A stretch of 55,610 nt of DNA from a virus, in the IMG/VR virus record IMGVR_UViG_3300043429_001367, positions 1 to 55,610 of that record; one strand, given 5' to 3'. Shown one piece after another: positions 1-55,610 of this stretch. Position 1 is the first letter of the stretch, and each line of letters starts with the position of its first letter. A program made the translations under genes and the position numbers. A model generated the notes under the pieces. The model was not told the origin of the DNA, ran no database searches, and saw only the letters and a program-made list of their open reading frames with translations.

Positions 1-8
1 AGCCAAAC

Positions 9-194
9 ATGAGTCAGGAAAGAAACGAAAAAAAGGTCAGGCAAAAAGCTGAAACCAAGGATGGTCGGAAGGTGACAAATCTCGTTAGAAACGAATTCGG
101 ATATTTTGGGACAGTGGATAATGTTCGCGTGATGTGGGATATGAACGGAATTTCGGGCAAGGGTGATTCATGGACTTTGCAATTCAAGGACTGA
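9..194 (+). CDS. Small hypothetical protein
   Basis: A 61-residue ORF starts 8 bases into the window. The N-terminal third is very rich in Lys, Arg, Glu and Gln; the rest is mixed, with aromatic and Gly residues. It overlaps the next ORF by 25 bases in another frame, as is common for short phage genes. I recognise no family. Its 5' context lies outside the window, so the start is unchecked and it could be the tail of a longer gene with an upstream start. Confidence 0.45.
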   Translation: MSQERNEKKVRQKAETKDGRKVTNLVRNEFGYFGTVDNVRVMWDMNGISGKGDSWTLQFKD

Positions 195-421
195 TCGACA
201 GAGCGTATTTGCGCATCCAGGCTTTGTATGACTTTTATGAAATGACAGCCTCTGACTTTGATCGCTTCAAGGTCGAGTCCCCAAGACTTTTGGAGACTAT
301 TGAAAAAATAGAGGATGTCAATATTTTAAGCTATGAAGAGATGAAGATTGTCTGTCATAAATGGATTGAGAACTATCATTTGCTTTTTAAAAGACGGGCA
401 TACTTAAGGGGGAGAACCTGA
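170..421 (+). CDS. Small hypothetical helical protein
   Basis: An 83-residue ORF with ATG at 170, preceded by a Shine-Dalgarno-like AAGGG about 7 bases upstream. The protein is predicted mostly helical and charged and ends in an Arg-rich tail. A hairpin terminator overlaps its stop codon, so it is the last gene of its transcription unit before the packaging genes. No family recognised. Confidence 0.6.
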   Translation: MDFAIQGLIDRAYLRIQALYDFYEMTASDFDRFKVESPRLLETIEKIEDVNILSYEEMKIVCHKWIENYHLLFKRRAYLRGRT

Positions 422-443
422 CCAACACTCCCCGATTTTTTTA
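409..443 (+). terminator. Rho-independent terminator
   Basis: GGGGAG (409-414) pairs with CTCCCC (428-433) around a 13-base loop and is followed by a run of seven T. It overlaps the end of the preceding gene and separates it from the terminase module. Confidence 0.65.
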
Positions 444-505
444 TTCCCTCCTTTCCAAAAGCATCTGATTCAAAAATCCACAAACACCTGAGCGGTTGAA
501 AAACG

Positions 506-1351
506 ATGGATAATGTTTCAGGACAGGAAACTGTCAGCGGAACAGGCGGCGATACCCTGTTCAGTTTTGATCCCGTCAATGCAATGTCACGTAAAAGACG
601 AAGCAAGAAACTTGAGTCGATGCAATGCTGGCCACAGGTCAAGCACATGCTCGATAACGGTATATCAGTCCCGGAAATCGTTCACTATATTCAGATAACT
701 CGAAAAGAATATACGAACGTCAAACCTCAAAGCCTCACAACCATCATCTATCAATGGCTTGGCAGTCTCGATAACAGAAAGCGTCTCATTGATTATCGGG
801 TTCCGGTCAAGCATCTTAACCTGATCAAAAGCAATTCCGAGCGTGTTGATCCAATTGACGGGATGAACATGCTGTTTGCCTTGCACATGGATCGTGTGCT
901 TATGGCCTATGAAAAGGAAAAGCAGAAAAAGTCACCAAGCAAAGACAACAACAAGATGATTGAGATTGCCATGGACATGCTGAACAGCCTTGCGCAAATG
1001 CAGGGTATTGGCGATCCCAAGATGATGTCACTCAAAAACCCGACAAGTTCCGTGACCGAGCAGCGTGTTGACGGAACTCTGGCTCAGATGGATCGAATCA
1101 AAAAACAGTTTGAGGAACGCTGGGGTTCGACCGCAGCCCAGGTTCTTCTTGATCCTGAGAGCCGCAACAAACTCTTCAATGCTGTCAACAAAATCCGCAA
1201 GACCGCAGGTCCAACCATGGCTCGGATCATTGAGGAAAACAGCAGAAAGGCAAACGAGGCTTTAACAATAGACCAGCAGACAATTGAGGGGATGTATGAT
1301 AACGAAGATGGAACCACCACAATTGACGCAAGTTTCGAGTCAGGGAATTGA
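506..1351 (+). CDS. Putative terminase small subunit or DNA-binding protein
   Basis: A 281-residue protein. Residues about 45-75 (pattern ISVPEIVHYIQ) look like a helix-turn-helix, followed by long charged helices and an acidic C-terminus. The position upstream of the large terminase and the portal, together with the N-terminal DNA-binding look and helical body, suits a terminase small subunit that recognises packaging DNA and assembles on the large subunit. That is inference from position, since small terminases are poorly conserved. No strong SD precedes the ATG. The next gene overlaps its 3' end by about 56 bases. Confidence 0.5.
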   Translation: MDNVSGQETVSGTGGDTLFSFDPVNAMSRKRRSKKLESMQCWPQVKHMLDNGISVPEIVHYIQITRKEYTNVKPQSLTTIIYQWLGSLDNRKRLIDYRVPVKHLNLIKSNSERVDPIDGMNMLFALHMDRVLMAYEKEKQKKSPSKDNNKMIEIAMDMLNSLAQMQGIGDPKMMSLKNPTSSVTEQRVDGTLAQMDRIKKQFEERWGSTAAQVLLDPESRNKLFNAVNKIRKTAGPTMARIIEENSRKANEALTIDQQTIEGMYDNEDGTTTIDASFESGN

Positions 1352-2153
1352 AACTAAAATTGTGACCATCTTTGGTCATGAACTCACGCTTGAAAAAAGA
1401 GTCTGCCTTGGTGGATGCAAAAAGGAGTTCTGGGTTTGCCCGGAAAGTCAGGCTGTCCATGCGAGAAGCGATTGCCTGTTTGTCTGCAATGTTCCCATAG
1501 ATGATATCCCTGAACACATCATGAAGCGCTATGACAAGGATTATGATCGTGATTCATGGGAGCAGGAGAAAAAGGACTTTTCGCGCAATCTTTTTGCCAA
1601 GACCAACAGCAAGACCAAACCGCCAAAGAAGACCGCATTCCTTCCCAAACCAAAACGAAAGCCCAAGGAAATAGATACGGGAAAGATTGAGCGTGAGAAA
1701 AGACGCTGGAACATTGCTGTTTACCGGGTAAGACGTATCCTGCAAAGGCGTGAAGCCATGCCACGGTTTAGGGAGTCGGTTGCATGTATAGCCTCTGCTG
1801 TTGTGAAAAACAAAAAGAACTTCAGCATCAAATGCTTTTCAAGTCTTGTCGGTCTTGATAGAAAAACGCTTCAGTGCTGGATTCATGTGAAGTCGGATGT
1901 TCTTGATCATTTGACTGTTTACGATGGAAACTTTTTGGCTGCAAAGAAAACAAGGGAAATATTGAAGTCACAGCCTGATGGTGGTTTTGATATGAACGAG
2001 GTTTTTATTCAGGAGTCCATCAAGTGCATGATGCCACAAAAAAGACAAAGAAAAAAAGAAATGGAAAAATGCTCGAATGGTTCCTCGATAACCAGCAAAT
2101 CTGGAAGGATCAAAGCCTATCGGATGAAGATAAAGATAAAATCCGTTTCCTGA
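1296..2153 (+). CDS. Basic protein with Cys-rich motif, unknown function
   Basis: A 285-residue protein starting at ATG 1296, chosen because GAGGGG lies 4-9 bases upstream; in-frame TTG/ATG alternatives exist nearby. N-terminal cysteines in the arrangement CLGGC...C...DC...C could bind zinc. A long Lys/Arg/Pro-rich middle is followed by a possible helix-turn-helix around DRKTLQCWI. The last 40 residues are low-complexity basic sequence overlapping the next gene, so the functional C-terminus may be shorter. The position between terminase genes suggests a role in packaging or DNA binding, unproven. Confidence 0.6.
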   Translation: MITKMEPPQLTQVSSQGIETKIVTIFGHELTLEKRVCLGGCKKEFWVCPESQAVHARSDCLFVCNVPIDDIPEHIMKRYDKDYDRDSWEQEKKDFSRNLFAKTNSKTKPPKKTAFLPKPKRKPKEIDTGKIEREKRRWNIAVYRVRRILQRREAMPRFRESVACIASAVVKNKKNFSIKCFSSLVGLDRKTLQCWIHVKSDVLDHLTVYDGNFLAAKKTREILKSQPDGGFDMNEVFIQESIKCMMPQKRQRKKEMEKCSNGSSITSKSGRIKAYRMKIKIKSVS

Positions 2154-2263
2154 TGCACATGAACGGGATCAACCATAAGGATACGCTGTTTATGTTTGAC
2201 GACATGAGAAAGGAAGCCTTGATGATTTTAGGTGAAACGCATGATTATAACGGACAAATTTAA
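2069..2263 (+). CDS. Small hypothetical protein before terminase
   Basis: A 64-residue protein from ATG 2069; an in-frame GTG at 2024 would add 15 basic residues that only mirror the overlapping gene. It is acidic and helical (MLEWFLDNQQIW start). It overlaps the upstream gene by 85 bases and the large terminase start by 23 bases, so the three are probably translationally coupled. No family recognised. Confidence 0.5.
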   Translation: MLEWFLDNQQIWKDQSLSDEDKDKIRFLMHMNGINHKDTLFMFDDMRKEALMILGETHDYNGQI

Positions 2264-5200
2264 ATCATATTCCCTATTCACCGATGAGGAACTTCAAAAC
2301 AGTATCGCTCAGGATATCGACAATATGAGCGAGGCTGAGCGTGCGGTGTTTTTTGAACTGCTTAACAATCCTCAGTTTGAAGGGGATTTGACCGCACTGG
2401 AACTTGATCGGGATATGGTATCGGTTGAGCAGTGGATTGAAGATGATTACTACATGGGAGCCTTGGGCAAGAGCATCTATAAGCCATGGAAGGATGATCT
2501 TCTTGAACTCTTTGAATCATGTGCCTACGACACGGCTGTCATTCAAGGGGGTATTGGCTGTCAAGCCGAAAAGACGCAGATTATGACAGACAGTGGATTG
2601 ATTGCGATGGGGGATCTAACCTCATCACACAAATATCTGTCTTACGACAATGGTAAAGCTAGATTTGTGCAAGGCACACACGCTTTTGTAAAAGGCAAAG
2701 ACATGCTTTACAAGGTAAGGCATGCCTCTGGTGAATTTGAAGCTACAGCACATCATAAGGTTTTATGTGCTGATGGTTATTACAGGCGTGTTGATCAGCT
2801 TGCTGATGGTATGCAGATTGTTTCGAGCGATAAATTTCAAGATGATGTTTCATGTGATCTTTCTGTGACGAAAACACTTCGAGGTTTTCTGGATCATTGT
2901 TTCTTGGATTCTCATCTATGTGATGAACTACTTCAGTTGGCAAAAGATATCGGTCAAGTTTCTTTTCCATCACAAGTCGATGCTCAGGCATTGTCAGCTT
3001 TTTACCGTAAAGTGGATGCTCCTTTGGAACACTCACTTTTACATACTCAGTCCTGGTCTTTCCTCCCGTCCAAAAAGGGTTTTTGGAACCCTTCGGTGGA
3101 CCGGCTTTTCTTTGATTCAGACCTTGCCTATGCAAAAATTTTTCAACAGAGTTATGGGATCTTCCAACGGATGTTGCAATCTCGGAAAGTGGATGTCCTG
3201 CCTCGTATAGCGCAAGCACTTTCTCTTTTTGTTCAGAAGACATTCCCCGAGGATTTGCAACGCCTTTACGTCCCCCTTCTGAACGCCTTGGTAAATCATT
3301 TTTCAAAACATAACGAATCACAATATCAGGTGAAGGACGGCCAATCGCTTTCATTATCTCTTCATAGGATTTTTGTCCGTCTGATAGCTCATGGATTTGT
3401 GCTTTCTCGTTCTCGGTCAAAGGCTTTTGAAAATAGGGCAGGTCAAGCTTGCGAACCCAGGCTCTCACCGTCTCAGGCGATTTCCCAATTACTGTTGCGA
3501 TGTCGTCAATCTTTGTTTGGAAAGAGGCCATTTTCTTTATCGTGTCTATCTGCTCTTGGGTTAATTTCAAACTCACTTGATTCTGTCTCCTTTGGTTTTT
3601 CCAAAGTAATGTCGATAGAAAAAACAGTTACAGATTGGTATTGGGATTTGCAAGTGCCAATGACCAATAATTATGTGTCAGGTGGTGCGGTGCATCACAA
3701 TTCAGGTAAGTCAACTTTTTCACACCTTGCCGTTTTGAGGATGCTCTATGAAGCATCTTGTCTCAAAAATCCGGCTGTCAGCTATGGCCTTGCTCCCAAC
3801 TCCATCATTGGTTTTTGTTCACTGGCAAAATCCAAGGAAACCGCACGGCGGGTTGTGTTTGAGCAGATTGCTGCGAAGATTCAGGAGTCGCCTTATTTCA
3901 AATATGAGTTTGCGCCTGTCAAGGATGTGAAGGATGAAATCATATTCCCAAAGGGACTTGCAATCATTTGCGGTTCATCAACGGACACATCCATCATCGG
4001 TATGAACATCTTCGGTGGAATCATCGACGAAGTGAACTTCTGGGGAAAGGTGAAAAAGACCAACCTCAATTTTGGAAAGCACTGGGGAACGGAAAGCAAG
4101 TCAGGTAGGCTCTTTGATAGCGTTCGCCGAAGGATGAAGTCGCGCTATATCAAAAAGGGAAAACTCCCTGGCATCCTGATGCTTATCTCATCGAAGACAA
4201 CCAAGGACAGTTTTACTGAGCAGTTCATCAGAAAAGAAAAGGCTCTCGGCAATAACTCCACCTTTGTCCGTGACCGCTCAATTCTTGACATGAAGCGTGA
4301 CAGCTTTGGCAGTAACACCTTCAAGGTCCTGATCGGAACCGTGGACTATCCCTCGCGTATCCTCATAGAAGGTGAGGATATTTCAAATCTGACTGATGCC
4401 ATGGTCATTGAGATTCCCGATGATTTCCGTGTGGACTTTGAAAACAACCTGGAAGAGTCGCTGCGTGATATTGCGGGTGTTTCAACCATTGCCATATCCA
4501 ACTTCATTTCCAAACTTGAAAAAATCAACGAGATGGTTGACGACAGGTCCCATCCTTTCCAGTGTCCGCTTCTGCCTGATCCAACCATTTGGGATAGCCG
4601 CAAGCCATACAAAATCAACTGGCATGCGCTCTGCACTCAAAAGGACAACGGTGAATGGGTTCCGAAACTCAATCCCGATGCACCACGTCATGTCCACTTC
4701 GATCCGGCTTATACGGGTGACGCCTTTGGTCTTTGCATTGCGCACATCGGGGGAATGCAGGCCGTTCAGAAGGAAGGTGAGATAATCGAGTATCAGCCTA
4801 TCTTCATCGTCGATTTCATTCTGGCCATACAGGGAAGCAAGGAAGAGGAAGTCATTAACCGCAATGTGCGGGAACTCTGTTATGAGTTTTCCAATCATGG
4901 ATTTCATTTGGCTGAGTTCTCAATGGATACTTATCAGTCAAGGGAAATGGCTCAAAGCCTTGAGATGCAGGGCTACAAGGCAGGCATCTACTCGGTCGAT
5001 ACGGGGATTTCAAGCAAGGGTGAGAACGTTGTCAATACAGCGGTCGGCAAGGTTCCAAAAGCGAAACAGGCTTATTGGTATTTGCGCTCTGCCATATATG
5101 AAAATCGTGTCAAATGTTATGATTATCCAAGACTCCTGATGGAACTGAGGAAACTGGAAGACACGCCTGAGAAGGTGGATCATCCCGAGGGAGAAAGCAA

Positions 5201-5516
5201 GGACTTGGCTGATTCACTGTGCGGTGTGGTCTGGACTCTTTTCAGATCGAAAAACCATGCGGAACTGCCTTTGCCTTCAAAGGGTGTGACAGTGAATCCC
5301 GGCTCCGAGGTGGAAACTCTTGCGGACTATGCGGAAAGTCTGAAGCAGGATATGTCAGTTGAAGCGGGTTCAAGTCAGGTGATCGAAATCAGGCAGACAA
5401 AGGTTTATGAGAAAAAGAAGCATCAGACCGTGTCACCGAAGTATCAAAAGGTTTCGACCAATGGCACAGTCAAGGACCTGACCATAAACACCGAGGACTA
5501 TCTGGTTCGCGGCTAA
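2241..5516 (+). CDS. terL: Terminase large subunit precursor containing an intein
   Basis: A 1091-residue precursor; ATG 2241 is chosen over GTG 2232 because TAGGTG sits just upstream. After removal of a 381-residue intein the product is 710 residues, a normal size for a T4 gp17-like packaging motor. The ATPase P-loop GGIG-SGKST is formed only after splicing. Walker B is GGIIDEVNF (Asp/Glu codons at 4026-4031). A C-terminal RNase H-like nuclease shows three acidic sites: HFDPAYTGD (4701), SMDTYQS (4926) and KDLADSL (5202). The enzyme pumps DNA into proheads through the portal and cuts concatemers. The portal gene follows directly. Identity is near certain from motifs and order. Confidence 0.93.
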   Translation: MIITDKFKSYSLFTDEELQNSIAQDIDNMSEAERAVFFELLNNPQFEGDLTALELDRDMVSVEQWIEDDYYMGALGKSIYKPWKDDLLELFESCAYDTAVIQGGIGCQAEKTQIMTDSGLIAMGDLTSSHKYLSYDNGKARFVQGTHAFVKGKDMLYKVRHASGEFEATAHHKVLCADGYYRRVDQLADGMQIVSSDKFQDDVSCDLSVTKTLRGFLDHCFLDSHLCDELLQLAKDIGQVSFPSQVDAQALSAFYRKVDAPLEHSLLHTQSWSFLPSKKGFWNPSVDRLFFDSDLAYAKIFQQSYGIFQRMLQSRKVDVLPRIAQALSLFVQKTFPEDLQRLYVPLLNALVNHFSKHNESQYQVKDGQSLSLSLHRIFVRLIAHGFVLSRSRSKAFENRAGQACEPRLSPSQAISQLLLRCRQSLFGKRPFSLSCLSALGLISNSLDSVSFGFSKVMSIEKTVTDWYWDLQVPMTNNYVSGGAVHHNSGKSTFSHLAVLRMLYEASCLKNPAVSYGLAPNSIIGFCSLAKSKETARRVVFEQIAAKIQESPYFKYEFAPVKDVKDEIIFPKGLAIICGSSTDTSIIGMNIFGGIIDEVNFWGKVKKTNLNFGKHWGTESKSGRLFDSVRRRMKSRYIKKGKLPGILMLISSKTTKDSFTEQFIRKEKALGNNSTFVRDRSILDMKRDSFGSNTFKVLIGTVDYPSRILIEGEDISNLTDAMVIEIPDDFRVDFENNLEESLRDIAGVSTIAISNFISKLEKINEMVDDRSHPFQCPLLPDPTIWDSRKPYKINWHALCTQKDNGEWVPKLNPDAPRHVHFDPAYTGDAFGLCIAHIGGMQAVQKEGEIIEYQPIFIVDFILAIQGSKEEEVINRNVRELCYEFSNHGFHLAEFSMDTYQSREMAQSLEMQGYKAGIYSVDTGISSKGENVVNTAVGKVPKAKQAYWYLRSAIYENRVKCYDYPRLLMELRKLEDTPEKVDHPEGESKDLADSLCGVVWTLFRSKNHAELPLPSKGVTVNPGSEVETLADYAESLKQDMSVEAGSSQVIEIRQTKVYEKKKHQTVSPKYQKVSTNGTVKDLTINTEDYLVRG
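2743..3576 (-). CDS. HNH homing endonuclease encoded antisense inside the intein
   Basis: A 277-residue protein from GTG 3576, with a strong AAAGGAG at 3587-3593 and 9-10 bases of spacing. Three helix-turn-helix-like segments (about residues 20-45, 68-92 and 118-152; e.g. SEIATSVGRSHNSVEKFL) precede an HNH domain (about 196-247). That domain has EHRLVMEK, then VVHHIDENPRNNDPENLEVF and the final KDHMKHH: metal/catalytic His 218-219, Asn 226-231 and His 241-245. This is the classic HNH_3 layout of phage intron/intein endonucleases. The last about 20 residues overlap the sense-strand block B of the intein. It probably cuts intein-free terL alleles. Expression from an independent antisense transcript is inferred. 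Confidence 0.9.
   Translation of the reverse strand: MSLKLTQEQIDTIKKMASFQTKIDDIATVIGKSPETVRAWVRKLDLPYFQKPLTENEKAQIHELSDGQKSYEEIMKAIGRPSPDIVIRYVLKNDLPRRSEGGRKGVANPRGMSSEQKEKVLALYEAGHPLSEIATSVGRSHNSVEKFLHRQGLNQRKAGPPKGSKNPFWTGGKTRTEYVKVSVPKEHPLYGKKLTMPEHRLVMEKKLDRYLLPTEVVHHIDENPRNNDPENLEVFSSQKDHMKHHLEIYRSKQSAYHQQADQHACNNHQHIKPYDVL
3587..3593 (-). promoter_or_regulatory. Shine-Dalgarno of the antisense endonuclease
   Basis: On the minus strand AAAGGAG lies 9-10 bases before the GTG start. It lies within sense-strand intein coding sequence, so it is not expected there unless the antisense gene is translated on its own. It also decides the GTG start. Confidence 0.8.
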
Positions 5517-5534
5517 AGTGAACTTGAGTTCACT
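5517..5534. repeat. 18-bp dyad repeat, copy 1 (perfect)
   Basis: AGTGAACTTGAGTTCACT has 8-base perfect arms around TG, directly after the terL stop and 20 bases before the portal start. It is the most symmetrical member of a family of six similar dyads (also at 14722, 29460, 37478, 42356 and 52689). The size and symmetry resemble a dimeric repressor operator or a ParB/parS-type site. No U-tract follows, so it is not a terminator. Confidence 0.75.
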
Positions 5535-5553
5535 CGAATGGAGAAAAATTGAA

Positions 5554-7239
5554 ATGGGTTCCATAGTCGGAAATTCACTTGATCTAATTCGCACGGTTTT
5601 CAATCGAAACAATGTGCTCCCTTTGCCTTCCACCTATTGGGATGCAGCCGCTCGTGGCAGCTTTTTTATGCAGGGTTATGGACTCGGACCTGTGACCGGG
5701 GGAAACAGTCAGCTTGCGGATAGCGTGCGCCTTGAAGAAGACCTGATGACACGCTATGCGGACTACGATGAAATGGACCAGTTTCCTGAGTTGGGAGCCG
5801 CCATTGATCTTTTCGCTGATGATGCCACGGTCCAGGATGTCCTGACTGGAAAGTCGATGTGGTTTGAATCGGATGATGAAACGGTTGGTCACATCCTGAA
5901 TGATATGCTCGATGTCAATCTCAAGGTTGAAAATGAACTTTGGGAAATCGCGCGTTCACTCTGCAAGTATGGCAATGAGTTCATCGAACCAATCGTTCTG
6001 GATCAGGTCGGAGTCGTGAAGCTGAATCACGTTCCTCCCCCATGGATGCGCCGTATCGAGGATATCAACGGAATCCTTTATGGCTACATGCAAGATCCAG
6101 CCATGCAGTTTTCCATTGATACGCGCACCTTCCTTGAACGAGTCAAGAACAAGGGAGCGACCGTCATGGAACTCCCGGTGAACATGGGACAGGGCTGGCT
6201 TCAGGTTTATGAGCCTTGGGAAATTGTTCACATGCGGCTGCGTTCAAGGGCACGCCGGGACCTTTATGGATATAGCGTTGTGGAAGCTGCACGCTATGCC
6301 TGGAAGCGTCTTTCGATGATGGAAGACGCGATGCTCATGTACAAGGTCACTCGCTCACCACAGCGATACGCCTTCTATGTTGATGTTGGTGATGTTCCTC
6401 CCAATCAGGCGCGTGGTTTACTCAATCGCATCAAAAACGATTTCAAAAAATCAAAGTTCATTGATCCGACAACGGGCAAGCCTTCCTTCCGTTATTCACC
6501 GCTTTCAGCAGAGGATGATTTTTTCATCCCTGTTCGCAAGGAAAGGAAAGGCACTGAAATAGAAGTTCTTGCCGGTCCTGAAGGGCAATCGGTTGAGGAT
6601 GTCGAATATTTCCTGAACAAGATCTTTGCTGCTCTCAAGATTCCAAAATCCTATCTCGGTGCTGATGAGACGGTTGGTCGCGCCAACCTCAGTCAGCTTG
6701 ATGTTCGCATGTGTCGCTCCGTTATGCGCATACAGCGTGAAATCAAAAACGGCTTCAGGCAGATAGGCCGTGTGGATCTTGCAGCGAAGAACATAGATCC
6801 AGACCGCACGTCATTTGAATGTCACATGGTTATTCCATCGGGTGTTTTTGAATTGGCTCAAATAGAAGTCGAGAAGGCCAAGCTGGATTTGGCGTCAGCC
6901 TATCGTGATGCCAGTTTCAGTCAATATTGGATTTATTCAAAAGTTTTGGGTTTATCCGATGAAGAAATATTACAGATTCAAAAGCAACGGGCAAAGGAAG
7001 GTGAAGGTGACTTCACAGCCGAGGATGTTGGTCTTATCCACGATCGACTGCCCAGGATGGTCGAGCGTTTATCGACTGATTACGATAAGCGGGCTGACAG
7101 ACATCAGAAGAAAATATTGGATGAAATCGAGTCGGGTAATACCGCTCTTGGCCGACGACTCAGAGAACTCAAGCATCTCACTCAGGAAATTAAATCAGGC
7201 ATTGCTAGACAGACAAGAGTCAATGGACGAAGAAAATGA
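5554..7239 (+). CDS. Portal protein (T4 gp20-like)
   Basis: A 561-residue protein; ATG 5554 is chosen because GGAG lies about 10 bases upstream, whereas GTG 5518 sits in the dyad repeat. The early motif TRYADYDEMDQFPELGAAID followed by acidic DLFADDA is typical of gp20-like portals. Later come EPWEIVHMRLRS, RSPQRYAFYVDVG and an YLGADETVGRANLSQLDVR-type stretch, all characteristic of this family. It forms the dodecameric ring at one capsid vertex through which the terminase packages DNA. The C-terminus is charged and helical. The neighbour upstream is terL; the next gene overlaps its stop (ATGA). Confidence 0.92.
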   Translation: MGSIVGNSLDLIRTVFNRNNVLPLPSTYWDAAARGSFFMQGYGLGPVTGGNSQLADSVRLEEDLMTRYADYDEMDQFPELGAAIDLFADDATVQDVLTGKSMWFESDDETVGHILNDMLDVNLKVENELWEIARSLCKYGNEFIEPIVLDQVGVVKLNHVPPPWMRRIEDINGILYGYMQDPAMQFSIDTRTFLERVKNKGATVMELPVNMGQGWLQVYEPWEIVHMRLRSRARRDLYGYSVVEAARYAWKRLSMMEDAMLMYKVTRSPQRYAFYVDVGDVPPNQARGLLNRIKNDFKKSKFIDPTTGKPSFRYSPLSAEDDFFIPVRKERKGTEIEVLAGPEGQSVEDVEYFLNKIFAALKIPKSYLGADETVGRANLSQLDVRMCRSVMRIQREIKNGFRQIGRVDLAAKNIDPDRTSFECHMVIPSGVFELAQIEVEKAKLDLASAYRDASFSQYWIYSKVLGLSDEEILQIQKQRAKEGEGDFTAEDVGLIHDRLPRMVERLSTDYDKRADRHQKKILDEIESGNTALGRRLRELKHLTQEIKSGIARQTRVNGRRK

Positions 7240-7724
7240 TGAAAATATTTAGTTCGAGTGACATCATTCTTGATATTAGATTGATTGATTCTCTTATTGA
7301 ATCAGATGATGATTCCTATCAAAAGCACAAAATCCTTGATGTCTGGCGTGCAATATCCATTGATAAGCCAGATGTTGCTTTGAAACTAAAAGCACTCGGA
7401 ACATTTTGGGCTGACGAAAAAGATAAGGCCACAGTTTATTGGGGACAGAAAAAACCTTATTATGCAGTCTTTCATGCCCAAGTTAATCAAGATCAGATTG
7501 ACCATGAAAAAACGATGTATATGCGATCAAATCCAAGATTTGCCGGGGAAGATGAAATAAGGCTCAGGGATTTTGAAAAAATATTTGTCAAGGAAGTTGA
7601 GATTTTTAAAATACTTTCCCGCTCAGAATACATGGATGCCATAAGCAACGGAACTGCTGGAAAACCAATAAAGGTTATCAAGATGAATGCATTCCGTTCA
7701 TCAGGAAAGTCATTAAACGAATAG
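7236..7724 (+). CDS. Hypothetical protein after portal
   Basis: A 162-residue protein whose start overlaps the portal stop codon (ATGATGA), so it is probably co-translated. It is mixed alpha/beta and acidic in the N-terminal part, without signal peptide or membrane segment. No family recognised. Position suggests a head-assembly accessory role, but no motif supports it. Confidence 0.7.
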   Translation: MMKIFSSSDIILDIRLIDSLIESDDDSYQKHKILDVWRAISIDKPDVALKLKALGTFWADEKDKATVYWGQKKPYYAVFHAQVNQDQIDHEKTMYMRSNPRFAGEDEIRLRDFEKIFVKEVEIFKILSRSEYMDAISNGTAGKPIKVIKMNAFRSSGKSLNE

Positions 7725-7741
7725 CAGTGTGGTAAAAACAA

Positions 7742-8530
7742 ATGAAGCTTGGTGGAAGCATCTTTACGCATAATACCGACCGTTTTGATTACTGCTTTGA
7801 AGAGTCGATTGAATCTCTTTTGGCTCTCTGTGATGAGGTTGTTGTCCTGGACGCCGAGAGCACCGACAGCACTGTTCCCAAACTAAGGGAGATGTGTGAC
7901 AAAAATCCCAAGCTGAAACTTGTTGAAGGTGCTGCATGGAATGTCGGGACCAACTATGATCGGCTTGCCATTCTTGCCAACTCAGCCAAAAACCATTTGA
8001 CGACTCCCTGGCACTTCATGCTTCAGGCTGATGAAGTGCTTCATGAGCGCTGCATTCCGATTATCAGGGATATCGTCAACAATGATGGATACGGCTATGA
8101 GAGTTTCGCAGTTCGCCGTTGGAACTTCTTTGCAGACTTCAATCATTATGTCTCGCTTCACTCAAACAAAAAGCCCTGCAATGATGCACCGATCAGACTT
8201 GCAAGGACGCATCATCCAGCCATTGGTGATGCTGAAAGCATTCACGCTTTCAAATGCAATTACAGCTATGTTCCCCATATCGAGATTTTTCATTATGGCC
8301 TTGTGAGAAAATCGCAGGCTTTGATTGAAAAGAGCATCGACATGCAAAGCTGGTTTCATGGTCAAGGCAGTCAGCCTGATTACAGGATCGTGGCCATGAA
8401 GAACGAAGGAACCTATGATCCTTTTCGTTTGATTGATCAAAAGGAACTTTCAAGGTTTGAGGGAACTCATCCCATGTTTGCCAGGGATTGGATTTTGGAA
8501 CGTGAGAAGGAACACAACTACATAGGCTGA
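7742..8530 (+). CDS. Glycosyltransferase, family 2-like (GT-A fold)
   Basis: A 262-residue protein. The N-terminus (GGSIFTHNTDRFDYCFEESI) followed by CDEVVVLDAESTDST matches the nucleotide-sugar half of GT2 enzymes, where the Asp after the second strand binds the nucleotide. FMLQADEVLHE supplies the DxD-like metal site. It probably transfers a sugar to a surface polysaccharide, LPS or a virion protein. It lies just upstream of a methyltransferase gene, and other sugar genes follow at 16.4 and 35 kb. Substrate unknown. Confidence 0.8.
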   Translation: MKLGGSIFTHNTDRFDYCFEESIESLLALCDEVVVLDAESTDSTVPKLREMCDKNPKLKLVEGAAWNVGTNYDRLAILANSAKNHLTTPWHFMLQADEVLHERCIPIIRDIVNNDGYGYESFAVRRWNFFADFNHYVSLHSNKKPCNDAPIRLARTHHPAIGDAESIHAFKCNYSYVPHIEIFHYGLVRKSQALIEKSIDMQSWFHGQGSQPDYRIVAMKNEGTYDPFRLIDQKELSRFEGTHPMFARDWILEREKEHNYIG

Positions 8531-8534
8531 TACC

Positions 8535-9101
8535 ATGGATTTATCGCATGTCGGTGGACATTTGAATATGACGCACACTGATGAAGGTGCGCTGAATCTT
8601 TTGAAGAACTGGCAGGTGACATCCATGCTGGATGTTGGCTGCTCGGTTGGTGGACAGGTGAAGCTTGCATGCGATATGGGAATTGATGCTTACGGCATTG
8701 ATGGTGATTACTCTTTGCTTCAGGCTGGCAGTCTTTTGATTCCTGAACGCATATTTTTTTGTGACTTCACAAAGTCCCATGTTGAGTTTCCTTTTCAATT
8801 TGATGCGGTCTGGTGTGTGGAAGTCGCTGAGCACATCGAGGAAGCCTACACCTTGAACCTTATCAAAACCATTTCCTGCAATCTCAAACAATATGGCATT
8901 CTGGTTTTTACTGCCAATTCCGGTCCTGGGATTCATCATGTTAATATCAAGCCTGTTGAATGGTGGATGAACCTTCTGTCAGAGTCTGGCTTTATTTATG
9001 AAAAGTCACTGACGGAATATCTCAAAGCATTATCAACCATGTCGCGGGAGTTCATTCAGGAAACGGGCATGGTCTTCTCCAAAATCAAAGGATTGAAATG
9101 A
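8535..9101 (+). CDS. SAM-dependent methyltransferase, class I
   Basis: A 188-residue protein. Motif I is MLDVGCSVGGQ, followed by the acidic end of strand 2 (YGIDGDY), CDF after strand 3 and the strand-4 segment FDAVWCVEVAEHIEE, typical of Methyltransf_11/23-type enzymes that act on sugars or small molecules. It starts 4 bases after the glycosyltransferase and overlaps the following lipoprotein gene by 4 bases. Probably it modifies the product of the neighbouring glycosyltransferase (inference). Confidence 0.85.
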   Translation: MDLSHVGGHLNMTHTDEGALNLLKNWQVTSMLDVGCSVGGQVKLACDMGIDAYGIDGDYSLLQAGSLLIPERIFFCDFTKSHVEFPFQFDAVWCVEVAEHIEEAYTLNLIKTISCNLKQYGILVFTANSGPGIHHVNIKPVEWWMNLLSESGFIYEKSLTEYLKALSTMSREFIQETGMVFSKIKGLK

Positions 9102-10054
9102 TGAAAAGGACCATGCTTCTGTTATGTGCGGTGCTGCTTGTTGGTTGTGGAAAAAAATCTGACAAGAAAGATCCTATCGAGCCGGAACCCGACCTTTTAA
9201 AGCCCGTTCTTGAAAGGCGTGATCTTTATCTGTCCCTTCAGAAAACCGCACTGAATGAATCGGGCTATGCACATGCAAAGTGTGACAGCCTTGGGTTTAC
9301 ATCATTATGCAAGGCGGCTGGCGGGTGTCCTGATGCTGACATTTTTTTGTCAGAGGATAATGGCCGCTGGTATCGCTCCCCTGAGAAGGATTGCTTTGAC
9401 AAGGGTGAGAGCAAATCCGACTTTTCAAAAGACATGGCTCTCATGCTCTTTATCTATTTTTATGAGCTATCAAAGACTGACAATCAAAAGGCCAAGGAAG
9501 CCATTCAAAGATTTTCCGATTATGTAAAGGCCAATAACTATGTCATGGGACGGCCAACTGATAATGCGGAAGGTCTTTCGCGTGTGGTGATGTCCCCTGG
9601 ACTCATTGTCACCATGGAAAGGCTTTCAGCAAAACTCAATGGCCAGCCTTATGAGGATCAGCCGCAGACAAGGGATGTGATCATTCCCATTATCAACAAG
9701 GGTTTTCAGGCTCATCTTGATGTTCTTGGCATTTGGCTTGACGGTGAACTTCGTGGCAACATCACGGAAACGGACAGGCGTGTTTTGGAAAAGCAGCTTG
9801 AGCGCCAGCCGCGCAATGCTCTTTTTTCTGCGGTTCATTCGCTTTACAGGGATGGTGATCAATCGGAAACATTGCGCTTGCTTAATGATGAAAAGCTTTT
9901 CCCATTGGACAGACTTCCAGAAAGTCGTGACCGATGTGAAGAGTATATTTTTCAAAGGGATGATGGTGATGATTGGCTCCCTTGCGACAAGGGGGAAATT
10001 CATGATGCAGTGGATTATCTTATGGCGGGGTATTTGGCAGGACTATGGAAATAA
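9098..10054 (+). CDS. Lipoprotein, unknown function
   Basis: A 318-residue protein. The signal MMKRTMLLLCAVLLVGCGKK has lipobox LVGC, giving a lipidated Cys followed by a charged KKSDKKDP linker and a Pro/Glu spacer. The mature part is helical, with several Cys (CDSLGFTSLCKAAGGC) that could form disulfides in the periplasm. The product should sit at the inner or outer membrane surface of the host. Unusual for a phage, but one of nine such genes here. ATG 9098 or 9101 may both serve. No family recognised. Confidence 0.85.
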   Translation: MMKRTMLLLCAVLLVGCGKKSDKKDPIEPEPDLLKPVLERRDLYLSLQKTALNESGYAHAKCDSLGFTSLCKAAGGCPDADIFLSEDNGRWYRSPEKDCFDKGESKSDFSKDMALMLFIYFYELSKTDNQKAKEAIQRFSDYVKANNYVMGRPTDNAEGLSRVVMSPGLIVTMERLSAKLNGQPYEDQPQTRDVIIPIINKGFQAHLDVLGIWLDGELRGNITETDRRVLEKQLERQPRNALFSAVHSLYRDGDQSETLRLLNDEKLFPLDRLPESRDRCEEYIFQRDDGDDWLPCDKGEIHDAVDYLMAGYLAGLWK

Positions 10055-10305
10055 TTGAAACGGCTATGGAGCAGGCGATGTCGGACATGGTGAACCATCC
10101 AAAACATTATGGTGGTGCTGACGATATGTATGAAGCAATCAAAGTTATCGACGCCTGGAAACTCAATTTCAATTTAGGCAGTGCCGTGAAATACATCTGT
10201 CGGGCTGGGAAAAAGGATTCCGCAAAACACATCGAGGATCTTGAGAAGGCTGCTTTTTATTTGAAGCATGAGATTGATCTTTTGAAGATGAAGGCCAGGA
10301 AATGA
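10045..10305 (+). CDS. DUF3310 family protein
   Basis: An 86-residue protein. The pattern VNHPKHYGGADDMYEAIKVI, then FNLGSAVKYICRAGKKD and HIEDLEKAAFYLKHEI, matches the DUF3310 domain (SaV-like, found in T7 gp1.7 nucleotide kinase and many phages). The family is linked to nucleotide metabolism but its role is usually unproven. It overlaps the lipoprotein gene end and the next small gene (ATGA). In-frame ATGs at 10066 and 10078 are alternative starts. Confidence 0.85.
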   Translation: MEIIETAMEQAMSDMVNHPKHYGGADDMYEAIKVIDAWKLNFNLGSAVKYICRAGKKDSAKHIEDLEKAAFYLKHEIDLLKMKARK

Positions 10306-10481
10306 TTCCGCATGAGATACGTTTGATCAAAACTGAGGACACTTTTGTAATCATGGCCATGGATTCCGAGGCCGGGGATAACCCGGAACTTTGCCGGTTC
10401 GATCATGACAGCGACTATAGCCTGTCTGAGGTTGAGCCGTTTTTGAGAGCTATGGTCAAACTCTGGAACGAACAATTTTGA
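10302..10481 (+). CDS. Small hypothetical protein (59 aa)
   Basis: An ORF of 59 codons with ATG overlapping the stop of the DUF3310 gene (AATGA). Translation begins MIPHEIRLIKTEDTFVIMAM and ends WNEQF. The composition is acidic and balanced like a real protein, and the ORF fills the gap before the next promoter. No family recognised. Confidence 0.6.
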   Translation: MIPHEIRLIKTEDTFVIMAMDSEAGDNPELCRFDHDSDYSLSEVEPFLRAMVKLWNEQF

Positions 10482-10499
10482 CTGTGTTTTGTGCATTGC

Positions 10500-10528
10500 T
10501 TAATTTTCACCATCTTGTGGTGTATAAT
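10500..10528 (+). promoter_or_regulatory. Candidate sigma70-type promoter
   Basis: TTAATT (10500-10505), 17 bases, then a perfect TATAAT (10523-10528). It lies in the short gap before the gene at 10549. The -35 is weak. GGTGT directly precedes the -10, as at 30500, 33650 and 36390. Confidence 0.6.
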
Positions 10529-10548
10529 TTAATCATGGGGAAAAACTG

Positions 10549-11310
10549 ATGCTTCGCAAGTTTCTTTCTGAAACCAATGATTCTCTCGTTCGGGTTTGGG
10601 ATATTGAGGAAGGTGTTAATCCTCTGCGTGAGGAAACGACGAATATAGCCAATGCAAAGCTTTCGCAGCTGATCAAAAGTCTCAGGGCTGCAATTGATTC
10701 GGGTGATAGAAAATCCGAAGACCGGATCAATAAGGAAATCAAAAAGGAAATGGGAAACCTTGCAAAGCCGATTATGAAGGATTTCAATTCGGCTTTTAAT
10801 AAATTCTTAAAGGATCAGGAGAAGATCCTTGAGAACAAGTATGGTGTTGACGTTGAGTTTTTTCAGGATGGAAAGCCAGCCATTTCCTTTGGAACCCAGG
10901 ACTATGCGGTAGCAGCAAAGGCTGGGTTCAGCACAGTGCTTGCAGTCAATCCACCTGATGTCAGTGATACCAAGTCTTCACCTGAGGGTGGTGGTGAAGC
11001 CATGGACTATGGGTTTGATCTTACTCATTTTGACAAGCCAGCAAATTTTGAAAAACTTTTGAAGATGGTTGGTGCAAAAGGCGGTGAGCGTGGTGAGGAT
11101 GGTTTTGAATGGACGGGACCTGGGATTACAATTGTCACAGGCAATAACCCGATCACGGGTGAATACTTCAGAGGTAACAGGGGAAATGATCCTGGTTATG
11201 CCAGTTACATTGGTTTGACTGGTGATCCTGACAAAGTGAAGAAGGCTGCTGCCTATATCAAAAAATTTGATCCGAAAGACGAGTCTCCTGGAAGACGGTC
11301 TTTCATTTAA
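10549..11310 (+). CDS. Hypothetical protein
   Basis: A 253-residue protein. The N-terminal half is charged and helical; the C-terminal half is Gly-rich with PGITIVTGNNPITGEYFRG and YIGLTGDPDKVKKAAAYIKK, resembling a small alpha/beta domain. First gene after the 10.5 kb promoter and upstream of the RRM gene. In-virion or DNA-related roles are possible; no family recognised. Confidence 0.75.
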   Translation: MLRKFLSETNDSLVRVWDIEEGVNPLREETTNIANAKLSQLIKSLRAAIDSGDRKSEDRINKEIKKEMGNLAKPIMKDFNSAFNKFLKDQEKILENKYGVDVEFFQDGKPAISFGTQDYAVAAKAGFSTVLAVNPPDVSDTKSSPEGGGEAMDYGFDLTHFDKPANFEKLLKMVGAKGGERGEDGFEWTGPGITIVTGNNPITGEYFRGNRGNDPGYASYIGLTGDPDKVKKAAAYIKKFDPKDESPGRRSFI

Positions 11311-11325
11311 GGGAAGGGATATATC

Positions 11326-11598
11326 GTGAACAACCGCAGCGTGTATGTTGGAAATCTTTCTTATGAAATTGACTCGCAGGAGTTGGCTCAATTTTTTGAA
11401 AAAGCAGGCCGGGTTGTTTGCGCAAAAGTCGTTTATTCAGAGCATGACAAAAGATCCAAAGGATTTGGCTTTGTCGAGTTTACGACACCTGAAGATGCTG
11501 AGAATGCTATCAGGATGTTTCATGACAGCTTTCTGAAAGGAAGGCGCATGCGTGTGTCGTTTGCTTTCAAGAAAAGCGACAAGGAACAGAAAACTTAA
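11326..11598 (+). CDS. RNA-recognition-motif (RRM) protein
   Basis: A 90-residue single-domain RRM protein with GTG start at 11326 and GGGAAGG upstream. RNP2 is VYVGNL (residues 6-11) and RNP1 is KGFGFVEF (45-52), both with the aromatic residues that stack on RNA; the charged loop before RNP1 and the C-terminal KGRRMRVSFA strand complete the fold. Bacterial RRMs of this size are cold-shock-like RNA-binding proteins; phage copies are rare. It may bind host or phage mRNA. Identity is clear, target unknown. Confidence 0.93.
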   Translation: MNNRSVYVGNLSYEIDSQELAQFFEKAGRVVCAKVVYSEHDKRSKGFGFVEFTTPEDAENAIRMFHDSFLKGRRMRVSFAFKKSDKEQKT

Positions 11599-11619
11599 AA
11601 ATTGAATATAGAGGACATC

Positions 11620-13284
11620 ATGTTTAAAGCGAGTGAGATTCATCGCCTTATGTCACTGACCGAGAGTTATTTTTCCGAGGTAAAGGGAATAACTCTTCAG
11701 GAACTTCTTAAGATGGAACAATCAGCCATGATAAAGGTTGTGCGGTCCATGGATGCTCTGAAGGATAAACCCATTCTGACAAAGCGTGTCTTTGAAGGTA
11801 TTGCCATGATCAAGTGGATGGAAAGTCATGGCGGGAAGGTTCGCAATCAGGAACTGAAAGCACTTGAGAAGGTATTTCCATTTAAGGATGTGCAGGCTGC
11901 AATGTCTGCAGCAGTTCAGGCTTACAATAAAAAGATTGGATATGATCCAATTTCCATGACTCAAAAAAAAGAGTCAGTTGAAGAACGCATGATGTCCGGC
12001 GCAGCTGGTAACGTGAACTTCAAGCCTCGCGGTGCCGGTCAATCAACAAAGAAACCAATGAAGGCTGATGATGAGAAGAAAATTGCCATTCTCAGAGCAC
12101 AGTTATTAAATACGCCTTTGGCTCAGAAGCAAAAGATCATGGATCAGATTGCTGCGATTCAATCGCGTTATGAATCCAAATCGGTTGTTGAAGGCTCTGA
12201 AAAGATCCGTTCAGCCCTTGTCAGTGCTATCACTCAATATGACAAAAAGCAGCTGGCAAAAGCCAAATGGCACAATCCCAATGCGTTGAATCTTTATTTG
12301 GATGCCGTTGATGCCACGATGAGTGATTATGAGAAAACCAATGACCTTGAAAAATCTCTTCGCAGAAATTTCAATGACCGTCTTTTGGATTGGATGCTGA
12401 AAGCGGCCAAGCCATATATGATTGAATCCAAAGCTGTGAAAGGCAAGTGGGCACAGCTTGCAGAGTCGCATTTCCAAATGGAAGGCGGTCCAGGTTCAGG
12501 CGGTCAATACCTGACGCGCAAATTCAAAATGCCAATGTCGCCTTATATCTCAGTCGGCACGCGCAAGGGTATCCTGAAGAATATGCCATTCGATCTTGAG
12601 GATGTTCCTCTGTCCAAGATCACGCATGTTGCCCAGGCCAAGTTTGTTCCGCAGAAGGTCAAGAACCTCTGCAAAAATCCTGATGTCATAACGAAATATC
12701 CTGTCTGTCTTTTGAAGATTCCAAGCCAGGATTGTTATCATGTCATGGACGGACATCATCGTTTCCTCGCTGCTCAAAAGCTGGGAATCGAAAATCTTCC
12801 GGCCAAAGTCTGGCTCAAATACGAGGAAGAACCCGCGCCGGTTGAAACACCTTCGGAGCCAGCGGCTGAAGGTGAGCCTTTGCCATTGGATCAGGCTCCT
12901 GGCGATCAGAATCCCGATAATCCGATGGATATGGTTCCAGCCGAGGCGATGCCTTTGCCTGAACCAGAAGCAGCGCCAGAGCCGAATCCTGCGACTCTGG
13001 TGCCCGATGATTCCGCAAATGCGATGAGTGAGATTCCTTCCGAGGTTCCGAGTCCTGATGGAGCCGCGCCTGATGCTGTCATTCCAGCTGAACATGATCA
13101 CTATGAAGTCATGTGTGAGAAGTGCCAGAAGGTGACAGAGTCGTGTGGCTGCATGGCAGAGGAAAAGGTGAAACGCACCACTGTCTGCGAGGCATGCAAG
13201 TCCATGTCATTCATCGAATCCAAAAAACTGCCAATGAGTCTCAAGGAAGCCCTGAAAGTTCTGGGATCGAAAGGAAGTTTTTGA
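11620..13284 (+). CDS. ParB-like domain protein with C-terminal zinc ribbon
   Basis: A 554-residue protein; ATG 11620 has AGAGGA upstream. The N-terminal 290 residues are helical and charged. GGPGSGG (around residue 290) is a signature often found before enzymatic domains in phage virion proteins. The next segment ends in HVMDGHHRFLAAQKLG, the conserved DGHHR box of the ParB/Srx nuclease-like fold. Then comes an acidic Pro-rich linker and two CxxC pairs (CEKCQKV...CGC...CEACK), a likely zinc ribbon. It lacks an obvious ParB HTH. Role may be DNA/nucleotide processing or virion structural; uncertain. Confidence 0.75.
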   Translation: MFKASEIHRLMSLTESYFSEVKGITLQELLKMEQSAMIKVVRSMDALKDKPILTKRVFEGIAMIKWMESHGGKVRNQELKALEKVFPFKDVQAAMSAAVQAYNKKIGYDPISMTQKKESVEERMMSGAAGNVNFKPRGAGQSTKKPMKADDEKKIAILRAQLLNTPLAQKQKIMDQIAAIQSRYESKSVVEGSEKIRSALVSAITQYDKKQLAKAKWHNPNALNLYLDAVDATMSDYEKTNDLEKSLRRNFNDRLLDWMLKAAKPYMIESKAVKGKWAQLAESHFQMEGGPGSGGQYLTRKFKMPMSPYISVGTRKGILKNMPFDLEDVPLSKITHVAQAKFVPQKVKNLCKNPDVITKYPVCLLKIPSQDCYHVMDGHHRFLAAQKLGIENLPAKVWLKYEEEPAPVETPSEPAAEGEPLPLDQAPGDQNPDNPMDMVPAEAMPLPEPEAAPEPNPATLVPDDSANAMSEIPSEVPSPDGAAPDAVIPAEHDHYEVMCEKCQKVTESCGCMAEEKVKRTTVCEACKSMSFIESKKLPMSLKEALKVLGSKGSF

Positions 13285-13859
13285 TGTATATCGAGATTTC
13301 CTGTTATGGTGATTTCAATCCATTCAGAAAGATCCTTGAAACGCTTGCCGGTCCGAAGCGTGATTCCTTTGTTGATCTTTGCTGTTACGATGGTGGACAG
13401 ACAAAGTATCTCGATTTCAAGGAAAAGACTTTTGTGGATGTGATCAAGCCTGAAGGTGCGGTTTATCCGGGTGAGTTTGTGGAAACTGATGTTCTCGGTG
13501 ATCATCCTGTTTTTCAGAAGCGCTATTCGGTCGCTTATTGCCTGGATGGAATCGAGCACCTTTACAAGGCTGATGGATACAGGCTCCTTCAAAAGATGGA
13601 GTCGATCGCTGATCGGCAAATCCTTTTTACGCCGCTCGGTGAATACATGGTCAATCCCCATGACCCTCATCCCCACTCTCATAAATCGGGATGGTATCCA
13701 GGGGACGCCGAAGGCTATGGTGTGGTTGTGGCTCCCAACTGGCATCCGACACTGAATGTCGGTGCGTTCTTCATGATAAAATGCCCGGATATTGAAAATG
13801 AGTTCAAGCGAATCAAGGCTGAACTTTCCGCTGATCCTTATTTTCAAGTTGTTCAGTAA
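13284..13859 (+). CDS. Methyltransferase-like protein
   Basis: A 191-residue protein; ATG 13284 overlaps the previous stop (TGATG) and has AAGGAAG upstream, so the longer in-frame upstream extension is rejected. FVDLCCYDGGQTKYL resembles motif I of class I methyltransferases, and SVAYCLDGIEHLYKADGY matches the post-strand-4 'D-x-IEH' segment of Methyltransf_11-type enzymes. The His-rich NPHDPHPHSHKSGW stretch could bind metal. Substrate unknown; other sugar/methyl genes nearby suggest glycan modification. Confidence 0.75.
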   Translation: MYIEISCYGDFNPFRKILETLAGPKRDSFVDLCCYDGGQTKYLDFKEKTFVDVIKPEGAVYPGEFVETDVLGDHPVFQKRYSVAYCLDGIEHLYKADGYRLLQKMESIADRQILFTPLGEYMVNPHDPHPHSHKSGWYPGDAEGYGVVVAPNWHPTLNVGAFFMIKCPDIENEFKRIKAELSADPYFQVVQ

Positions 13860-13883
13860 CCCAATGAAAAAGGAAATGATGCA

Positions 13884-14198
13884 ATGTTTGATTTGAAATC
13901 AAAGCAAAAGGTTTTCATGGAAGGCAAGCGGGAAATCTCTGAACTGCTTGACAGAAACCAGCTGAAGGATTTGGCACCTGATGTCGCCGACGATATCCTG
14001 ACTTCACTCGCGGTTGTGACCGCCAAGGCTTACATGGATCAGACCGGACAGCCGATTGAGGATGAACGTGAACTGGCTCAACTGGTAATGGCTTCGATCA
14101 AGTCCCTTTACCGCATGCGGAGTCCCATTCTCATGGCTTCCCGCAAGGTTGTTCGGAATCCGAATACCGCACAAGCGAAGCTGAAGCGTTCGCTTTAA
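13884..14198 (+). CDS. Hypothetical helical protein
   Basis: A 104-residue helical protein with AAAGGAAATG just upstream of its start. No signal peptide or motif. It ends its transcription unit, being followed by a strong hairpin terminator. No family recognised. Confidence 0.7.
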   Translation: MFDLKSKQKVFMEGKREISELLDRNQLKDLAPDVADDILTSLAVVTAKAYMDQTGQPIEDERELAQLVMASIKSLYRMRSPILMASRKVVRNPNTAQAKLKRSL

Positions 14199-14223
14199 TT
14201 TTCAACTGATTCTTCCTATGAGT

Positions 14224-14256
14224 GAACATGACCATCCGTGGTCATGTTCCTTTGCT
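14224..14256 (+). terminator. Rho-independent terminator
   Basis: GAACATGACCA (14224-14234), loop TCCG, TGGTCATGTTC (14239-14249), then CTTTGCTT. The 11-base perfect stem with a tetraloop is strong, although the T-tract is interrupted. Confidence 0.75.
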
Positions 14257-14276
14257 TGCCATTCAGGAGTCCATCA

Positions 14277-14711
14277 ATGAGTGAGAAGGTCACAGTTTAC
14301 TGCGTGGTTTGCGGGGAGAAGCTGAAGGTCTTTCAAAGTCACATAGCAATGGGAACGGCTGATATCAGCTGTGCGGAATGCGTTGCCCTTTCAAAGTCCC
14401 GGTTCGCACCATCCGAACGCAAAATGATTCATAAGCTTGACAAGCTGACCATGGAGCAGGCACAACAAAAACCATCCACAAGAGTTAAAGTCAAAACACC
14501 AGTCATTGCAGAAAGTCTGAACGAGTATGTCCGATGGCTTGTCTCGAAAAGGTATAGTCGAAGGGATTATGTTTTTTGTGAACTTAATGTTGGCCTTAAT
14601 TCCTACGATAGTCATGTTTTTGTTCTTTTACCCGGCTCGAAGAAAAGGTCGGACTGGACCGGAGTCAACAACTACCTCATGTCACACACGCCAAACCTTA
14701 TCATTGAGTGA
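14277..14711 (+). CDS. Zinc-ribbon hypothetical protein
   Basis: A 144-residue protein from ATG 14277 with AGGAG upstream; an in-frame ATG at 14238 lies next to the terminator and is rejected. Two Cys pairs (CVVCGEK and CAEC) form a likely N-terminal zinc ribbon. A basic middle and C-terminal alpha/beta segment follow. No family recognised. Confidence 0.7.
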   Translation: MSEKVTVYCVVCGEKLKVFQSHIAMGTADISCAECVALSKSRFAPSERKMIHKLDKLTMEQAQQKPSTRVKVKTPVIAESLNEYVRWLVSKRYSRRDYVFCELNVGLNSYDSHVFVLLPGSKKRSDWTGVNNYLMSHTPNLIIE

Positions 14712-14721
14712 TTCATCCTTG

Positions 14722-14739
14722 AGTGAATTCAAGTTCAGT
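14722..14739. repeat. 18-bp dyad repeat, copy 2
   Basis: AGTGAATTCAAGTTCAGT lies in the intergenic gap 11 bases after a stop codon and about 40 bases upstream of a promoter -35. Its reverse complement matches the consensus of the other copies at all core positions. Confidence 0.7.
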
Positions 14740-14778
14740 TTGCCTTCCGATCCCCCTCTGCGTACAAAAGTGGACAGA

Positions 14779-14807
14779 TTCACACCTGCCGAAAGTGATG
14801 CTATTAT
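14779..14807 (+). promoter_or_regulatory. Sigma70-like promoter with extended -10
   Basis: TTCACA (14779-14784), 17 bases, then TGC-TATTAT (-10 at 14802-14807). The extended TGn box recurs at 21264 and 25651. It would drive the gene at 14842; the dyad at 14722 lies just upstream. Confidence 0.7.
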
Positions 14808-14841
14808 AGACACATCAAAAGGACTTAGGGGTTATTCGCCA

Positions 14842-15066
14842 ATGAAATTCAGAAAAAGAAAGGTGCGATACTTTGTTGAAGTTGACCAGCTTGAGGGCAA
14901 GGCTGAAATCCTGATGTCGGCTGAGGATCTTAGAAACGCGATGGAGGAAATCCTGAAAGCGGAAAATCTGAGATGCGTGAATTACTATGCCGATGGAATG
15001 CCAATGCAGAGATATCTTGAGTGCGGTCAGATTATCAAGGATAGACTCGATAAACTCTTTGAATGA
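14842..15066 (+). CDS. Small hypothetical protein
   Basis: A 74-residue protein from ATG 14842; the upstream in-frame extension crosses the promoter and is rejected. Basic N-terminus (MKFRKRKVRYFVEVD), then acidic helices. It has its own promoter, so it may be an early or regulated gene. No family recognised. Confidence 0.65.
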   Translation: MKFRKRKVRYFVEVDQLEGKAEILMSAEDLRNAMEEILKAENLRCVNYYADGMPMQRYLECGQIIKDRLDKLFE

Positions 15067-15179
15067 TTTGCAAGTCTCACCTTTCATCTTCTTTTTTCAA
15101 TCCTTCAGTTTTTTAGTCTGATGCTTTTGGGGTTCAGTCCTTCAGGACTTTTATAACCTCACGCTCGGAGCACGCGCAC

Positions 15180-15398
15180 ATGAACTACATGCTGAGATTT
15201 CTCAAAATCATGAGAGACACAATCATTTTGTTTTTTGCTTTGTTGTTTCTGATTTTTTGCCTCAAAGTATATCTCATGGTTCACAGTGCAATTAAGTCTG
15301 AAAAGGTATTCAGGGAAAACATGATGAAGGATTGTCTCAATGTTGGAATTTCAAAGGAAGAGTGTGAGCGTATTGCTCTTGATACATGGGCTCTTTAG
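15180..15398 (+). CDS. Small membrane protein (possible inner-membrane spanin)
   Basis: A 72-residue protein with one strong transmembrane segment (residues about 13-35, IILFFALLFLIFCLKVYLMV) and a charged C-terminal part of about 35 residues with two Cys. The positive N-terminus predicts N-in topology. The following lipoprotein gene starts inside it in another frame (overlap 59 bases), as in Rz/Rz1-type spanin pairs. That function is only a suggestion. Confidence 0.65.
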   Translation: MNYMLRFLKIMRDTIILFFALLFLIFCLKVYLMVHSAIKSEKVFRENMMKDCLNVGISKEECERIALDTWAL

Positions 15399-16002
15399 TT
15401 TTTCCTGCAGTTCCAAGGATGAGCCGGATGCAAAGCCGGTGCAGGCTTGCTATGGCCTTTCCGATAGAAAAGTCATGAAGATCAACTGGCAGGCGACCAA
15501 GGCTGATGGTTCCCTTGTGAATGGCTATATCATAGGCAAGGGAACACTTGAGCAAAATACACCTGATTCGATGCTTCAGAGTCTTTTTGAAATTGAGTTC
15601 GATGTGTTCTCACTCGATTCGTTCAATCCATTGCGAAACGAAAGACTCATCAACTTTTTCTTTATGGCTGACGTTCATCCTGTAATAGAATATAAAGGCG
15701 TCATTAAAAGCATCAGCCTTGATTCATTGCCGGACACTGGTGACAGGCGCTCAGCCGTGGTGGACGGGGACCTTGTGCTTGCAGGCCAGCCTATCGTGAC
15801 AAGTCTGAATATTGATATCGTGAATCAGAGCGGGATTATCTTTGCGAAACAATCCGATGACAAGCCTGGGTTTATCGACCTTTCCACAAATGCGACTGTG
15901 GCCATGTATCTTGACAGAATGCTTCACACGGCAAACGTGGCTCCGATCAATCCTAAAGTCACTCTGTCGGGAGTTATGCCGCTCGTTTCTCCTTGCCGAT
16001 AG
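15340..16002 (+). CDS. Lipoprotein overlapping a membrane-protein gene
   Basis: A 220-residue protein. The signal MLEFQRKSVSVLLLIHGLFS ends in FSFSC, a slightly non-standard lipobox, followed by SSKDEPDAKP. The mature domain is predicted mostly beta, with few charges in the core and a late Cys. It starts inside the preceding membrane-protein gene. Much longer than Rz1-type outer-membrane spanins, so either a spanin partner with an added domain or an unrelated surface lipoprotein. No family recognised. Confidence 0.75.
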   Translation: MLEFQRKSVSVLLLIHGLFSFSCSSKDEPDAKPVQACYGLSDRKVMKINWQATKADGSLVNGYIIGKGTLEQNTPDSMLQSLFEIEFDVFSLDSFNPLRNERLINFFFMADVHPVIEYKGVIKSISLDSLPDTGDRRSAVVDGDLVLAGQPIVTSLNIDIVNQSGIIFAKQSDDKPGFIDLSTNATVAMYLDRMLHTANVAPINPKVTLSGVMPLVSPCR

Positions 16003-16031
16003 ATCGTCTCCTTTGTTGGGAATATGAATAG

Positions 16032-16062
16032 CCGCATGCGAATTCTCGCGTGCGGTTTTTTC
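16032..16062 (+). terminator. Rho-independent terminator
   Basis: CCGCATGCG pairs with CGCGTGCGG (one G-T pair) around AATTCT, followed by six T. The downstream arm contains one GTGCGGT heptamer. Confidence 0.75.
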
Positions 16063-16077
16063 TTTGGAGTGGTCAAA

Positions 16078-16401
16078 ATGAAAAAATACTCTTCCTTTGA
16101 AGTCCTCTATGCGACCATGCGTTATATCCATGAGGAACGAAAAACTGTAAAAGGCAAAATACCCGACCACGATTTTCCTTTTGAGGAACTTGAGATTTTT
16201 ATCAGTGATCCAAAGTTCTGCGAGAAAATGGCTTCAGTCCTCAACTATATTACCGCACAGGTCCTGATGAAGATGAACCTGAAGACCTATGAAATAAGGG
16301 AGGTTCTGGCCAGCGTGATTGAGGAACAGATGTTTTTGATTGAATCAACTGTTCACGACTTTCCTGATGGACCACTCAGAAAGCGGAGTTATCAGAAGTG
16401 A
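16078..16401 (+). CDS. Hypothetical helical protein
   Basis: A 107-residue protein from ATG 16078, with GGAGTGG upstream; an upstream in-frame ATG lies in the terminator and is rejected. Charged, helical, no signal or membrane segment. It overlaps the next gene by 4 bases. No family recognised. Confidence 0.7.
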   Translation: MKKYSSFEVLYATMRYIHEERKTVKGKIPDHDFPFEELEIFISDPKFCEKMASVLNYITAQVLMKMNLKTYEIREVLASVIEEQMFLIESTVHDFPDGPLRKRSYQK

Positions 16402-17351
16402 TCAAAAGGATTATTGTTACAGGTGACACCGATCGACCAATAGACCAGTTTGGAAACATTTCTTTTTTTTATAATATGCTCAAATTTCAAATCGAATATA
16501 AGACAGGGATCACTCCTGTTTGTGACGCTTCTCCAAGGAAAGGGCATCTTGATTTTGAGGAATGGCTTGAGCGGGAAGTCAGCCTGTCCTGGGAAGGTGA
16601 TGATTATGGCCAGACCGATCTTGTGATTGGTTTTGAACTTTCAAAGGCTCATGAACATTCACTTCGCTTGAGGGGCATTCCCTTTATCAGTTTTGATATA
16701 GATCCCATACGTTTCATGCCGGACTTGTGCATAAGGGTTCTCAGCAATTCGGATCACTTCATTTTCCCTGAGCAATGGTCGCTCGATCGGAGTCAGATTC
16801 AGTTTGAAGCGAACTGTGTCAAGGCATCAAAGTATTTTCAAAACGGTTCGCATTTTTCAGAAGGTTCGGTTCTTGTCATAGGACAGACCAGAAATGATCG
16901 TTCTGTCATTCATGATGGTCGATATCAATGGATCGGCGATTACTCTGAGACAATAAAGGATATGACGGGGTGCGGTGAAATTTATTATAAGGAACATCCC
17001 TATCATAAGGACGCCAGAGAAGTTTGCGGACTTTTGGGTGCTCATGATGTTTCTCAGTTCAACATCTATCGACTGCTTGCGACGGATCAGCTGTCTTGTG
17101 TCATGGGATTATCATCATCGGTTCTTCATGAAGCGGAGTATTTCGGCAAACTGACTCATGCCTTTCTTCCCTTGCACAAAGGAGTGATAACAGTTTCAGC
17201 CATGGATTTTTTGTCGATTTATTTTTGGAGCCAAGTCCTTTCGCAGGTCACACCATGCAATGACGACTATTATAAAGTGAATTATCGTGACGGAATGCTC
17301 AGGATTGGGCTTGGAACATATTGGTCTTATGATCTATTTTATAGGCAGTAA
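16398..17351 (+). CDS. Capsule/LPS-type glycosyltransferase-like protein
   Basis: A 317-residue protein. SVLVIGQTRNDRSVIHDGRY followed by IKDM...IYYKEHPYHKDAREV matches the signature of capsular-polysaccharide and Kdo-transferase-like (GT-B type) proteins, in which 'Q-x-x-x-D-x-S' and a 'K-x-HP' motif line the donor site; a late MGLSSSVLHEAEYFGK segment corresponds to the conserved 'S-S...EA...G' helix. It probably acts on host surface polysaccharide. The protein ends its operon before a strong terminator. Confidence 0.7.
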   Translation: MIKRIIVTGDTDRPIDQFGNISFFYNMLKFQIEYKTGITPVCDASPRKGHLDFEEWLEREVSLSWEGDDYGQTDLVIGFELSKAHEHSLRLRGIPFISFDIDPIRFMPDLCIRVLSNSDHFIFPEQWSLDRSQIQFEANCVKASKYFQNGSHFSEGSVLVIGQTRNDRSVIHDGRYQWIGDYSETIKDMTGCGEIYYKEHPYHKDAREVCGLLGAHDVSQFNIYRLLATDQLSCVMGLSSSVLHEAEYFGKLTHAFLPLHKGVITVSAMDFLSIYFWSQVLSQVTPCNDDYYKVNYRDGMLRIGLGTYWSYDLFYRQ

Positions 17352-17377
17352 TTCGGATTTCTGATTCTGTACTATGG

Positions 17378-17405
17378 GGAGTGCAGCAGGTCTGCACTCC
17401 TTTTT
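17378..17405. terminator. Terminator between convergent genes
   Basis: GGAGTGCAG (17378-17386), loop CAGGT, CTGCACTCC (17392-17400), then five T. It ends the rightward glycosyltransferase unit; the leftward gene ends 4 bases further on. Confidence 0.8.
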
Positions 17406-17408
17406 CGC

Positions 17409-18443
17409 TTAGAGATAGATTTCCTCTCCCGCTTCCTTTTCCTGATTTAAAAGCTCAGCGTTTCTTTTCTTGAGGCTTCCTTTGACCAGCATGTATTTTT
17501 TGAGCGTCCTTCCTGGACCATGCAGGCGATGTGCCCAGTAAGGCGGCTGCACAAAGAATTCCTTGCTGTAGAGCGGGTTCTTTTTAAAGCCAAAGCCGAC
17601 AAGAGTAAATTCCATCTGGCTCAGAGATTTGTCTTTTTTTACAGGTGTCTGGCTTGTCGGGGATTGATATTTGATTTCGTTCCGATAGGAACGCAGGTCG
17701 GGATTGCCTGAGTTGAGATAGATGAGAAGATTGCACATGATGCGAATATGCGGAAGAAAACCATCATCCTGCATTTCCTGGTGGATTTCCATCAACTCAT
17801 CTGACACAGGTCTTCTCAGGACAAACTTGGTATTGACGAACACGTCTTTCAATAGTTCTTCACCGTTGAAGGGCATGGTGCAGTAATTGAGGTGCCCTTT
17901 GCTGTCGAGCCATGCCAAGTTCAAAACCCTGTTCACGTTTTGAATTTCCCGATCAGAAAGACCGTTCATCATTTTGGTCCAGTCCTTCCCTTCGGCACCT
18001 AGATACTTTTCACCTGGACCGGAATAGAAGTAAAAACCATCATAGCTGTCCCCGCTTTGATCCTCTATTTTTCTCGGAAGGATACAGTAACCGCACATAT
18101 CATCAGGCAGGGCATTGGCTTGTATATTGCCGAGTGAGACTTTGGAGAAGATGTCAAAGAAATCATCGGAGATTTTAAACAGCTTTTGACCACTTGTCAT
18201 CCAGTGCGCGTGATTTGTGGCCATGGCTTTGAAGGGGAAATCAGTGATCATGGTTTGACAGATATCGAGCATGGTTTCATTTTTGATTTCTGTCAGGTCA
18301 AAAACGTGCCAGGGCTTTTGGGTTTGTTTGTTTATGATGGATTTGCTTACGGTATGAACGACATCATGAAGAACTGTTTTGGCGCTTGAAAGATCGCACT
18401 TCGCATCCCTGATTAGTTCTGGCAGTGTTTTTTCGATTCTCAT
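17409..18443 (-). CDS. Hypothetical protein with GPGR-type basic C-terminus
   Basis: A 344-residue protein from ATG 18443 (AGGGAT upstream; TTG 18461 rejected). The body is alpha/beta with no membrane segment. The C-terminal motif QPPYWAHRLHGPGRTLKKY resembles the 'RGHWRxQxYGPGRxxRR' tail found in several plasmid and phage proteins of unknown function. It is the last gene of a leftward unit. Not otherwise recognised. Confidence 0.75.
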   Translation of the reverse strand: MRIEKTLPELIRDAKCDLSSAKTVLHDVVHTVSKSIINKQTQKPWHVFDLTEIKNETMLDICQTMITDFPFKAMATNHAHWMTSGQKLFKISDDFFDIFSKVSLGNIQANALPDDMCGYCILPRKIEDQSGDSYDGFYFYSGPGEKYLGAEGKDWTKMMNGLSDREIQNVNRVLNLAWLDSKGHLNYCTMPFNGEELLKDVFVNTKFVLRRPVSDELMEIHQEMQDDGFLPHIRIMCNLLIYLNSGNPDLRSYRNEIKYQSPTSQTPVKKDKSLSQMEFTLVGFGFKKNPLYSKEFFVQPPYWAHRLHGPGRTLKKYMLVKGSLKKRNAELLNQEKEAGEEIYL

Positions 18444-18457
18444 CGGTATCCCTAATC

Positions 18458-18492
18458 CCAAAAAATAAACCCATGTTTATCGTCCATGGGTT
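18458..18492 (-). terminator. Rho-independent terminator (leftward)
   Basis: On the minus strand AACCCATG and CATGGGTT pair around an 8-9 base loop and are followed by TATTTTTT. It separates the leftward 18.5-19.1 kb genes from the gene at 17409. Confidence 0.65.
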
Positions 18493-18550
18493 CAAGTAGT
18501 AGGCTTAACATTTCGATCCAGCTGTTTGTATCGTGAGGTTGGGGGAGGAT

Positions 18551-18751
18551 TCAAGGGCTTTGCAGTTTTTTGATCAAAGGAGCGATCACAGGCATCCTGG
18601 CTCTGAGGCACTGGTTCATGTCCCATTCAGGCAGACATACCACCGCACCTTGACGCCACATCTGGTAATACCAAATGACCGATGAAACGCCTGTAATCGA
18701 GAGCGCAAAGAGGATCAAAAAAAGGACTACCAGCGCCAGCCTCGTTTTTTT
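18551..18751 (-). CDS. Membrane segment ORF without standard start; possible frameshift product
   Basis: The frame following a stop at the A9 run (18745-18753) is open for about 65 codons and reads TRLALVVLFLILFALSITG..., a clear transmembrane helix, then a soluble tail with two Cys ending QSP. No ATG, GTG or TTG precedes the membrane segment in this frame. It sits +1 relative to the upstream gene, whose frame-0 stop is at 18727. It could be made by slippage on the A9 tract, by a CTG start after ACGAGG, or the window may have a missing A. Confidence 0.4.
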   Translation of the reverse strand, partial: KKTRLALVVLFLILFALSITGVSSVIWYYQMWRQGAVVCLPEWDMNQCLRARMPVIAPLIKKLQSP

Positions 18752-19122
18752 TTAGAGGTATCGGCTTCAGGCTCCCAGTCCTTGTCAAGCTTTCGCATTC
18801 GCTCTGATTTCGATTCAATCGGGAGCACCTTGGGTTCAAGATGTCCGACGACAGGCGAAGGCTCAGGCTCATGTTTTGGACCTTCAGGCGTGACAAAAAA
18901 GACGGGTTCATTCTGGTGAGAAACTGTGGATTGATTTGCCGTGCCTTTATGTTCAGGCAATTTGATTGGCTTTGCGGACTGCAGCAGCTGAAGCTGAGTC
19001 CCCAGGTGGAACACCATTTCCACCAGTGCGGTTTCCCGGTGACTGTGATCATCGAGTTTGCTCAGAAGAAAATCGACAGCCGGATTCAGTCCCCGAAACT
19101 TTTTCAGTTCTTCGATTCTCAA
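18727..19122 (-). CDS. Hypothetical protein with A9 slippery tract near the stop
   Basis: A 131-residue protein from TTG 19122; GAGGGAG precedes by 7 bases. The N-terminal 60 residues are helical; the rest is a Pro/Glu/Lys-rich linker ending KKKRGWRW. Nine A encode the KKK just before the end, and shifting frame there leads into a transmembrane segment. The unshifted product is soluble. The shape (soluble domain, flexible linker, then membrane anchor) makes the frameshift reading attractive. Confidence 0.7.
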   Translation of the reverse strand: MRIEELKKFRGLNPAVDFLLSKLDDHSHRETALVEMVFHLGTQLQLLQSAKPIKLPEHKGTANQSTVSHQNEPVFFVTPEGPKHEPEPSPVVGHLEPKVLPIESKSERMRKLDKDWEPEADTSKKKRGWRW

Positions 19123-19167
19123 GGTTTTTCTCCCTCATGAGTTTTTTTAAGCTTAAGGGATATGCAT

Positions 19168-19200
19168 AAAAAAATCCCCAGCCAAAGCCAGGGATTTTTT
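19168..19200. terminator. Bidirectional terminator
   Basis: AAAAAATCCC and GGGATTTTTT pair around CAGCCAAAGCCA. A/T tracts on both sides make it active in either direction. Confidence 0.75.
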
Positions 19201-19394
19201 GAATCGGAGTCGTTTTCATGCACATTTCAATTTTACAACAAAGCTTTGAAACGATACCAAAAAAATTGCAAGCGAGTCATGTGCGGTGGTCTGACTTTCC
19301 AGATTTTTTTTAAAATCGTTCGTCCACGTTCATCAAAACCATTGCAAACATATTGATAATCCAAATCCATTGCCGACTCCGATTCAAAAAAAAT
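19194..19394. repeat. 200-bp module bounded by 18-bp inverted repeats
   Basis: TTTTTTGAATCGGAGTCG at 19195-19212 recurs inverted at 19374-19391. Inside lie a leftward 45-codon ORF whose SD is part of the right repeat, and a rightward 31-codon ORF (19219) whose SD is part of the left repeat. The left repeat merges with the terminator T-tract. It could be a small mobile or duplicated regulatory cassette. Confidence 0.5.
19233..19370 (-). CDS. Small basic hypothetical protein (45 aa)
   Basis: ATG 19370 with GGAG 6 bases upstream. Translation begins MDLDYQYVCNGFDERGRTIL and ends RFKALL, basic and aromatic. It is the only substantial ORF in the 19.2-19.48 kb gap. No family recognised; a modest-confidence small gene. 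Confidence 0.45.
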   Translation of the reverse strand: MDLDYQYVCNGFDERGRTILKKIWKVRPPHMTRLQFFWYRFKALL

Positions 19395-19483
19395 ACAAAA
19401 TACCCAAGTCACACAATTAACGAAAAGCTGCAAAACCGTTAATAACCAAAGTCACAAGTAACGAAATCATTCAAACATACAAA

Positions 19484-19966
19484 TCAAAGTTGTTTCGCTT
19501 TATCCAGCATTTCGAGGATTTCGTCAAGCGGGAGTGACTTTCTTTTAAGCAGCAGAACAGCGTCAAATTCACCATTCACTTCAAAGCGCTTCCATGCGCC
19601 AGAGCCGCCTGATTCCCTGACATGCTCAAGCAAACCCTGATTTGTCAGAAGGATGGAGTCTGCAAGTTTTTCTGAATCAGCGCCTTCCACGATCTTTTTG
19701 ATGTGCTGCATGGCTTTTTCACGATCCTCAAGGGTTCTGAAGAACTCATGGGACAACTTCCAGAAACGCCGATATTCTCTGAGGCTCAAAAGGCCGTCAG
19801 TAAATATGGCAATTCCGAAACTGACAAAGCAGCCAATCTTGGCGTATGTCGGTAAATCTGCGTGCGAGAGCAGAAAGGTTCCGAAAAGCACATAAAAAGC
19901 CAGCAGACCGATGAGCGATCTTTTTTTGATGCTGTAGATTTCGTGAAAGGCTTCTTCAGATGTCAT
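19484..19966 (-). CDS. Membrane protein with two N-terminal helices
   Basis: A 160-residue protein. Residues about 16-34 and 42-60 are hydrophobic (LIGLLAFYVLFGTFLLS, then IGCFVSFGIAIFTDGLLSL), giving a hairpin in the inner membrane with both ends cytoplasmic. The C-terminal 95 residues are charged and helical. It overlaps the upstream lipoprotein gene by 4 bases (ATGA). No family recognised. Confidence 0.75.
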   Translation of the reverse strand: MTSEEAFHEIYSIKKRSLIGLLAFYVLFGTFLLSHADLPTYAKIGCFVSFGIAIFTDGLLSLREYRRFWKLSHEFFRTLEDREKAMQHIKKIVEGADSEKLADSILLTNQGLLEHVRESGGSGAWKRFEVNGEFDAVLLLKRKSLPLDEILEMLDKAKQL

Positions 19967-20592
19967 GGCCGTCCTGGTCCGTTAGGGAAAATGGTTTGAT
20001 TTCCATCAGTGGTGGATTCGTCTTTTATCTCTTTCACATAGAGATATTTGTCAAGCTTGGCCATGATGTATTTTTGGCCTGAACACTTGTTAGTTGTTTT
20101 GCAGTTCCCTTTGATTTGAAACCAGCCTTGTTCCTTCTGCCGAATGAACTCAAGTTCATATACCTTTGGATCACCGTCATTTGGTGAGGCAGGTCCGGTG
20201 CAGTCCTGGACTTTTGGATAGTAGAACGTCAAATAGACGAACTTGTCCTTGAAGATTTCAATCCCAGGCATCCATGATGTCTTATCCTGATTGACTGAGC
20301 AGCGACCGATCCAGCGTCCCCATGACTGTTCAAGGAAAACCTCGGAAGGTTTTGGTGTTGGGGTTGGGACAGGAGTTGGAACGGGAGTAGGAACAGGAGT
20401 CGGCTCAGGCGCTGGTGTCGGAACGGGAGCAGGAGTCGGAGTAGGGGTTGGACTGGGTGTCGGCTCTGGATCAGGTTTTTGAATCGGATCGACACTGATC
20501 GGAATCGGTGTCAGAGGCTCCTTTTCCTTTTTCCTGCCAAGATCCTGTCCACACGCTGCAAACAGCAAACTGAAAATCAAAATGCGTTTCAT
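19963..20592 (-). CDS. Lipoprotein with Pro-Thr-Pro repeat stalk
   Basis: A 209-residue protein from ATG 20592 (AAGGAG upstream). Signal [20 protein letters not shown] has lipobox FAAC. After a Lys/Glu stretch come about 45 residues of Pro-Thr/Val-Pro/Ala/Glu repeats, a rigid surface stalk, then a roughly 120-residue domain with six Cys ([23 protein letters not shown]) suitable for disulfides. The repeat DNA (about 20350-20480) is imprecise and codon-varied. Probably displayed at the outer membrane; function unknown. Confidence 0.85.
20143..20160. repeat. Dyad repeat, degenerate copy
   Basis: Core TGAACTCAAGTTCA (20145-20158) has perfect 6-base arms around CA, like the 18-bp dyads, but the outer bases differ (AA and TA). 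It lies inside the lipoprotein gene. It may be a weak member of the family. Confidence 0.45.
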
Positions 20593-20607
20593 CAAAAATT
20601 TTCTCCT

Positions 20608-20736
20608 TCATTCAATGATCTTTAAATCACGCTCATCAATGCATTTGAGACACGCGACCTTTTCCCCTTCGGGAATTTCCTTTTTTGTCCATTTGAGAAT
20701 CTTTCCGCAAAACCAGCAGACATAAAGTTTTTTCAA
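20608..20736 (-). CDS. Small zinc-ribbon protein (42 aa)
   Basis: TTG 20736 overlaps the upstream stop (TTGA) and has GGGAG about 9 bases before. The product begins MKKLYVCWFCGKILKW and contains a second pair CLKC, so CxxC-x(18)-CxxC is a likely zinc knuckle. A compact phage small protein that may bind nucleic acid or RNA polymerase; unknown. Confidence 0.6.
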   Translation of the reverse strand: MKKLYVCWFCGKILKWTKKEIPEGEKVACLKCIDERDLKIIE

Positions 20737-21101
20737 ACTGTTTTCTCCCAAAAAAATAAAGCTGCACAGCGATGTTCCTTTAGAGCAATGGAACCATTTC
20801 TTGGCTTTGATAAGTTGATGTCGCAGCTATAAAATTTTGGAATGTTGAGATTGCCCGTCTCAAGTTCCAAAAGATCGGAAACCCAGACTTCGATTGTTTC
20901 AAGACTTTCCTCTTTCATAAGTTGTCTCAGTTTTTTTTCATGCTGCTCAATCCTTGCTATGGATGCCAATTGCCAGTTTTCGTCGAGTTCCTGCATGGCC
21001 TGAAGCAGGGACATTGTTTCCTTGAATCCCAAAACTTCGTGACTTACATAAACTCTGCAGTGTTCGGTTAATGCCATAACACGCCCGGAATCGGACAACA
21101 T
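20733..21101 (-). CDS. Hypothetical helical protein
   Basis: A 122-residue protein from ATG 21101, with AGGAAGGAA upstream. Acidic and helical in the middle, ending KEHRCAALFFWEKTV. First gene of a leftward unit that continues with the 42-residue zinc protein. No family recognised. Confidence 0.7.
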   Translation of the reverse strand: MLSDSGRVMALTEHCRVYVSHEVLGFKETMSLLQAMQELDENWQLASIARIEQHEKKLRQLMKEESLETIEVWVSDLLELETGNLNIPKFYSCDINLSKPRNGSIALKEHRCAALFFWEKTV

Positions 21102-21221
21102 AAATTTATTTCCTTCCTGGAAAAATTATGATGATTGCAATTTCTAACCAGAAATCCATGCTGCGGTCAAAGCTTAAAAAAAAGATGAACAGGTTGGCGG
21201 GCTCTTATTCAGGATTCAAAC

Positions 21222-21272
21222 TGATCCTTGATGTAGATCCTGATTGTATACCTAATCAGATCCTGCTATAGT
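21222..21272 (+). promoter_or_regulatory. Promoter with overlapping repeat operators
   Basis: TTGTAT (21244-21249), 17 bases, TGC-TATAGT (-10 at 21267-21272). Around it GATCCT recurs three times with roughly 13-base spacing, and CTGATT-8 bases-AATCAG forms an inverted repeat over the -35. Repeated short operators beside a ribbon-helix-helix gene suggest autorepression by that product. Confidence 0.65.
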
Positions 21273-21297
21273 CAAACGCGCCAAAAGGAAGGGAGAA

Positions 21298-21522
21298 ATG
21301 ACCGTGTATAATCTGAAAATCAGTGACGATATGGCTGAGCGATTGAAGAGAAAAGCTGAAGCGAAGAACCTTGATCTTTCCGAGTATCTGAGAAATCTAA
21401 TCGCCTTCAGTGAGACGATTGATGATTATTCGAGCGAGGACACAATTCTTCTCATGCGTAAAAGCAAGGTTGATCATGAGCGGGATGTTCTCATTCCAAT
21501 CAAACACCTGAAACATGGTTGA
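21298..21522 (+). CDS. Ribbon-helix-helix (CopG-like) regulator
   Basis: A 74-residue protein. A short N-terminal strand (VYNLKISDDMAERLKRKAEA) followed by two helices with 'LDLSEYLRNLIAF' is the standard RHH DNA-binding fold; residues of the strand contact DNA in a dimer. The upstream promoter is full of short repeats, so autoregulation is likely. It overlaps the next gene by 8 bases. Confidence 0.8.
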   Translation: MTVYNLKISDDMAERLKRKAEAKNLDLSEYLRNLIAFSETIDDYSSEDTILLMRKSKVDHERDVLIPIKHLKHG

Positions 21523-21793
21523 AACGATGAGTGAAGACCACAAGGACGGTGGTTCTCCAAGGCATCACATCACCGTCAGGGGCAATGCGAATTTCAGCAA
21601 TGCAAATTTCAGCAGTGCCTTCAGCGCAACAAAAGACTCATCACCTGTGCAGGCTGAAAAAGAAAGTCTTGTGCGGTTCTATATGAAAAATCCCGATAAG
21701 CTGCGGGATATGATGATCATACTGTTTTTGATTTACAGCATGCTGAAAGGCACTGACCTAAAGAGCATGATGGAGTTGATCAAAGGGAAATAA
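21515..21793 (+). CDS. Small protein with C-terminal membrane helix
   Basis: A 92-residue protein with a polar N-terminal half rich in Asn, Ser and His, and a C-terminal hydrophobic stretch (MMIILFLIYSMLKG). Start ATG 21515 overlaps the RHH gene; ATG 21527 is an alternative. It could be a tail-anchored membrane protein. No family recognised. Confidence 0.65.
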   Translation: MVETMSEDHKDGGSPRHHITVRGNANFSNANFSSAFSATKDSSPVQAEKESLVRFYMKNPDKLRDMMIILFLIYSMLKGTDLKSMMELIKGK

Positions 21794-22035
21794 TGATTGG
21801 TTATATGTGCAATGTTTGCAGGCGTCAGACAGATTGGGTGGACGCAGTGATTGGGGATGTTGGACCAGAACCTTTGCCCAAAGGCTGGATGAGAATTGAA
21901 GTCTGTGTCGGTCCATATAGTTATAAGTTCTGGCATGTGTGCTCAGAGGACTGTCGAGCAACAATAAAAAACCCGGCTCTGAAAGCCGGGTTCATTAGTC
22001 AAGTTCTCAGGAGTTCGCTTACCGAACCTTTGTGA
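21793..22035 (+). CDS. Small CxxC protein running through a terminator
   Basis: An 80-residue protein with CNVC near the N-terminus and CSEDC in the middle, a probable zinc site. Its start overlaps the previous stop (TAATG). The last 25 codons read through a hairpin that terminates the convergent lipoprotein gene, and its stop lies inside that gene. The functional part may end near residue 60. Confidence 0.6.
   Translation: MIGYMCNVCRRQTDWVDAVIGDVGPEPLPKGWMRIEVCVGPYSYKFWHVCSEDCRATIKNPALKAGFISQVLRSSLTEPL
21963..21993 (-). terminator. Terminator of the collagen/C1q-like lipoprotein gene
   Basis: On the minus strand AACCCGGCT, loop TTCAG, AGCCGGGTT, then TTTTATT. The 9-base GC-rich stem with T-tract is strong. 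It is embedded in the 3' coding end of the opposing small gene. Confidence 0.8.
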
Positions 22036-22996
22036 TGGTCACGCTGTTATATTCAGCGCCGTTGCTGAGAAGGGTTGGGTCAGTGCTGCGGCTCATATAG
22101 ACCTTGATATGAACCGTGTCGCCAGGATTCAGTTCGACTGATTTTGCAGTCTCAGCCGAGCAGGTCAAGGTCACAGCAGGCATCGGGCTGTTCTTTTGCG
22201 ATACCAGAGTTCCGTTCACATAAATCGCAAGACCGCACACGCTACCTGCTGTCCAGGCGTAAACATCGGTTGTGATACCGGCTGTGATCGAATAAACACC
22301 TTTTTGCTTGGCTGTAAAGTCACCAGTGCTTGTGCTGTATTCCATCTGGTTATCATCAACAACATCATTGAAGATCAGTTTGTTCCAGCCTGTCGTAAAG
22401 TCAGTTGTGAGGTTATTGGTTTTTGCACGGATATAGCTTTCAGCGCCAACCGATCGGCTGAGTTCCTTCCAGCCATTTCCGATGCTCACAAATTCAAACA
22501 CGTCCCCAGCCATGGTTACGAAGTTCCCTTGACCTGAAAGTTTCAGGGTTGAGGAATGAGCGATGGTTGTGACGCCGGTAAAGTAAAGACTGATTTTCTT
22601 ACCGGCAGGCTGAGAAGCGATGGATGAAAGGTTTGCATCGGACACTTCCATATAGAGAGCATCAGCGTCCTCACCGGCTTCGCCAGCCGCACCTGCAGCA
22701 CCGGCTTCGCCTTGATCACCTTTGTCGCCTTTGTCGCCTTTGAGGGCTTCACGGTTGACAGCTTCAGGACTGAGTTCTGATTTCTGCCATTCCTTGGATT
22801 TGCAGACATAAAGAACGCCTTCTTCCTCAACCATGACCAGCTGGTTTTCGCGGGAAGGGTTACAGGCGGGCATGTCGGCTTTCAGTGCCACAGTGAAGGA
22901 ATTAGTGTCGTCGCTGGCCACTAATTCCGACGAACCTTGATCGGCACCGCACGAAATCAGAATCATACTTACGAGGGGTAAAACGATGGTTTTCAT
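22019..22996 (-). CDS. Lipoprotein with collagen-like repeat and C1q-like head
   Basis: A 325-residue protein. Signal MKTIVLPLVSMILISCGADQ with lipobox LISC. A short N-terminal segment is followed by a Gly-x-y run (KGDKGDKGDQGEAGAAGAAG), a possible trimeric collagen-like stalk. The C-terminal 140 residues (from ESYIRAKTNNL) show the C1q/TNF jelly-roll pattern: ...LIFNDV...GDFTAKQKGVYSITAGI..., LAIYVNG, LNPGDTVHIKVY, and the closing YNSVTITKVR. Such heads are common in phage tips and bacterial surface proteins and bind ligands as trimers. Lipid anchoring makes it a host-surface display protein. Confidence 0.85.
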   Translation of the reverse strand: MKTIVLPLVSMILISCGADQGSSELVASDDTNSFTVALKADMPACNPSRENQLVMVEEEGVLYVCKSKEWQKSELSPEAVNREALKGDKGDKGDQGEAGAAGAAGEAGEDADALYMEVSDANLSSIASQPAGKKISLYFTGVTTIAHSSTLKLSGQGNFVTMAGDVFEFVSIGNGWKELSRSVGAESYIRAKTNNLTTDFTTGWNKLIFNDVVDDNQMEYSTSTGDFTAKQKGVYSITAGITTDVYAWTAGSVCGLAIYVNGTLVSQKNSPMPAVTLTCSAETAKSVELNPGDTVHIKVYMSRSTDPTLLSNGAEYNSVTITKVR

Positions 22997-23080
22997 GATC
23001 AGACTCCTTTGAAATTCAGGATCGTTTATTTTGCCAGAAACTTGAGTTCTTTTTTGCGGCTTTGTTTTTTCCGACCAAAC

Positions 23081-23165
23081 TCACCGCACATAATACTTAT
23101 CGGTTCCCTTGATCAGAACTTGAGTCCCTTACTTAAAAGTAAGAATTGATAACCTATTGACCTAC
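23081..23165 (-). promoter_or_regulatory. Shared leftward upstream module, copy A
   Basis: Upstream of the 22996 lipoprotein gene. In leftward sense: TTCTTACTTTT...AGTAAGG, CTCAAG, then 23 bases to TATTATGTGCGGTGAGTTTGG. Copies upstream of 33422 and 30383 keep CTCAAG and the last block at the same distance. Probably a promoter plus activator site; TATTAT could be the -10. One GTGCGGT heptamer is in the block. Confidence 0.65.
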
Positions 23166-23225
23166 TTGCAATTCGGACATGGTCAAGCAACAATAGTCAA
23201 AATTTACCTGCAATGAGGCAAAAGC

Positions 23226-24053
23226 ATGATCTTCAAAGTGATGGTCAGAAATCGCTCATCCCTCCTTTCTGAGTCGGAAGTAAAAAAGGCTGTCAAGGCG
23301 GTTGATATTCAGCTGAGAAAGCACTTTGGTCCTGCGTGGAATATCGCTGCGACCTGTTTTCTGGAAGGAAAGGTGAGCCGGGAGCATCATGCTGTTATCG
23401 AGATTCAAAGCAATCCACAGGCACTCATCGAGGATGATGCGGCTGGATACCACGATTATGATGCCGTCATGCCGAAAGGTTATGTCTTTTTGTCGATAGC
23501 GAAGGAATCGGGTGATGCCTGGACGGTTATCCTGTCGCATGAGATGCTTGAACTTGTGCTAAACAAACACTGCAATTATTACGCAATTGGCAGGCATCCC
23601 CTGGACGGGAGAAAGAAGTGTGCGGTCTGGCTTGAGGCATGCGATGCGGTCCAGTGTCAGACCTATGAGATAGACGGGGTTGAGGTTTCCGATTTCCTAT
23701 ATCCGCATTATTTCACTCCCTTTGATGAATCGAACTCGCAAAACAATCACTGTGGCGACAGGCCGGTCGATTCCTTCGGTGTGACTGAAGGCGGTTATTT
23801 TGGCTACTTTGATTTTGATAAAAAGCGGGAATGCACGTTCTTTGCTGATGATGTCAGTGTCGAGCGTCATAAAATCAAAAACAAGGCAGGAGTGACAAGG
23901 CGCAAGGAAAGAGTGTCAAAAATTATTTCCGCGCATAAGCGGAATCTGTTTGACAAGTATCCCCTATTGTCTATTTCTGTCTTACAGATTTTTCTAACTC
24001 TGATTCTATTCGGGATAATGTACGCATGGCTTTTTTACGAATCTATGTTTTAG
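23226..24053 (+). CDS. Putative metallopeptidase-like protein with C-terminal membrane anchor
   Basis: A 275-residue protein. ILSHEMLELVLN carries an HExxE-like element, followed by VWLEACDAVQCQTYEIDGVE, then a YPHYFTPF segment; together these resemble a widespread bacterial family with 'SHE-x-LE ... D ... Y-x-I-G-V-x-VS-x-F-x-x-P-x-Y' of presumed metal-dependent function. The C-terminal 25 residues (LSISVLQIFLTLILFGIMYAWLF) are a single membrane anchor. It starts a rightward unit; the next lipoprotein gene overlaps it by 28 bases. Confidence 0.65.
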   Translation: MIFKVMVRNRSSLLSESEVKKAVKAVDIQLRKHFGPAWNIAATCFLEGKVSREHHAVIEIQSNPQALIEDDAAGYHDYDAVMPKGYVFLSIAKESGDAWTVILSHEMLELVLNKHCNYYAIGRHPLDGRKKCAVWLEACDAVQCQTYEIDGVEVSDFLYPHYFTPFDESNSQNNHCGDRPVDSFGVTEGGYFGYFDFDKKRECTFFADDVSVERHKIKNKAGVTRRKERVSKIISAHKRNLFDKYPLLSISVLQIFLTLILFGIMYAWLFYESMF

Positions 24054-24607
24054 GTTTTTCAGTTCTTCTGAGTTCATGCACCTTGTTCAGGGGTTCTGAT
24101 GATGCTGAAGAAGTCGTGATTAAGGATGAAGCGGTAATCAAAAAAAGAAAAAGCTGGACGCAGGAAACCGCTTCAAATATCGAAGCAATCTATGCTTCGC
24201 ATGGACAGAAGATCAAGCTTTCTGAAGCGTATCTTTACTACAGGCATTTTGAATCTCAGCTTTCCAATCCCAAGTTATCAACTCTCAGCATGTCGAGTGA
24301 TTATGTGCGATCACTCGATATGATTCTGAAATATGGGTTGATGGAAGACAAGGATTTCATTCCGCAGGCTTCACCTGCTGATGCCTTTAAGTCTCTCAAT
24401 GGAAGCTTATCGAAAGGTCCTCTGTCAAAAAACAGGAATTCAAATTCAATCCGAACCGCACTGAATGTTGCCTTTGGTGTGAACTTCAGTCCCCAGAAAT
24501 CGAATGTCATTAGACCAGCCCGAGTCAAGTTTGATGGTCTGACTTTGGAGCAGGAGTTGAAGAAACAAAAGGCTTTGGCCAGGACCAAGGATAATGCGAA
24601 TTGGTAA
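24026..24607 (+). CDS. Lipoprotein, unknown function
   Basis: A 193-residue protein. Signal MAFLRIYVLGFSVLLSSCTL with lipobox LSSC; GGGATAA precedes the start. The mature protein is charged and helical with no further Cys. It starts inside the preceding gene. No family recognised. Confidence 0.8.
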   Translation: MAFLRIYVLGFSVLLSSCTLFRGSDDAEEVVIKDEAVIKKRKSWTQETASNIEAIYASHGQKIKLSEAYLYYRHFESQLSNPKLSTLSMSSDYVRSLDMILKYGLMEDKDFIPQASPADAFKSLNGSLSKGPLSKNRNSNSIRTALNVAFGVNFSPQKSNVIRPARVKFDGLTLEQELKKQKALARTKDNANW

Positions 24608-24620
24608 TATCGGAGTTTAA

Positions 24621-24878
24621 ATGGATAGGCATAGCAGTCAGTTTCTTTTGAGTGTGCATAAGATTCATGGAGTAACCGAGGATCTTGAGTTGAATGATAA
24701 TATTGTTCCAGCAACGGTGGTCCAGGCTCTTGGTGCGGTATTGGCAAAGTATACAGTCTCACAACCAAATCCTGACAAAGCAATTGAAAGCTTCGTCACT
24801 TATTTTAAATCATGCGTTGCAAAAATGACTGAAGCGGAAAAGCAATTGTCGAGACAAGAAAAGCAATCAGAGTTTTGA
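24621..24878 (+). CDS. Hypothetical protein
   Basis: An 85-residue protein, helical, with one Cys and a basic/Gln-rich end. No signal or membrane segment. Its GGAGTTTAA upstream is a fair SD. No family recognised. Confidence 0.65.
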   Translation: MDRHSSQFLLSVHKIHGVTEDLELNDNIVPATVVQALGAVLAKYTVSQPNPDKAIESFVTYFKSCVAKMTEAEKQLSRQEKQSEF

Positions 24879-24893
24879 AAATGGGATTTAAAA

Positions 24894-25436
24894 ATGACCA
24901 GGGATTATTTGTCTATTGCTGAGCGTTATATCAATTCGATTGATTCAAGCAAATGCTGGGATGAACTACCGCCTTCAATCTTTTTTTTAAATGACCAAAA
25001 AGTTTTCATGGGTTACTTTGGCTGGGATTCCAATCCTGAACGCTTTGTTGTCTTGAATGCAGCCGGAATCTTTATCAAAGAGATGAAGATAGAGTTTTAT
25101 ATGATTATCCATGAGGGATGGATGCTCAAGTTGAAAAAACCGGAACAGTCTCATGATTATAAATATGGTGATGCGACGAATCATCCTGAACGAATTGAAA
25201 CCCTTTGCTTTGTTGCGAAGGATCTTTTGAAGAAAAAAACCATCAACAGGATTTGGAAAATCAAAGAAGGCAGGGAAATTATTTCCTTTGAAAAAGCATA
25301 CCCGGAATTGGATAAACAACCGATAGAGAATTCTGGTGATTTAAGTTCTCTTGAGAATTTTCTGAATCCAGTAATTGGCATGATGGAAGCAGCCAAGGTA
25401 TTGCGTATAGAAGATGTATCAACGGAATTTCAATGA
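24894..25436 (+). CDS. Hypothetical protein
   Basis: A 180-residue protein, alpha/beta, rich in aromatic residues (WDELPPSIFFLNDQKVFMGY). No signal peptide. Downstream small gene overlaps slightly in another frame if its earlier start is used. No family recognised. Confidence 0.7.
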   Translation: MTRDYLSIAERYINSIDSSKCWDELPPSIFFLNDQKVFMGYFGWDSNPERFVVLNAAGIFIKEMKIEFYMIIHEGWMLKLKKPEQSHDYKYGDATNHPERIETLCFVAKDLLKKKTINRIWKIKEGREIISFEKAYPELDKQPIENSGDLSSLENFLNPVIGMMEAAKVLRIEDVSTEFQ

Positions 25437-25452
25437 ATTACAGGATATGAAA

Positions 25453-25623
25453 ATGGATCGTTTTAACGATGAAAAATTTCTGAAGGAATTTGCTGAATTT
25501 CTTCACCGCTATAAGATGGATTCAGCATGCGGCGTGCCTGACACTTTCCTCGCTCAATTTTTGGCTGAAACCATGGAAAGTATGTCGCACCTCAAGGAAA
25601 GAATGCATGAGCTAAAGAGCTAA
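25453..25623 (+). CDS. Small hypothetical protein (56 aa)
   Basis: ATG 25453 is chosen because CAGGAT lies about 8 bases upstream; earlier in-frame starts (25414, 25447) lack proper spacing. Acidic N-terminus, helical, ends RMHELKS. No family recognised. Confidence 0.6.
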   Translation: MDRFNDEKFLKEFAEFLHRYKMDSACGVPDTFLAQFLAETMESMSHLKERMHELKS

Positions 25624-25650
25624 AGACCTTACTAACCGATACTGATTCCG

Positions 25651-25659
25651 TGCTATAAT
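25651..25659 (+). promoter_or_regulatory. Extended -10 promoter element
   Basis: TGC-TATAAT, same extended box as at 14799 and 21264. No good -35, which is usual for extended -10 promoters. It lies 33 bases before the exported-protein gene at 25692. Confidence 0.6.
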
Positions 25660-25691
25660 GACTTCATGATTAACCTTTATAGAGGTGGACC

Positions 25692-26039
25692 ATGAAGTTT
25701 TTTATTTTGATCGCTCTCATGCTCTCTTCAGAATTTGCGCTGGCCAAGGATGGAAGGCTTCGCTGTCGAGCCAATGGAGCCGAAGGACGGGAAGCTGAAT
25801 TGAGACTTGAGGATGGTGTTCTTGAGGCCAAATGGGAAATTGATGCGAACAATAATTCAGGTCAAACGATTGGAACCCGTGTGCGTGTCAACATCAATGG
25901 AACAGAAATGCCTCCCATTATTCTTGATTCCATTGAAGGCAATGAACTGGAAGGAAGCTATGAGATTTTTCGAGGCATTCCGGTAATCAGGTCTGGGACA
26001 AGGGCAAACATAGGAGCCTTGTCCTGTCGTTTTCTTTAG
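25692..26039 (+). CDS. Secreted protein, unknown
   Basis: A 115-residue protein with signal peptide MKFFILIALMLSSEFALA cut before KDG; AGAGGTGG precedes the start. Mature domain is beta-rich with two Cys (LRCRANG and LSCRFL) that could be disulfide-bonded: an immunoglobulin-like or inhibitor-like size. Own promoter and terminator, so an independent unit. No family recognised. Confidence 0.75.
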   Translation: MKFFILIALMLSSEFALAKDGRLRCRANGAEGREAELRLEDGVLEAKWEIDANNNSGQTIGTRVRVNINGTEMPPIILDSIEGNELEGSYEIFRGIPVIRSGTRANIGALSCRFL

Positions 26040-26044
26040 AGAAG

Positions 26045-26078
26045 AAATCCCTGACTCAGAAATTGAATCAGGGATTTG
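26045..26078. terminator. Bidirectional terminator
   Basis: AAATCCCTGA and TCAGGGATTT pair around a 13-base loop. It lies between convergent exported-protein genes and would serve both. Confidence 0.7.
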
Positions 26079-26080
26079 AT

Positions 26081-26506
26081 TTAGAGAGCAGTAAAAGTGC
26101 CCTTGTCTTCGGTGCAGCCTTTTTCAATCAGCGCAAAGTCGGTGTCGATATCCTTGTGAGAGTAGAAGTGAACCACAGTGTCAGAGTATCTGCAGGTCCC
26201 TTTCAAATTATCGGTCGGACATTTCGTTTCACCTTTGAACAGCTGATAGAATCTTTTATCCGTATCAAAGAACGAAGCGTTCTTCTCACACCATTCAACA
26301 CTCAGTTGATCTTTGCTGTCAAAACAGCTAAGCACAAAGGCTTTCTGATTTGCCTCACCGCCGTTTTTTGTCCCTCTGTTATTCAGGACAAGGCATGATG
26401 CGGGCTGAAGCAAAGGTTTGGGATTTGGCACCGGATCTTTGGAATCCTTTTCACCCGAGCATGACAAAAGTGCAAAGACACTACTTAACAACAATATTCG
26501 CTTCAC
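26081..26506 (-). CDS. Lipoprotein with Cys-rich domain
   Basis: A 141-residue protein from GTG 26506 (GAGG upstream; TTG 26512 also possible). Signal MKRILLLSSVFALLSCSGEK with lipobox LLSC, then KDSKDPVPNPKP, a linker almost the same as in the 9098 lipoprotein (SDKKDPIEPEP). Six further Cys suggest a disulfide-rich periplasmic domain. It overlaps the upstream exported-protein gene. Function unknown. Confidence 0.8.
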   Translation of the reverse strand: MKRILLLSSVFALLSCSGEKDSKDPVPNPKPLLQPASCLVLNNRGTKNGGEANQKAFVLSCFDSKDQLSVEWCEKNASFFDTDKRFYQLFKGETKCPTDNLKGTCRYSDTVVHFYSHKDIDTDFALIEKGCTEDKGTFTAL

Positions 26507-27098
26507 TGCCAATCATCCTCACAAAATCAGTCGCGGTGTCGCGCATTCTTTCCCGTAGCTTGACCATGGCATCTCTCATGACTGCGTTGGGTTTATCACC
26601 GTGGCCTTGTTCGACTATATATTCCATTTCAATATCAAGCTTTTGACCATCACCTTTGAAACTTACAATAATGCTTCCACCAGGATTCAGTTCTCCCCAT
26701 TCCATTCCACAGAAGAAATCGCCGGGGTAGCATTGTTTTTTACCTTGGGATTTTCCCTTGTAGGAGTATGTCAATTTAAGATCTGCCCAATGTGATACAA
26801 CTTTGACGCCAGTCCAAGGGTTCGTCTGCTGGTCGATATACCAGCCGTTGCCATATTGTGCAATACGCTGTTCAACACGCCCGTTTGCCGTTCCATAGAT
26901 CTTGCTTCCACCTTTCTCGATACATCCTCCACCTGGACGGGGGACCGCACAGAAGGTGTTATCCCATTCCCGATCGGCGCTCGATCTTGAACCAACAAAA
27001 TACTGGTCAAGATACTCGACAAATTGTGCGGTCACGTCCTGAGCCGAAAGCTGGGTTGAAAACACTGCAAAGAAAAAACCGATCAGAATTCTTTTCAT
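26481..27098 (-). CDS. Secreted protein, unknown
   Basis: A 205-residue protein with signal MKRILIGFFFAVFSTQLSA cut before QDV. Mature domain has four Cys (FCAVPRPGGGC, QCYPGDFFC) and a beta-rich middle, with helical C-terminus. Upstream is the phospholipase-like gene, 4 bases away, so the two are co-transcribed. No family recognised. Confidence 0.8.
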   Translation of the reverse strand: MKRILIGFFFAVFSTQLSAQDVTAQFVEYLDQYFVGSRSSADREWDNTFCAVPRPGGGCIEKGGSKIYGTANGRVEQRIAQYGNGWYIDQQTNPWTGVKVVSHWADLKLTYSYKGKSQGKKQCYPGDFFCGMEWGELNPGGSIIVSFKGDGQKLDIEMEYIVEQGHGDKPNAVMRDAMVKLRERMRDTATDFVRMIGSEANIVVK

Positions 27099-27102
27099 TT
27101 CC

Positions 27103-27561
27103 CTATTCTCCTATGGGTTGGGAATCGTATGCATCACAGCTAGGGCAAAAGCCTTCGCCTTGAAACCGCTGTGCTTCACTCATGAGTTTGACGAAAGATG
27201 TGCAGGCATACTGACAAATGAGATGATTGGTCGATAGTCCGCTGTATGCAGTCCGGCAGGCTTTGATCCATTCGTCCTGAAGCGTTTCATCACAGCTTGA
27301 TTTTGGAAGTCTCATCTCATAGCAGCTGTCATGTCTCAGGCATGCTTCATTGAGGTTTACAGTCCTGATGCGTTCGCATCGTCTCAGGTCGGCATCAGAG
27401 ACAAGGTTTCTCAGTGCCTCATTGTCTGGTGGAAAGGTTGAGGGTATCAAAATGCTTGACGCAAGCTGATTAAGATAGCCTTCCTTGCTACCGCATTCCG
27501 ATGAAAAAGCGGTTTGACCTGTTGCCAAAGACAATACGACAAATAAACTGGACCAATTCAT
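27103..27561 (-). CDS. Phospholipase A2-like secreted protein
   Basis: A 152-residue protein from ATG 27561 (GGAGTGG upstream; longer in-frame extension rejected because it lacks a signal). Signal MNWSSLFVVLSLATGQTAFS. The motif EACLRHDSCYEM (His77-Asp78) is the PLA2 catalytic site, where the His activates water and the flanking Cys form disulfides; CDETLQDEWIKAC and CQYAC fit the remaining helix and disulfides. It would hydrolyse sn-2 acyl chains of phospholipids in the envelope. A Ca-binding loop upstream is not obvious, so activity is uncertain. Confidence 0.75.
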   Translation of the reverse strand: MNWSSLFVVLSLATGQTAFSSECGSKEGYLNQLASSILIPSTFPPDNEALRNLVSDADLRRCERIRTVNLNEACLRHDSCYEMRLPKSSCDETLQDEWIKACRTAYSGLSTNHLICQYACTSFVKLMSEAQRFQGEGFCPSCDAYDSQPIGE

Positions 27562-27724
27562 GTAGCCCACTCCAAAGCTGTTTTTCTTTTCAGCACTTAC
27601 TCTTTCGATGCCCTGAGTGATAGCAGTCTCAACCGATGCAGGCAACGAATGACAGTTGACAGAAGTCCTTTTCGCATTCATCAAAGAGAACGAAATAACG
27701 AGATTTTGTTCATCACGGTGAACT

Positions 27725-28483
27725 ATGGAAGAAAGGATTCCAAAAATGGGATTAGCCGATAGTCTTGCGGCTGGGATAAAAAGAACCGAAGCACTTGCAT
27801 TTGCAATGGAGCAATGGATTGCGGAAAAACCGCACAGATCAATGACCATGCTTTCACGGATGTCCGATGTCAGTTACAGTTCCATCCGAAGAGTGATGCA
27901 AAGGGAAGGTGAAGCCAGTCATGAGGTTGTCATGTCACTGGCTCCCATCGTTTTCAAAAAGTCGAATTTGCAGGCTTTTGTTGAGGAATACTATCCAGAA
28001 CTCAAAAGATTTTTTGAAGCAGCATCAGACAACTCAGGAAAGGCTGATGATATTTTAAGATCAAAGGACCACTTTAGACTGATGGTTCTTTCATCACATG
28101 AGTCAGGCTTGACCTTGGATGAAGCGATAAGATTTTTTGGTGAAGGTGTCACAGCCGCCTTTGAGGATTTGATTGAGACAGGGATTTTGAAGCCTTCGTC
28201 CCATCGCAGCAAAGCCTATATTGCTGATGATTATGTTGGAGCCTTGAGTTTCAAACTGGCCAGAAAAATCCTTGGTGATATGTCGGATGTCTATGATGGT
28301 AAGATAAAGGCTCCTGCTACAGCCTGGGTAGGCTGGGAGTCATTGAACGCTGATGCTTTGGATCGCTGCAATGTGATTCTGGCAAAGGCATCAGATGAAA
28401 TTCTGAGCATTATCCAGGATGAGAAAAGCAAGGGTTCACTTCTTGTATTCATGGGAACTCTGTTAAACGTGCTCAAAAAGTGA
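27725..28483 (+). CDS. HTH transcriptional regulator (possibly DUF4423-like)
   Basis: A 252-residue protein; ATG 27746 is an alternative with AAAGG upstream. Residues about 38-62 (SMTMLSRMSDVSYSSIRRVM) are a helix-turn-helix. The middle (HFRLMVLSSHESGLTLDEAI, FEDLIETGILK) resembles the winged-helix and 'L-x-x-L-x-x-x-G-I-L' segments of DUF4423/TIGR02147 proteins, common in Bdellovibrionota. Divergent from the phospholipase unit, so it may control those exported genes. Family assignment is tentative. Confidence 0.65.
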   Translation: MEERIPKMGLADSLAAGIKRTEALAFAMEQWIAEKPHRSMTMLSRMSDVSYSSIRRVMQREGEASHEVVMSLAPIVFKKSNLQAFVEEYYPELKRFFEAASDNSGKADDILRSKDHFRLMVLSSHESGLTLDEAIRFFGEGVTAAFEDLIETGILKPSSHRSKAYIADDYVGALSFKLARKILGDMSDVYDGKIKAPATAWVGWESLNADALDRCNVILAKASDEILSIIQDEKSKGSLLVFMGTLLNVLKK

Positions 28484-28496
28484 AAAGGGACTTTTT

Positions 28497-28772
28497 ATGA
28501 AACTTTTGATTTCAATGATTTCGTTTTTATTATCTGCTTCTTTATTTGCCGGGGGAAGCATAGGCGGCTCAACCGGGGGAGCGCATTTGAAGGAAGGCTT
28601 TGAAGTGATGGAAACCATCATCCTTGATCGCTTGATTATCGAGGATTTGAAGCTTCAACTTGAAACCCAGAAATCGGTTCCGCTTCAGATTGATGATCAA
28701 ATTTTCAACATGAAAAAATTCGACAGCCGGATTGTGGACGAAAGTCTCAGCCTGGAAGTCTTGTCTGAATAG
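28497..28772 (+). CDS. Small secreted protein
   Basis: A 91-residue protein with signal MKLLISMISFLLSASLFAGG, a Gly-rich cut region, and an acidic helical mature part. AAAGGG precedes the start. It follows the HTH gene by 13 bases, probably same operon, and is followed by a strong terminator. No family recognised. Confidence 0.7.
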   Translation: MKLLISMISFLLSASLFAGGSIGGSTGGAHLKEGFEVMETIILDRLIIEDLKLQLETQKSVPLQIDDQIFNMKKFDSRIVDESLSLEVLSE

Positions 28773-28789
28773 CGTTTCGCCTTTCAAAA

Positions 28790-28828
28790 CTAAAGAGGGA
28801 CATCAAAAAATATTTTGATGTCCCTTTC
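28790..28828. terminator. Bidirectional terminator
   Basis: AAAGAGGGACATCAAAA, loop AATA, TTTTGATGTCCCTTT: a long, near-perfect stem with A/T flanks. It lies between convergent genes and can serve both. Confidence 0.85.
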
Positions 28829-28867
28829 TGCTTTTGAATGAATGAAACGGAGAAGCAAAAAAATATC

Positions 28868-29092
28868 CTAGTATGAATTCTGGTTTTTTTTCCAGCTGTA
28901 TTTATCTTCATGTTGGGAGTGATCATCTTTTGAGCGGTAATCATGATGCTTCGATTTATAGTGATGATTCTTTTTCTGATGATGGACGAAGCTTTTTTTG
29001 GACGTGCGGCTGTGCTTATTGTAATCATGATATGGCTTGGCCTCTGCAGCCAAAGATGAAAACATGAGCAATAAAGCGAATAGATAGCGCAT
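28868..29092 (-). CDS. His/Lys-rich secreted peptide
   Basis: A 74-residue protein with signal MRYLFALLLMFSSLAAEA; GAGGAACTT precedes the ATG. The mature ~55 residues are almost only His, Lys, Ser, Asp, Tyr and Arg (e.g. HHQKKNHHYKSKHH). Such a composition suggests metal binding, histatin-like envelope activity, or a charge-based inhibitor. No globular domain. Function unknown. Confidence 0.7.
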   Translation of the reverse strand: MRYLFALLLMFSSLAAEAKPYHDYNKHSRTSKKSFVHHQKKNHHYKSKHHDYRSKDDHSQHEDKYSWKKNQNSY

Positions 29093-29126
29093 AAGTTCCT
29101 CACAAGTGAAAATTCATTTCACTTCA

Positions 29127-29717
29127 TTATGCACGATTTATTCCTTTGAGACACCGCACGATAGCCGTGTCTGGCCAGCCCTTGGTATTGAGTGATTTGA
29201 AGACCAGCCCTTCGATTTTCGCGTCAGAACTTTCAAGGATCTTCAGACAATCATCGACCTTTTTATATGTCCTGAGAAATTTGATGTGCGGTGAGATGTG
29301 AAAAACTTCCTTCAAAAGACTGTGCCTTTCAGCATAAGTCTGGAATGAAAGTGTGTCGGACTTGTATCTCAGTATATCGAAAAGATACACCTGATTCTCT
29401 GCCTTCAGCCATTCGCCTTCAAGACAAAGGTATCCATCACTGTCGGCATAGTCCTGAAAACTGAATTTAAGTTCACTCGAAAGCTTTTGGGTGTGCAGCC
29501 GACCGTGGCGGGTATAGCAGGTGATTTCACGCTGCGGGCTGATGTGAATCTGAAGCCTATGCCCGTTCATCTTTAATTGACCAGCCCAGCCCATTTTTAA
29601 TACCCGCTCAATCGCTGAGCGCTCGGGAGCGATAGCGTGATTGGGATGCTGACACTTTATGAATCCATCCGGTTTCATTTTGCGCATATTCCTAATCAGC
29701 ATTTTGAAATTTGACAT
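29127..29717 (-). CDS. Minimal ATP-dependent DNA-ligase-like nucleotidyltransferase
   Basis: A 196-residue protein from ATG 29717 (GGAG upstream). It fits only the adenylation domain of ATP-dependent ligases: motif I KMNGHR (Lys49 would bear AMP; KxDGxR is usual, here Asn replaces Asp), motif III DGYLCLEGEWL with LFDIL, motif IV EGLVFK and motif V ending VRCLK (about 189-191). The OB domain is missing. It may seal nicks poorly, act with a partner, or transfer nucleotides to other substrates. Recognition good, activity unsure. Confidence 0.75.
   Translation of the reverse strand: MSNFKMLIRNMRKMKPDGFIKCQHPNHAIAPERSAIERVLKMGWAGQLKMNGHRLQIHISPQREITCYTRHGRLHTQKLSSELKFSFQDYADSDGYLCLEGEWLKAENQVYLFDILRYKSDTLSFQTYAERHSLLKEVFHISPHIKFLRTYKKVDDCLKILESSDAKIEGLVFKSLNTKGWPDTAIVRCLKGINRA
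29460..29477. repeat. 18-bp dyad repeat, copy 3
   Basis: ACTGAATTTAAGTTCACT lies inside the ligase-like gene. It is identical over all 18 bases to the copy at 52689, 23 kb away in an unrelated gene and frame. Confidence 0.75.
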
Positions 29718-29756
29718 GGTGCCAACTCCCTTTGGAGCCAGCACCATACAGCAGGA

Positions 29757-30383
29757 TCAGACTTTGATGTAAGACTTAAGTTTCAGGGCTGTATAAAGAT
29801 CAGCCAGTTGGTCGGCTGATTTTACGTACTTGACTGCTTCGGTCACTGTGTCAGCTTTGACCTTGTGCGCGATTGGCAAAAACATGGTTTCAAGTTCGTC
29901 CTGGGAAAAGGCTTTTGCCAGGGCATCAAAAAGACGCTTTTGGGTTGTTTCATTGCCGATGAAGGCAGGATTAAACCTGAGACTTCCAAGGTCGGGTTCG
30001 ACAAGAGCATTTACGGTTTTTTTGCCGAATTTCTCTTCGATCAGATTCAGGTCCTCTTCGACCAGCTGACTTCCGCTGTTCTGAGTGATGAAGGTCACGG
30101 ACTCGGACTTGCCGAGAATCTTCAGGTTTCCCGCTTCACCATTCATTTGACGTTCGGCGAATACCGCACGCGATTCGGAAAGGACAGTGTTCTTGTATGC
30201 TTCCTGCTGGCCTTCCAGCATTTTGATTTCAGACTGCAGGCGATGATATTCGTCAACAGCTTCGGCTGTTGCACCTTTGGTTTGATGGGACGCAAGCGAA
30301 CTTTTTGATGTTGAGGTTTTTTTGACTTTGAAGGGATTGAAGTCTGCCTGTTTCGCTTCTGGTTTTTTTGCTGATCTTGCCAT
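29757..30383 (-). CDS. Hypothetical protein with coiled coil
   Basis: A 208-residue protein from ATG 30383, chosen for the AAGGAG just upstream; the longer in-frame ORF to 30467 runs through the promoter module. Basic disordered N-terminus, then a coiled coil (about 50-75, VDEYHRLQSEIKMLEGQQEA), then a mixed domain. Possibly a virion or DNA-associated protein. Own promoter module, so perhaps highly expressed. No family recognised. Confidence 0.7.
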   Translation of the reverse strand: MARSAKKPEAKQADFNPFKVKKTSTSKSSLASHQTKGATAEAVDEYHRLQSEIKMLEGQQEAYKNTVLSESRAVFAERQMNGEAGNLKILGKSESVTFITQNSGSQLVEEDLNLIEEKFGKKTVNALVEPDLGSLRFNPAFIGNETTQKRLFDALAKAFSQDELETMFLPIAHKVKADTVTEAVKYVKSADQLADLYTALKLKSYIKV

Positions 30384-30394
30384 TTGAAAACTCC

Positions 30395-30470
30395 TTGAAT
30401 TTTGTCCTACCAAACTCGCCTTACATGATCCCTGATCGGCATCCAGGACAAAAACTTGAGAGTTCATTCA
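30395..30470 (-). promoter_or_regulatory. Shared leftward upstream module, copy C
   Basis: In leftward sense CTCAAG, about 23 bases, then CATGTAAGGCGAGTTTGG and TAGGACAAAA, matching copies A (23081) and B (33445) in spacing and in GAGTTTGGT, but with GTAAGGC instead of GTGCGGT. Confidence 0.6.
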
Positions 30471-30544
30471 AAGAAGTAATTATTTTGATTCTGACTTGGT
30501 GTAATATTTCCGTGGGCAATCCATAAACAACGGGAGTAAAACCA

Positions 30545-30970
30545 ATGCGTTTTTTAATGAATTTTATCATTGGACTTTCGGTCCTTTTTTTTTCGGCATG
30601 CGGTGATGAAAAGGTAACAGTGGAAAGACTTGAAGGCGTGCCCGGTCCGCAAGGTCCCGAAGGTCCCCAAGGCAAAGGTGATCCCGGTCCCCAAGGTCCA
30701 TTAGGTCCCAAAGGTCCCCAAGGCAATGCTGGTCCCGCTGGTCCTCAAGGTCCCGGCTGTTACATCGAAAATTATGATGCAGGGTTTAATATCGTGTGCG
30801 GTAAGGACAAGGTCTGGTATCCGAAATACGATGTGAAATCGACCACGGTTTGTGCGTTTATCAACAACAAATGGCAAAAAACAGTTATCACCTACCTCGC
30901 TCCACTCGGCAATCGCGCGAGTGCCACAGCCGAATCTGACATTGAACTCAAAACCTTTTTCTGCGACTAA
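30545..30970 (+). CDS. Collagen-like lipoprotein
   Basis: A 141-residue protein. Signal MRFLMNFIIGLSVLFFSACG with lipobox FSAC. Residues about 35-72 are Gly-x-y repeats, mostly Gly-Pro-Gln/Glu/Lys (PGPQGPEGPQGKGDPGPQ and onward), encoded by imperfect ggtcccnaa DNA repeats. A small Cys-containing C-terminal domain (about 70 residues) follows. Probably a trimeric stalk on the host outer membrane. Together with the 22019 gene it makes two collagen-like lipoproteins in one window. Confidence 0.85.
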   Translation: MRFLMNFIIGLSVLFFSACGDEKVTVERLEGVPGPQGPEGPQGKGDPGPQGPLGPKGPQGNAGPAGPQGPGCYIENYDAGFNIVCGKDKVWYPKYDVKSTTVCAFINNKWQKTVITYLAPLGNRASATAESDIELKTFFCD

Positions 30971-30982
30971 GGGAGTCATGCG

Positions 30983-31486
30983 ATGCGTTATCTTCTTTTG
31001 ATTTTAACTTTTTTTGCAGCTGACATTTCGTTGGCTCAGGAAAAGAAGGTTGAGGTTGGTCCGATTCAGAAGGAAGTCTTGACAATTGACGACAGCTATC
31101 CCGAGGCTTTCAAAGGCCAGAAGATTCAGGTTTATGACAAGGAAGGAAAGCCGCAAGGCGAATTCGACCGCACGAAATGGAGAATTGTCCCAAGGGATAA
31201 AAAGGTGGTCTATCGGCAAACCAAGACAGTCAGCAGCACCTGCGATAAAAAGTGCCCTGAAGCTCCCATGTTTAAAAGACACACGATCGGTCTTCTTTTG
31301 GGACTGGGGAAGACCGGGCTGGAAACCACGGCACCTGAAGGTGAGCCGCTTGAAGTAAGCCAAAAAAATGGATTGGTTCTTGGCGCTCAGTATATTTATC
31401 GCTGGGATGATGAATGGTCCTTCAGTGGACTTGTCACGACAAATAACAGCATTATGGCTGGCGGTCATTACAGTTTTAATCTATAG
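30983..31486 (+). CDS. Secreted protein with beta-rich C-terminus
   Basis: A 167-residue protein; signal MRYLLLILTFFAADISLA cut before QEK; GGGAG precedes the start. Charged middle with two Cys (CDKKC). The last ~65 residues have alternating hydrophobics (IGLLLGLGKTGLE, GLVLGAQYIYRW, AGGHYSFNL) ending in Phe-Asn-Leu, as in outer-membrane beta-barrel strands. Co-transcribed with the collagen-like lipoprotein (12-base gap). Possibly assembles in the outer membrane as an oligomer; unproven. Confidence 0.75.
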   Translation: MRYLLLILTFFAADISLAQEKKVEVGPIQKEVLTIDDSYPEAFKGQKIQVYDKEGKPQGEFDRTKWRIVPRDKKVVYRQTKTVSSTCDKKCPEAPMFKRHTIGLLLGLGKTGLETTAPEGEPLEVSQKNGLVLGAQYIYRWDDEWSFSGLVTTNNSIMAGGHYSFNL

Positions 31487-31537
31487 TTTCGATAGATCCT
31501 ATATTTGAGAAAAAGAGAATCAAGTCACAGTATCGGA

Positions 31538-31570
31538 AGTCCCATCTTTTTTTAAGGTGGGATTTTTTTT
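31538..31570 (+). terminator. Rho-independent terminator
   Basis: TCCCATC pairs with GGTGGGA around a T-rich loop and is followed by eight T. It ends the exported-protein unit. Confidence 0.7.
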
Positions 31571-31622
31571 ATTGAAAGGTTATAAAGCGACTATCAATGA
31601 TTAAATTTGATTAGAGGATTAT

Positions 31623-32288
31623 ATGGGATTTCATAGTGTGGATTCACTTTTAAAAGGTATCAGCACGCTTGAGTTGGATGATAGCTATAAAAAATATGAT
31701 CTACTTGATGAGCGAAGAAAGCTGAAGATAAAGACTGCTGATTTCTGGCATCAAATGGGATGGAGCGCACGCAGGACTTTCCTTCACTTTGAAGGACAAT
31801 ATTTTCTTCCAACCGCTGAATCACTGATTCTTATCAATGACCTGATAGGCTCAATCCCTCTTAAGGATTGTCTTGAGATTGGTGCGGGCAATGGCTGGCT
31901 TGGATATCTGCTTGGAATAAAAATGACAGACAGCTATCTGCAGGATAACCCGGCGATGAAGTCGCTTTACAGTATGGTCAGTCAACCTGTTATTAAATAT
32001 GGCCTTGACGTTGAACGCATTGAAGCTGTTGAGGCAGTGAAAAAATATAGACCGCACACCGTCATTGGCTCATGGATCAGCGAAAAGAATTCGGGTGGAA
32101 ATCCCTATCTGGTTGATGAAGTTGAGATGATGAAATACTGCAAGCGATACATATTCATTGGAACTGAACATCAGCACGATTACAAAACTCTGATTAAAAA
32201 TGGCAAAGGCAGAAAATACAAGACTCCTGGCATCCTGTCGAGAGCCAAGGATGATTCTGTCAATGCGGTTTGGGTTTTTGAGAATTGA
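31623..32288 (+). CDS. Methyltransferase-like protein
   Basis: A 221-residue protein. CLEIGAGNGWLGYLLG is a clear motif I for SAM binding, and RPHTVIGSWIS fits the strand-4 region. The N-terminal 60 residues are charged and helical. Substrate unknown; unlike the 8535 enzyme it lacks the sugar-type EVAEH motif. Followed by two overlapping small genes. Confidence 0.75.
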   Translation: MGFHSVDSLLKGISTLELDDSYKKYDLLDERRKLKIKTADFWHQMGWSARRTFLHFEGQYFLPTAESLILINDLIGSIPLKDCLEIGAGNGWLGYLLGIKMTDSYLQDNPAMKSLYSMVSQPVIKYGLDVERIEAVEAVKKYRPHTVIGSWISEKNSGGNPYLVDEVEMMKYCKRYIFIGTEHQHDYKTLIKNGKGRKYKTPGILSRAKDDSVNAVWVFEN

Positions 32289-32298
32289 GAGGATTCCA

Positions 32299-32565
32299 AT
32301 GTTTAGTTTTGATGTAATAACCAAAGACTGGGGAACAGGAAAAATTGAGATAACCGGCTTCAATAGAGTTCTGTCTTTGAGGCCAACCGAAATACATCAT
32401 AAATCAGATGGTTCGCTTGATAACAAGCCTTCTTTTTGTTTTGTTCTCTCGATTCCAAACGATACTGATTTTTGTGTTTGTGGTGAAATGTCTCTTGAGA
32501 TGCTGAATAAAAGTCTTGGTCATCTCGGCTATGAAATCGTGCGAAAGAGCGGGGAAAGCTTATGA
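32299..32565 (+). CDS. Hypothetical protein
   Basis: An 88-residue protein from ATG 32299 with AGAGG upstream; the longer in-frame ORF overlaps the methyltransferase and is rejected. Beta-rich, with CVC near the middle. It overlaps the next gene by 4 bases. No family recognised. Confidence 0.65.
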   Translation: MFSFDVITKDWGTGKIEITGFNRVLSLRPTEIHHKSDGSLDNKPSFCFVLSIPNDTDFCVCGEMSLEMLNKSLGHLGYEIVRKSGESL

Positions 32566-32750
32566 GAGACTTGAATGATCATTGTGGATTTTCTGAAACA
32601 TCAGTTTGGCTTTTACCCGAGGAAGAGATAGGGATGGTTCTTGATGAACTTTTGAACCATCTCAAGCTTAAGGTCTACAGGCGAAAGATGCCTGACTCAA
32701 GCACAGCAGAATTCAAGGTTGTGTCGATTTTGGAAGAGTTGCATTGGTAA
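32562..32750 (+). CDS. Small hypothetical protein
   Basis: A 62-residue acidic protein whose start overlaps the previous stop (ATGAGA). Its 3' end overlaps the convergent gene by 38 bases, leaving no space for a terminator. No family recognised. Confidence 0.6.
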   Translation: MRDLNDHCGFSETSVWLLPEEEIGMVLDELLNHLKLKVYRRKMPDSSTAEFKVVSILEELHW

Positions 32751-32964
32751 GATAATCTTGACGAGTGATTTCCTGCCTGATCACTCTTTTGCACAGAATA
32801 CGGATCTTGGAATTTCGGACTGTTTCATTTGTTTCATCAGTTTCCGTTTTAAGAATCAGTTTCAAGGTTTCAGCAGCATATTGTTCCGGTAACAGGCGAA
32901 GAGTGAGCAGAACCAGGAATTGAGTGTCCATCTTGTCAAGGTTCGATTCAATCAGGTCTTTCAT
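32713..32964 (-). CDS. Small hypothetical helical protein
   Basis: An 83-residue protein from ATG 32964, with AAGGAG upstream located in the end of the previous gene; longer upstream frame rejected. Helical, Leu-rich, basic C-terminus. Last gene of the leftward unit from 33422. No family recognised. Confidence 0.6.
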   Translation of the reverse strand: MKDLIESNLDKMDTQFLVLLTLRLLPEQYAAETLKLILKTETDETNETVRNSKIRILCKRVIRQEITRQDYLTNATLPKSTQP

Positions 32965-32965
32965 T

Positions 32966-33142
32966 TTATTCTCCTTGGTAATTTGCAATTTCAACATGCA
33001 TGCAGCCGCACTCGACAGGAGTATCAAGATCAGCCTTGGGATACTCCTTGGCAAGTTCATCAAGGCGCTTGTTCAAATAAAACCAGCTGGCATATTCGCC
33101 GTCTTCCTTGCCGTTGATATAGAGAGTGATGAAAAAAAGCAT
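32966..33142 (-). CDS. Small hypothetical protein (58 aa)
   Basis: ATG 33142 has GGAG about 9 bases upstream. Translation begins MLFFITLYINGKEDGEYASW and ends YQGE; two Cys in VECGCMH. The stop lies 1 base before the next gene start. Real-protein composition and perfect gene spacing support it. No family recognised. Confidence 0.65.
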   Translation of the reverse strand: MLFFITLYINGKEDGEYASWFYLNKRLDELAKEYPKADLDTPVECGCMHVEIANYQGE

Positions 33143-33206
33143 TTTATTATTCTCCGATTTCAGTAAGAGACTTAAGGTAGTTCCCTTACCTTAAGTATTG
33201 TTTGGT

Positions 33207-33422
33207 TTAAAACCTGGGACGAAGATTGAGATATTTTTGATGATCTTTGATTGCCAATTCCTTGGTCTTGTATCCCATGCGGTTATTGGTAGGTGAATTG
33301 AAACCAGCATGTCCCATCGTAATAAACCAAGTTCCGTCTGGACCTTGTTTGACGGGTTCCTTGCAGCTATCACAGTAACCTTCGTTTTTGCAGTCGCTCA
33401 TCAGGTGTTCAAAGTTACTCAT
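33207..33422 (-). CDS. Small zinc-binding-type protein
   Basis: A 71-residue protein from ATG 33422 with GGAG 8 bases upstream. Contains CKNEGYCDSC, a likely zinc knuckle, and a basic C-terminus. First gene of a leftward unit, driven by the shared promoter module B. No family recognised. Confidence 0.65.
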   Translation of the reverse strand: MSNFEHLMSDCKNEGYCDSCKEPVKQGPDGTWFITMGHAGFNSPTNNRMGYKTKELAIKDHQKYLNLRPRF

Positions 33423-33444
33423 GATCATTCTCCTTTTGTCCTAC

Positions 33445-33530
33445 CAAACTCACCGCACATAAAGCTTATCGTCACTTCCAAGGATTTCTTGAGCACCTTT
33501 ACTGAAAAGTAAGAAATGAGCTTAAGTAAA
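33445..33530 (-). promoter_or_regulatory. Shared leftward upstream module, copy B
   Basis: In leftward sense: TTCTTACTTTTCAGTAAAGG, CTCAAG, 23 bases, CTTTATGTGCGGTGAGTTTGG, TAGGACAAAAGGAG. It matches copy A over about 80 bases in a different locus, with unrelated coding sequence downstream. Confidence 0.7.
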
Positions 33531-33639
33531 GGACTTTTACTTTAAGTATTGAGCTATCCCAACTCTTCACCATCACAGACAAAAAACCAGATTTTTAATT
33601 TTTATCCACAGCTTCCCGAACAGGTATTCGTTGTTTGAT

Positions 33640-33662
33640 TTGGTGTGACTTAATCAGGGAGT
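33640..33662 (+). promoter_or_regulatory. Shared rightward leader, copy 1
   Basis: TTTGGTGTGACTTAATCAGG precedes GGAG and the ATG at 33669. Almost the same block (TTTGGTGTGACTAAATGGG) precedes the gene at 36408, and a shorter form (CTTGGTGTAATATTT) precedes 30545. Position suits a promoter -10 region or a 5' leader. Confidence 0.55.
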
Positions 33663-33668
33663 TTTGCA

Positions 33669-34211
33669 ATGCGATCCTTACTTATAATCAGCCTTTTTCT
33701 GACTGCTTGTGGCAGTGAAACGGACAAAGCCTTGTCTGAAAAGATCAAGGAATATGAGACTCAGGAGAACGCCGAAGAAATTGAGGGTTCTGAGTCTGAT
33801 ACAAATGAAGAGTCAGCTGCAGAAAAATCTGATGTCCGCATTTCCCGTCCTGATGATTCAAGTCAGCTGCAGCCGGTCGCGTGCGGTGACTTTGCTGTAA
33901 AGGGTGATTTCAAGGCTTCAGTCACTCCTGACAGTGGAGTCACGCTTTCAGTCAAGATGAATGAAGAGTGCGACTTTGCCAATTTTCATTACGATGGAAA
34001 GCAACTGGAAGTGACGATGTGCAGCAACAGCACCGATTGGCTCCTGGCTCAGAAGACAGTCAAGACCAGGGTGACAGAGCTATCCATCGTGCGGTCGAAA
34101 GGTGTTTTAAGTTTTCTTTACCGCACCAATGGCAAGACGGAAACGCTCGAATACATCTCAATCAAAGGTGAGTTTGAGAATGATGCGTCAATCTGCTTTG
34201 AACAGTATTGA
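33669..34211 (+). CDS. Lipoprotein, acidic stalk
   Basis: A 180-residue protein. Signal MRSLLIISLFLTACGSETDK with lipobox LTAC. About 45 residues of Glu/Ser/Asn-rich linker precede a beta-rich domain with four Cys (ACGDF, EECDF, MCSNS, ICFEQ). Displayed on host membrane; function unknown. First of a rightward unit with an RHH regulator next. Confidence 0.85.
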   Translation: MRSLLIISLFLTACGSETDKALSEKIKEYETQENAEEIEGSESDTNEESAAEKSDVRISRPDDSSQLQPVACGDFAVKGDFKASVTPDSGVTLSVKMNEECDFANFHYDGKQLEVTMCSNSTDWLLAQKTVKTRVTELSIVRSKGVLSFLYRTNGKTETLEYISIKGEFENDASICFEQY

Positions 34212-34219
34212 GGTTTGTC

Positions 34220-34447
34220 ATGTCAGACAAACCCACTCTCAAAAAGTTCAGAAAAGACGTGGGCTTGACCGATCAGGAGCCAGCCGATATTGGCAGACCA
34301 CCGCTCGAAAAAGGTCGCAAAAGTATAAAAACTTCGATTGTCCTGAGTCAAAGCCTATGGGAAGACATAGGTCCAAAACTTGAATTGCATGGGGACCTGT
34401 CAAAATATGTCAGATACCTCATCAAACGTGACCTGGGAAAGGATTGA
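34220..34447 (+). CDS. Ribbon-helix-helix-like regulator
   Basis: A 75-residue protein from ATG 34220 (GAGG upstream). The C-terminal half KTSIVLSQSLWEDIGPKLEL plus DLSKYVRYLIKRDL has the strand-helix-helix pattern of RHH proteins, similar in style to the 21298 protein. N-terminal 30 residues are basic and disordered. Likely controls the neighbouring genes. Confidence 0.65.
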   Translation: MSDKPTLKKFRKDVGLTDQEPADIGRPPLEKGRKSIKTSIVLSQSLWEDIGPKLELHGDLSKYVRYLIKRDLGKD

Positions 34448-34450
34448 ACC

Positions 34451-34942
34451 ATGTTTGCGGTTTGGAATGGAAAAAAACTTGATTTCATCTCATGTGAAAA
34501 CGATAGCACTGTGATTTTTAACACAGCAAGAAAAACTCTTGATGATGCCTATCTTGAGATGCTTCCCAAAGCATATATCAACGCAAGCCGCATGATGAGT
34601 CTTTGTAATGCAGCGGGCATTGCTGTTCTTTGTGATGAGGATGGACTTCAGAAAAAACTTCCCGTCACGCTGGAACTGAATGGTTTCAGGCTCGTTGGCT
34701 CTGTTGTCTTCCTTGCCCTTTCTGGCAATGAGTTTCAATCCCTGAGTGAAAGTCAGATGAAACTTCTCTCAGAACAGTTTGAACCTTTAACAAAACATGC
34801 TGAATCAGAAATCACCATTAAAGTTCTCAACAGTCTTATCAAATTTATGGACGAGGAATGTGACAAAAAAGGAACTACAAGAGATGCGTTCATTGAGGAT
34901 TTGATTTCAAACTATAGGGCATATGTAAATGAGCAGGATTGA
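34451..34942 (+). CDS. Hypothetical protein
   Basis: A 163-residue alpha/beta protein, with two Cys in ISCEND and SLCNAAG and an acidic helical end. It follows the RHH gene by 3 bases. No family recognised. Confidence 0.65.
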   Translation: MFAVWNGKKLDFISCENDSTVIFNTARKTLDDAYLEMLPKAYINASRMMSLCNAAGIAVLCDEDGLQKKLPVTLELNGFRLVGSVVFLALSGNEFQSLSESQMKLLSEQFEPLTKHAESEITIKVLNSLIKFMDEECDKKGTTRDAFIEDLISNYRAYVNEQD

Positions 34943-34952
34943 AACAAATCAA

Positions 34953-35789
34953 ATGAAACACCTTGTTATTGGTGCGGGCAATCTTGGGATCGACCTTTTT
35001 AATCAACTTAAAAAAAATGGTTTGAACGTAAGTACGTGCTCACGTTCAACAGGCTGGAATATACAACATCTGAGACAGCGTGACGATTTTTTGCAGTATG
35101 CAAAAACTTTTGATGTTGTCTGGTATTGCGTTGGATTTGGTTCGATCAAAGAAGCTATGGAAGATGCTTACGGCGCTCATCAGATTCATTTGGAAATACC
35201 TGCGCAGCTTATTGCTGTTTGTCCTTATGTTGTTTTCTTTAGTTCTGACTATGTTGCCGATGAAAGATTTCCTAAATCCAATGATGTGCATGCTTCAAAG
35301 ATGAGAAGCCATTACGCGCATTTGAAATGGAGAATGGAATGTGCGGTTAATCAGTCAGAGAATGCTACAGCAATCCGTGTAGGTTCTCTTTACGGCTCAC
35401 ATAAACCCATGTCCACTTTTCCTGGAAAACTGCTGAAAAACATGCAGGAAAAAACTCTTGTGAAGCTTCCATTAAATTTGGTAACTCCAACCTCAACATC
35501 GTGGTTAAGCGAAATACTTGTGCAAAACTTTGATCGGTTATACAGGAATCCCGAAGGCCAACATATCCATCATGCAGCACCGCATGGATTTGTGACTGTG
35601 CGTGAATGGGGTTCGATGATTCTTGGACAGCCGATGAATAACGACGACACGTTCTTTGATTACGAAAGACCGCTGCTCAGTTGTCTTGATACAAGCTTCG
35701 CTTCACATCAAACTCATTGGCTGCAGAGATGGAGTGAGGAATGGAATATGTCGTTGCGCGAGAGGATTTTGAAAAGCTTGCAGAGCTAA
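34953..35789 (+). CDS. NAD(P)-dependent sugar reductase/epimerase-like (extended SDR)
   Basis: A 278-residue protein (ATG 34929 would add 8 residues). HLVIGAGNLG at the N-terminus is the GxGxxG Rossmann loop; VFFSSDYVAD matches the conserved 'STDYVFDG' of RmlD-type dTDP-4-dehydrorhamnose reductases; YAHLK (121-125) is the catalytic YxxxK; RVGSLYG and VTPTSTSWLSE follow as in RmlD. It likely reduces or epimerises a nucleotide sugar used by the phage or host polysaccharide genes. Substrate inferred only. Confidence 0.8.
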   Translation: MKHLVIGAGNLGIDLFNQLKKNGLNVSTCSRSTGWNIQHLRQRDDFLQYAKTFDVVWYCVGFGSIKEAMEDAYGAHQIHLEIPAQLIAVCPYVVFFSSDYVADERFPKSNDVHASKMRSHYAHLKWRMECAVNQSENATAIRVGSLYGSHKPMSTFPGKLLKNMQEKTLVKLPLNLVTPTSTSWLSEILVQNFDRLYRNPEGQHIHHAAPHGFVTVREWGSMILGQPMNNDDTFFDYERPLLSCLDTSFASHQTHWLQRWSEEWNMSLRERILKSLQS

Positions 35790-36319
35790 AAGGCGCTTCG
35801 GAGTGGGCAAGAGCAAACGGACTGAGCCAGGATCGGGAGTCCTATGAGAGAGCCTATTACAAATTATACCGTAAAATTCTTGCGCGTCCCCATTGGTCAA
35901 ACCCTTGGAGTAAATACATGAAAAAAATTTACATCATGCACCTTGATCAGAACGAAGTGAAACACCTTCCCCTGGTTTTCTTTGATGCGACATACGATGA
36001 TTTATGCAGTCTTGAAAAGGAGTTCAAGAAAAGCAAAGGTCTGAAAGACTGCTTTGATAACTCCGAAGTCAAAGAGATTGTGATAACGATCTATCGTCCC
36101 AAGGACCAGGACGCACTGAGAAGGCATATAGCAGGTGTCAAGGAAGAGATGTCGATGGAAACTTTGAAAGGGGTTTGTTCGCAGATAGCAAACGGTCTTC
36201 AGATTCACCTGACGTGGCATACAAACGCAGAGTTTCAAAAAATCGTGCCAATGAACAAGGCTGATAGGGATCTTCTGAAGGCCATGATCGGCACCGGCAA
36301 ATCAAAGCCTGTAATATGA
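35741..36319 (+). CDS. Hypothetical protein
   Basis: A 192-residue protein; ATG 35741 has GGAGTGAGGA upstream. The first 60 residues are helical (KLAELKGASEWARANG), then a possible second start (ATG 35918, MKKIYIMHLDQ) begins an alpha/beta domain. It overlaps the reductase gene by 49 bases. Could be two domains or a shorter protein from 35918. No family recognised. Confidence 0.6.
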   Translation: MEYVVAREDFEKLAELKGASEWARANGLSQDRESYERAYYKLYRKILARPHWSNPWSKYMKKIYIMHLDQNEVKHLPLVFFDATYDDLCSLEKEFKKSKGLKDCFDNSEVKEIVITIYRPKDQDALRRHIAGVKEEMSMETLKGVCSQIANGLQIHLTWHTNAEFQKIVPMNKADRDLLKAMIGTGKSKPVI

Positions 36320-36383
36320 TTTTTGGTAATGATCCTAAAGTTTTTCCTGGATCTTCCGATTAGATTCCCAGTGTCTGGTTTGG

Positions 36384-36405
36384 TGTGACTAAATGGGAGT
36401 CTTTC
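36384..36405 (+). promoter_or_regulatory. Shared rightward leader, copy 2
   Basis: TTTGGTGTGACTAAATGGG just before the gene at 36408, matching the leader at 33640 in 16 of about 19 positions. GGGAGT within it acts as SD. Confidence 0.5.
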
Positions 36406-36407
36406 AA

Positions 36408-36608
36408 ATGAAAAGCATTTGCATGTTCTGTGGCAGAAATCATAAGGCAAAACGTCCGCTTGCATGTGAAATCAAAGGAGCCGCATCAGGTGCTTTGATG
36501 GACAGTATCGAACCAGGAACGGCTATGCTCATTCTCGACAAAAGTAAATTCCTGTCTGATCTTGAAAAACGAATGAAAAAAGTCATTCGTTCTCAAAAAA
36601 CAAAGTAA
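36408..36608 (+). CDS. Small Cys-pair protein
   Basis: A 66-residue protein from ATG 36408, with GGGAG about 9 bases upstream. CMFCGRNHKAKRPLAC could bind zinc. C-terminus is basic. No family recognised. Confidence 0.6.
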   Translation: MKSICMFCGRNHKAKRPLACEIKGAASGALMDSIEPGTAMLILDKSKFLSDLEKRMKKVIRSQKTK

Positions 36609-36670
36609 TCACTTTTTTGAAATCAAAGGACTGATTTCCATTCGACCATGAGGGCACCTGTGAGGGCTTT

Positions 36671-37135
36671 ATGGGACTGTGGAAAGAACAATATCAAATT
36701 GGTCGCAACATCTATTATGCGATCAACTGCAATCGCTGGAACCCGGAAGGACGGATTTTGAAGATGAATCCGACTCTGAAGGAAATTGATACGATGTTCC
36801 GAAAGTTCCGCAAAAGCCTCAAGAAGTTTCAGAGGGACCGGCTTTTAAAAAAGGATGGTCCGGTTTATATCCCAAACATCGACCGCTCCCATGACAGCTA
36901 TTGGCCTATCCCAATCCGAGGCGATAAGGCTTACCAATTCCGTCTTTCTGACATCGTTTATGCCAAATGGGTGATGAAAAATCATCGGGAACTTTTCCTT
37001 AAGCTTCTCGACTGGAACAACCTCGATTACTGCGTGAAGCTGCTCAGGAACAAAAAACTGAAATCACCAAAACTCACTGCACAGATAATTTTTGCTGTCT
37101 GGCAATTTCAATCAGAGAATTTCACTCCGACTTGA
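36671..37135 (+). CDS. Hypothetical basic protein
   Basis: A 154-residue protein, highly basic and aromatic (IGRNIYYAINCNRW; FRKFRKSLKKFQRDRLLKK). Possibly nucleic-acid binding. No family recognised; located just upstream of the head module. Confidence 0.7.
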   Translation: MGLWKEQYQIGRNIYYAINCNRWNPEGRILKMNPTLKEIDTMFRKFRKSLKKFQRDRLLKKDGPVYIPNIDRSHDSYWPIPIRGDKAYQFRLSDIVYAKWVMKNHRELFLKLLDWNNLDYCVKLLRNKKLKSPKLTAQIIFAVWQFQSENFTPT

Positions 37136-37172
37136 GTTATAACATGCCAGTAATGCTGAAAAGGATTCAGTG

Positions 37173-37460
37173 ATGCGCATGTCAAAAGAGGAAATTCTGT
37201 TTTATCGGTCAACAGGCATTCCTGATGATCTTCAAGTCTACATGGCTAACATAGCGGGTTTGACTCAAAGCCTTGATTCCCAAACCGATGAAACCCGCAG
37301 GGCTGAGTTGAAACAGGAAATCATCAAATTACTGACTGACGCCAAAGACAGAGCCGATCACTATTACATGAAACGCATCAAGGACTTTGGCATTCACAAC
37401 ATGCGTCTCAGAAAACTTTCCGAGTCCTTTTCCGAACTCATCTTTCAATTCCGCACCTGA
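37173..37460 (+). CDS. Hypothetical helical protein
   Basis: A 95-residue protein from ATG 37173 (GTG 37170 also in frame). Coiled-coil-like and acidic/basic balanced. Its stop is 17 bases before a dyad repeat. No family recognised. Confidence 0.65.
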   Translation: MRMSKEEILFYRSTGIPDDLQVYMANIAGLTQSLDSQTDETRRAELKQEIIKLLTDAKDRADHYYMKRIKDFGIHNMRLRKLSESFSELIFQFRT

Positions 37461-37477
37461 CTGCAGCCTTCCTTCCA

Positions 37478-37495
37478 AGTGAACTTGAATTCAGT
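37478..37495. repeat. 18-bp dyad repeat, copy 4
   Basis: AGTGAACTTGAATTCAGT lies in the 170-base gap upstream of the head genes, just before a promoter-like sequence. It is the best placed copy for controlling transcription, here of the capsid operon. Confidence 0.75.
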
Positions 37496-37502
37496 TTTTG
37501 CT

Positions 37503-37532
37503 TTCGCTCCCCTTTGTCAAAAGGGCTATAAT
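37503..37532 (+). promoter_or_regulatory. Candidate promoter of the head operon
   Basis: TTCGCT (37503-37508), 18 bases, TATAAT (37527-37532). The dyad at 37478 lies directly upstream of the -35. A terminator-like hairpin follows about 40 bases later, which could attenuate. Confidence 0.55.
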
Positions 37533-37569
37533 TTTAAATAGGCAAATTGTTGGGGAATCCTAACCGCAC

Positions 37570-37598
37570 ACAAAGCACATAACCTTGGTGCTTTTTTT
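37570..37598 (+). terminator. Terminator or attenuator before head genes
   Basis: AAAGCAC pairs with GTGCTTT around ATAACCTTG, followed by TTTTTG. It lies downstream of the candidate promoter and upstream of the gene at 37634, so it could limit read-through of leader transcripts. Confidence 0.55.
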
Positions 37599-37633
37599 GC
37601 CTTTCAACCAGTCCACCAGCGGAAGGTATTAAA

Positions 37634-38875
37634 ATGCAGCACTTCAGAAAAGTCACGACTCTGGCAGAAGACTTTGCTGCCATGGGACTCGCGGAAAAAC
37701 GTTCCGATTATAGTTTCTTCCCAAGTGAAATTGCTGATCCCAAGGAAGTCACTGAGTCGGTTGAGGAAGGCTTGACTCTGCAGCGGACCAAGAAAATGAC
37801 TCCTGGCGAAAAAGCCAAAGCCAGACGTTACCGCACAAAAAACAAAGCCAAGCTTTCCCGGCAAAAAGCCATTCGTGACCGCAAGCCGCAAACTCAGGCT
37901 CGCAAAGCACGGCAATCAAAACTTAAAGGCGATCGGACTGCAGGTCCACGTCGCAGATTTGTATTGGCTCAGGATATGTCAAACATGAGGGAACAAATGA
38001 AGGCTTTGCAAGAGCTTAGAACACTCCATAGCGCCAACTCGAATAAGAAAATTGAGAACAAGCATCTCGTTGAAAGTCTTGAGCGCATTATTTCCAATGC
38101 TCAAATCCTCTGCCGTAAATATGCAGTGCTGGAAGAAATCAAGGCAGGTTCCCTGCGTGAATCAGTCAATGTTCCAGTCGAGTATCCTGGGCTGTCGGTT
38201 GACTGGGAAAATCCTGATGCTCCAAACATCAATCCAGCTGGCAAGGACATGGACGCCACGGATTATGCAAAGGACTCCAAACTCAAAGGCAACGTCAAAG
38301 CCGAAGACGACATGGACCCATCCGATAATCAGGAATGGTGGGTTGACGTTGATTCCGGTGAATCCGATTCGGGTGAATGCGACGACGATATGGAAGTCGA
38401 TGATTCCGATGATATGGAAGTCGATATGGGTGACGATATGTCGGGTGAAGATGAACTTGACGTATCCATGGATGACGAAATGGGTGACGACGATGAAATC
38501 GAACTCGATTTCTCGGTCGATGATGAAGAAGAAATGCCGATGGAGTCCAAGCGGGTGGACCTGTCTTACGAAATGGCAAAACTCCGCACCGAAGCTGAAG
38601 ATGTGCTGGCAAAAATGAAGACCAGTGTTCTTTCCCCAGCTGATGCTGCTTCGATTGTGAAAGACATGGTGATCTATCTCGGTGGAGCGATGAAAGCTTA
38701 TATCGACTTGGCCGCTCAGGTGTCCAGTCAGTATCAGCAAGGTCCCTATGCAGGTGAAGGTGAACTTCAGCAGGAACCAGCTGCTCCTGAAGACAACAAG
38801 AACGTAAACAAGTACGTTGGCCAGGAAGCACCACCTGAAGCCGGTCATTCCCCAGAAATCTACAAGCTGAAGTAA
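37634..38875 (+). CDS. Putative prohead core/scaffold protein
   Basis: A 413-residue protein upstream of the prohead protease and capsid genes. N-terminal half is strongly basic (ARRYRTKNKAKLSRQKAIRD), then helical, then an extremely acidic stretch around residues 230-300 (DDMEVDDSDDMEVDMGDDMS), then helices and a Pro/Gln tail. Charge-segregated proteins next to gp21/gp23-type genes are typical prohead core components that fill the prohead and are degraded by the protease. Inference from position and composition. Confidence 0.6.
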   Translation: MQHFRKVTTLAEDFAAMGLAEKRSDYSFFPSEIADPKEVTESVEEGLTLQRTKKMTPGEKAKARRYRTKNKAKLSRQKAIRDRKPQTQARKARQSKLKGDRTAGPRRRFVLAQDMSNMREQMKALQELRTLHSANSNKKIENKHLVESLERIISNAQILCRKYAVLEEIKAGSLRESVNVPVEYPGLSVDWENPDAPNINPAGKDMDATDYAKDSKLKGNVKAEDDMDPSDNQEWWVDVDSGESDSGECDDDMEVDDSDDMEVDMGDDMSGEDELDVSMDDEMGDDDEIELDFSVDDEEEMPMESKRVDLSYEMAKLRTEAEDVLAKMKTSVLSPADAASIVKDMVIYLGGAMKAYIDLAAQVSSQYQQGPYAGEGELQQEPAAPEDNKNVNKYVGQEAPPEAGHSPEIYKLK

Positions 38876-38889
38876 GAAAGGGGATAACG

Positions 38890-40554
38890 GTGGGCAGACA
38901 ACTTTTAATTGATTCAGCTGGATTTAAACTGGATCAACTTCAAGAAGACCAGACAGGCGAATATATCTTTCGCGGTAAGTTCGCTCAGTCGGATTTGCCA
39001 ACCGCGAACAAACGAATTTATCCTCGTTCACTCTGGGAACGCGAAATCAATCGGCTCAAAACGAAAATCTCTGAAGGCAAGGTCTTTGGTGAACTTGATC
39101 ATCCCGAGGATGGAAAGACCAAACTGCAGCGTTCAGCGATTTTGATTCAATCCCTTGCCCTTGATAAACAGGGACAGGTGATTGGCAGCTTCAAGGTTTT
39201 GAATACCTCGATGGGACGCGAACTGAAAGCCATTGTCGAAGGTGGTGGTGCGGTTGGCGTTTCATCGCGTGGTTACGGTTCGGTTCGCATGAATGAAGAT
39301 GGTCACTCGGTTGTTCAGGATGATTTCACTCTTTTGACCTTCGATCCTGTTGCCGATCCGGCTGAAGAGACGGCTTATCCTGAACTGCAAAAGCCTGAAA
39401 CAGCTGAAGCTGAAGAAAAACCAGCCGATGAAGAACTATCCGAGCCGGAACAAACTGATGAGGTTTTTGCAGCTTGGCAGGAAGCAAGTCAGCAAAAATT
39501 TTCTCAGGATTCTGAAACTGTGACTGAGGAAATCAGTCGTAACAAACTTCAGGACGCTATCAAAAAAGCCAAATCAATTTACATCGAGTCCTCGCGTGAT
39601 ATGTCGCACAAGGACGCTCTTTCCCGAGCAGTCGAGGAAGGAATGAAGTTGATTGGAAAGCAATATGACGCAAAAGATTTTTCGATCCGTGTCGCCGCTG
39701 AGGTTATGACCGTATCGAAAAAGCCAACCATGGAAGATGTTGAAATGGGACAACAGGAAATTTTGAATCTCATTCGCTCAACCGTTCAGGAGTCGATGGA
39801 TCATCTTCTTGCTGAGAAGGAATCCGTGATTTCTGAGTCAAAGCAAAAGCTGACTGAGGAAGCAAGGAAAGTTGAAGCGCTCACAAAAGAACTTTCCGAG
39901 GCGAAGCAGAACATCGAAAAATTGAGTGATGTTGCGAAGGAACTCGGCTTTGGTCTTTATCTGCAGCAGCATCTTGGAAGACATCCAAAGCTGAAGCAAA
40001 TCAAGGAAAGCCTTGGTGATCTTTGTCTGATTGAATCGCTTGAAGATCTTCAGAACAAAATCAAAGTTCACATCTCTGAAGTCGCAAGGATCATGGAAGC
40101 CGAGGAAGCAAAATCCAAAAAGCTTGTCGAACAAACCGAAAAGCTTATGGAGGAAAAGAAACTGCTTCAGGCTCAAGTTCAGGACATTGCTGAAGAACGT
40201 GATGAAGCAATTTCGATCGGCATTGAAAACGCAGCTGCTCTTTATCTTGAAAGACGCATTCAAGGCAATCCCTATCAGACAGAGATTCGCAAGCGTTTTG
40301 CAGAGATGAAGGTTAAGACCAAGCAAACCGTTGAAGGTCTTTTGTCTGAATACAAAGGACGCAGAGTCAACGAATCAAGTGACTTTCACCGTGTTCGCCG
40401 TTCACTGTCTCACCGTCCCAAGGATGTAGAGCATGATAGTCTGGTTGAAAACCATGTGAAGGACACGCAGCCTGCAATTGTCGAGGAAACTCTGCAGTTG
40501 AATGGTGAAGTGTTCAACATGAACGAAATCAAACGTCTTGCTGGAATCAAATAA
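38890..40554 (+). CDS. Prohead protease fused to coiled-coil scaffold
   Basis: A 554-residue protein with GTG start and AAAGGGG upstream. Residues 1-170 form a T4 gp21-like prohead serine protease: GELDHP (His71), GVSSRGYG (Ser125/126) and FDPVADPAEE (Asp), the catalytic signature. Residues from about 290 on are long coiled coil (KQKLTEEARKVEALTKELSE), as in scaffolding cores such as gp22. Protease and scaffold are separate genes in T4; here they appear as one polypeptide, which could release the scaffold by self-cleavage. Directly upstream of the capsid gene. Confidence 0.85.
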   Translation: MGRQLLIDSAGFKLDQLQEDQTGEYIFRGKFAQSDLPTANKRIYPRSLWEREINRLKTKISEGKVFGELDHPEDGKTKLQRSAILIQSLALDKQGQVIGSFKVLNTSMGRELKAIVEGGGAVGVSSRGYGSVRMNEDGHSVVQDDFTLLTFDPVADPAEETAYPELQKPETAEAEEKPADEELSEPEQTDEVFAAWQEASQQKFSQDSETVTEEISRNKLQDAIKKAKSIYIESSRDMSHKDALSRAVEEGMKLIGKQYDAKDFSIRVAAEVMTVSKKPTMEDVEMGQQEILNLIRSTVQESMDHLLAEKESVISESKQKLTEEARKVEALTKELSEAKQNIEKLSDVAKELGFGLYLQQHLGRHPKLKQIKESLGDLCLIESLEDLQNKIKVHISEVARIMEAEEAKSKKLVEQTEKLMEEKKLLQAQVQDIAEERDEAISIGIENAAALYLERRIQGNPYQTEIRKRFAEMKVKTKQTVEGLLSEYKGRRVNESSDFHRVRRSLSHRPKDVEHDSLVENHVKDTQPAIVEETLQLNGEVFNMNEIKRLAGIK

Positions 40555-40575
40555 TAAGCATCATGGAGGATACCG

Positions 40576-42018
40576 ATGCAAGCCAAGAATTTTATGCGTC
40601 AAAATCGTTCGATCAAGGATGAAGGCTACGTTCAGGCACTTGTGCGCAAGTGGAGTCCCTTGCTGGAAGGCATCAACGTTGAGCATACGCGCAACGTTAT
40701 GGCTGTTCTCTATGAGAACCAAAGCCAGCATCTTCAGTCCATGACTGAAGAAACACGTTCGACCAACGTGGGCTCGTTTTTGAAATTTGTGTTTCCCGTT
40801 CTTCGCCGGGTTTGGCCTTCTCTCATCGCCAATGAGATTGTGTCGATCCAGCCAATGACCGCACCAATCGGCGGTATCTTTTACTATGACCTGAAGTACG
40901 GCACCACAAAGGGCACCGTGACTGCTGGCCAGACTCTGATCAAGGATTTCAATCGCTACTATTCGAGCGAAAAAATTGATGCAGAAATCATTGGCACTGG
41001 TGCGGGCACCAGCTTTGCATCGACGCTGGACTTTACTCCTGTTCGCGTTTCGACCGTTATCGTCAAGGGCTACAAAGGCACCGATGGCAGCCTTGTATCC
41101 GGCGCTGACAACGGCTCGGGCACAATCACAGGAACAGGCGTTTCCGGTATCGTTGATTACGATACTGGCTCCATCTCGGTTGACTTCACAACTTCCGTAA
41201 GTGCAGGAACTGATGTAACTGTCACCTACGAATACAATAGTGAGTGCAACAGCAACATCGCTCAAATCAACATCGACATCCAGCTGCTGGAAATCCGCGC
41301 GACCACTCGCAAGCTGAAAGCAAAGTGGTGTTCGGAAGCTGCTGACGACTTGAAAGCTTTCCATGGCATTGATGCTGAAGCTGAAATCGTTGCTGGTATC
41401 GCTGCTGAAATCGCTTTGGAACTCGACCGTGAAATCATCGAGGATCTTCGTGTTGGTGCGACTGGCTACAACGGAAGCTTTGCAGCTTCTCCTGTTCCGA
41501 ACTACCACACTCAGGTTGATCATTATCGCAACATCCTGACCGAAATCACCAAGATGAGTAACCGCATCCACAAGAATTCTTTGCGTGGTCCTGCGAACTT
41601 CCTTGTGACTTCGCCTGATGTGTCTGCGATCATCGAGCAGCTGGAAACTCATGGTGACTTCCGTCCCATCTATGCTCCTGCAAACAGCGACACACGCGCA
41701 CCTGCAGAGCAGCCACACACCTTCGGTGTTCAGAAGATTGGTACTCTTTCCAGCAAGTATATCTGCTACAAAGATCCATTCTTCCCAGTTTCCTCGAACG
41801 TTGGTTCGGGAAGTGGTTCCGGTCAAATCCTCGGTGGTTACAAAGGTTCGACCTTCATTGATGCAGGTTATGTGTGGGCTCCATACATTCCTCTGCAATC
41901 GACTGCGACCTTCCTTAACCCTGAAGACTTCGCATTCACCAAAGGCTTGCGCACACGGTATTCTAAAAAAATGGTTCGCTCGGAGTTCTATGGAACCATC
42001 ACTGTTACTGGCCTTTAA
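40576..42018 (+). CDS. Major capsid protein (T4 gp23-like)
   Basis: A 480-residue protein with GGAGG upstream. Early LVRKWSPLLEGINVEHTRNV, then FPVLRRVWPSLIANEIVSIQ and PMTAPIGGIFYYDLKYG, is the classic gp23/gp24-type core; an inserted domain (GTDGSLVSGADNGSGTITG) sits in the middle, and LKAKWCSEAADDLKAFHGID and VTSPDVSAIIEQLE close the HK97-fold body. It builds the icosahedral shell. Followed by a strong terminator, in line with high expression. Confidence 0.95.
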   Translation: MQAKNFMRQNRSIKDEGYVQALVRKWSPLLEGINVEHTRNVMAVLYENQSQHLQSMTEETRSTNVGSFLKFVFPVLRRVWPSLIANEIVSIQPMTAPIGGIFYYDLKYGTTKGTVTAGQTLIKDFNRYYSSEKIDAEIIGTGAGTSFASTLDFTPVRVSTVIVKGYKGTDGSLVSGADNGSGTITGTGVSGIVDYDTGSISVDFTTSVSAGTDVTVTYEYNSECNSNIAQINIDIQLLEIRATTRKLKAKWCSEAADDLKAFHGIDAEAEIVAGIAAEIALELDREIIEDLRVGATGYNGSFAASPVPNYHTQVDHYRNILTEITKMSNRIHKNSLRGPANFLVTSPDVSAIIEQLETHGDFRPIYAPANSDTRAPAEQPHTFGVQKIGTLSSKYICYKDPFFPVSSNVGSGSGSGQILGGYKGSTFIDAGYVWAPYIPLQSTATFLNPEDFAFTKGLRTRYSKKMVRSEFYGTITVTGL

Positions 42019-42040
42019 TTCCCTATAGAGGGAAAAGCAG

Positions 42041-42071
42041 CCGGGAGCTAAACACTCCCGGCATTTTTTTT
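42041..42071 (+). terminator. Strong terminator after capsid gene
   Basis: CCGGGAG (42041-42047), loop CTAAACA, CTCCCGG (42055-42061), then CA and eight T. Confidence 0.85.
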
Positions 42072-42197
42072 GTGTGCTTCCATAAGCTTTGATCAAAAAA
42101 TCGGGCAAACTTCAATCCCCAGCCTATTTCTGATATCCTTTCCCCATGTTGCTTTTCTGAGGCTTCTGTTTGCTAATCTGTGTTTTTTGGTCCTGGA

Positions 42198-43040
42198 ATG
42201 CTTTTCGGTGTTTCGGGACTGATTGCCTGGGGTGCGGTTATGTTAAGTTCCATCATCAAGAGAATCCAAAAGACAGTCAGCACAGATAAACCCATAGAGG
42301 GTGATGCTCTCGATGAACTTGTCGCAGAGAATTTGAAGGAAGAAGAAAAACCAAAAGTGAATTCAAATTCAGTCGTGCCAGCACCTTCAGCCGAGCCGCC
42401 AAAAGAAGAACTCAAACTTGAGCCGGTTCTTCCCCCACAAAAACCAGCTGAAAAACCAAAGACAGAAAAGCCAAAAGCGCCGGAAGCTGTTGTGAAGGTT
42501 ATTCCTTCGGAACTTTTGAAGGAATTTTTTATAGCTGAGTCAAAAAAGTGGATTGGTGTAAAAGAGACAGCGACCAACAAGGGACCTGAAGTCGAGAGGT
42601 TTCAGAAGGCTGTGGATGGAAAGGCATCGGGTGAACCCTGGTGCCTTGCATTTGTGTGGTTCTGCATTCTTGAAGCTGAGAAAATGTATCTCAAAAGGTT
42701 TGGCTCTGAAACGGAGAAAAGCTGGCTTTACCGCACCGAGCATTGTTTGACGATGTGGAATCTCAGTCCGAAGGAAGCAAGACTGACAAAACCAAAGCCT
42801 GGATGCATTGTGGTCTGGCAGCACATGGCCAAGGATGGAACGCCAACCGCAAAAGGTCATGTCGGGATTGTAGTGAAGGTTTTGGATGGAACCTTCATGC
42901 AGACTGTTGAAGGCAATACAAGCAATGATGCCGTTGTCCAGGATGAAGGTGACGGTGTTTATCTACTCAAACGAAACTACGTTTCATCATCAGGCAGTAA
43001 AAAGCTTGTCGGATTTTTGAAACCCTGGAAGGAGTTTTAG
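42198..43040 (+). CDS. Membrane-anchored CHAP-domain hydrolase (endolysin or virion hydrolase)
   Basis: A 280-residue protein; ATG 42198 or GTG 42180. The N-terminal hydrophobic helix (LFGVSGLIAWGAVMLSSII) is a signal anchor. A Lys/Pro/Glu linker (about 45-100) follows. The C-terminal CHAP domain has the catalytic Cys in EPWCLAFVWF (Cys149) and His in KGHVGIVV (His221), with GCIVVW and the EGNTS segment typical of amidase/endopeptidases. It would cut peptidoglycan. Position between capsid and neck genes suggests either SAR-like endolysin or a virion-associated lysin. Confidence 0.8.
   Translation: MLFGVSGLIAWGAVMLSSIIKRIQKTVSTDKPIEGDALDELVAENLKEEEKPKVNSNSVVPAPSAEPPKEELKLEPVLPPQKPAEKPKTEKPKAPEAVVKVIPSELLKEFFIAESKKWIGVKETATNKGPEVERFQKAVDGKASGEPWCLAFVWFCILEAEKMYLKRFGSETEKSWLYRTEHCLTMWNLSPKEARLTKPKPGCIVVWQHMAKDGTPTAKGHVGIVVKVLDGTFMQTVEGNTSNDAVVQDEGDGVYLLKRNYVSSSGSKKLVGFLKPWKEF
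42356..42373. repeat. 18-bp dyad repeat, copy 5
   Basis: AGTGAATTCAAATTCAGT lies inside the linker-coding part of the CHAP gene. It differs from the other copies only at positions where they also vary. Confidence 0.7.
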
Positions 43041-43041
43041 A

Positions 43042-43581
43042 ATGGATTTTTTGAAGGAACTGCGTGCAGCTGGTTTGATTTCCAAGAAACTTTCTGAGCG
43101 TGTCGTCTATGGCACCGAGGAAGGACCAGCGCCGATCAATCCCAATATGCCTCAGAGCGACATCAATATTTCCGGTCACTCGACAGCTGACAAGCCATTG
43201 GAGCAGGAGCAGCCAAAAGCTGAACCCGCACCGGCAGAGCCAGCCGCAAAAGGTCAAAAGGAATATCTTATCAACTCGGCCATGGCTTCCATGAAGGCTG
43301 TTGAGGCTTGTCTTGAGGCGATGTGTGAGGGCAAGTGCTGGGAGAATCTTTCCCTTCAGCCCGATGCTGCGACAGGCATGAGCGAGATGCTGAAGACTAT
43401 GAAAGAGTGGTCGGCTAAAATGGAAAGCTGGAAGGAATCAGCGGTGGTGGTTCCTGCGACAACCGAGCCGCCTTTGGTTCAGAATCAAACACTTTCGCAG
43501 CCTGCAGCTGCTCCCCAGTCCCCAGCCGCTCCTGCTGCTCCTGTGGCACCGGCTGTGACGACAGGACCAGTCGCAGCCTGA
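43042..43581 (+). CDS. Hypothetical structural protein
   Basis: A 179-residue protein. A short N-terminal helix, Pro/Ala/Glu linker, a central helical part with two Cys (CLEAMCEGKCW), and a C-terminal Ala-Pro-Val tail (PAAPAAPVAPAV). It starts 1 base after the CHAP gene stop. Likely a minor head or virion component by position; no family recognised. Confidence 0.65.
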   Translation: MDFLKELRAAGLISKKLSERVVYGTEEGPAPINPNMPQSDINISGHSTADKPLEQEQPKAEPAPAEPAAKGQKEYLINSAMASMKAVEACLEAMCEGKCWENLSLQPDAATGMSEMLKTMKEWSAKMESWKESAVVVPATTEPPLVQNQTLSQPAAAPQSPAAPAAPVAPAVTTGPVAA

Positions 43582-43594
43582 AGAGGGGGAGGAC

Positions 43595-44344
43595 ATGAAC
43601 GAATCTGAAATGAAACAGCAGATACTGGCAAATCTTGGTGAGCCGACCATCAAGGTTGAAATTGATCCAGGCCAATGGTGCGCCTTTTTTCAAAACACGC
43701 TTCGCTGGTTCAAGGCAAAAAAAGGTCTTGTGGGCTGTGAAGTCATAAGGCTGATACCAGGACAGGTGCAATACGATTTGCCAGCCGGTGCAAATACTGT
43801 GGTTGATATCCATCTGCCATTGGGCTTTGGTGATGTTCAGGCTCTTTTCAGTCAAGGCATATTGGATACGAACTATATTCCTGCTGATTTCTATGGAATC
43901 AATGGCGGGAGCTATTCCCGTTATGGATTCACAGTCAGTAACTCAGCTTACGTTCAGGTCCTTCAGTATCTTGAGACTACGAGGCGGGTGATTTCAGCCG
44001 AGCCGACCTGGGAAGTCATGTGCGGTAAAATATATGTGACTAATGGTTGGTGCGGTGTATATGGTCCGAATGGTCAATATATGCTTGTCACATATAAAAA
44101 GGAAGATGTGAAGATTGAGGATATCACCGATCATCGTGACGTTGATCTTGTGTTTCGCTATACGGAAGCAAAAGTCAAAATGGTTTTGGGACGCATTCGT
44201 TCAAAATACAAATCCTATCCTGCTGCAGGTGGAATGATTGATACGGATGGTCCCGAACTTCTCGAAGAAGCCAAGGCTGAAATTGAAAAGCTGGAAGAGG
44301 AAATTTCCGACTCTCAATTTCCCATGGGACTTATGGTTGGCTGA
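43595..44344 (+). CDS. Neck/head-closure protein (gp13-like)
   Basis: A 249-residue protein with GGGGGAGGAC upstream. The N-terminus (MKQQILANLGEPTIKVEI, then DPGQWCAFFQNTLRWFKAKK) and RLIPGQVQYDLPAGANTVVDI match the head-tail neck protein family found in T4-like phages after the capsid gene; the end is helical and acidic. It would join the portal vertex to the tail. Assignment from characteristic phrases and position. Confidence 0.7.
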   Translation: MNESEMKQQILANLGEPTIKVEIDPGQWCAFFQNTLRWFKAKKGLVGCEVIRLIPGQVQYDLPAGANTVVDIHLPLGFGDVQALFSQGILDTNYIPADFYGINGGSYSRYGFTVSNSAYVQVLQYLETTRRVISAEPTWEVMCGKIYVTNGWCGVYGPNGQYMLVTYKKEDVKIEDITDHRDVDLVFRYTEAKVKMVLGRIRSKYKSYPAAGGMIDTDGPELLEEAKAEIEKLEEEISDSQFPMGLMVG

Positions 44345-44345
44345 T

Positions 44346-44498
44346 GTGAAAAAGGTTCGCACTAAAACATTCTCCCGATTGGTCGCAAGCTTTGCAGTCA
44401 TAATTTTTTTCTTTATTTTGAGCGGTTTCGGGACCATGTTTTTTCTTTTCATGGTTTATGAGTTGTTCACAATAAGAGAAACACTCTTTGGCTTTTGA
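44346..44498 (+). CDS. Small membrane protein (50 aa)
   Basis: GTG 44346, 2 bases after the neck gene stop, weak SD. A basic N-terminus (MKKVRTKTFSRL) is followed by a single long hydrophobic segment (VASFAVIIFFFILSGFGTMF and onward), possibly two short helices. It could be a holin-like protein given the CHAP hydrolase 1.3 kb upstream. Uncertain. Confidence 0.55.
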   Translation: MKKVRTKTFSRLVASFAVIIFFFILSGFGTMFFLFMVYELFTIRETLFGF

Positions 44499-44527
44499 CG
44501 TTTCGGAGTAGCTAGGAATTATGGCAC

Positions 44528-45241
44528 ATGGCTTATGAAATAAAAGGCGATGAGTATGTCAGAGGGCATTTGCGTTCTCGCAGTTTTAGTCTTGAATCTC
44601 TCACGATAACCACAGTCGCAAATGGTGTCTTCAGTCTTACTGCTTCATCACCTTCAAATGTATTTTTCATAGGATCGGCGCAAAACCAGTATCTCAATTT
44701 AGGTGACGCGACTACATACGAGCAAGGTCACTACTACAACTTCATGAATGATTCCTCTGAAGTTGTTTTTATCAGGGATTTTGGTCTTAACGTTCTTGCC
44801 GAACTTTTGCCTAATGCTGGTGTGACGCTTCAGCTTGAGGATAGATCAAACGCCAATGGTTTGTGGTTTATTCCGCAAACGGAACTTTCAAAGATCCTTG
44901 TTGATCTTACAAATATCCAGGGAATAGCAGGCAGCAATGCTCAGGATTTTTTGGAAAATTTTCTAAGTCTTAACGGTATTCCGGTTATAGGTGAAATCCC
45001 AGGTGGTTCAAGGAATTGCGTGAATTTGGCTTTTACGACTTCGTTTGAGTTTATTCCGGGGAGCCTTCAGGTATTTCTTGGTGGATTGAGATTGGAGCCA
45101 GGACTTGATTATACTGAGAGTGTAAACAATCAGGGATTTACCATTCTCATAAACGCCTCGGATCGTAATCGACTGAACAAGGCTCCTTTGGGTTCAGAGA
45201 GTTTTTTGGTCAACTATAGTCGCAGGGTTATTTATCCTTAA
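44528..45241 (+). CDS. Structural protein, first of a paralogous pair
   Basis: A 237-residue beta-rich protein. Its end (NRLNKAPLGSESFLVNYSRR) closely matches the end of the next protein (NRLNSPPRGTEELVVDYRKA), so the two share a C-terminal domain, and the stretch with QVFLGGLRLEPGLDY resembles the same region (KLLLDGRRLRLG). Likely a virion (collar, whisker or baseplate) protein. Start ATG 44528 with GGAATT upstream. Confidence 0.7.
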   Translation: MAYEIKGDEYVRGHLRSRSFSLESLTITTVANGVFSLTASSPSNVFFIGSAQNQYLNLGDATTYEQGHYYNFMNDSSEVVFIRDFGLNVLAELLPNAGVTLQLEDRSNANGLWFIPQTELSKILVDLTNIQGIAGSNAQDFLENFLSLNGIPVIGEIPGGSRNCVNLAFTTSFEFIPGSLQVFLGGLRLEPGLDYTESVNNQGFTILINASDRNRLNKAPLGSESFLVNYSRRVIYP

Positions 45242-45260
45242 AAATTTCATGAGGCCATAA

Positions 45261-46541
45261 ATGGGACAAACCAATGCTATTCGTGTTCAGTTCGATCCGT
45301 TTGAGTTGATAACGTCAAGCATTAACGCTGCAAGACAGGAAATGGCATTTACTGGTTATTTTCAAACTGGTGATGTTGTTTCCATTGTTTCGCGTGATGC
45401 CAACGGCTGTGTCCTTTCAACTCTTGCAACAGGTTTGACAGTTGGCGCGATTGAAGAGGGAACTGCTCTTGTCTTCAATACTCCTGTTGACACGACAACC
45501 GCACTTCCAGCTGGTGGTGTGGGTTGGTATGTCGTCGCTGATCCGATTGATGATGTGCAGGAAGCGATTGATCGGCTTTATCGCACAGGCGCTGAGAATC
45601 TTTTCCAGTTGGCTGAAGATGTCAACGACAGCGTTTCCGCTTTCCCTGGTGCCGGTCTTACGACTCTTTATGTTGATGATGTCAATCTTTTCCGGGCTGG
45701 TGACTCCGTTGTCATCACATCGGATCAGGGTGTTCTTGCAACAACAACGATTGATTCGGTTTTGATCAACGCTGATGAAATTAACAATCAGTCGGCTATC
45801 ATCATCGACAATGAATATGATTTCTCTTCCAATACTGGCATTCGCATTCTCAGTACAGATGTCACGACTCAGGATGTTGTGACTCGGCTTCGTGAGAACA
45901 TTGATGCGATCGACCAACCGATTGAAAACGAATACATTGGGGTTGGTGATTGTAATACGGTGGTGTTTGACACCAATAACCTTTTCCTTCAGGGCACATC
46001 GAAGCTTTTGCTCGATGGACGCCGTCTTCGTTTGGGAACTGCTGGCACAAGAGCGGAAGGTATCTTCGGTGCTGGCAACAGTGAGTTGACTTTTACGTCA
46101 ATGGTTCTCGGTCTTGCGGGCAATACAATTGACGTTTCCATTGTAAGTGCTTCGGGTTTTGATGTGACCGTTTCTGGCAGCCATGAGGCAGGAACACTTG
46201 CTGTTGTTGCGAACAATGATTCAGGAGCCGGAACAGCGGCTCAGATTGCGGCTGCAATCAACGCCGATACCGATGCACAGAAACTTGTTCAGGTTGTCTA
46301 TGGTGGAACGGGAGCGGGCACTGTCGGTGCTTTTGGTCTGACTGCCCTTTCAGGTGGTTTGGATGATGGAACAGGTGATTACGCCGAACTTCCACAGGTC
46401 TTTAACAACGAAATCAGTCAAACTGGCTATAAATGGTTGAGTCTGCATATCAGACCAGCTGAAAATAACCGTTTGAACTCCCCTCCGCGCGGGACTGAGG
46501 AACTGGTTGTTGACTATCGCAAAGCCCTGACCAACGCCTGA
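45261..46541 (+). CDS. Structural protein, second of a paralogous pair
   Basis: A 426-residue beta-rich protein. It shares the C-terminal domain with its upstream neighbour. A central insertion (about 275-380, VLGLAGNTIDVSIVSASGFD and SGAGTAAQIAAAINADTDAQ) resembles the 'AAQIAAAIN' phage tail-sheath/fibre-associated repeat that builds beta domains. A strong terminator follows. Probably a virion protein; exact part unknown. Confidence 0.7.
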   Translation: MGQTNAIRVQFDPFELITSSINAARQEMAFTGYFQTGDVVSIVSRDANGCVLSTLATGLTVGAIEEGTALVFNTPVDTTTALPAGGVGWYVVADPIDDVQEAIDRLYRTGAENLFQLAEDVNDSVSAFPGAGLTTLYVDDVNLFRAGDSVVITSDQGVLATTTIDSVLINADEINNQSAIIIDNEYDFSSNTGIRILSTDVTTQDVVTRLRENIDAIDQPIENEYIGVGDCNTVVFDTNNLFLQGTSKLLLDGRRLRLGTAGTRAEGIFGAGNSELTFTSMVLGLAGNTIDVSIVSASGFDVTVSGSHEAGTLAVVANNDSGAGTAAQIAAAINADTDAQKLVQVVYGGTGAGTVGAFGLTALSGGLDDGTGDYAELPQVFNNEISQTGYKWLSLHIRPAENNRLNSPPRGTEELVVDYRKALTNA

Positions 46542-46551
46542 TTTTTTGATC

Positions 46552-46592
46552 TTTGAGTATCTCGAAATGGATTTTGAGATACTCAAAAAATT
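46552..46592 (+). terminator. Rho-independent terminator
   Basis: TTGAGTATCTC and GAGATACTCAA pair around about 12 bases and are followed by AAAATTTTGTG. Good stem, weak T-tract. Confidence 0.65.
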
Positions 46593-46615
46593 TTGTGTAT
46601 GGGAAATGGAACTCA

Positions 46616-46984
46616 ATGGGACAAACCGATAGCACTAGAATTTATGTTCAGGAAGGTGCCTATACCTTTCCCTCTGTGATTCTGGCCTTCGTTCTTCAGG
46701 ATCTTGATCGTTTCGTCAACTCAACCAACACCTGGGTTACAATAACCAGGACATCAAATTACATTTCATCGGTTGAATATTTTTCTGATTCAGCAAAAAC
46801 CCTGAAAGTTTTTGAACATCAATATGGACGAACATCCAATCGAATCACTTCCATTACAGCGATTTATTATAACGCGAATGGAACGGAAGACAGCCGGGTA
46901 ACACATACTCTGACAAGAAATGGAAGTCAGCAGATTACAGATTCTGCAAATCCGTTTTCGACAAGTGAGTCTACAAAAATATGA
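46616..46984 (+). CDS. Hypothetical virion protein
   Basis: A 122-residue protein from ATG 46616; the same MGQT start as the 45261 protein, and the upstream in-frame ORF crosses the terminator. Polar, beta-rich, Thr/Ser-rich, repeating YxxNG-type ends. Overlaps the next gene by 4 bases. Tail-fibre-like composition. Confidence 0.6.
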   Translation: MGQTDSTRIYVQEGAYTFPSVILAFVLQDLDRFVNSTNTWVTITRTSNYISSVEYFSDSAKTLKVFEHQYGRTSNRITSITAIYYNANGTEDSRVTHTLTRNGSQQITDSANPFSTSESTKI

Positions 46985-47412
46985 AATTTGCTGAAATACT
47001 CGCTTTAATAGAGGAACTTGTAAACCCGCCGGGTGGTGGAAGTGGTGTGACTCCACCTTTTGTTTTCAGTAAATCCGGTAATGCCACGGTTGGGACCTAT
47101 CTCAGAACGGGTGAGGCTGTCGGCAGCAAGACGGGACAGCTGATCAAGGGAACCAACTATATCGTTGAGATTAACGCATCCAACGGCAACAACGCTGGCT
47201 CGACGACAAGAATTCAATTTCAAAGACGCACAGCTGTCGCAACGTTTACAGACATAACAAATGCCTATGTTGATATTCCATCAGGAACTTACAAAGGTCA
47301 AAACACTGGGCTTGCCATTTCCCTTGGACCTGATGAGGAAGTGTCCTGCTATGTGAAAAGTGGATCGACCTTAAGCGATCCTGTTGTAACCTTGTTTTTA
47401 AGTCCTCAATAA
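46981..47412 (+). CDS. Hypothetical virion protein
   Basis: A 143-residue protein, helical N-terminal 15 residues, then Gly-rich and beta-rich with a jelly-roll look (GTYLRTGEAVGSKTGQLIKG). Upstream ATGA overlap. Likely a tail tip or fibre-associated protein. No family recognised. Confidence 0.6.
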   Translation: MKFAEILALIEELVNPPGGGSGVTPPFVFSKSGNATVGTYLRTGEAVGSKTGQLIKGTNYIVEINASNGNNAGSTTRIQFQRRTAVATFTDITNAYVDIPSGTYKGQNTGLAISLGPDEEVSCYVKSGSTLSDPVVTLFLSPQ

Positions 47413-47424
47413 TAGGAAATTACA

Positions 47425-47883
47425 ATGCCGAAAATTTTAAAAAACCCGACTGGCATTGATCGAATCATAAGCGATACCGGGCAGACCATTTCAGGGTTTG
47501 ATGAACTTCTGATCAATCCAACTGACTATGGTTACTATGCACAGAGTCAGGAAACCCTGGATTATGTTTCGGGTGGTCTTCTTGTTGTCAATGATGGTCT
47601 CATTGATCTTCCTGTTGATGAGGCAATCCCTTTTCTTTCCCTGTCGGAAACAGCCAAAGGAATTCGTTTTGATCCTGCTGGTTCATCTCTCACTGCAACA
47701 AATGTTGAAGATGCCATAAAGCAGGTGACAGTCACTGGTGGTGATAGTTTTCCATGGAACATAATTCCGATTGGTTTGACGGTTATTGTTCCGCAGAATA
47801 AGCAAATGATTGTGTATCAGGAACTTGAAATAAGGTTAAGCGGTGAACTCGAACTCTTAGGTGAATTGGTGGTGATTGAATGA
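47425..47883 (+). CDS. Virion protein with C-terminal beta module
   Basis: A 152-residue protein. The end IPIGLTVIVPQNKQMIVYQE followed by LSGELELLGELVVIE is a common module at the C-terminus of phage tail structural proteins. Overlaps the tail fibre gene by 4 bases, so probably baseplate- or fibre-linked. Confidence 0.7.
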   Translation: MPKILKNPTGIDRIISDTGQTISGFDELLINPTDYGYYAQSQETLDYVSGGLLVVNDGLIDLPVDEAIPFLSLSETAKGIRFDPAGSSLTATNVEDAIKQVTVTGGDSFPWNIIPIGLTVIVPQNKQMIVYQELEIRLSGELELLGELVVIE

Positions 47884-50462
47884 GCGCAATCGTATTGGTC
47901 GAACAGTCCCCGTTACTGACTCCAACGCCAACCTCGGGAAAGGTTCGTATTGGTGTTGATCTTTCCGGCAATCTTTTTTCAAAAGATGATGCTGGCAGCG
48001 TTATTATTTATGGCGCTGGCGTGACGACAGAACAAGTGGAAGACATCGTTGGCGGAATGCTTCAATCAACGTCAACCATTCAGGCTACCTATGATGATTC
48101 AGGCAGTCTGATATATTTTGATGTGCTCGCTGGCGGCGTCGATCATGATGCTCTTTTGAATTATGTGATAAATCAACACATTGATCATTCAACTGTATCA
48201 ATCAACGCCGGGACAGGTTTGACCGGTGGTGGTGATTTGACTGCCACACGAACCATTTCCATGCCGAGTGTAGGAACGGCTGGTTCCTATGGTTCATCAT
48301 CAGTGGTTCCTGTTGTCACAACCGATGCGCAAGGACGGGTGACGGGAGTCAGTCTTGCAACCATTACGCCTGTTGCCATTGGCGCTCAGCCGGTTGACGT
48401 GGATTTGACTGCTTTGGCCGCTTTGGCTGGAACAGGAATAATTGTCAGAAGCGGAAGTGGAACAGCTGTTGTGCGGTCGATTGCAGCTGGTTCCGGTTTG
48501 ACTGTAAACAACGGTGATGGAATATCCGGTGATCCAACCGTTGCCATGCCGAACACTGGAACGCCTGGGACTTACGGTTCCGGGACATCGGTGCCAGTTA
48601 TCACAACGGATGCTCAAGGCAGAGTGACTGGTGTTTCTCTTGCTTCGATTACTCCTGTTGGCATTGGTGCTCAACCTCTGGATGCTGATTTAACAGCTTT
48701 GGCGGCTCTTGTGGGCACTGGCCTTCTTGTTAGAACAGGTGCCGGAACAGCTGTTGTGCGGTCGATTGCTGCTGGCACTGGTTTGAGTGTAACGAATGGT
48801 GATGGAATATCGGGTGATCCAACTGTCTCGATGCCAAACACGGGGACACCTGGAACGTATGGATCAGCAACATCGGTTCCGATCATCACAACTGATGCTC
48901 AGGGACGTGTGACATCTGTCACTGTCGCTTCGATCACACCAGCCGGAATCGGAGCACAGCCTGTTGATTCTGATTTGACAGCTATCGCAGCACTGACAGG
49001 CGCTGGTCTGATAGTCAGGACGGGAACAGGCACTGCGACTACCCGTTCTGTTGTGGCAGGCACCGGCTTAAGCGGAACAAATGCAGATGGTATTGCCGGT
49101 GATCCAACTATTTCCATGCCCAATACAGGGACAGCGGGAACCTATGGATCAGCGACAGCAGTGCCTGTGTTTACAACGGATGCTCAAGGTCGCGTGACCG
49201 GCGTTTCCCCTGCGACTATAACTCCTGCTGGAATCGGCGCTCAGCCTTCTGATGCCGACCTGACTGCTTATGCAGCCCTTGTTGGAACCGGTTTGGTTGT
49301 GAGAACAGGAGCCGGGACAGCAACGACACGATCCATCACGGCTGGCGCGGGACTTTCCGTGACCAACGGGGATGGAATTTCCGGTGATCCAAGCGTTGCT
49401 ATGCCAAATGTTGGAACAGCCGGGACTTATGGCAGTACGTCTGTCGTTCCCGTAATCACAACGGATGCCCAAGGTCGCGTGACTTCCGTGAGTCTTGCAA
49501 CGATTACTCCCGCTACGATCGGTGCTCAGCCTTTGGACTCGGATTTGACGGCAATCGCTGCTTTGACCGGGACTGGACTTATTGTCAGAACAGGCATTGG
49601 TACTTCAATTGTTCGATCCATCGCAGCTGGCGCTGGCTTGACAATTTCAAACAGTGACGGTGTTGCTGGTGATCCAACTGTTGCGATGCCAAACACGGGG
49701 ACACCTGGAACCTATGGTAGTGCTTCCTCTGTTCCAGTATTTACAACTGATGCTCAGGGAAGAGTGACCAACGTCACTCCACAAGCAATAACACCTGCTG
49801 CAATCGGTGCTCAGCCTTTGGATTCAGATTTAACGGCTATTGCAGCACTCACTGGCACTGGTATTATTGTCAGATCAGGAGCGGGAACGGCAACGATACG
49901 ATCCATTGCAGCTGGTGCTGGTCTTAGTGTTTCAGATGGAGATGGTGTTGCTGGCAATCCGACTGTTGCCATGCCTAATGTAGGAACAGCTGGAACTTAT
50001 GGAACAGCATCCACCTATCCGATCATCACAACCGATGCTCAGGGACGAGTGACAAATGTCACAACACAGCTTGTAAGTGCTGTCTTTGGTTCAGAAGCAG
50101 AAGATTTTGAAGATTTAACAACAGCGACAACAACGTCAACAACATTCAGTGATGGAGCGTCCTTTACAACAGCAGTAAAATCCGTTGGTCGATTCAGAAT
50201 TGGTGTTTTCTTTAACTATGCAATTAACGTAAACAATGCTGATGCAAGATTTAGAATCACGGTCAATGGTGTTCAGCAAGGTCCAGAAAATAGGGTTGAA
50301 TCAAGCGAAACCGCTAACCAAAGCAATTGGGAATCAGGCTTTATTTATTATAATGTTCCATCTTCACAGGCTTTAACAATTGCTATTCAGTTTGCTGCTG
50401 AAACGGCAGGCAATACTGTATCTCTCTTTCAAACCAGAGTTGAAATTTGGAGGGTTTCATGA
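47880..50462 (+). CDS. Tail fibre protein with seven 95-residue repeats
   Basis: An 860-residue fibre. After an N-terminal ~110-residue attachment region (ending in SINAGTGLTGGGDL), seven units each contain TDAQGRVT plus IGAQPLDADLTALAAL, VRTGAGTA and SIAAGxGL, the usual phage tail fibre repeat (trimeric beta-helical shaft). The period is 285 bp exactly. A unique C-terminal domain of about 130 residues (from FGSEAEDFEDL) is jelly-roll-like and probably binds the host receptor. The following genes are translationally coupled. Confidence 0.9.
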   Translation: MSAIVLVEQSPLLTPTPTSGKVRIGVDLSGNLFSKDDAGSVIIYGAGVTTEQVEDIVGGMLQSTSTIQATYDDSGSLIYFDVLAGGVDHDALLNYVINQHIDHSTVSINAGTGLTGGGDLTATRTISMPSVGTAGSYGSSSVVPVVTTDAQGRVTGVSLATITPVAIGAQPVDVDLTALAALAGTGIIVRSGSGTAVVRSIAAGSGLTVNNGDGISGDPTVAMPNTGTPGTYGSGTSVPVITTDAQGRVTGVSLASITPVGIGAQPLDADLTALAALVGTGLLVRTGAGTAVVRSIAAGTGLSVTNGDGISGDPTVSMPNTGTPGTYGSATSVPIITTDAQGRVTSVTVASITPAGIGAQPVDSDLTAIAALTGAGLIVRTGTGTATTRSVVAGTGLSGTNADGIAGDPTISMPNTGTAGTYGSATAVPVFTTDAQGRVTGVSPATITPAGIGAQPSDADLTAYAALVGTGLVVRTGAGTATTRSITAGAGLSVTNGDGISGDPSVAMPNVGTAGTYGSTSVVPVITTDAQGRVTSVSLATITPATIGAQPLDSDLTAIAALTGTGLIVRTGIGTSIVRSIAAGAGLTISNSDGVAGDPTVAMPNTGTPGTYGSASSVPVFTTDAQGRVTNVTPQAITPAAIGAQPLDSDLTAIAALTGTGIIVRSGAGTATIRSIAAGAGLSVSDGDGVAGNPTVAMPNVGTAGTYGTASTYPIITTDAQGRVTNVTTQLVSAVFGSEAEDFEDLTTATTTSTTFSDGASFTTAVKSVGRFRIGVFFNYAINVNNADARFRITVNGVQQGPENRVESSETANQSNWESGFIYYNVPSSQALTIAIQFAAETAGNTVSLFQTRVEIWRVS
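48315..50060 (+). repeat. Seven tandem 285-bp repeats
   Basis: The marker 'ac[ct/gg]gatgc.ca[ag]gg' (TDAQG) recurs at 48321, 48606, 48891, 49176, 49461, 49746 and 50031: spacing exactly 285 each time, i.e. 95 codons. Copies are divergent at third positions, so old. They encode the tail fibre shaft. Confidence 0.95.
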
Positions 50463-50965
50463 GTTATTCATTTCAAATTTCAAGAGCGCCAATAACTTAC
50501 ACAACCAAGTATCATTTGTTTCACAAGGGTTTGAATGTAAATTTCACTGGATTCACTCAAACGGGTAGCATTGTCACTCTTTATTATTCGGTTCCACTGA
50601 CAGAGCAGCAGCAATCTGATATCCAGGTAGCAGATGTATCCTTCGTTGACAACGATCCATTGGAAACAATTAGGAATAATATACTTGTTCCCGCCAGAAC
50701 CTTTGGCCAGCTTTTGATTGATGATTTCGCAGCTGAAAATATTTTGCTTGGAATAACTCAGTCAGGCATGACCAATCAGATTAGAAAAACTTTAACAGAA
50801 GCAACTTTGTGTCTTTTAACTGGTTCTCTTTATGATGCAATTCATGAGGCAAGAGAAATTCCAGAAGAAGAAAAGGATGGAGTCTTTATAAACAACGCAA
50901 GACTTTTGAGTTTTATAAATCGGATTGAATCCTATCTTGGCCTTCCATTGAGCACAGAAGTATGA
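50459..50965 (+). CDS. Tail fibre-associated protein (possible chaperone or tip)
   Basis: A 168-residue protein; ATG 50459 (TCATGAG overlap with fibre stop) with GGAGGG upstream; TTG 50447 rejected. N-terminal beta part (MSYSFQISRAPITYTTKYHL), then helical with acidic end. The position right after the fibre suggests a tail-fibre assembly or capping protein; no family recognised. Confidence 0.65.
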   Translation: MSYSFQISRAPITYTTKYHLFHKGLNVNFTGFTQTGSIVTLYYSVPLTEQQQSDIQVADVSFVDNDPLETIRNNILVPARTFGQLLIDDFAAENILLGITQSGMTNQIRKTLTEATLCLLTGSLYDAIHEAREIPEEEKDGVFINNARLLSFINRIESYLGLPLSTEV

Positions 50966-51462
50966 ACATTTTATTCGTAAATTCAGAAAAAATTGGAAGC
51001 AAGATAATCATGTATGGACTCGATAGCAACATAAGTCATGTCGCTATCGGTTTTGAGGATCATGAGTTTATATATCATGCAATTGGTGATAGGATTCAAC
51101 AAACAAAAATTCAGGATTTTTTCGATCATTACAACCTTATCGACTTCGTGGAATACAAGTTTTCTCCTTCCATCGAAAAAAAGTTTTTGAAAAAATTTTT
51201 GAAGTCAATTTGGTATCAGTCTTATGATTACAGGTCGATCTTTTATTTTGCCCTTGATCGTTTTAAAGTCAAATTTATGGGACGAAAGCCGTCCACGTTC
51301 AATCCCATGAATTCAGACACTTCAATGATTTGCACTGAAGTTTTATACGTTGTTGATGAAATTTATCATGATCTTTTTGGCAAAAACATCTTGCCTCTTG
51401 ATCTTGACTTATCCATAACTAAACCTTCAGACTTGAGGACAATCCTAAAAAAGACGGCATGA
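50962..51462 (+). CDS. Permuted papain-like (NlpC/P60 YiiX-type) protein
   Basis: A 166-residue protein. SHVAIGFEDHEFIYHAIGDR supplies the His in a strand-turn context, and MICTEVLYVVDE supplies a Cys followed by acidic residue, the H...C order of circularly permuted NlpC/P60 (YiiX/YebB-like) enzymes. It may hydrolyse amide or thioester bonds, e.g. peptidoglycan or lipids, at the fibre tip or in the host. Distance between motifs and lengths fit; activity inferred. Confidence 0.6.
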   Translation: MNILFVNSEKIGSKIIMYGLDSNISHVAIGFEDHEFIYHAIGDRIQQTKIQDFFDHYNLIDFVEYKFSPSIEKKFLKKFLKSIWYQSYDYRSIFYFALDRFKVKFMGRKPSTFNPMNSDTSMICTEVLYVVDEIYHDLFGKNILPLDLDLSITKPSDLRTILKKTA

Positions 51463-51470
51463 GGTATTTT

Positions 51471-52199
51471 ATGAAAAGGCTTTGTGGACTTTTTTCTTTT
51501 GTGTTCATTATTTCATGTGAGACAACAAAGACCGAAAGTCCAGGAACTGAGGAAATAAAAAAAAACCAAAAAGTTCAAACGGCAAGACCATCCTTGCCTT
51601 CAAAGCCTTTGATTGATTTTGAAAAGGAGGACATTGGCTGTCATAACTTTGAAAAGATTGCCATGCTTTCCTGCCTTAATCCTGAAATGGAAATACCCTT
51701 TCCTTATTGTGAACTCAATGATGCTTATGCCGTGGTTGGTATCCTGCCTTATGCCTACTGCACCAAAGATCCTGACATAATCGCTGCTCATCTGCCTTAT
51801 GCCAAAAAACATTACAGGGGTTCCACCGTTGGTCTGATGGAAAGATCGCTTGCCAGACTCCGTGGCCAGCCGATCAAATTTTCAAGACCGCTGATCTATC
51901 AGAAAGGCTTGTCCGGCTATAAAGCCTACCAGCTGATGTCCTCCATTCATCTTCAGTATTTTATCGCAGGCAGCTTCAGCAGCCCGATGAAAGCAATTGT
52001 TCAGGAGCATTCCCGCCGTGAGCCTGATTGTCTTTATTTTCAGTATCTGAATGATCTTATGACAGGAAAATGGAACCGAAGTCTTGCACTCGGATCGGAA
52101 GGCAAAAGCGATTGTGGTTATTACAAGCATTTCCAGCCTGAAACCATTAAGATTGACATATATTATGTCCAGCACCTTTTGCGTGAGGCGATTCAGTGA
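51471..52199 (+). CDS. Lipoprotein with Cys pairs
   Basis: A 242-residue protein from ATG 51471 (GAGG upstream). Signal MKRLCGLFSFVFIISCETTK with lipobox IISC. Linker rich in Glu/Lys/Gln, then a helical domain with six or more Cys (GCHNFEK, SCLNPE, YCELND, YCTKDP). Clustered with tail genes. Possibly displayed or in the periplasm; function unknown. Confidence 0.8.
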   Translation: MKRLCGLFSFVFIISCETTKTESPGTEEIKKNQKVQTARPSLPSKPLIDFEKEDIGCHNFEKIAMLSCLNPEMEIPFPYCELNDAYAVVGILPYAYCTKDPDIIAAHLPYAKKHYRGSTVGLMERSLARLRGQPIKFSRPLIYQKGLSGYKAYQLMSSIHLQYFIAGSFSSPMKAIVQEHSRREPDCLYFQYLNDLMTGKWNRSLALGSEGKSDCGYYKHFQPETIKIDIYYVQHLLREAIQ

Positions 52200-52522
52200 G
52201 TTTGCAGGACGGAGAATGTCAATCCCTTGGCTCAAGGCTTCGCAGAATTGAGAATGCGACAATTGACGCCGTTTTCAATGATGCTCTTGATTTTTCTGTC
52301 GATGATTGGGTTTTGGAGGGTGCCTATTATGTCATTAACTATAGCCCTGCTCAGCATGGCAGCGGAAATCTTCCCATGATTCAGGCTTATGAAAAACAGG
52401 GAGCCGAATACTATTCGGTGTCATTCGATAGTATAATTTTACAGGCAGATGGTGCCTTTAAAATCCGTGTCCTATCCAATCCTGATCTAAGGTTTGAGGG
52501 ACGCCTTATCGTGGACGAATAA
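52196..52522 (+). CDS. Hypothetical protein
   Basis: A 108-residue protein from GTG 52196 overlapping the lipoprotein stop (GTGA). N-terminal charged helix, then beta-rich with an end (ILQADGAFKIRVLSNPDLRF) like small phage virion proteins. No family recognised. Confidence 0.6.
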   Translation: MSLQDGECQSLGSRLRRIENATIDAVFNDALDFSVDDWVLEGAYYVINYSPAQHGSGNLPMIQAYEKQGAEYYSVSFDSIILQADGAFKIRVLSNPDLRFEGRLIVDE

Positions 52523-52524
52523 CG

Positions 52525-53028
52525 ATGCCTGGAAGCTTGAGAACTCCGAAGCAGGAGAAGATGTGGAAGAGAGCCAAAAAGCATGTTGAGGACAGTCGCG
52601 GCTATGGTGAAGGTTCCTTCACCGACCAGGACTGGGGACTTGTGCAGACCATTTTTCAGCGGATCAAAGCCAAAAATGAGTCCACAAAACTGAATTTAAG
52701 TTCACTCACGGAAGCAAAAAAAAGAAAGCGCAAGCGCTGTGACTGTGGAGTGGGTTGTGACCGCTGTTATGGCGGTTGGTATTTCGCTCCATTTTACGGA
52801 CCTGGGGACGGCACTTCAGGCGCGGCCAGTGGACCATACACAGGCGCTGATGTTCCGAGTGGAGCCAAACCGGGAGCGGGTGGAATCAACAGTCCCTCAG
52901 TTCCAGCCGGTCCCAATTCCGGGATGGGACCAGCCGCACCGGGACCAGTGACAATGAGCCGCACTTTGGATTCCAGAGATTTTTTCAATGAAACATCAGA
53001 CCTGAAGCGATTCTTCGGAATCAGATAG
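52525..53028 (+). CDS. Hypothetical protein with Cys cluster and Gly/Pro tail
   Basis: A 167-residue protein. A helical basic N-terminus (RTPKQEKMWKRAKKHVEDSR) is of a type often seen in phage/host small virion or mobile-element proteins. A Cys cluster CDCGVGCDRCYGG and a Gly/Pro-rich low-complexity region follow. A dyad repeat lies in the linker coding. No family recognised. Confidence 0.65.
   Translation: MPGSLRTPKQEKMWKRAKKHVEDSRGYGEGSFTDQDWGLVQTIFQRIKAKNESTKLNLSSLTEAKKRKRKRCDCGVGCDRCYGGWYFAPFYGPGDGTSGAASGPYTGADVPSGAKPGAGGINSPSVPAGPNSGMGPAAPGPVTMSRTLDSRDFFNETSDLKRFFGIR
52689..52706. repeat. 18-bp dyad repeat, copy 6
   Basis: ACTGAATTTAAGTTCACT, identical to the copy at 29460 over all 18 bases, inside an unrelated gene. 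Confidence 0.75.
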
Positions 53029-53035
53029 GAATCCC

Positions 53036-53260
53036 ATGCGATACGTTCACAACACTGATATGTATTCGATGAAAAATGACAAATCAATTCAGTATGAGCA
53101 AAGACCTTCGGTAAGCTTGAGAGATGCCTTGCTTGATACTATTGGTGAGGATGAAATTGTTATCGGTGATCCCACCAATTTCAATATTCGTGATCAGGTA
53201 AACACATTTGATCACGGCTGGGATCTTGATGAAGATGATGCATTTTTTATTTTGAGGTGA
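53036..53260 (+). CDS. Small acidic hypothetical protein
   Basis: A 74-residue protein, acidic C-terminus (FDHGWDLDEDDAFFILR). Short distance (7 bases) from previous gene. No family recognised. Confidence 0.6.
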   Translation: MRYVHNTDMYSMKNDKSIQYEQRPSVSLRDALLDTIGEDEIVIGDPTNFNIRDQVNTFDHGWDLDEDDAFFILR

Positions 53261-53263
53261 TTC

Positions 53264-53752
53264 TTGGCTTCTCCAAAAGGCAAAGTGCCTGAAGCAAACT
53301 ATGTGCGAAGGATTGCCAAGGCACGCACACGCAGAATTGAAAAGCGTGTCGGAAAACCGATGATTTATGATGAAGAGACAATGCTTTATCTTCTTATGAA
53401 TCGGAAGGTTCCGACGATGGTTCAGCATTGCATTTTGAAAGTCAGAGAGAAGGTGAAGGGTTCACCGCACGAAAAGTTCATTTCCGCTTTCAATATTTGT
53501 GGCTGGGTTTTTCAAACCTATGGCTACATGAAAAAATCCCAGACTTCGATGGACATGACCGGCAAGGGCATTAAAAGAAATCGCCAGCATCAGAGGGAAA
53601 AGGAAGCATCTTCCAAAAACTCAAAGTATCAAAGTCTTGTCAGACAGCTTTGGGGACCTTCCATTGCAGCCCTTAAAAAGGAAAAGCCGGAAGACAGGCC
53701 GGAACCTCAAAAGCGAACAGGCAGAAAGCCAACCTATAGAAAGCCTAATTAA
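53264..53752 (+). CDS. Basic hypothetical protein
   Basis: A 162-residue protein from TTG 53264 with GAGG upstream. Very basic at both ends (RRIAKARTRRIEKRVGKP; EPQKRTGRKPTYRKPN). Possibly nucleic-acid or virion associated. No family recognised. Confidence 0.65.
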   Translation: MASPKGKVPEANYVRRIAKARTRRIEKRVGKPMIYDEETMLYLLMNRKVPTMVQHCILKVREKVKGSPHEKFISAFNICGWVFQTYGYMKKSQTSMDMTGKGIKRNRQHQREKEASSKNSKYQSLVRQLWGPSIAALKKEKPEDRPEPQKRTGRKPTYRKPN

Positions 53753-53766
53753 CGGAAGGGATAAAT

Positions 53767-54753
53767 ATGATTCCGCAGTTTCGTCAAAACAAAATCTCTG
53801 GACTTAGCATCGCCTGGGCTCGCGCCTGTTGGGACTATGATCATAACTGCTATGCGTTTGTCACCGATGATGCCTATGAGATTCGCGTCACTGATCAATG
53901 GATGATGGAATATGGAGTGAGTGAGGAAGACCTTCTGGACTGCGTGACTCAGGTTGAGGAAGCCCTGGGCTCTCCTGAAGAGTATCGTCCATCGCTTGGT
54001 CTTTTCAAAAACTCGGGTTACTCAAACATTGGAACAACCATCCAATCGAGGACTCATCCGGCTGTGCGTTGCGTCTTCACGCCAACCAGCACTGAGGATG
54101 GTATGCCTGATGCCTATTTTGAGTGGTGGTTTGATCTTCAAAACCCTGCTGTCACTGATCTTAGAAGCTACCTCGATAACTTCAATCAGGCTTCAGGTGT
54201 TCGCATTTCAAATGTGACAATGTCGCCTGTCATGCCTTCCTATATGGAAGCGCAGGAATTTTTCCATGAAAATCATGGCAAGTTCAGTCCTCACTTCCGG
54301 GAAAGCTTTCTTTCGGAACTTTGGAAATATCATCAGACTTCCAATGTCGGCTTCAAGCGCAAGCTTTCCGAGGAAATTTTGCCAAAGTGGGTTTCTTTGA
54401 AAAAAAGTCTGAATGAAGAGACTGGCGACAGACAGCAGGATATTCTGAAGTGGATCGACAAATTGAAGGATGTCGTCGAACGTGAAACGAAGAAAAACAA
54501 ACCGGAATCTGTATGGAAGACCATTGGTTTTGACAAGGGACCAAAGTTTTTGCGCGTTTATACGCAGCAGATTCATGATGGTGGTCTTCCGCAAAAGAGT
54601 GCTGTCTACTTTATTGACAAGGAAGGTCAAATCTATAAAGCGGCTGGCTGGAAGGCTCCTGCCAAAGGCGTGCGAGGCACCATCGACTCTGTTGATCCCG
54701 AGGCTGTCGGTAAAATGCTGAGTCATACTCTTGGAATGCATCGGGTTCCATAA
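53767..54753 (+). CDS. Hypothetical protein with IYKPAGW-like C-terminus
   Basis: A 328-residue protein with GGAAGGG upstream. Mixed domain, then helices (about 160-240), then [20 protein letters not shown], a motif widespread at the end of phage proteins of unknown role ('[19 protein letters not shown]'). Function unknown. Confidence 0.65.
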
Positions 54754-54766
54754 AGGAAATTTTGTT

Positions 54767-55165
54767 ATGAGCGAATTCAAGCCAATTTTGTGTATTGATT
54801 TTGATGGTGTGATTCATAGCTATGAGCGTGGCTGGCAAGGCGGGGAAATCTATGGGACCGTGGTCCCTGGATTTTTTGAATGGGCAATCAAAGCTTCTGA
54901 AAAGTTTAAACTGGTCATTTATTCTTCACGCAGCAAAGATCGGTCGATGCGTGAAGCAATGCAGGTTTGGATGAAAAAACAGGCAAGTCTTTGCCCGCCT
55001 GATCTTGATATTGATTTGGTTTTTGAGTTTGCACACGAAAAACCGCCAGCCTTTGTTATGATTGATGATCGTGCGGTTCAGTTCAAAGGCGACTGGAATG
55101 CTCCCGAACTTTCGCCTGAGAATTTGAGATCGTTCAAACCATGGATGCAAAAGGAAGAGACATGA
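54767..55165 (+). CDS. HAD-like phosphatase
   Basis: A 132-residue protein from ATG 54767 (AAAGGAA upstream). [15 protein letters not shown] is the HAD motif I (DxDG) with catalytic Asp; [13 protein letters not shown] is motif II (S/T after strand 2), and [13 protein letters not shown] is motif IV (DDR). Such small phage HADs may be nucleotide or polynucleotide phosphatases. Substrate unknown. Confidence 0.8.
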
Positions 55166-55458
55166 AATTCACCGGAACTGGCATGCGGAATGAACTCAAT
55201 TTCTGCATGGAAGCTTTTTTGGTCAAGGAAAGGTTTTTGACGGATGAAGATCCAACGGTTGTAATCGGTAAAGCGATTGAAGCCATTCAATCTCATCTCT
55301 CTGCAGTTCAAAAAGCCTATAACGATGGTTCATCTGATAGAAATGCGATTTCATCTGAGGTATCTGGTCACTTTGTAGAGATTGCCAGCATCGCAAATGA
55401 AGCAGCTTCTGTTTTGCAATCAGCTTCAGAACCTGAAGACAACAACCGGAGTATTTGA
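55162..55458 (+). CDS. Hypothetical protein
   Basis: A 98-residue helical protein from ATG 55162 (GGAAGAG upstream), overlapping the phosphatase gene by 4 bases. Acidic. No family recognised. Confidence 0.65.
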
Positions 55459-55460
55459 AC

Positions 55461-55610
55461 ATGGGACGTTTAAGGTCATGCGAAGATGCGGCGTATATAG
55501 CCAGTATTGCAAGTGAAGTCACCGATCTTTTCGGCACTGATGATGCTGCTCTTTATCGTTACATTGCAGCATGGCCTGAAAACATCGCAAGGAAAGATCC
55601 TGTTTGGGAT
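55461..55610 (+). CDS. Hypothetical protein (truncated by window end)
   Basis: ATG 55461 with CGGAG 8 bases upstream; open to the window end (50 codons). Begins MGRLRSCEDAAYIASIASEV. No family recognised. Confidence 0.55.
   Translation, partial: MGRLRSCEDAAYIASIASEVTDLFGTDDAALYRYIAAWPENIARKDPVWD

Follow-up and report, generated by a model that had tools for sequence, protein, structure and literature searches.

In a canonical mobile intein, a Hint splicing domain with Cys1, HN and Ser+1 is inserted into an essential motif of the host protein, and the endonuclease is an in-frame domain placed between splicing blocks B and F. In the fractured genes of Dassa et al. (2009), split inteins reportedly flank a free-standing endonuclease gene. 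The ShiLan domain is a hidden HNH insertion in mycobacteriophage methylases (Arsenault, Gosselin and Gogarten 2025, PMC11855218), and segD of phage T4, described as free-standing, is a homing endonuclease gene that runs against the direction of essential late genes (PMC2988022). Introns with reversed open reading frames also exist. The title of a further report (Gosselin, Arsenault and Gogarten 2025, bioRxiv 10.1101/2025.01.02.630785, 'Actinobacteriophage Inteins ... Non-Canonical Architecture') suggests unusual intein-endonuclease arrangements, with actinobacteriophages as its scope.

The locus described here lies in the terminase large subunit gene (terL) of a T4-like phage. It resembles a canonical mobile intein in its Hint domain, its Cys1, HN and Ser+1 residues, its insertion into an essential motif and the position of its endonuclease between blocks B and F, but departs from it in lacking an in-frame endonuclease domain: the opposite strand instead holds a gene for the enzyme that has a start of its own. 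As in the fractured genes, the endonuclease is encoded separately between intein halves; there, however, two polypeptides make up the intein, whereas here intein and host gene form one uninterrupted frame and not the two that define a split intein. The ShiLan HNH gene likewise overlaps the open frame of an invaded phage gene, and its product is a distant relative of the HNH protein found here (36.5% over 85 aa), but it lies on the same strand in a shifted frame without a splicing domain, in contrast to the splicing domain and opposite-strand HNH of the present locus. The segD gene is also a phage homing gene antisense to essential late genes, but it is described as free-standing and not nested in an intein. 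No description of an antisense endonuclease within an intein was found in the literature searched, a coverage from which the 2025 bioRxiv preprint and Dassa et al. (2009) were absent. It is likely that the arrangement has not been described, with novelty moderated by possibly overlapping content in that preprint.

Anatomy of the terL locus

The stretch of DNA analysed, hereafter the window, is the 55,610-nucleotide IMG/VR record IMGVR_UViG_3300043429_001367, which encodes a gp20-type portal, a gp23-type capsid protein and a prohead protease. Two further IMG/VR contigs represent the same phage, with 99.8–100% identity across 8.4–9.6 kb. Elsewhere in the window, the minus strand at 22019–22996 encodes a collagen-repeat protein with a C1q/BclA_C-like part, probably a virion fibre. 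The terL frame (2232–5516, plus strand) has a probable start at ATG 2241 and is open across the entire insert. The features of the locus are listed below in window coordinates, with ^ marking the splice boundaries.

2241–2558, plus strand: terL N-extein, ending ...AVIQGGIG, the first half of Walker A (open reading frame and alignment to the intein-free relative L011).
2559–3701, plus strand: intein of 381 aa, splitting the terL Walker A motif as GGIG^C...HHN^SGKS (splicing residues, Intein_splicing match, Hint-fold model matching solved mini-inteins).
2559–2828, plus strand: N-terminal splicing region, blocks A and B (pLDDT 94–98; region conserved in relatives; silent rate depressed under the antisense tail).
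3588–3701, plus strand: C-terminal splicing region, blocks F and G (pLDDT 84–98 at residues 341–381; Y372, G376 and N381 invariant).
3702–5516, plus strand: terL C-extein, beginning SGKSTFSH (match to phrog_2, terminase large subunit).
2743–3576, minus strand: HTH-HNH homing-type endonuclease gene, 277 aa, GTG start (Pfam HTH_38, HTH_23 and HNH_3; PHROG HNH endonucleases; family-core antisense dN/dS 0.18).
2854–2982, minus strand: HNH_3 domain with catalytic H219, N231 and H241 (Pfam match at residues 199–240; pLDDT 95–98).
3579–3600, minus strand: Shine-Dalgarno sequence AAAGGAG, 10 nt upstream of the GTG (sequence; enriched family-wide).

All class 1 residues are present in the intein, namely Cys1, block B His66, block F D363, HHN381 and Ser+1. 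The Pfam family Intein_splicing (PF14890) matches the sense protein with E-values of 2e-6 to 2e-5 and covers the correct ends, at a score below the curated cut-off. An AlphaFold model of the sense intein, made with the family alignment, has pLDDT 94–98 for residues 1–90 and 84–98 at the C-terminal end, with values mostly of 28–75 between. Foldseek matched this model to solved mini-inteins of DnaB, RecA, DnaE and DnaX (approximately 1.6–2.9 Å over about 100 columns, probability 1.0). The ends of the sense intein are thus predicted by the model to form a Hint fold, which meets the class 1 intein criterion.

On the minus strand, the matches to HTH_38, HTH_23 and HNH_3 are all above the Pfam curated cut-offs. 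The AlphaFold model of this protein (mean pLDDT 86.6) shows HTH units together with an HNH domain, and its C-terminus is a long helix; a Foldseek search with the full model returned mainly HTH proteins, with a weak match to I-HmuI (probability 0.90, E 0.53). The minus frame extends into block B: it stops at 2743, and the histidine codon of that block is at 2754. Across the antisense gene the intein frame contains no stop codons, versus 8 and 15 in the other two plus-strand frames. A scan of window positions 2200–4200 for sigma-70-like promoters found none, against 3.0 expected in shuffled sequences; the host and its promoters are unknown.

The original prediction, made without database searches, had placed an intein with splicing blocks on the plus strand at 2559–3701 and, opposite it, a 277-aa HTH-HNH protein with a GTG start and AAAGGAG. 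Both parts held, the former on residues, fold and Pfam ends and the latter on sequence, Pfam and PHROG matches, as did the claims that the sense frame stays open across the antisense gene and that the endonuclease C-terminus overlaps block B.

Recurrence and alternative alleles

Searches with the single proteins returned the same phage only, and relatives surfaced via the terL extein, the mini-intein and alignments. In genome contigs, terL as query found nothing; the intein alignment found two loci. Scans of IMG/VR with family alignments recovered 71 loci for the intein; for the HNH, there were 458 relatives, of which the 80 best were taken. Of 176 HNH-core matches across the fetched loci, 166 have an open frame facing them, always in the same phase, with antisense codon position 3 opposite sense codon position 2; among the 80 nearest relatives, fetched by HNH alone, the same holds for 77. 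From these loci a family set of 77 representatives less than 70% identical was defined, for which an open sense frame was required. The catalytic H, N and H are invariant in all 75 aligned members. The intein ends in HN in 60 of 61 cases (EN in the other), Ser, Thr or Cys occupies the +1 position in 61 of 61, and Cys1 is found in 42 of 49, some start positions being uncertain. A Shine-Dalgarno match of at least 5 nt precedes 42 of 77 antisense genes, versus 9 of 440 control in-frame start codons within the cores; some members have no recognisable one.

Most of the 60 exteins scanned match terminase large subunit families, 38 of them phrog_2 alone. The usual insertion point is G^(S/T)GK(S/T) of Walker A, with GK^T among the alternatives. 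The family is seen at this second Walker A boundary in L130 (1916–2935, minus strand) and L169, suggesting adaptation to several target sites. Two members, L039 (4783–5403) and L051 (1429–2037), are mini-inteins of 203–207 aa in which the antisense HNH is much shortened and the splicing ends are intact; these may be degenerate stages of a homing cycle. The HNH family also has free-standing members that are not nested (L143, L163 and L170).

The antisense-HNH intein is present in nine cultured phages: Pectobacterium phages Taid, Pappous, Koroua, Amona, Ymer, Abuela and Sabo, Dickeya phage Setonix and Pseudoalteromonas phage PHS3. When the mini-intein and the antisense protein were used as queries against phage records, the matches adjoined on opposite strands in all nine. 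One gene of the pair is always omitted or truncated in the records examined. In those of Taid, Amona and Ymer, terL is labelled 'hypothetical protein' and the HNH gene is unannotated. In PHS3 (L018, KX912252) the HNH gene is annotated and terL is cut to 4844–6019, apparently because the annotator called the antisense gene; the full intein-containing frame, 3893–6019, is open from 3893.

The terL site is occupied in different ways among relatives of the window phage. Sister phages L005–L009 carry an intein of the LAGLIDADG kind; in L005 (4358–5572) and L009 (4798–6003), for which terL is 74–81% identical to that of the window, these in-frame inteins occupy the exact codon boundary of the window intein. 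Their LAGLIDADG-like domain matches Pfam slightly under the curated cut-off. The site is empty in L011 (GGIGSGKS), while L014–L016, with more distant terL, have the antisense-HNH kind. In the extein tree L014 pairs with L011, whose site is empty, and L009 is the partner of the window, and allele type and ancestry therefore disagree; antisense-HNH, LAGLIDADG and empty alleles interleave on the terL tree at one codon boundary. The Pectobacterium terL has Klebsiella and Serratia relatives that lack an intein. From sequence alone, we infer that such patchiness is the pattern expected from homing, or from repeated gain and loss. Intein and HNH distances are correlated (Spearman 0.68), but because both track terL equally well, the correlation does not tell whether intein and HNH were inherited as a pair or each along with terL.

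Selection on each strand

With the antisense protein and codon usage held fixed, 3.8 sense stop codons are expected in the 134-codon HTH-HNH core of the window and none is seen (P(0) = 0.003). Synonymous permutation of the cores of the 77 representatives gave 313 expected sense stops, with none observed, a result that is partly by construction because an open sense frame was the condition for entry. An unselected comparison is provided by the loci fetched through HNH, of which 77 of 80 are open, versus non-nested HNH genes with 3–11 stops in the same phase.

Openness is nevertheless weak evidence, because a 481-codon chance antisense frame, in another phase, lies opposite the capsid gene of the same genome. 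This frame (40561–42108, minus strand, offset 0, its codons in register with those of the sense gene) faces the gp23-type gene at 40576–42018 (plus strand) and has no PHROG match. It is likely a shadow of codon usage; antisense stops at offset 0 are scarce across the tested genes (2.2 per 100 codons versus 5.0 in other phases). The window also holds a pair of near-coextensive frames at 13101–13859, of 248 aa on the minus and 245 aa on the plus strand, neither of which matches PHROGs. Openness of a frame proves little by itself, and the proof of the antisense gene comes from homology, recurrence and the pattern of substitution.

In 16 independent pairs, substitutions at sense codon positions 1, 2 and 3 number 207, 570 and 152 in the core, the signature of antisense coding, and 47, 26 and 161 in blocks F–G. 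Ratios of dN/dS (sense, then antisense) are 0.10 and 4.39 for the extein, 0.09 and 4.17 for the C block, 0.14 and 7.7 for the N region ahead of the antisense stop, 0.60 and 0.52 for the N region under the antisense tail, where silent rates are depressed on both strands, and 2.29 and 0.18 for the HNH core. The values above 1 are expected wherever the opposite strand is constrained and do not denote positive selection. The pattern switches at the antisense stop codon, a sign that the whole length of the antisense frame encodes a genuine protein. Selection is thereby partitioned: the middle is conserved in antisense only, block G and the exteins in sense only, and true dual coding is confined to the endonuclease C-terminal tail where it overlaps splicing blocks A–B. 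In the HNH core, what is preserved of the sense strand is its freedom from stops and not its sequence.

Of the remaining claims in the original prediction, an expectation of about 11 stop codons was naive and is corrected to the 3.8 given above for the core. That both strands are under selection held in part, the core being only stop-free in sense and dual coding being limited to the tail over blocks A–B. The statement that no counterpart was known failed, since there are dozens of instances, including the cultured phages. Two results named as refuting, a minus frame without HNH homologues and a sense middle conserved as a domain in related inteins, were not met: HNH relatives exist, and the sense middle is unconserved.

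A proposed mechanism and its alternatives

The best explanation is a mobile class 1 intein that has its homing endonuclease encoded apart, by an antisense gene, which we consider very likely (probability approximately 0.88). The anatomy, homology, strand-specific selection, recurrence and the empty and alternative alleles are shown by sequence and statistics. The steps that follow, including splicing, cleavage and its site, homing, and antisense transcription and its timing, are inferred. TerL and intein would be translated as a single precursor, from which a Hint domain formed by intein residues 1 to ~90 together with the final ~40 would excise the intein, joining GGIG to SGKS and restoring Walker A. 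The opposite strand, at the canonical endonuclease position, would encode a separate HTH-HNH enzyme with its own ribosome-binding site. During co-infection this enzyme may act on the partner phage, cutting or nicking its terL near Walker A if no intein is present there, and repair would copy intein and antisense gene together into the cut terL. Codon choice would hold the sense frame stop-free, the sense middle being otherwise an unconserved linker. A likely benefit of the antisense placement, again inferred, is that the endonuclease could be made without late terL expression; the decoupled expression and antisense regulation of terL that were originally proposed remain inference only, the promoter scan having found no sigma-70-like candidate.

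Four other readings were considered. In the first, nested parasitism, an independent homing endonuclease invaded a mini-intein in antisense and spreads for itself, using the intein as a safe harbour. The free-standing HNH members, and the mini forms that keep their splicing ends despite a much-shortened HNH, can be cited for it. It is very unlikely, as phase and position are identical in 77 diverged representatives, and the antisense C-terminus shares block A–B DNA in most members, which is hard to square with independent movement. A second reading, also very unlikely, holds that homing has been lost and that the antisense gene today serves chiefly in regulation, with its RNA or protein repressing terL. 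An overlap opposite an essential late gene could interfere with it, and the protein carries several HTH units; however, H, N and H are kept in every aligned member and the alleles are patchy, which fits active nucleases.

The view that the antisense frame merely shadows an intein domain encoded in sense is all but excluded. Long chance antisense frames do occur in this genome, as opposite the gp23-type gene, but the contrast in core dN/dS, the HNH homology with its invariant residues, the Shine-Dalgarno enrichment and the low-confidence modelling of the sense middle all speak against it, and the reading was rejected on the substitution pattern. A group I intron with a reversed frame, or another non-splicing insertion of the kind suggested by the hidden HNH of the ShiLan element (PMC11855218), can be set aside almost entirely, since the insert ends are a conserved Hint domain (Cys1, HN, Ser/Thr+1) under strong sense purifying selection and an Rfam search of window positions 2000–4400 found no match at E up to 1, the ground on which a conserved group I intron RNA structure, and with it the intron, was rejected.

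The mobile intein with an antisense endonuclease gene may also be read more boldly, and we lean modestly towards this: a large, unrecognised lineage of phage inteins would keep its homing endonuclease gene antisense, always in the same phase, with one piece of DNA specifying the endonuclease tail on one strand and the N-terminal splicing blocks on the other, and expression of the endonuclease independent of late terL would be permitted. Such pairs are readily overlooked when one gene is omitted or shortened, as in the records examined, where the PHS3 terL is truncated and the Pectobacterium HNH gene is absent. They are natural, large-scale antisense overlapping genes in which selection can be measured for each strand, including in a region that codes on both. 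Across a diverse family, antisense-HNH inteins break the textbook rule that the endonuclease resides within the spliced-out protein, and they offer a testable reason for this design, namely that expression of the endonuclease would be freed from that of the host gene.
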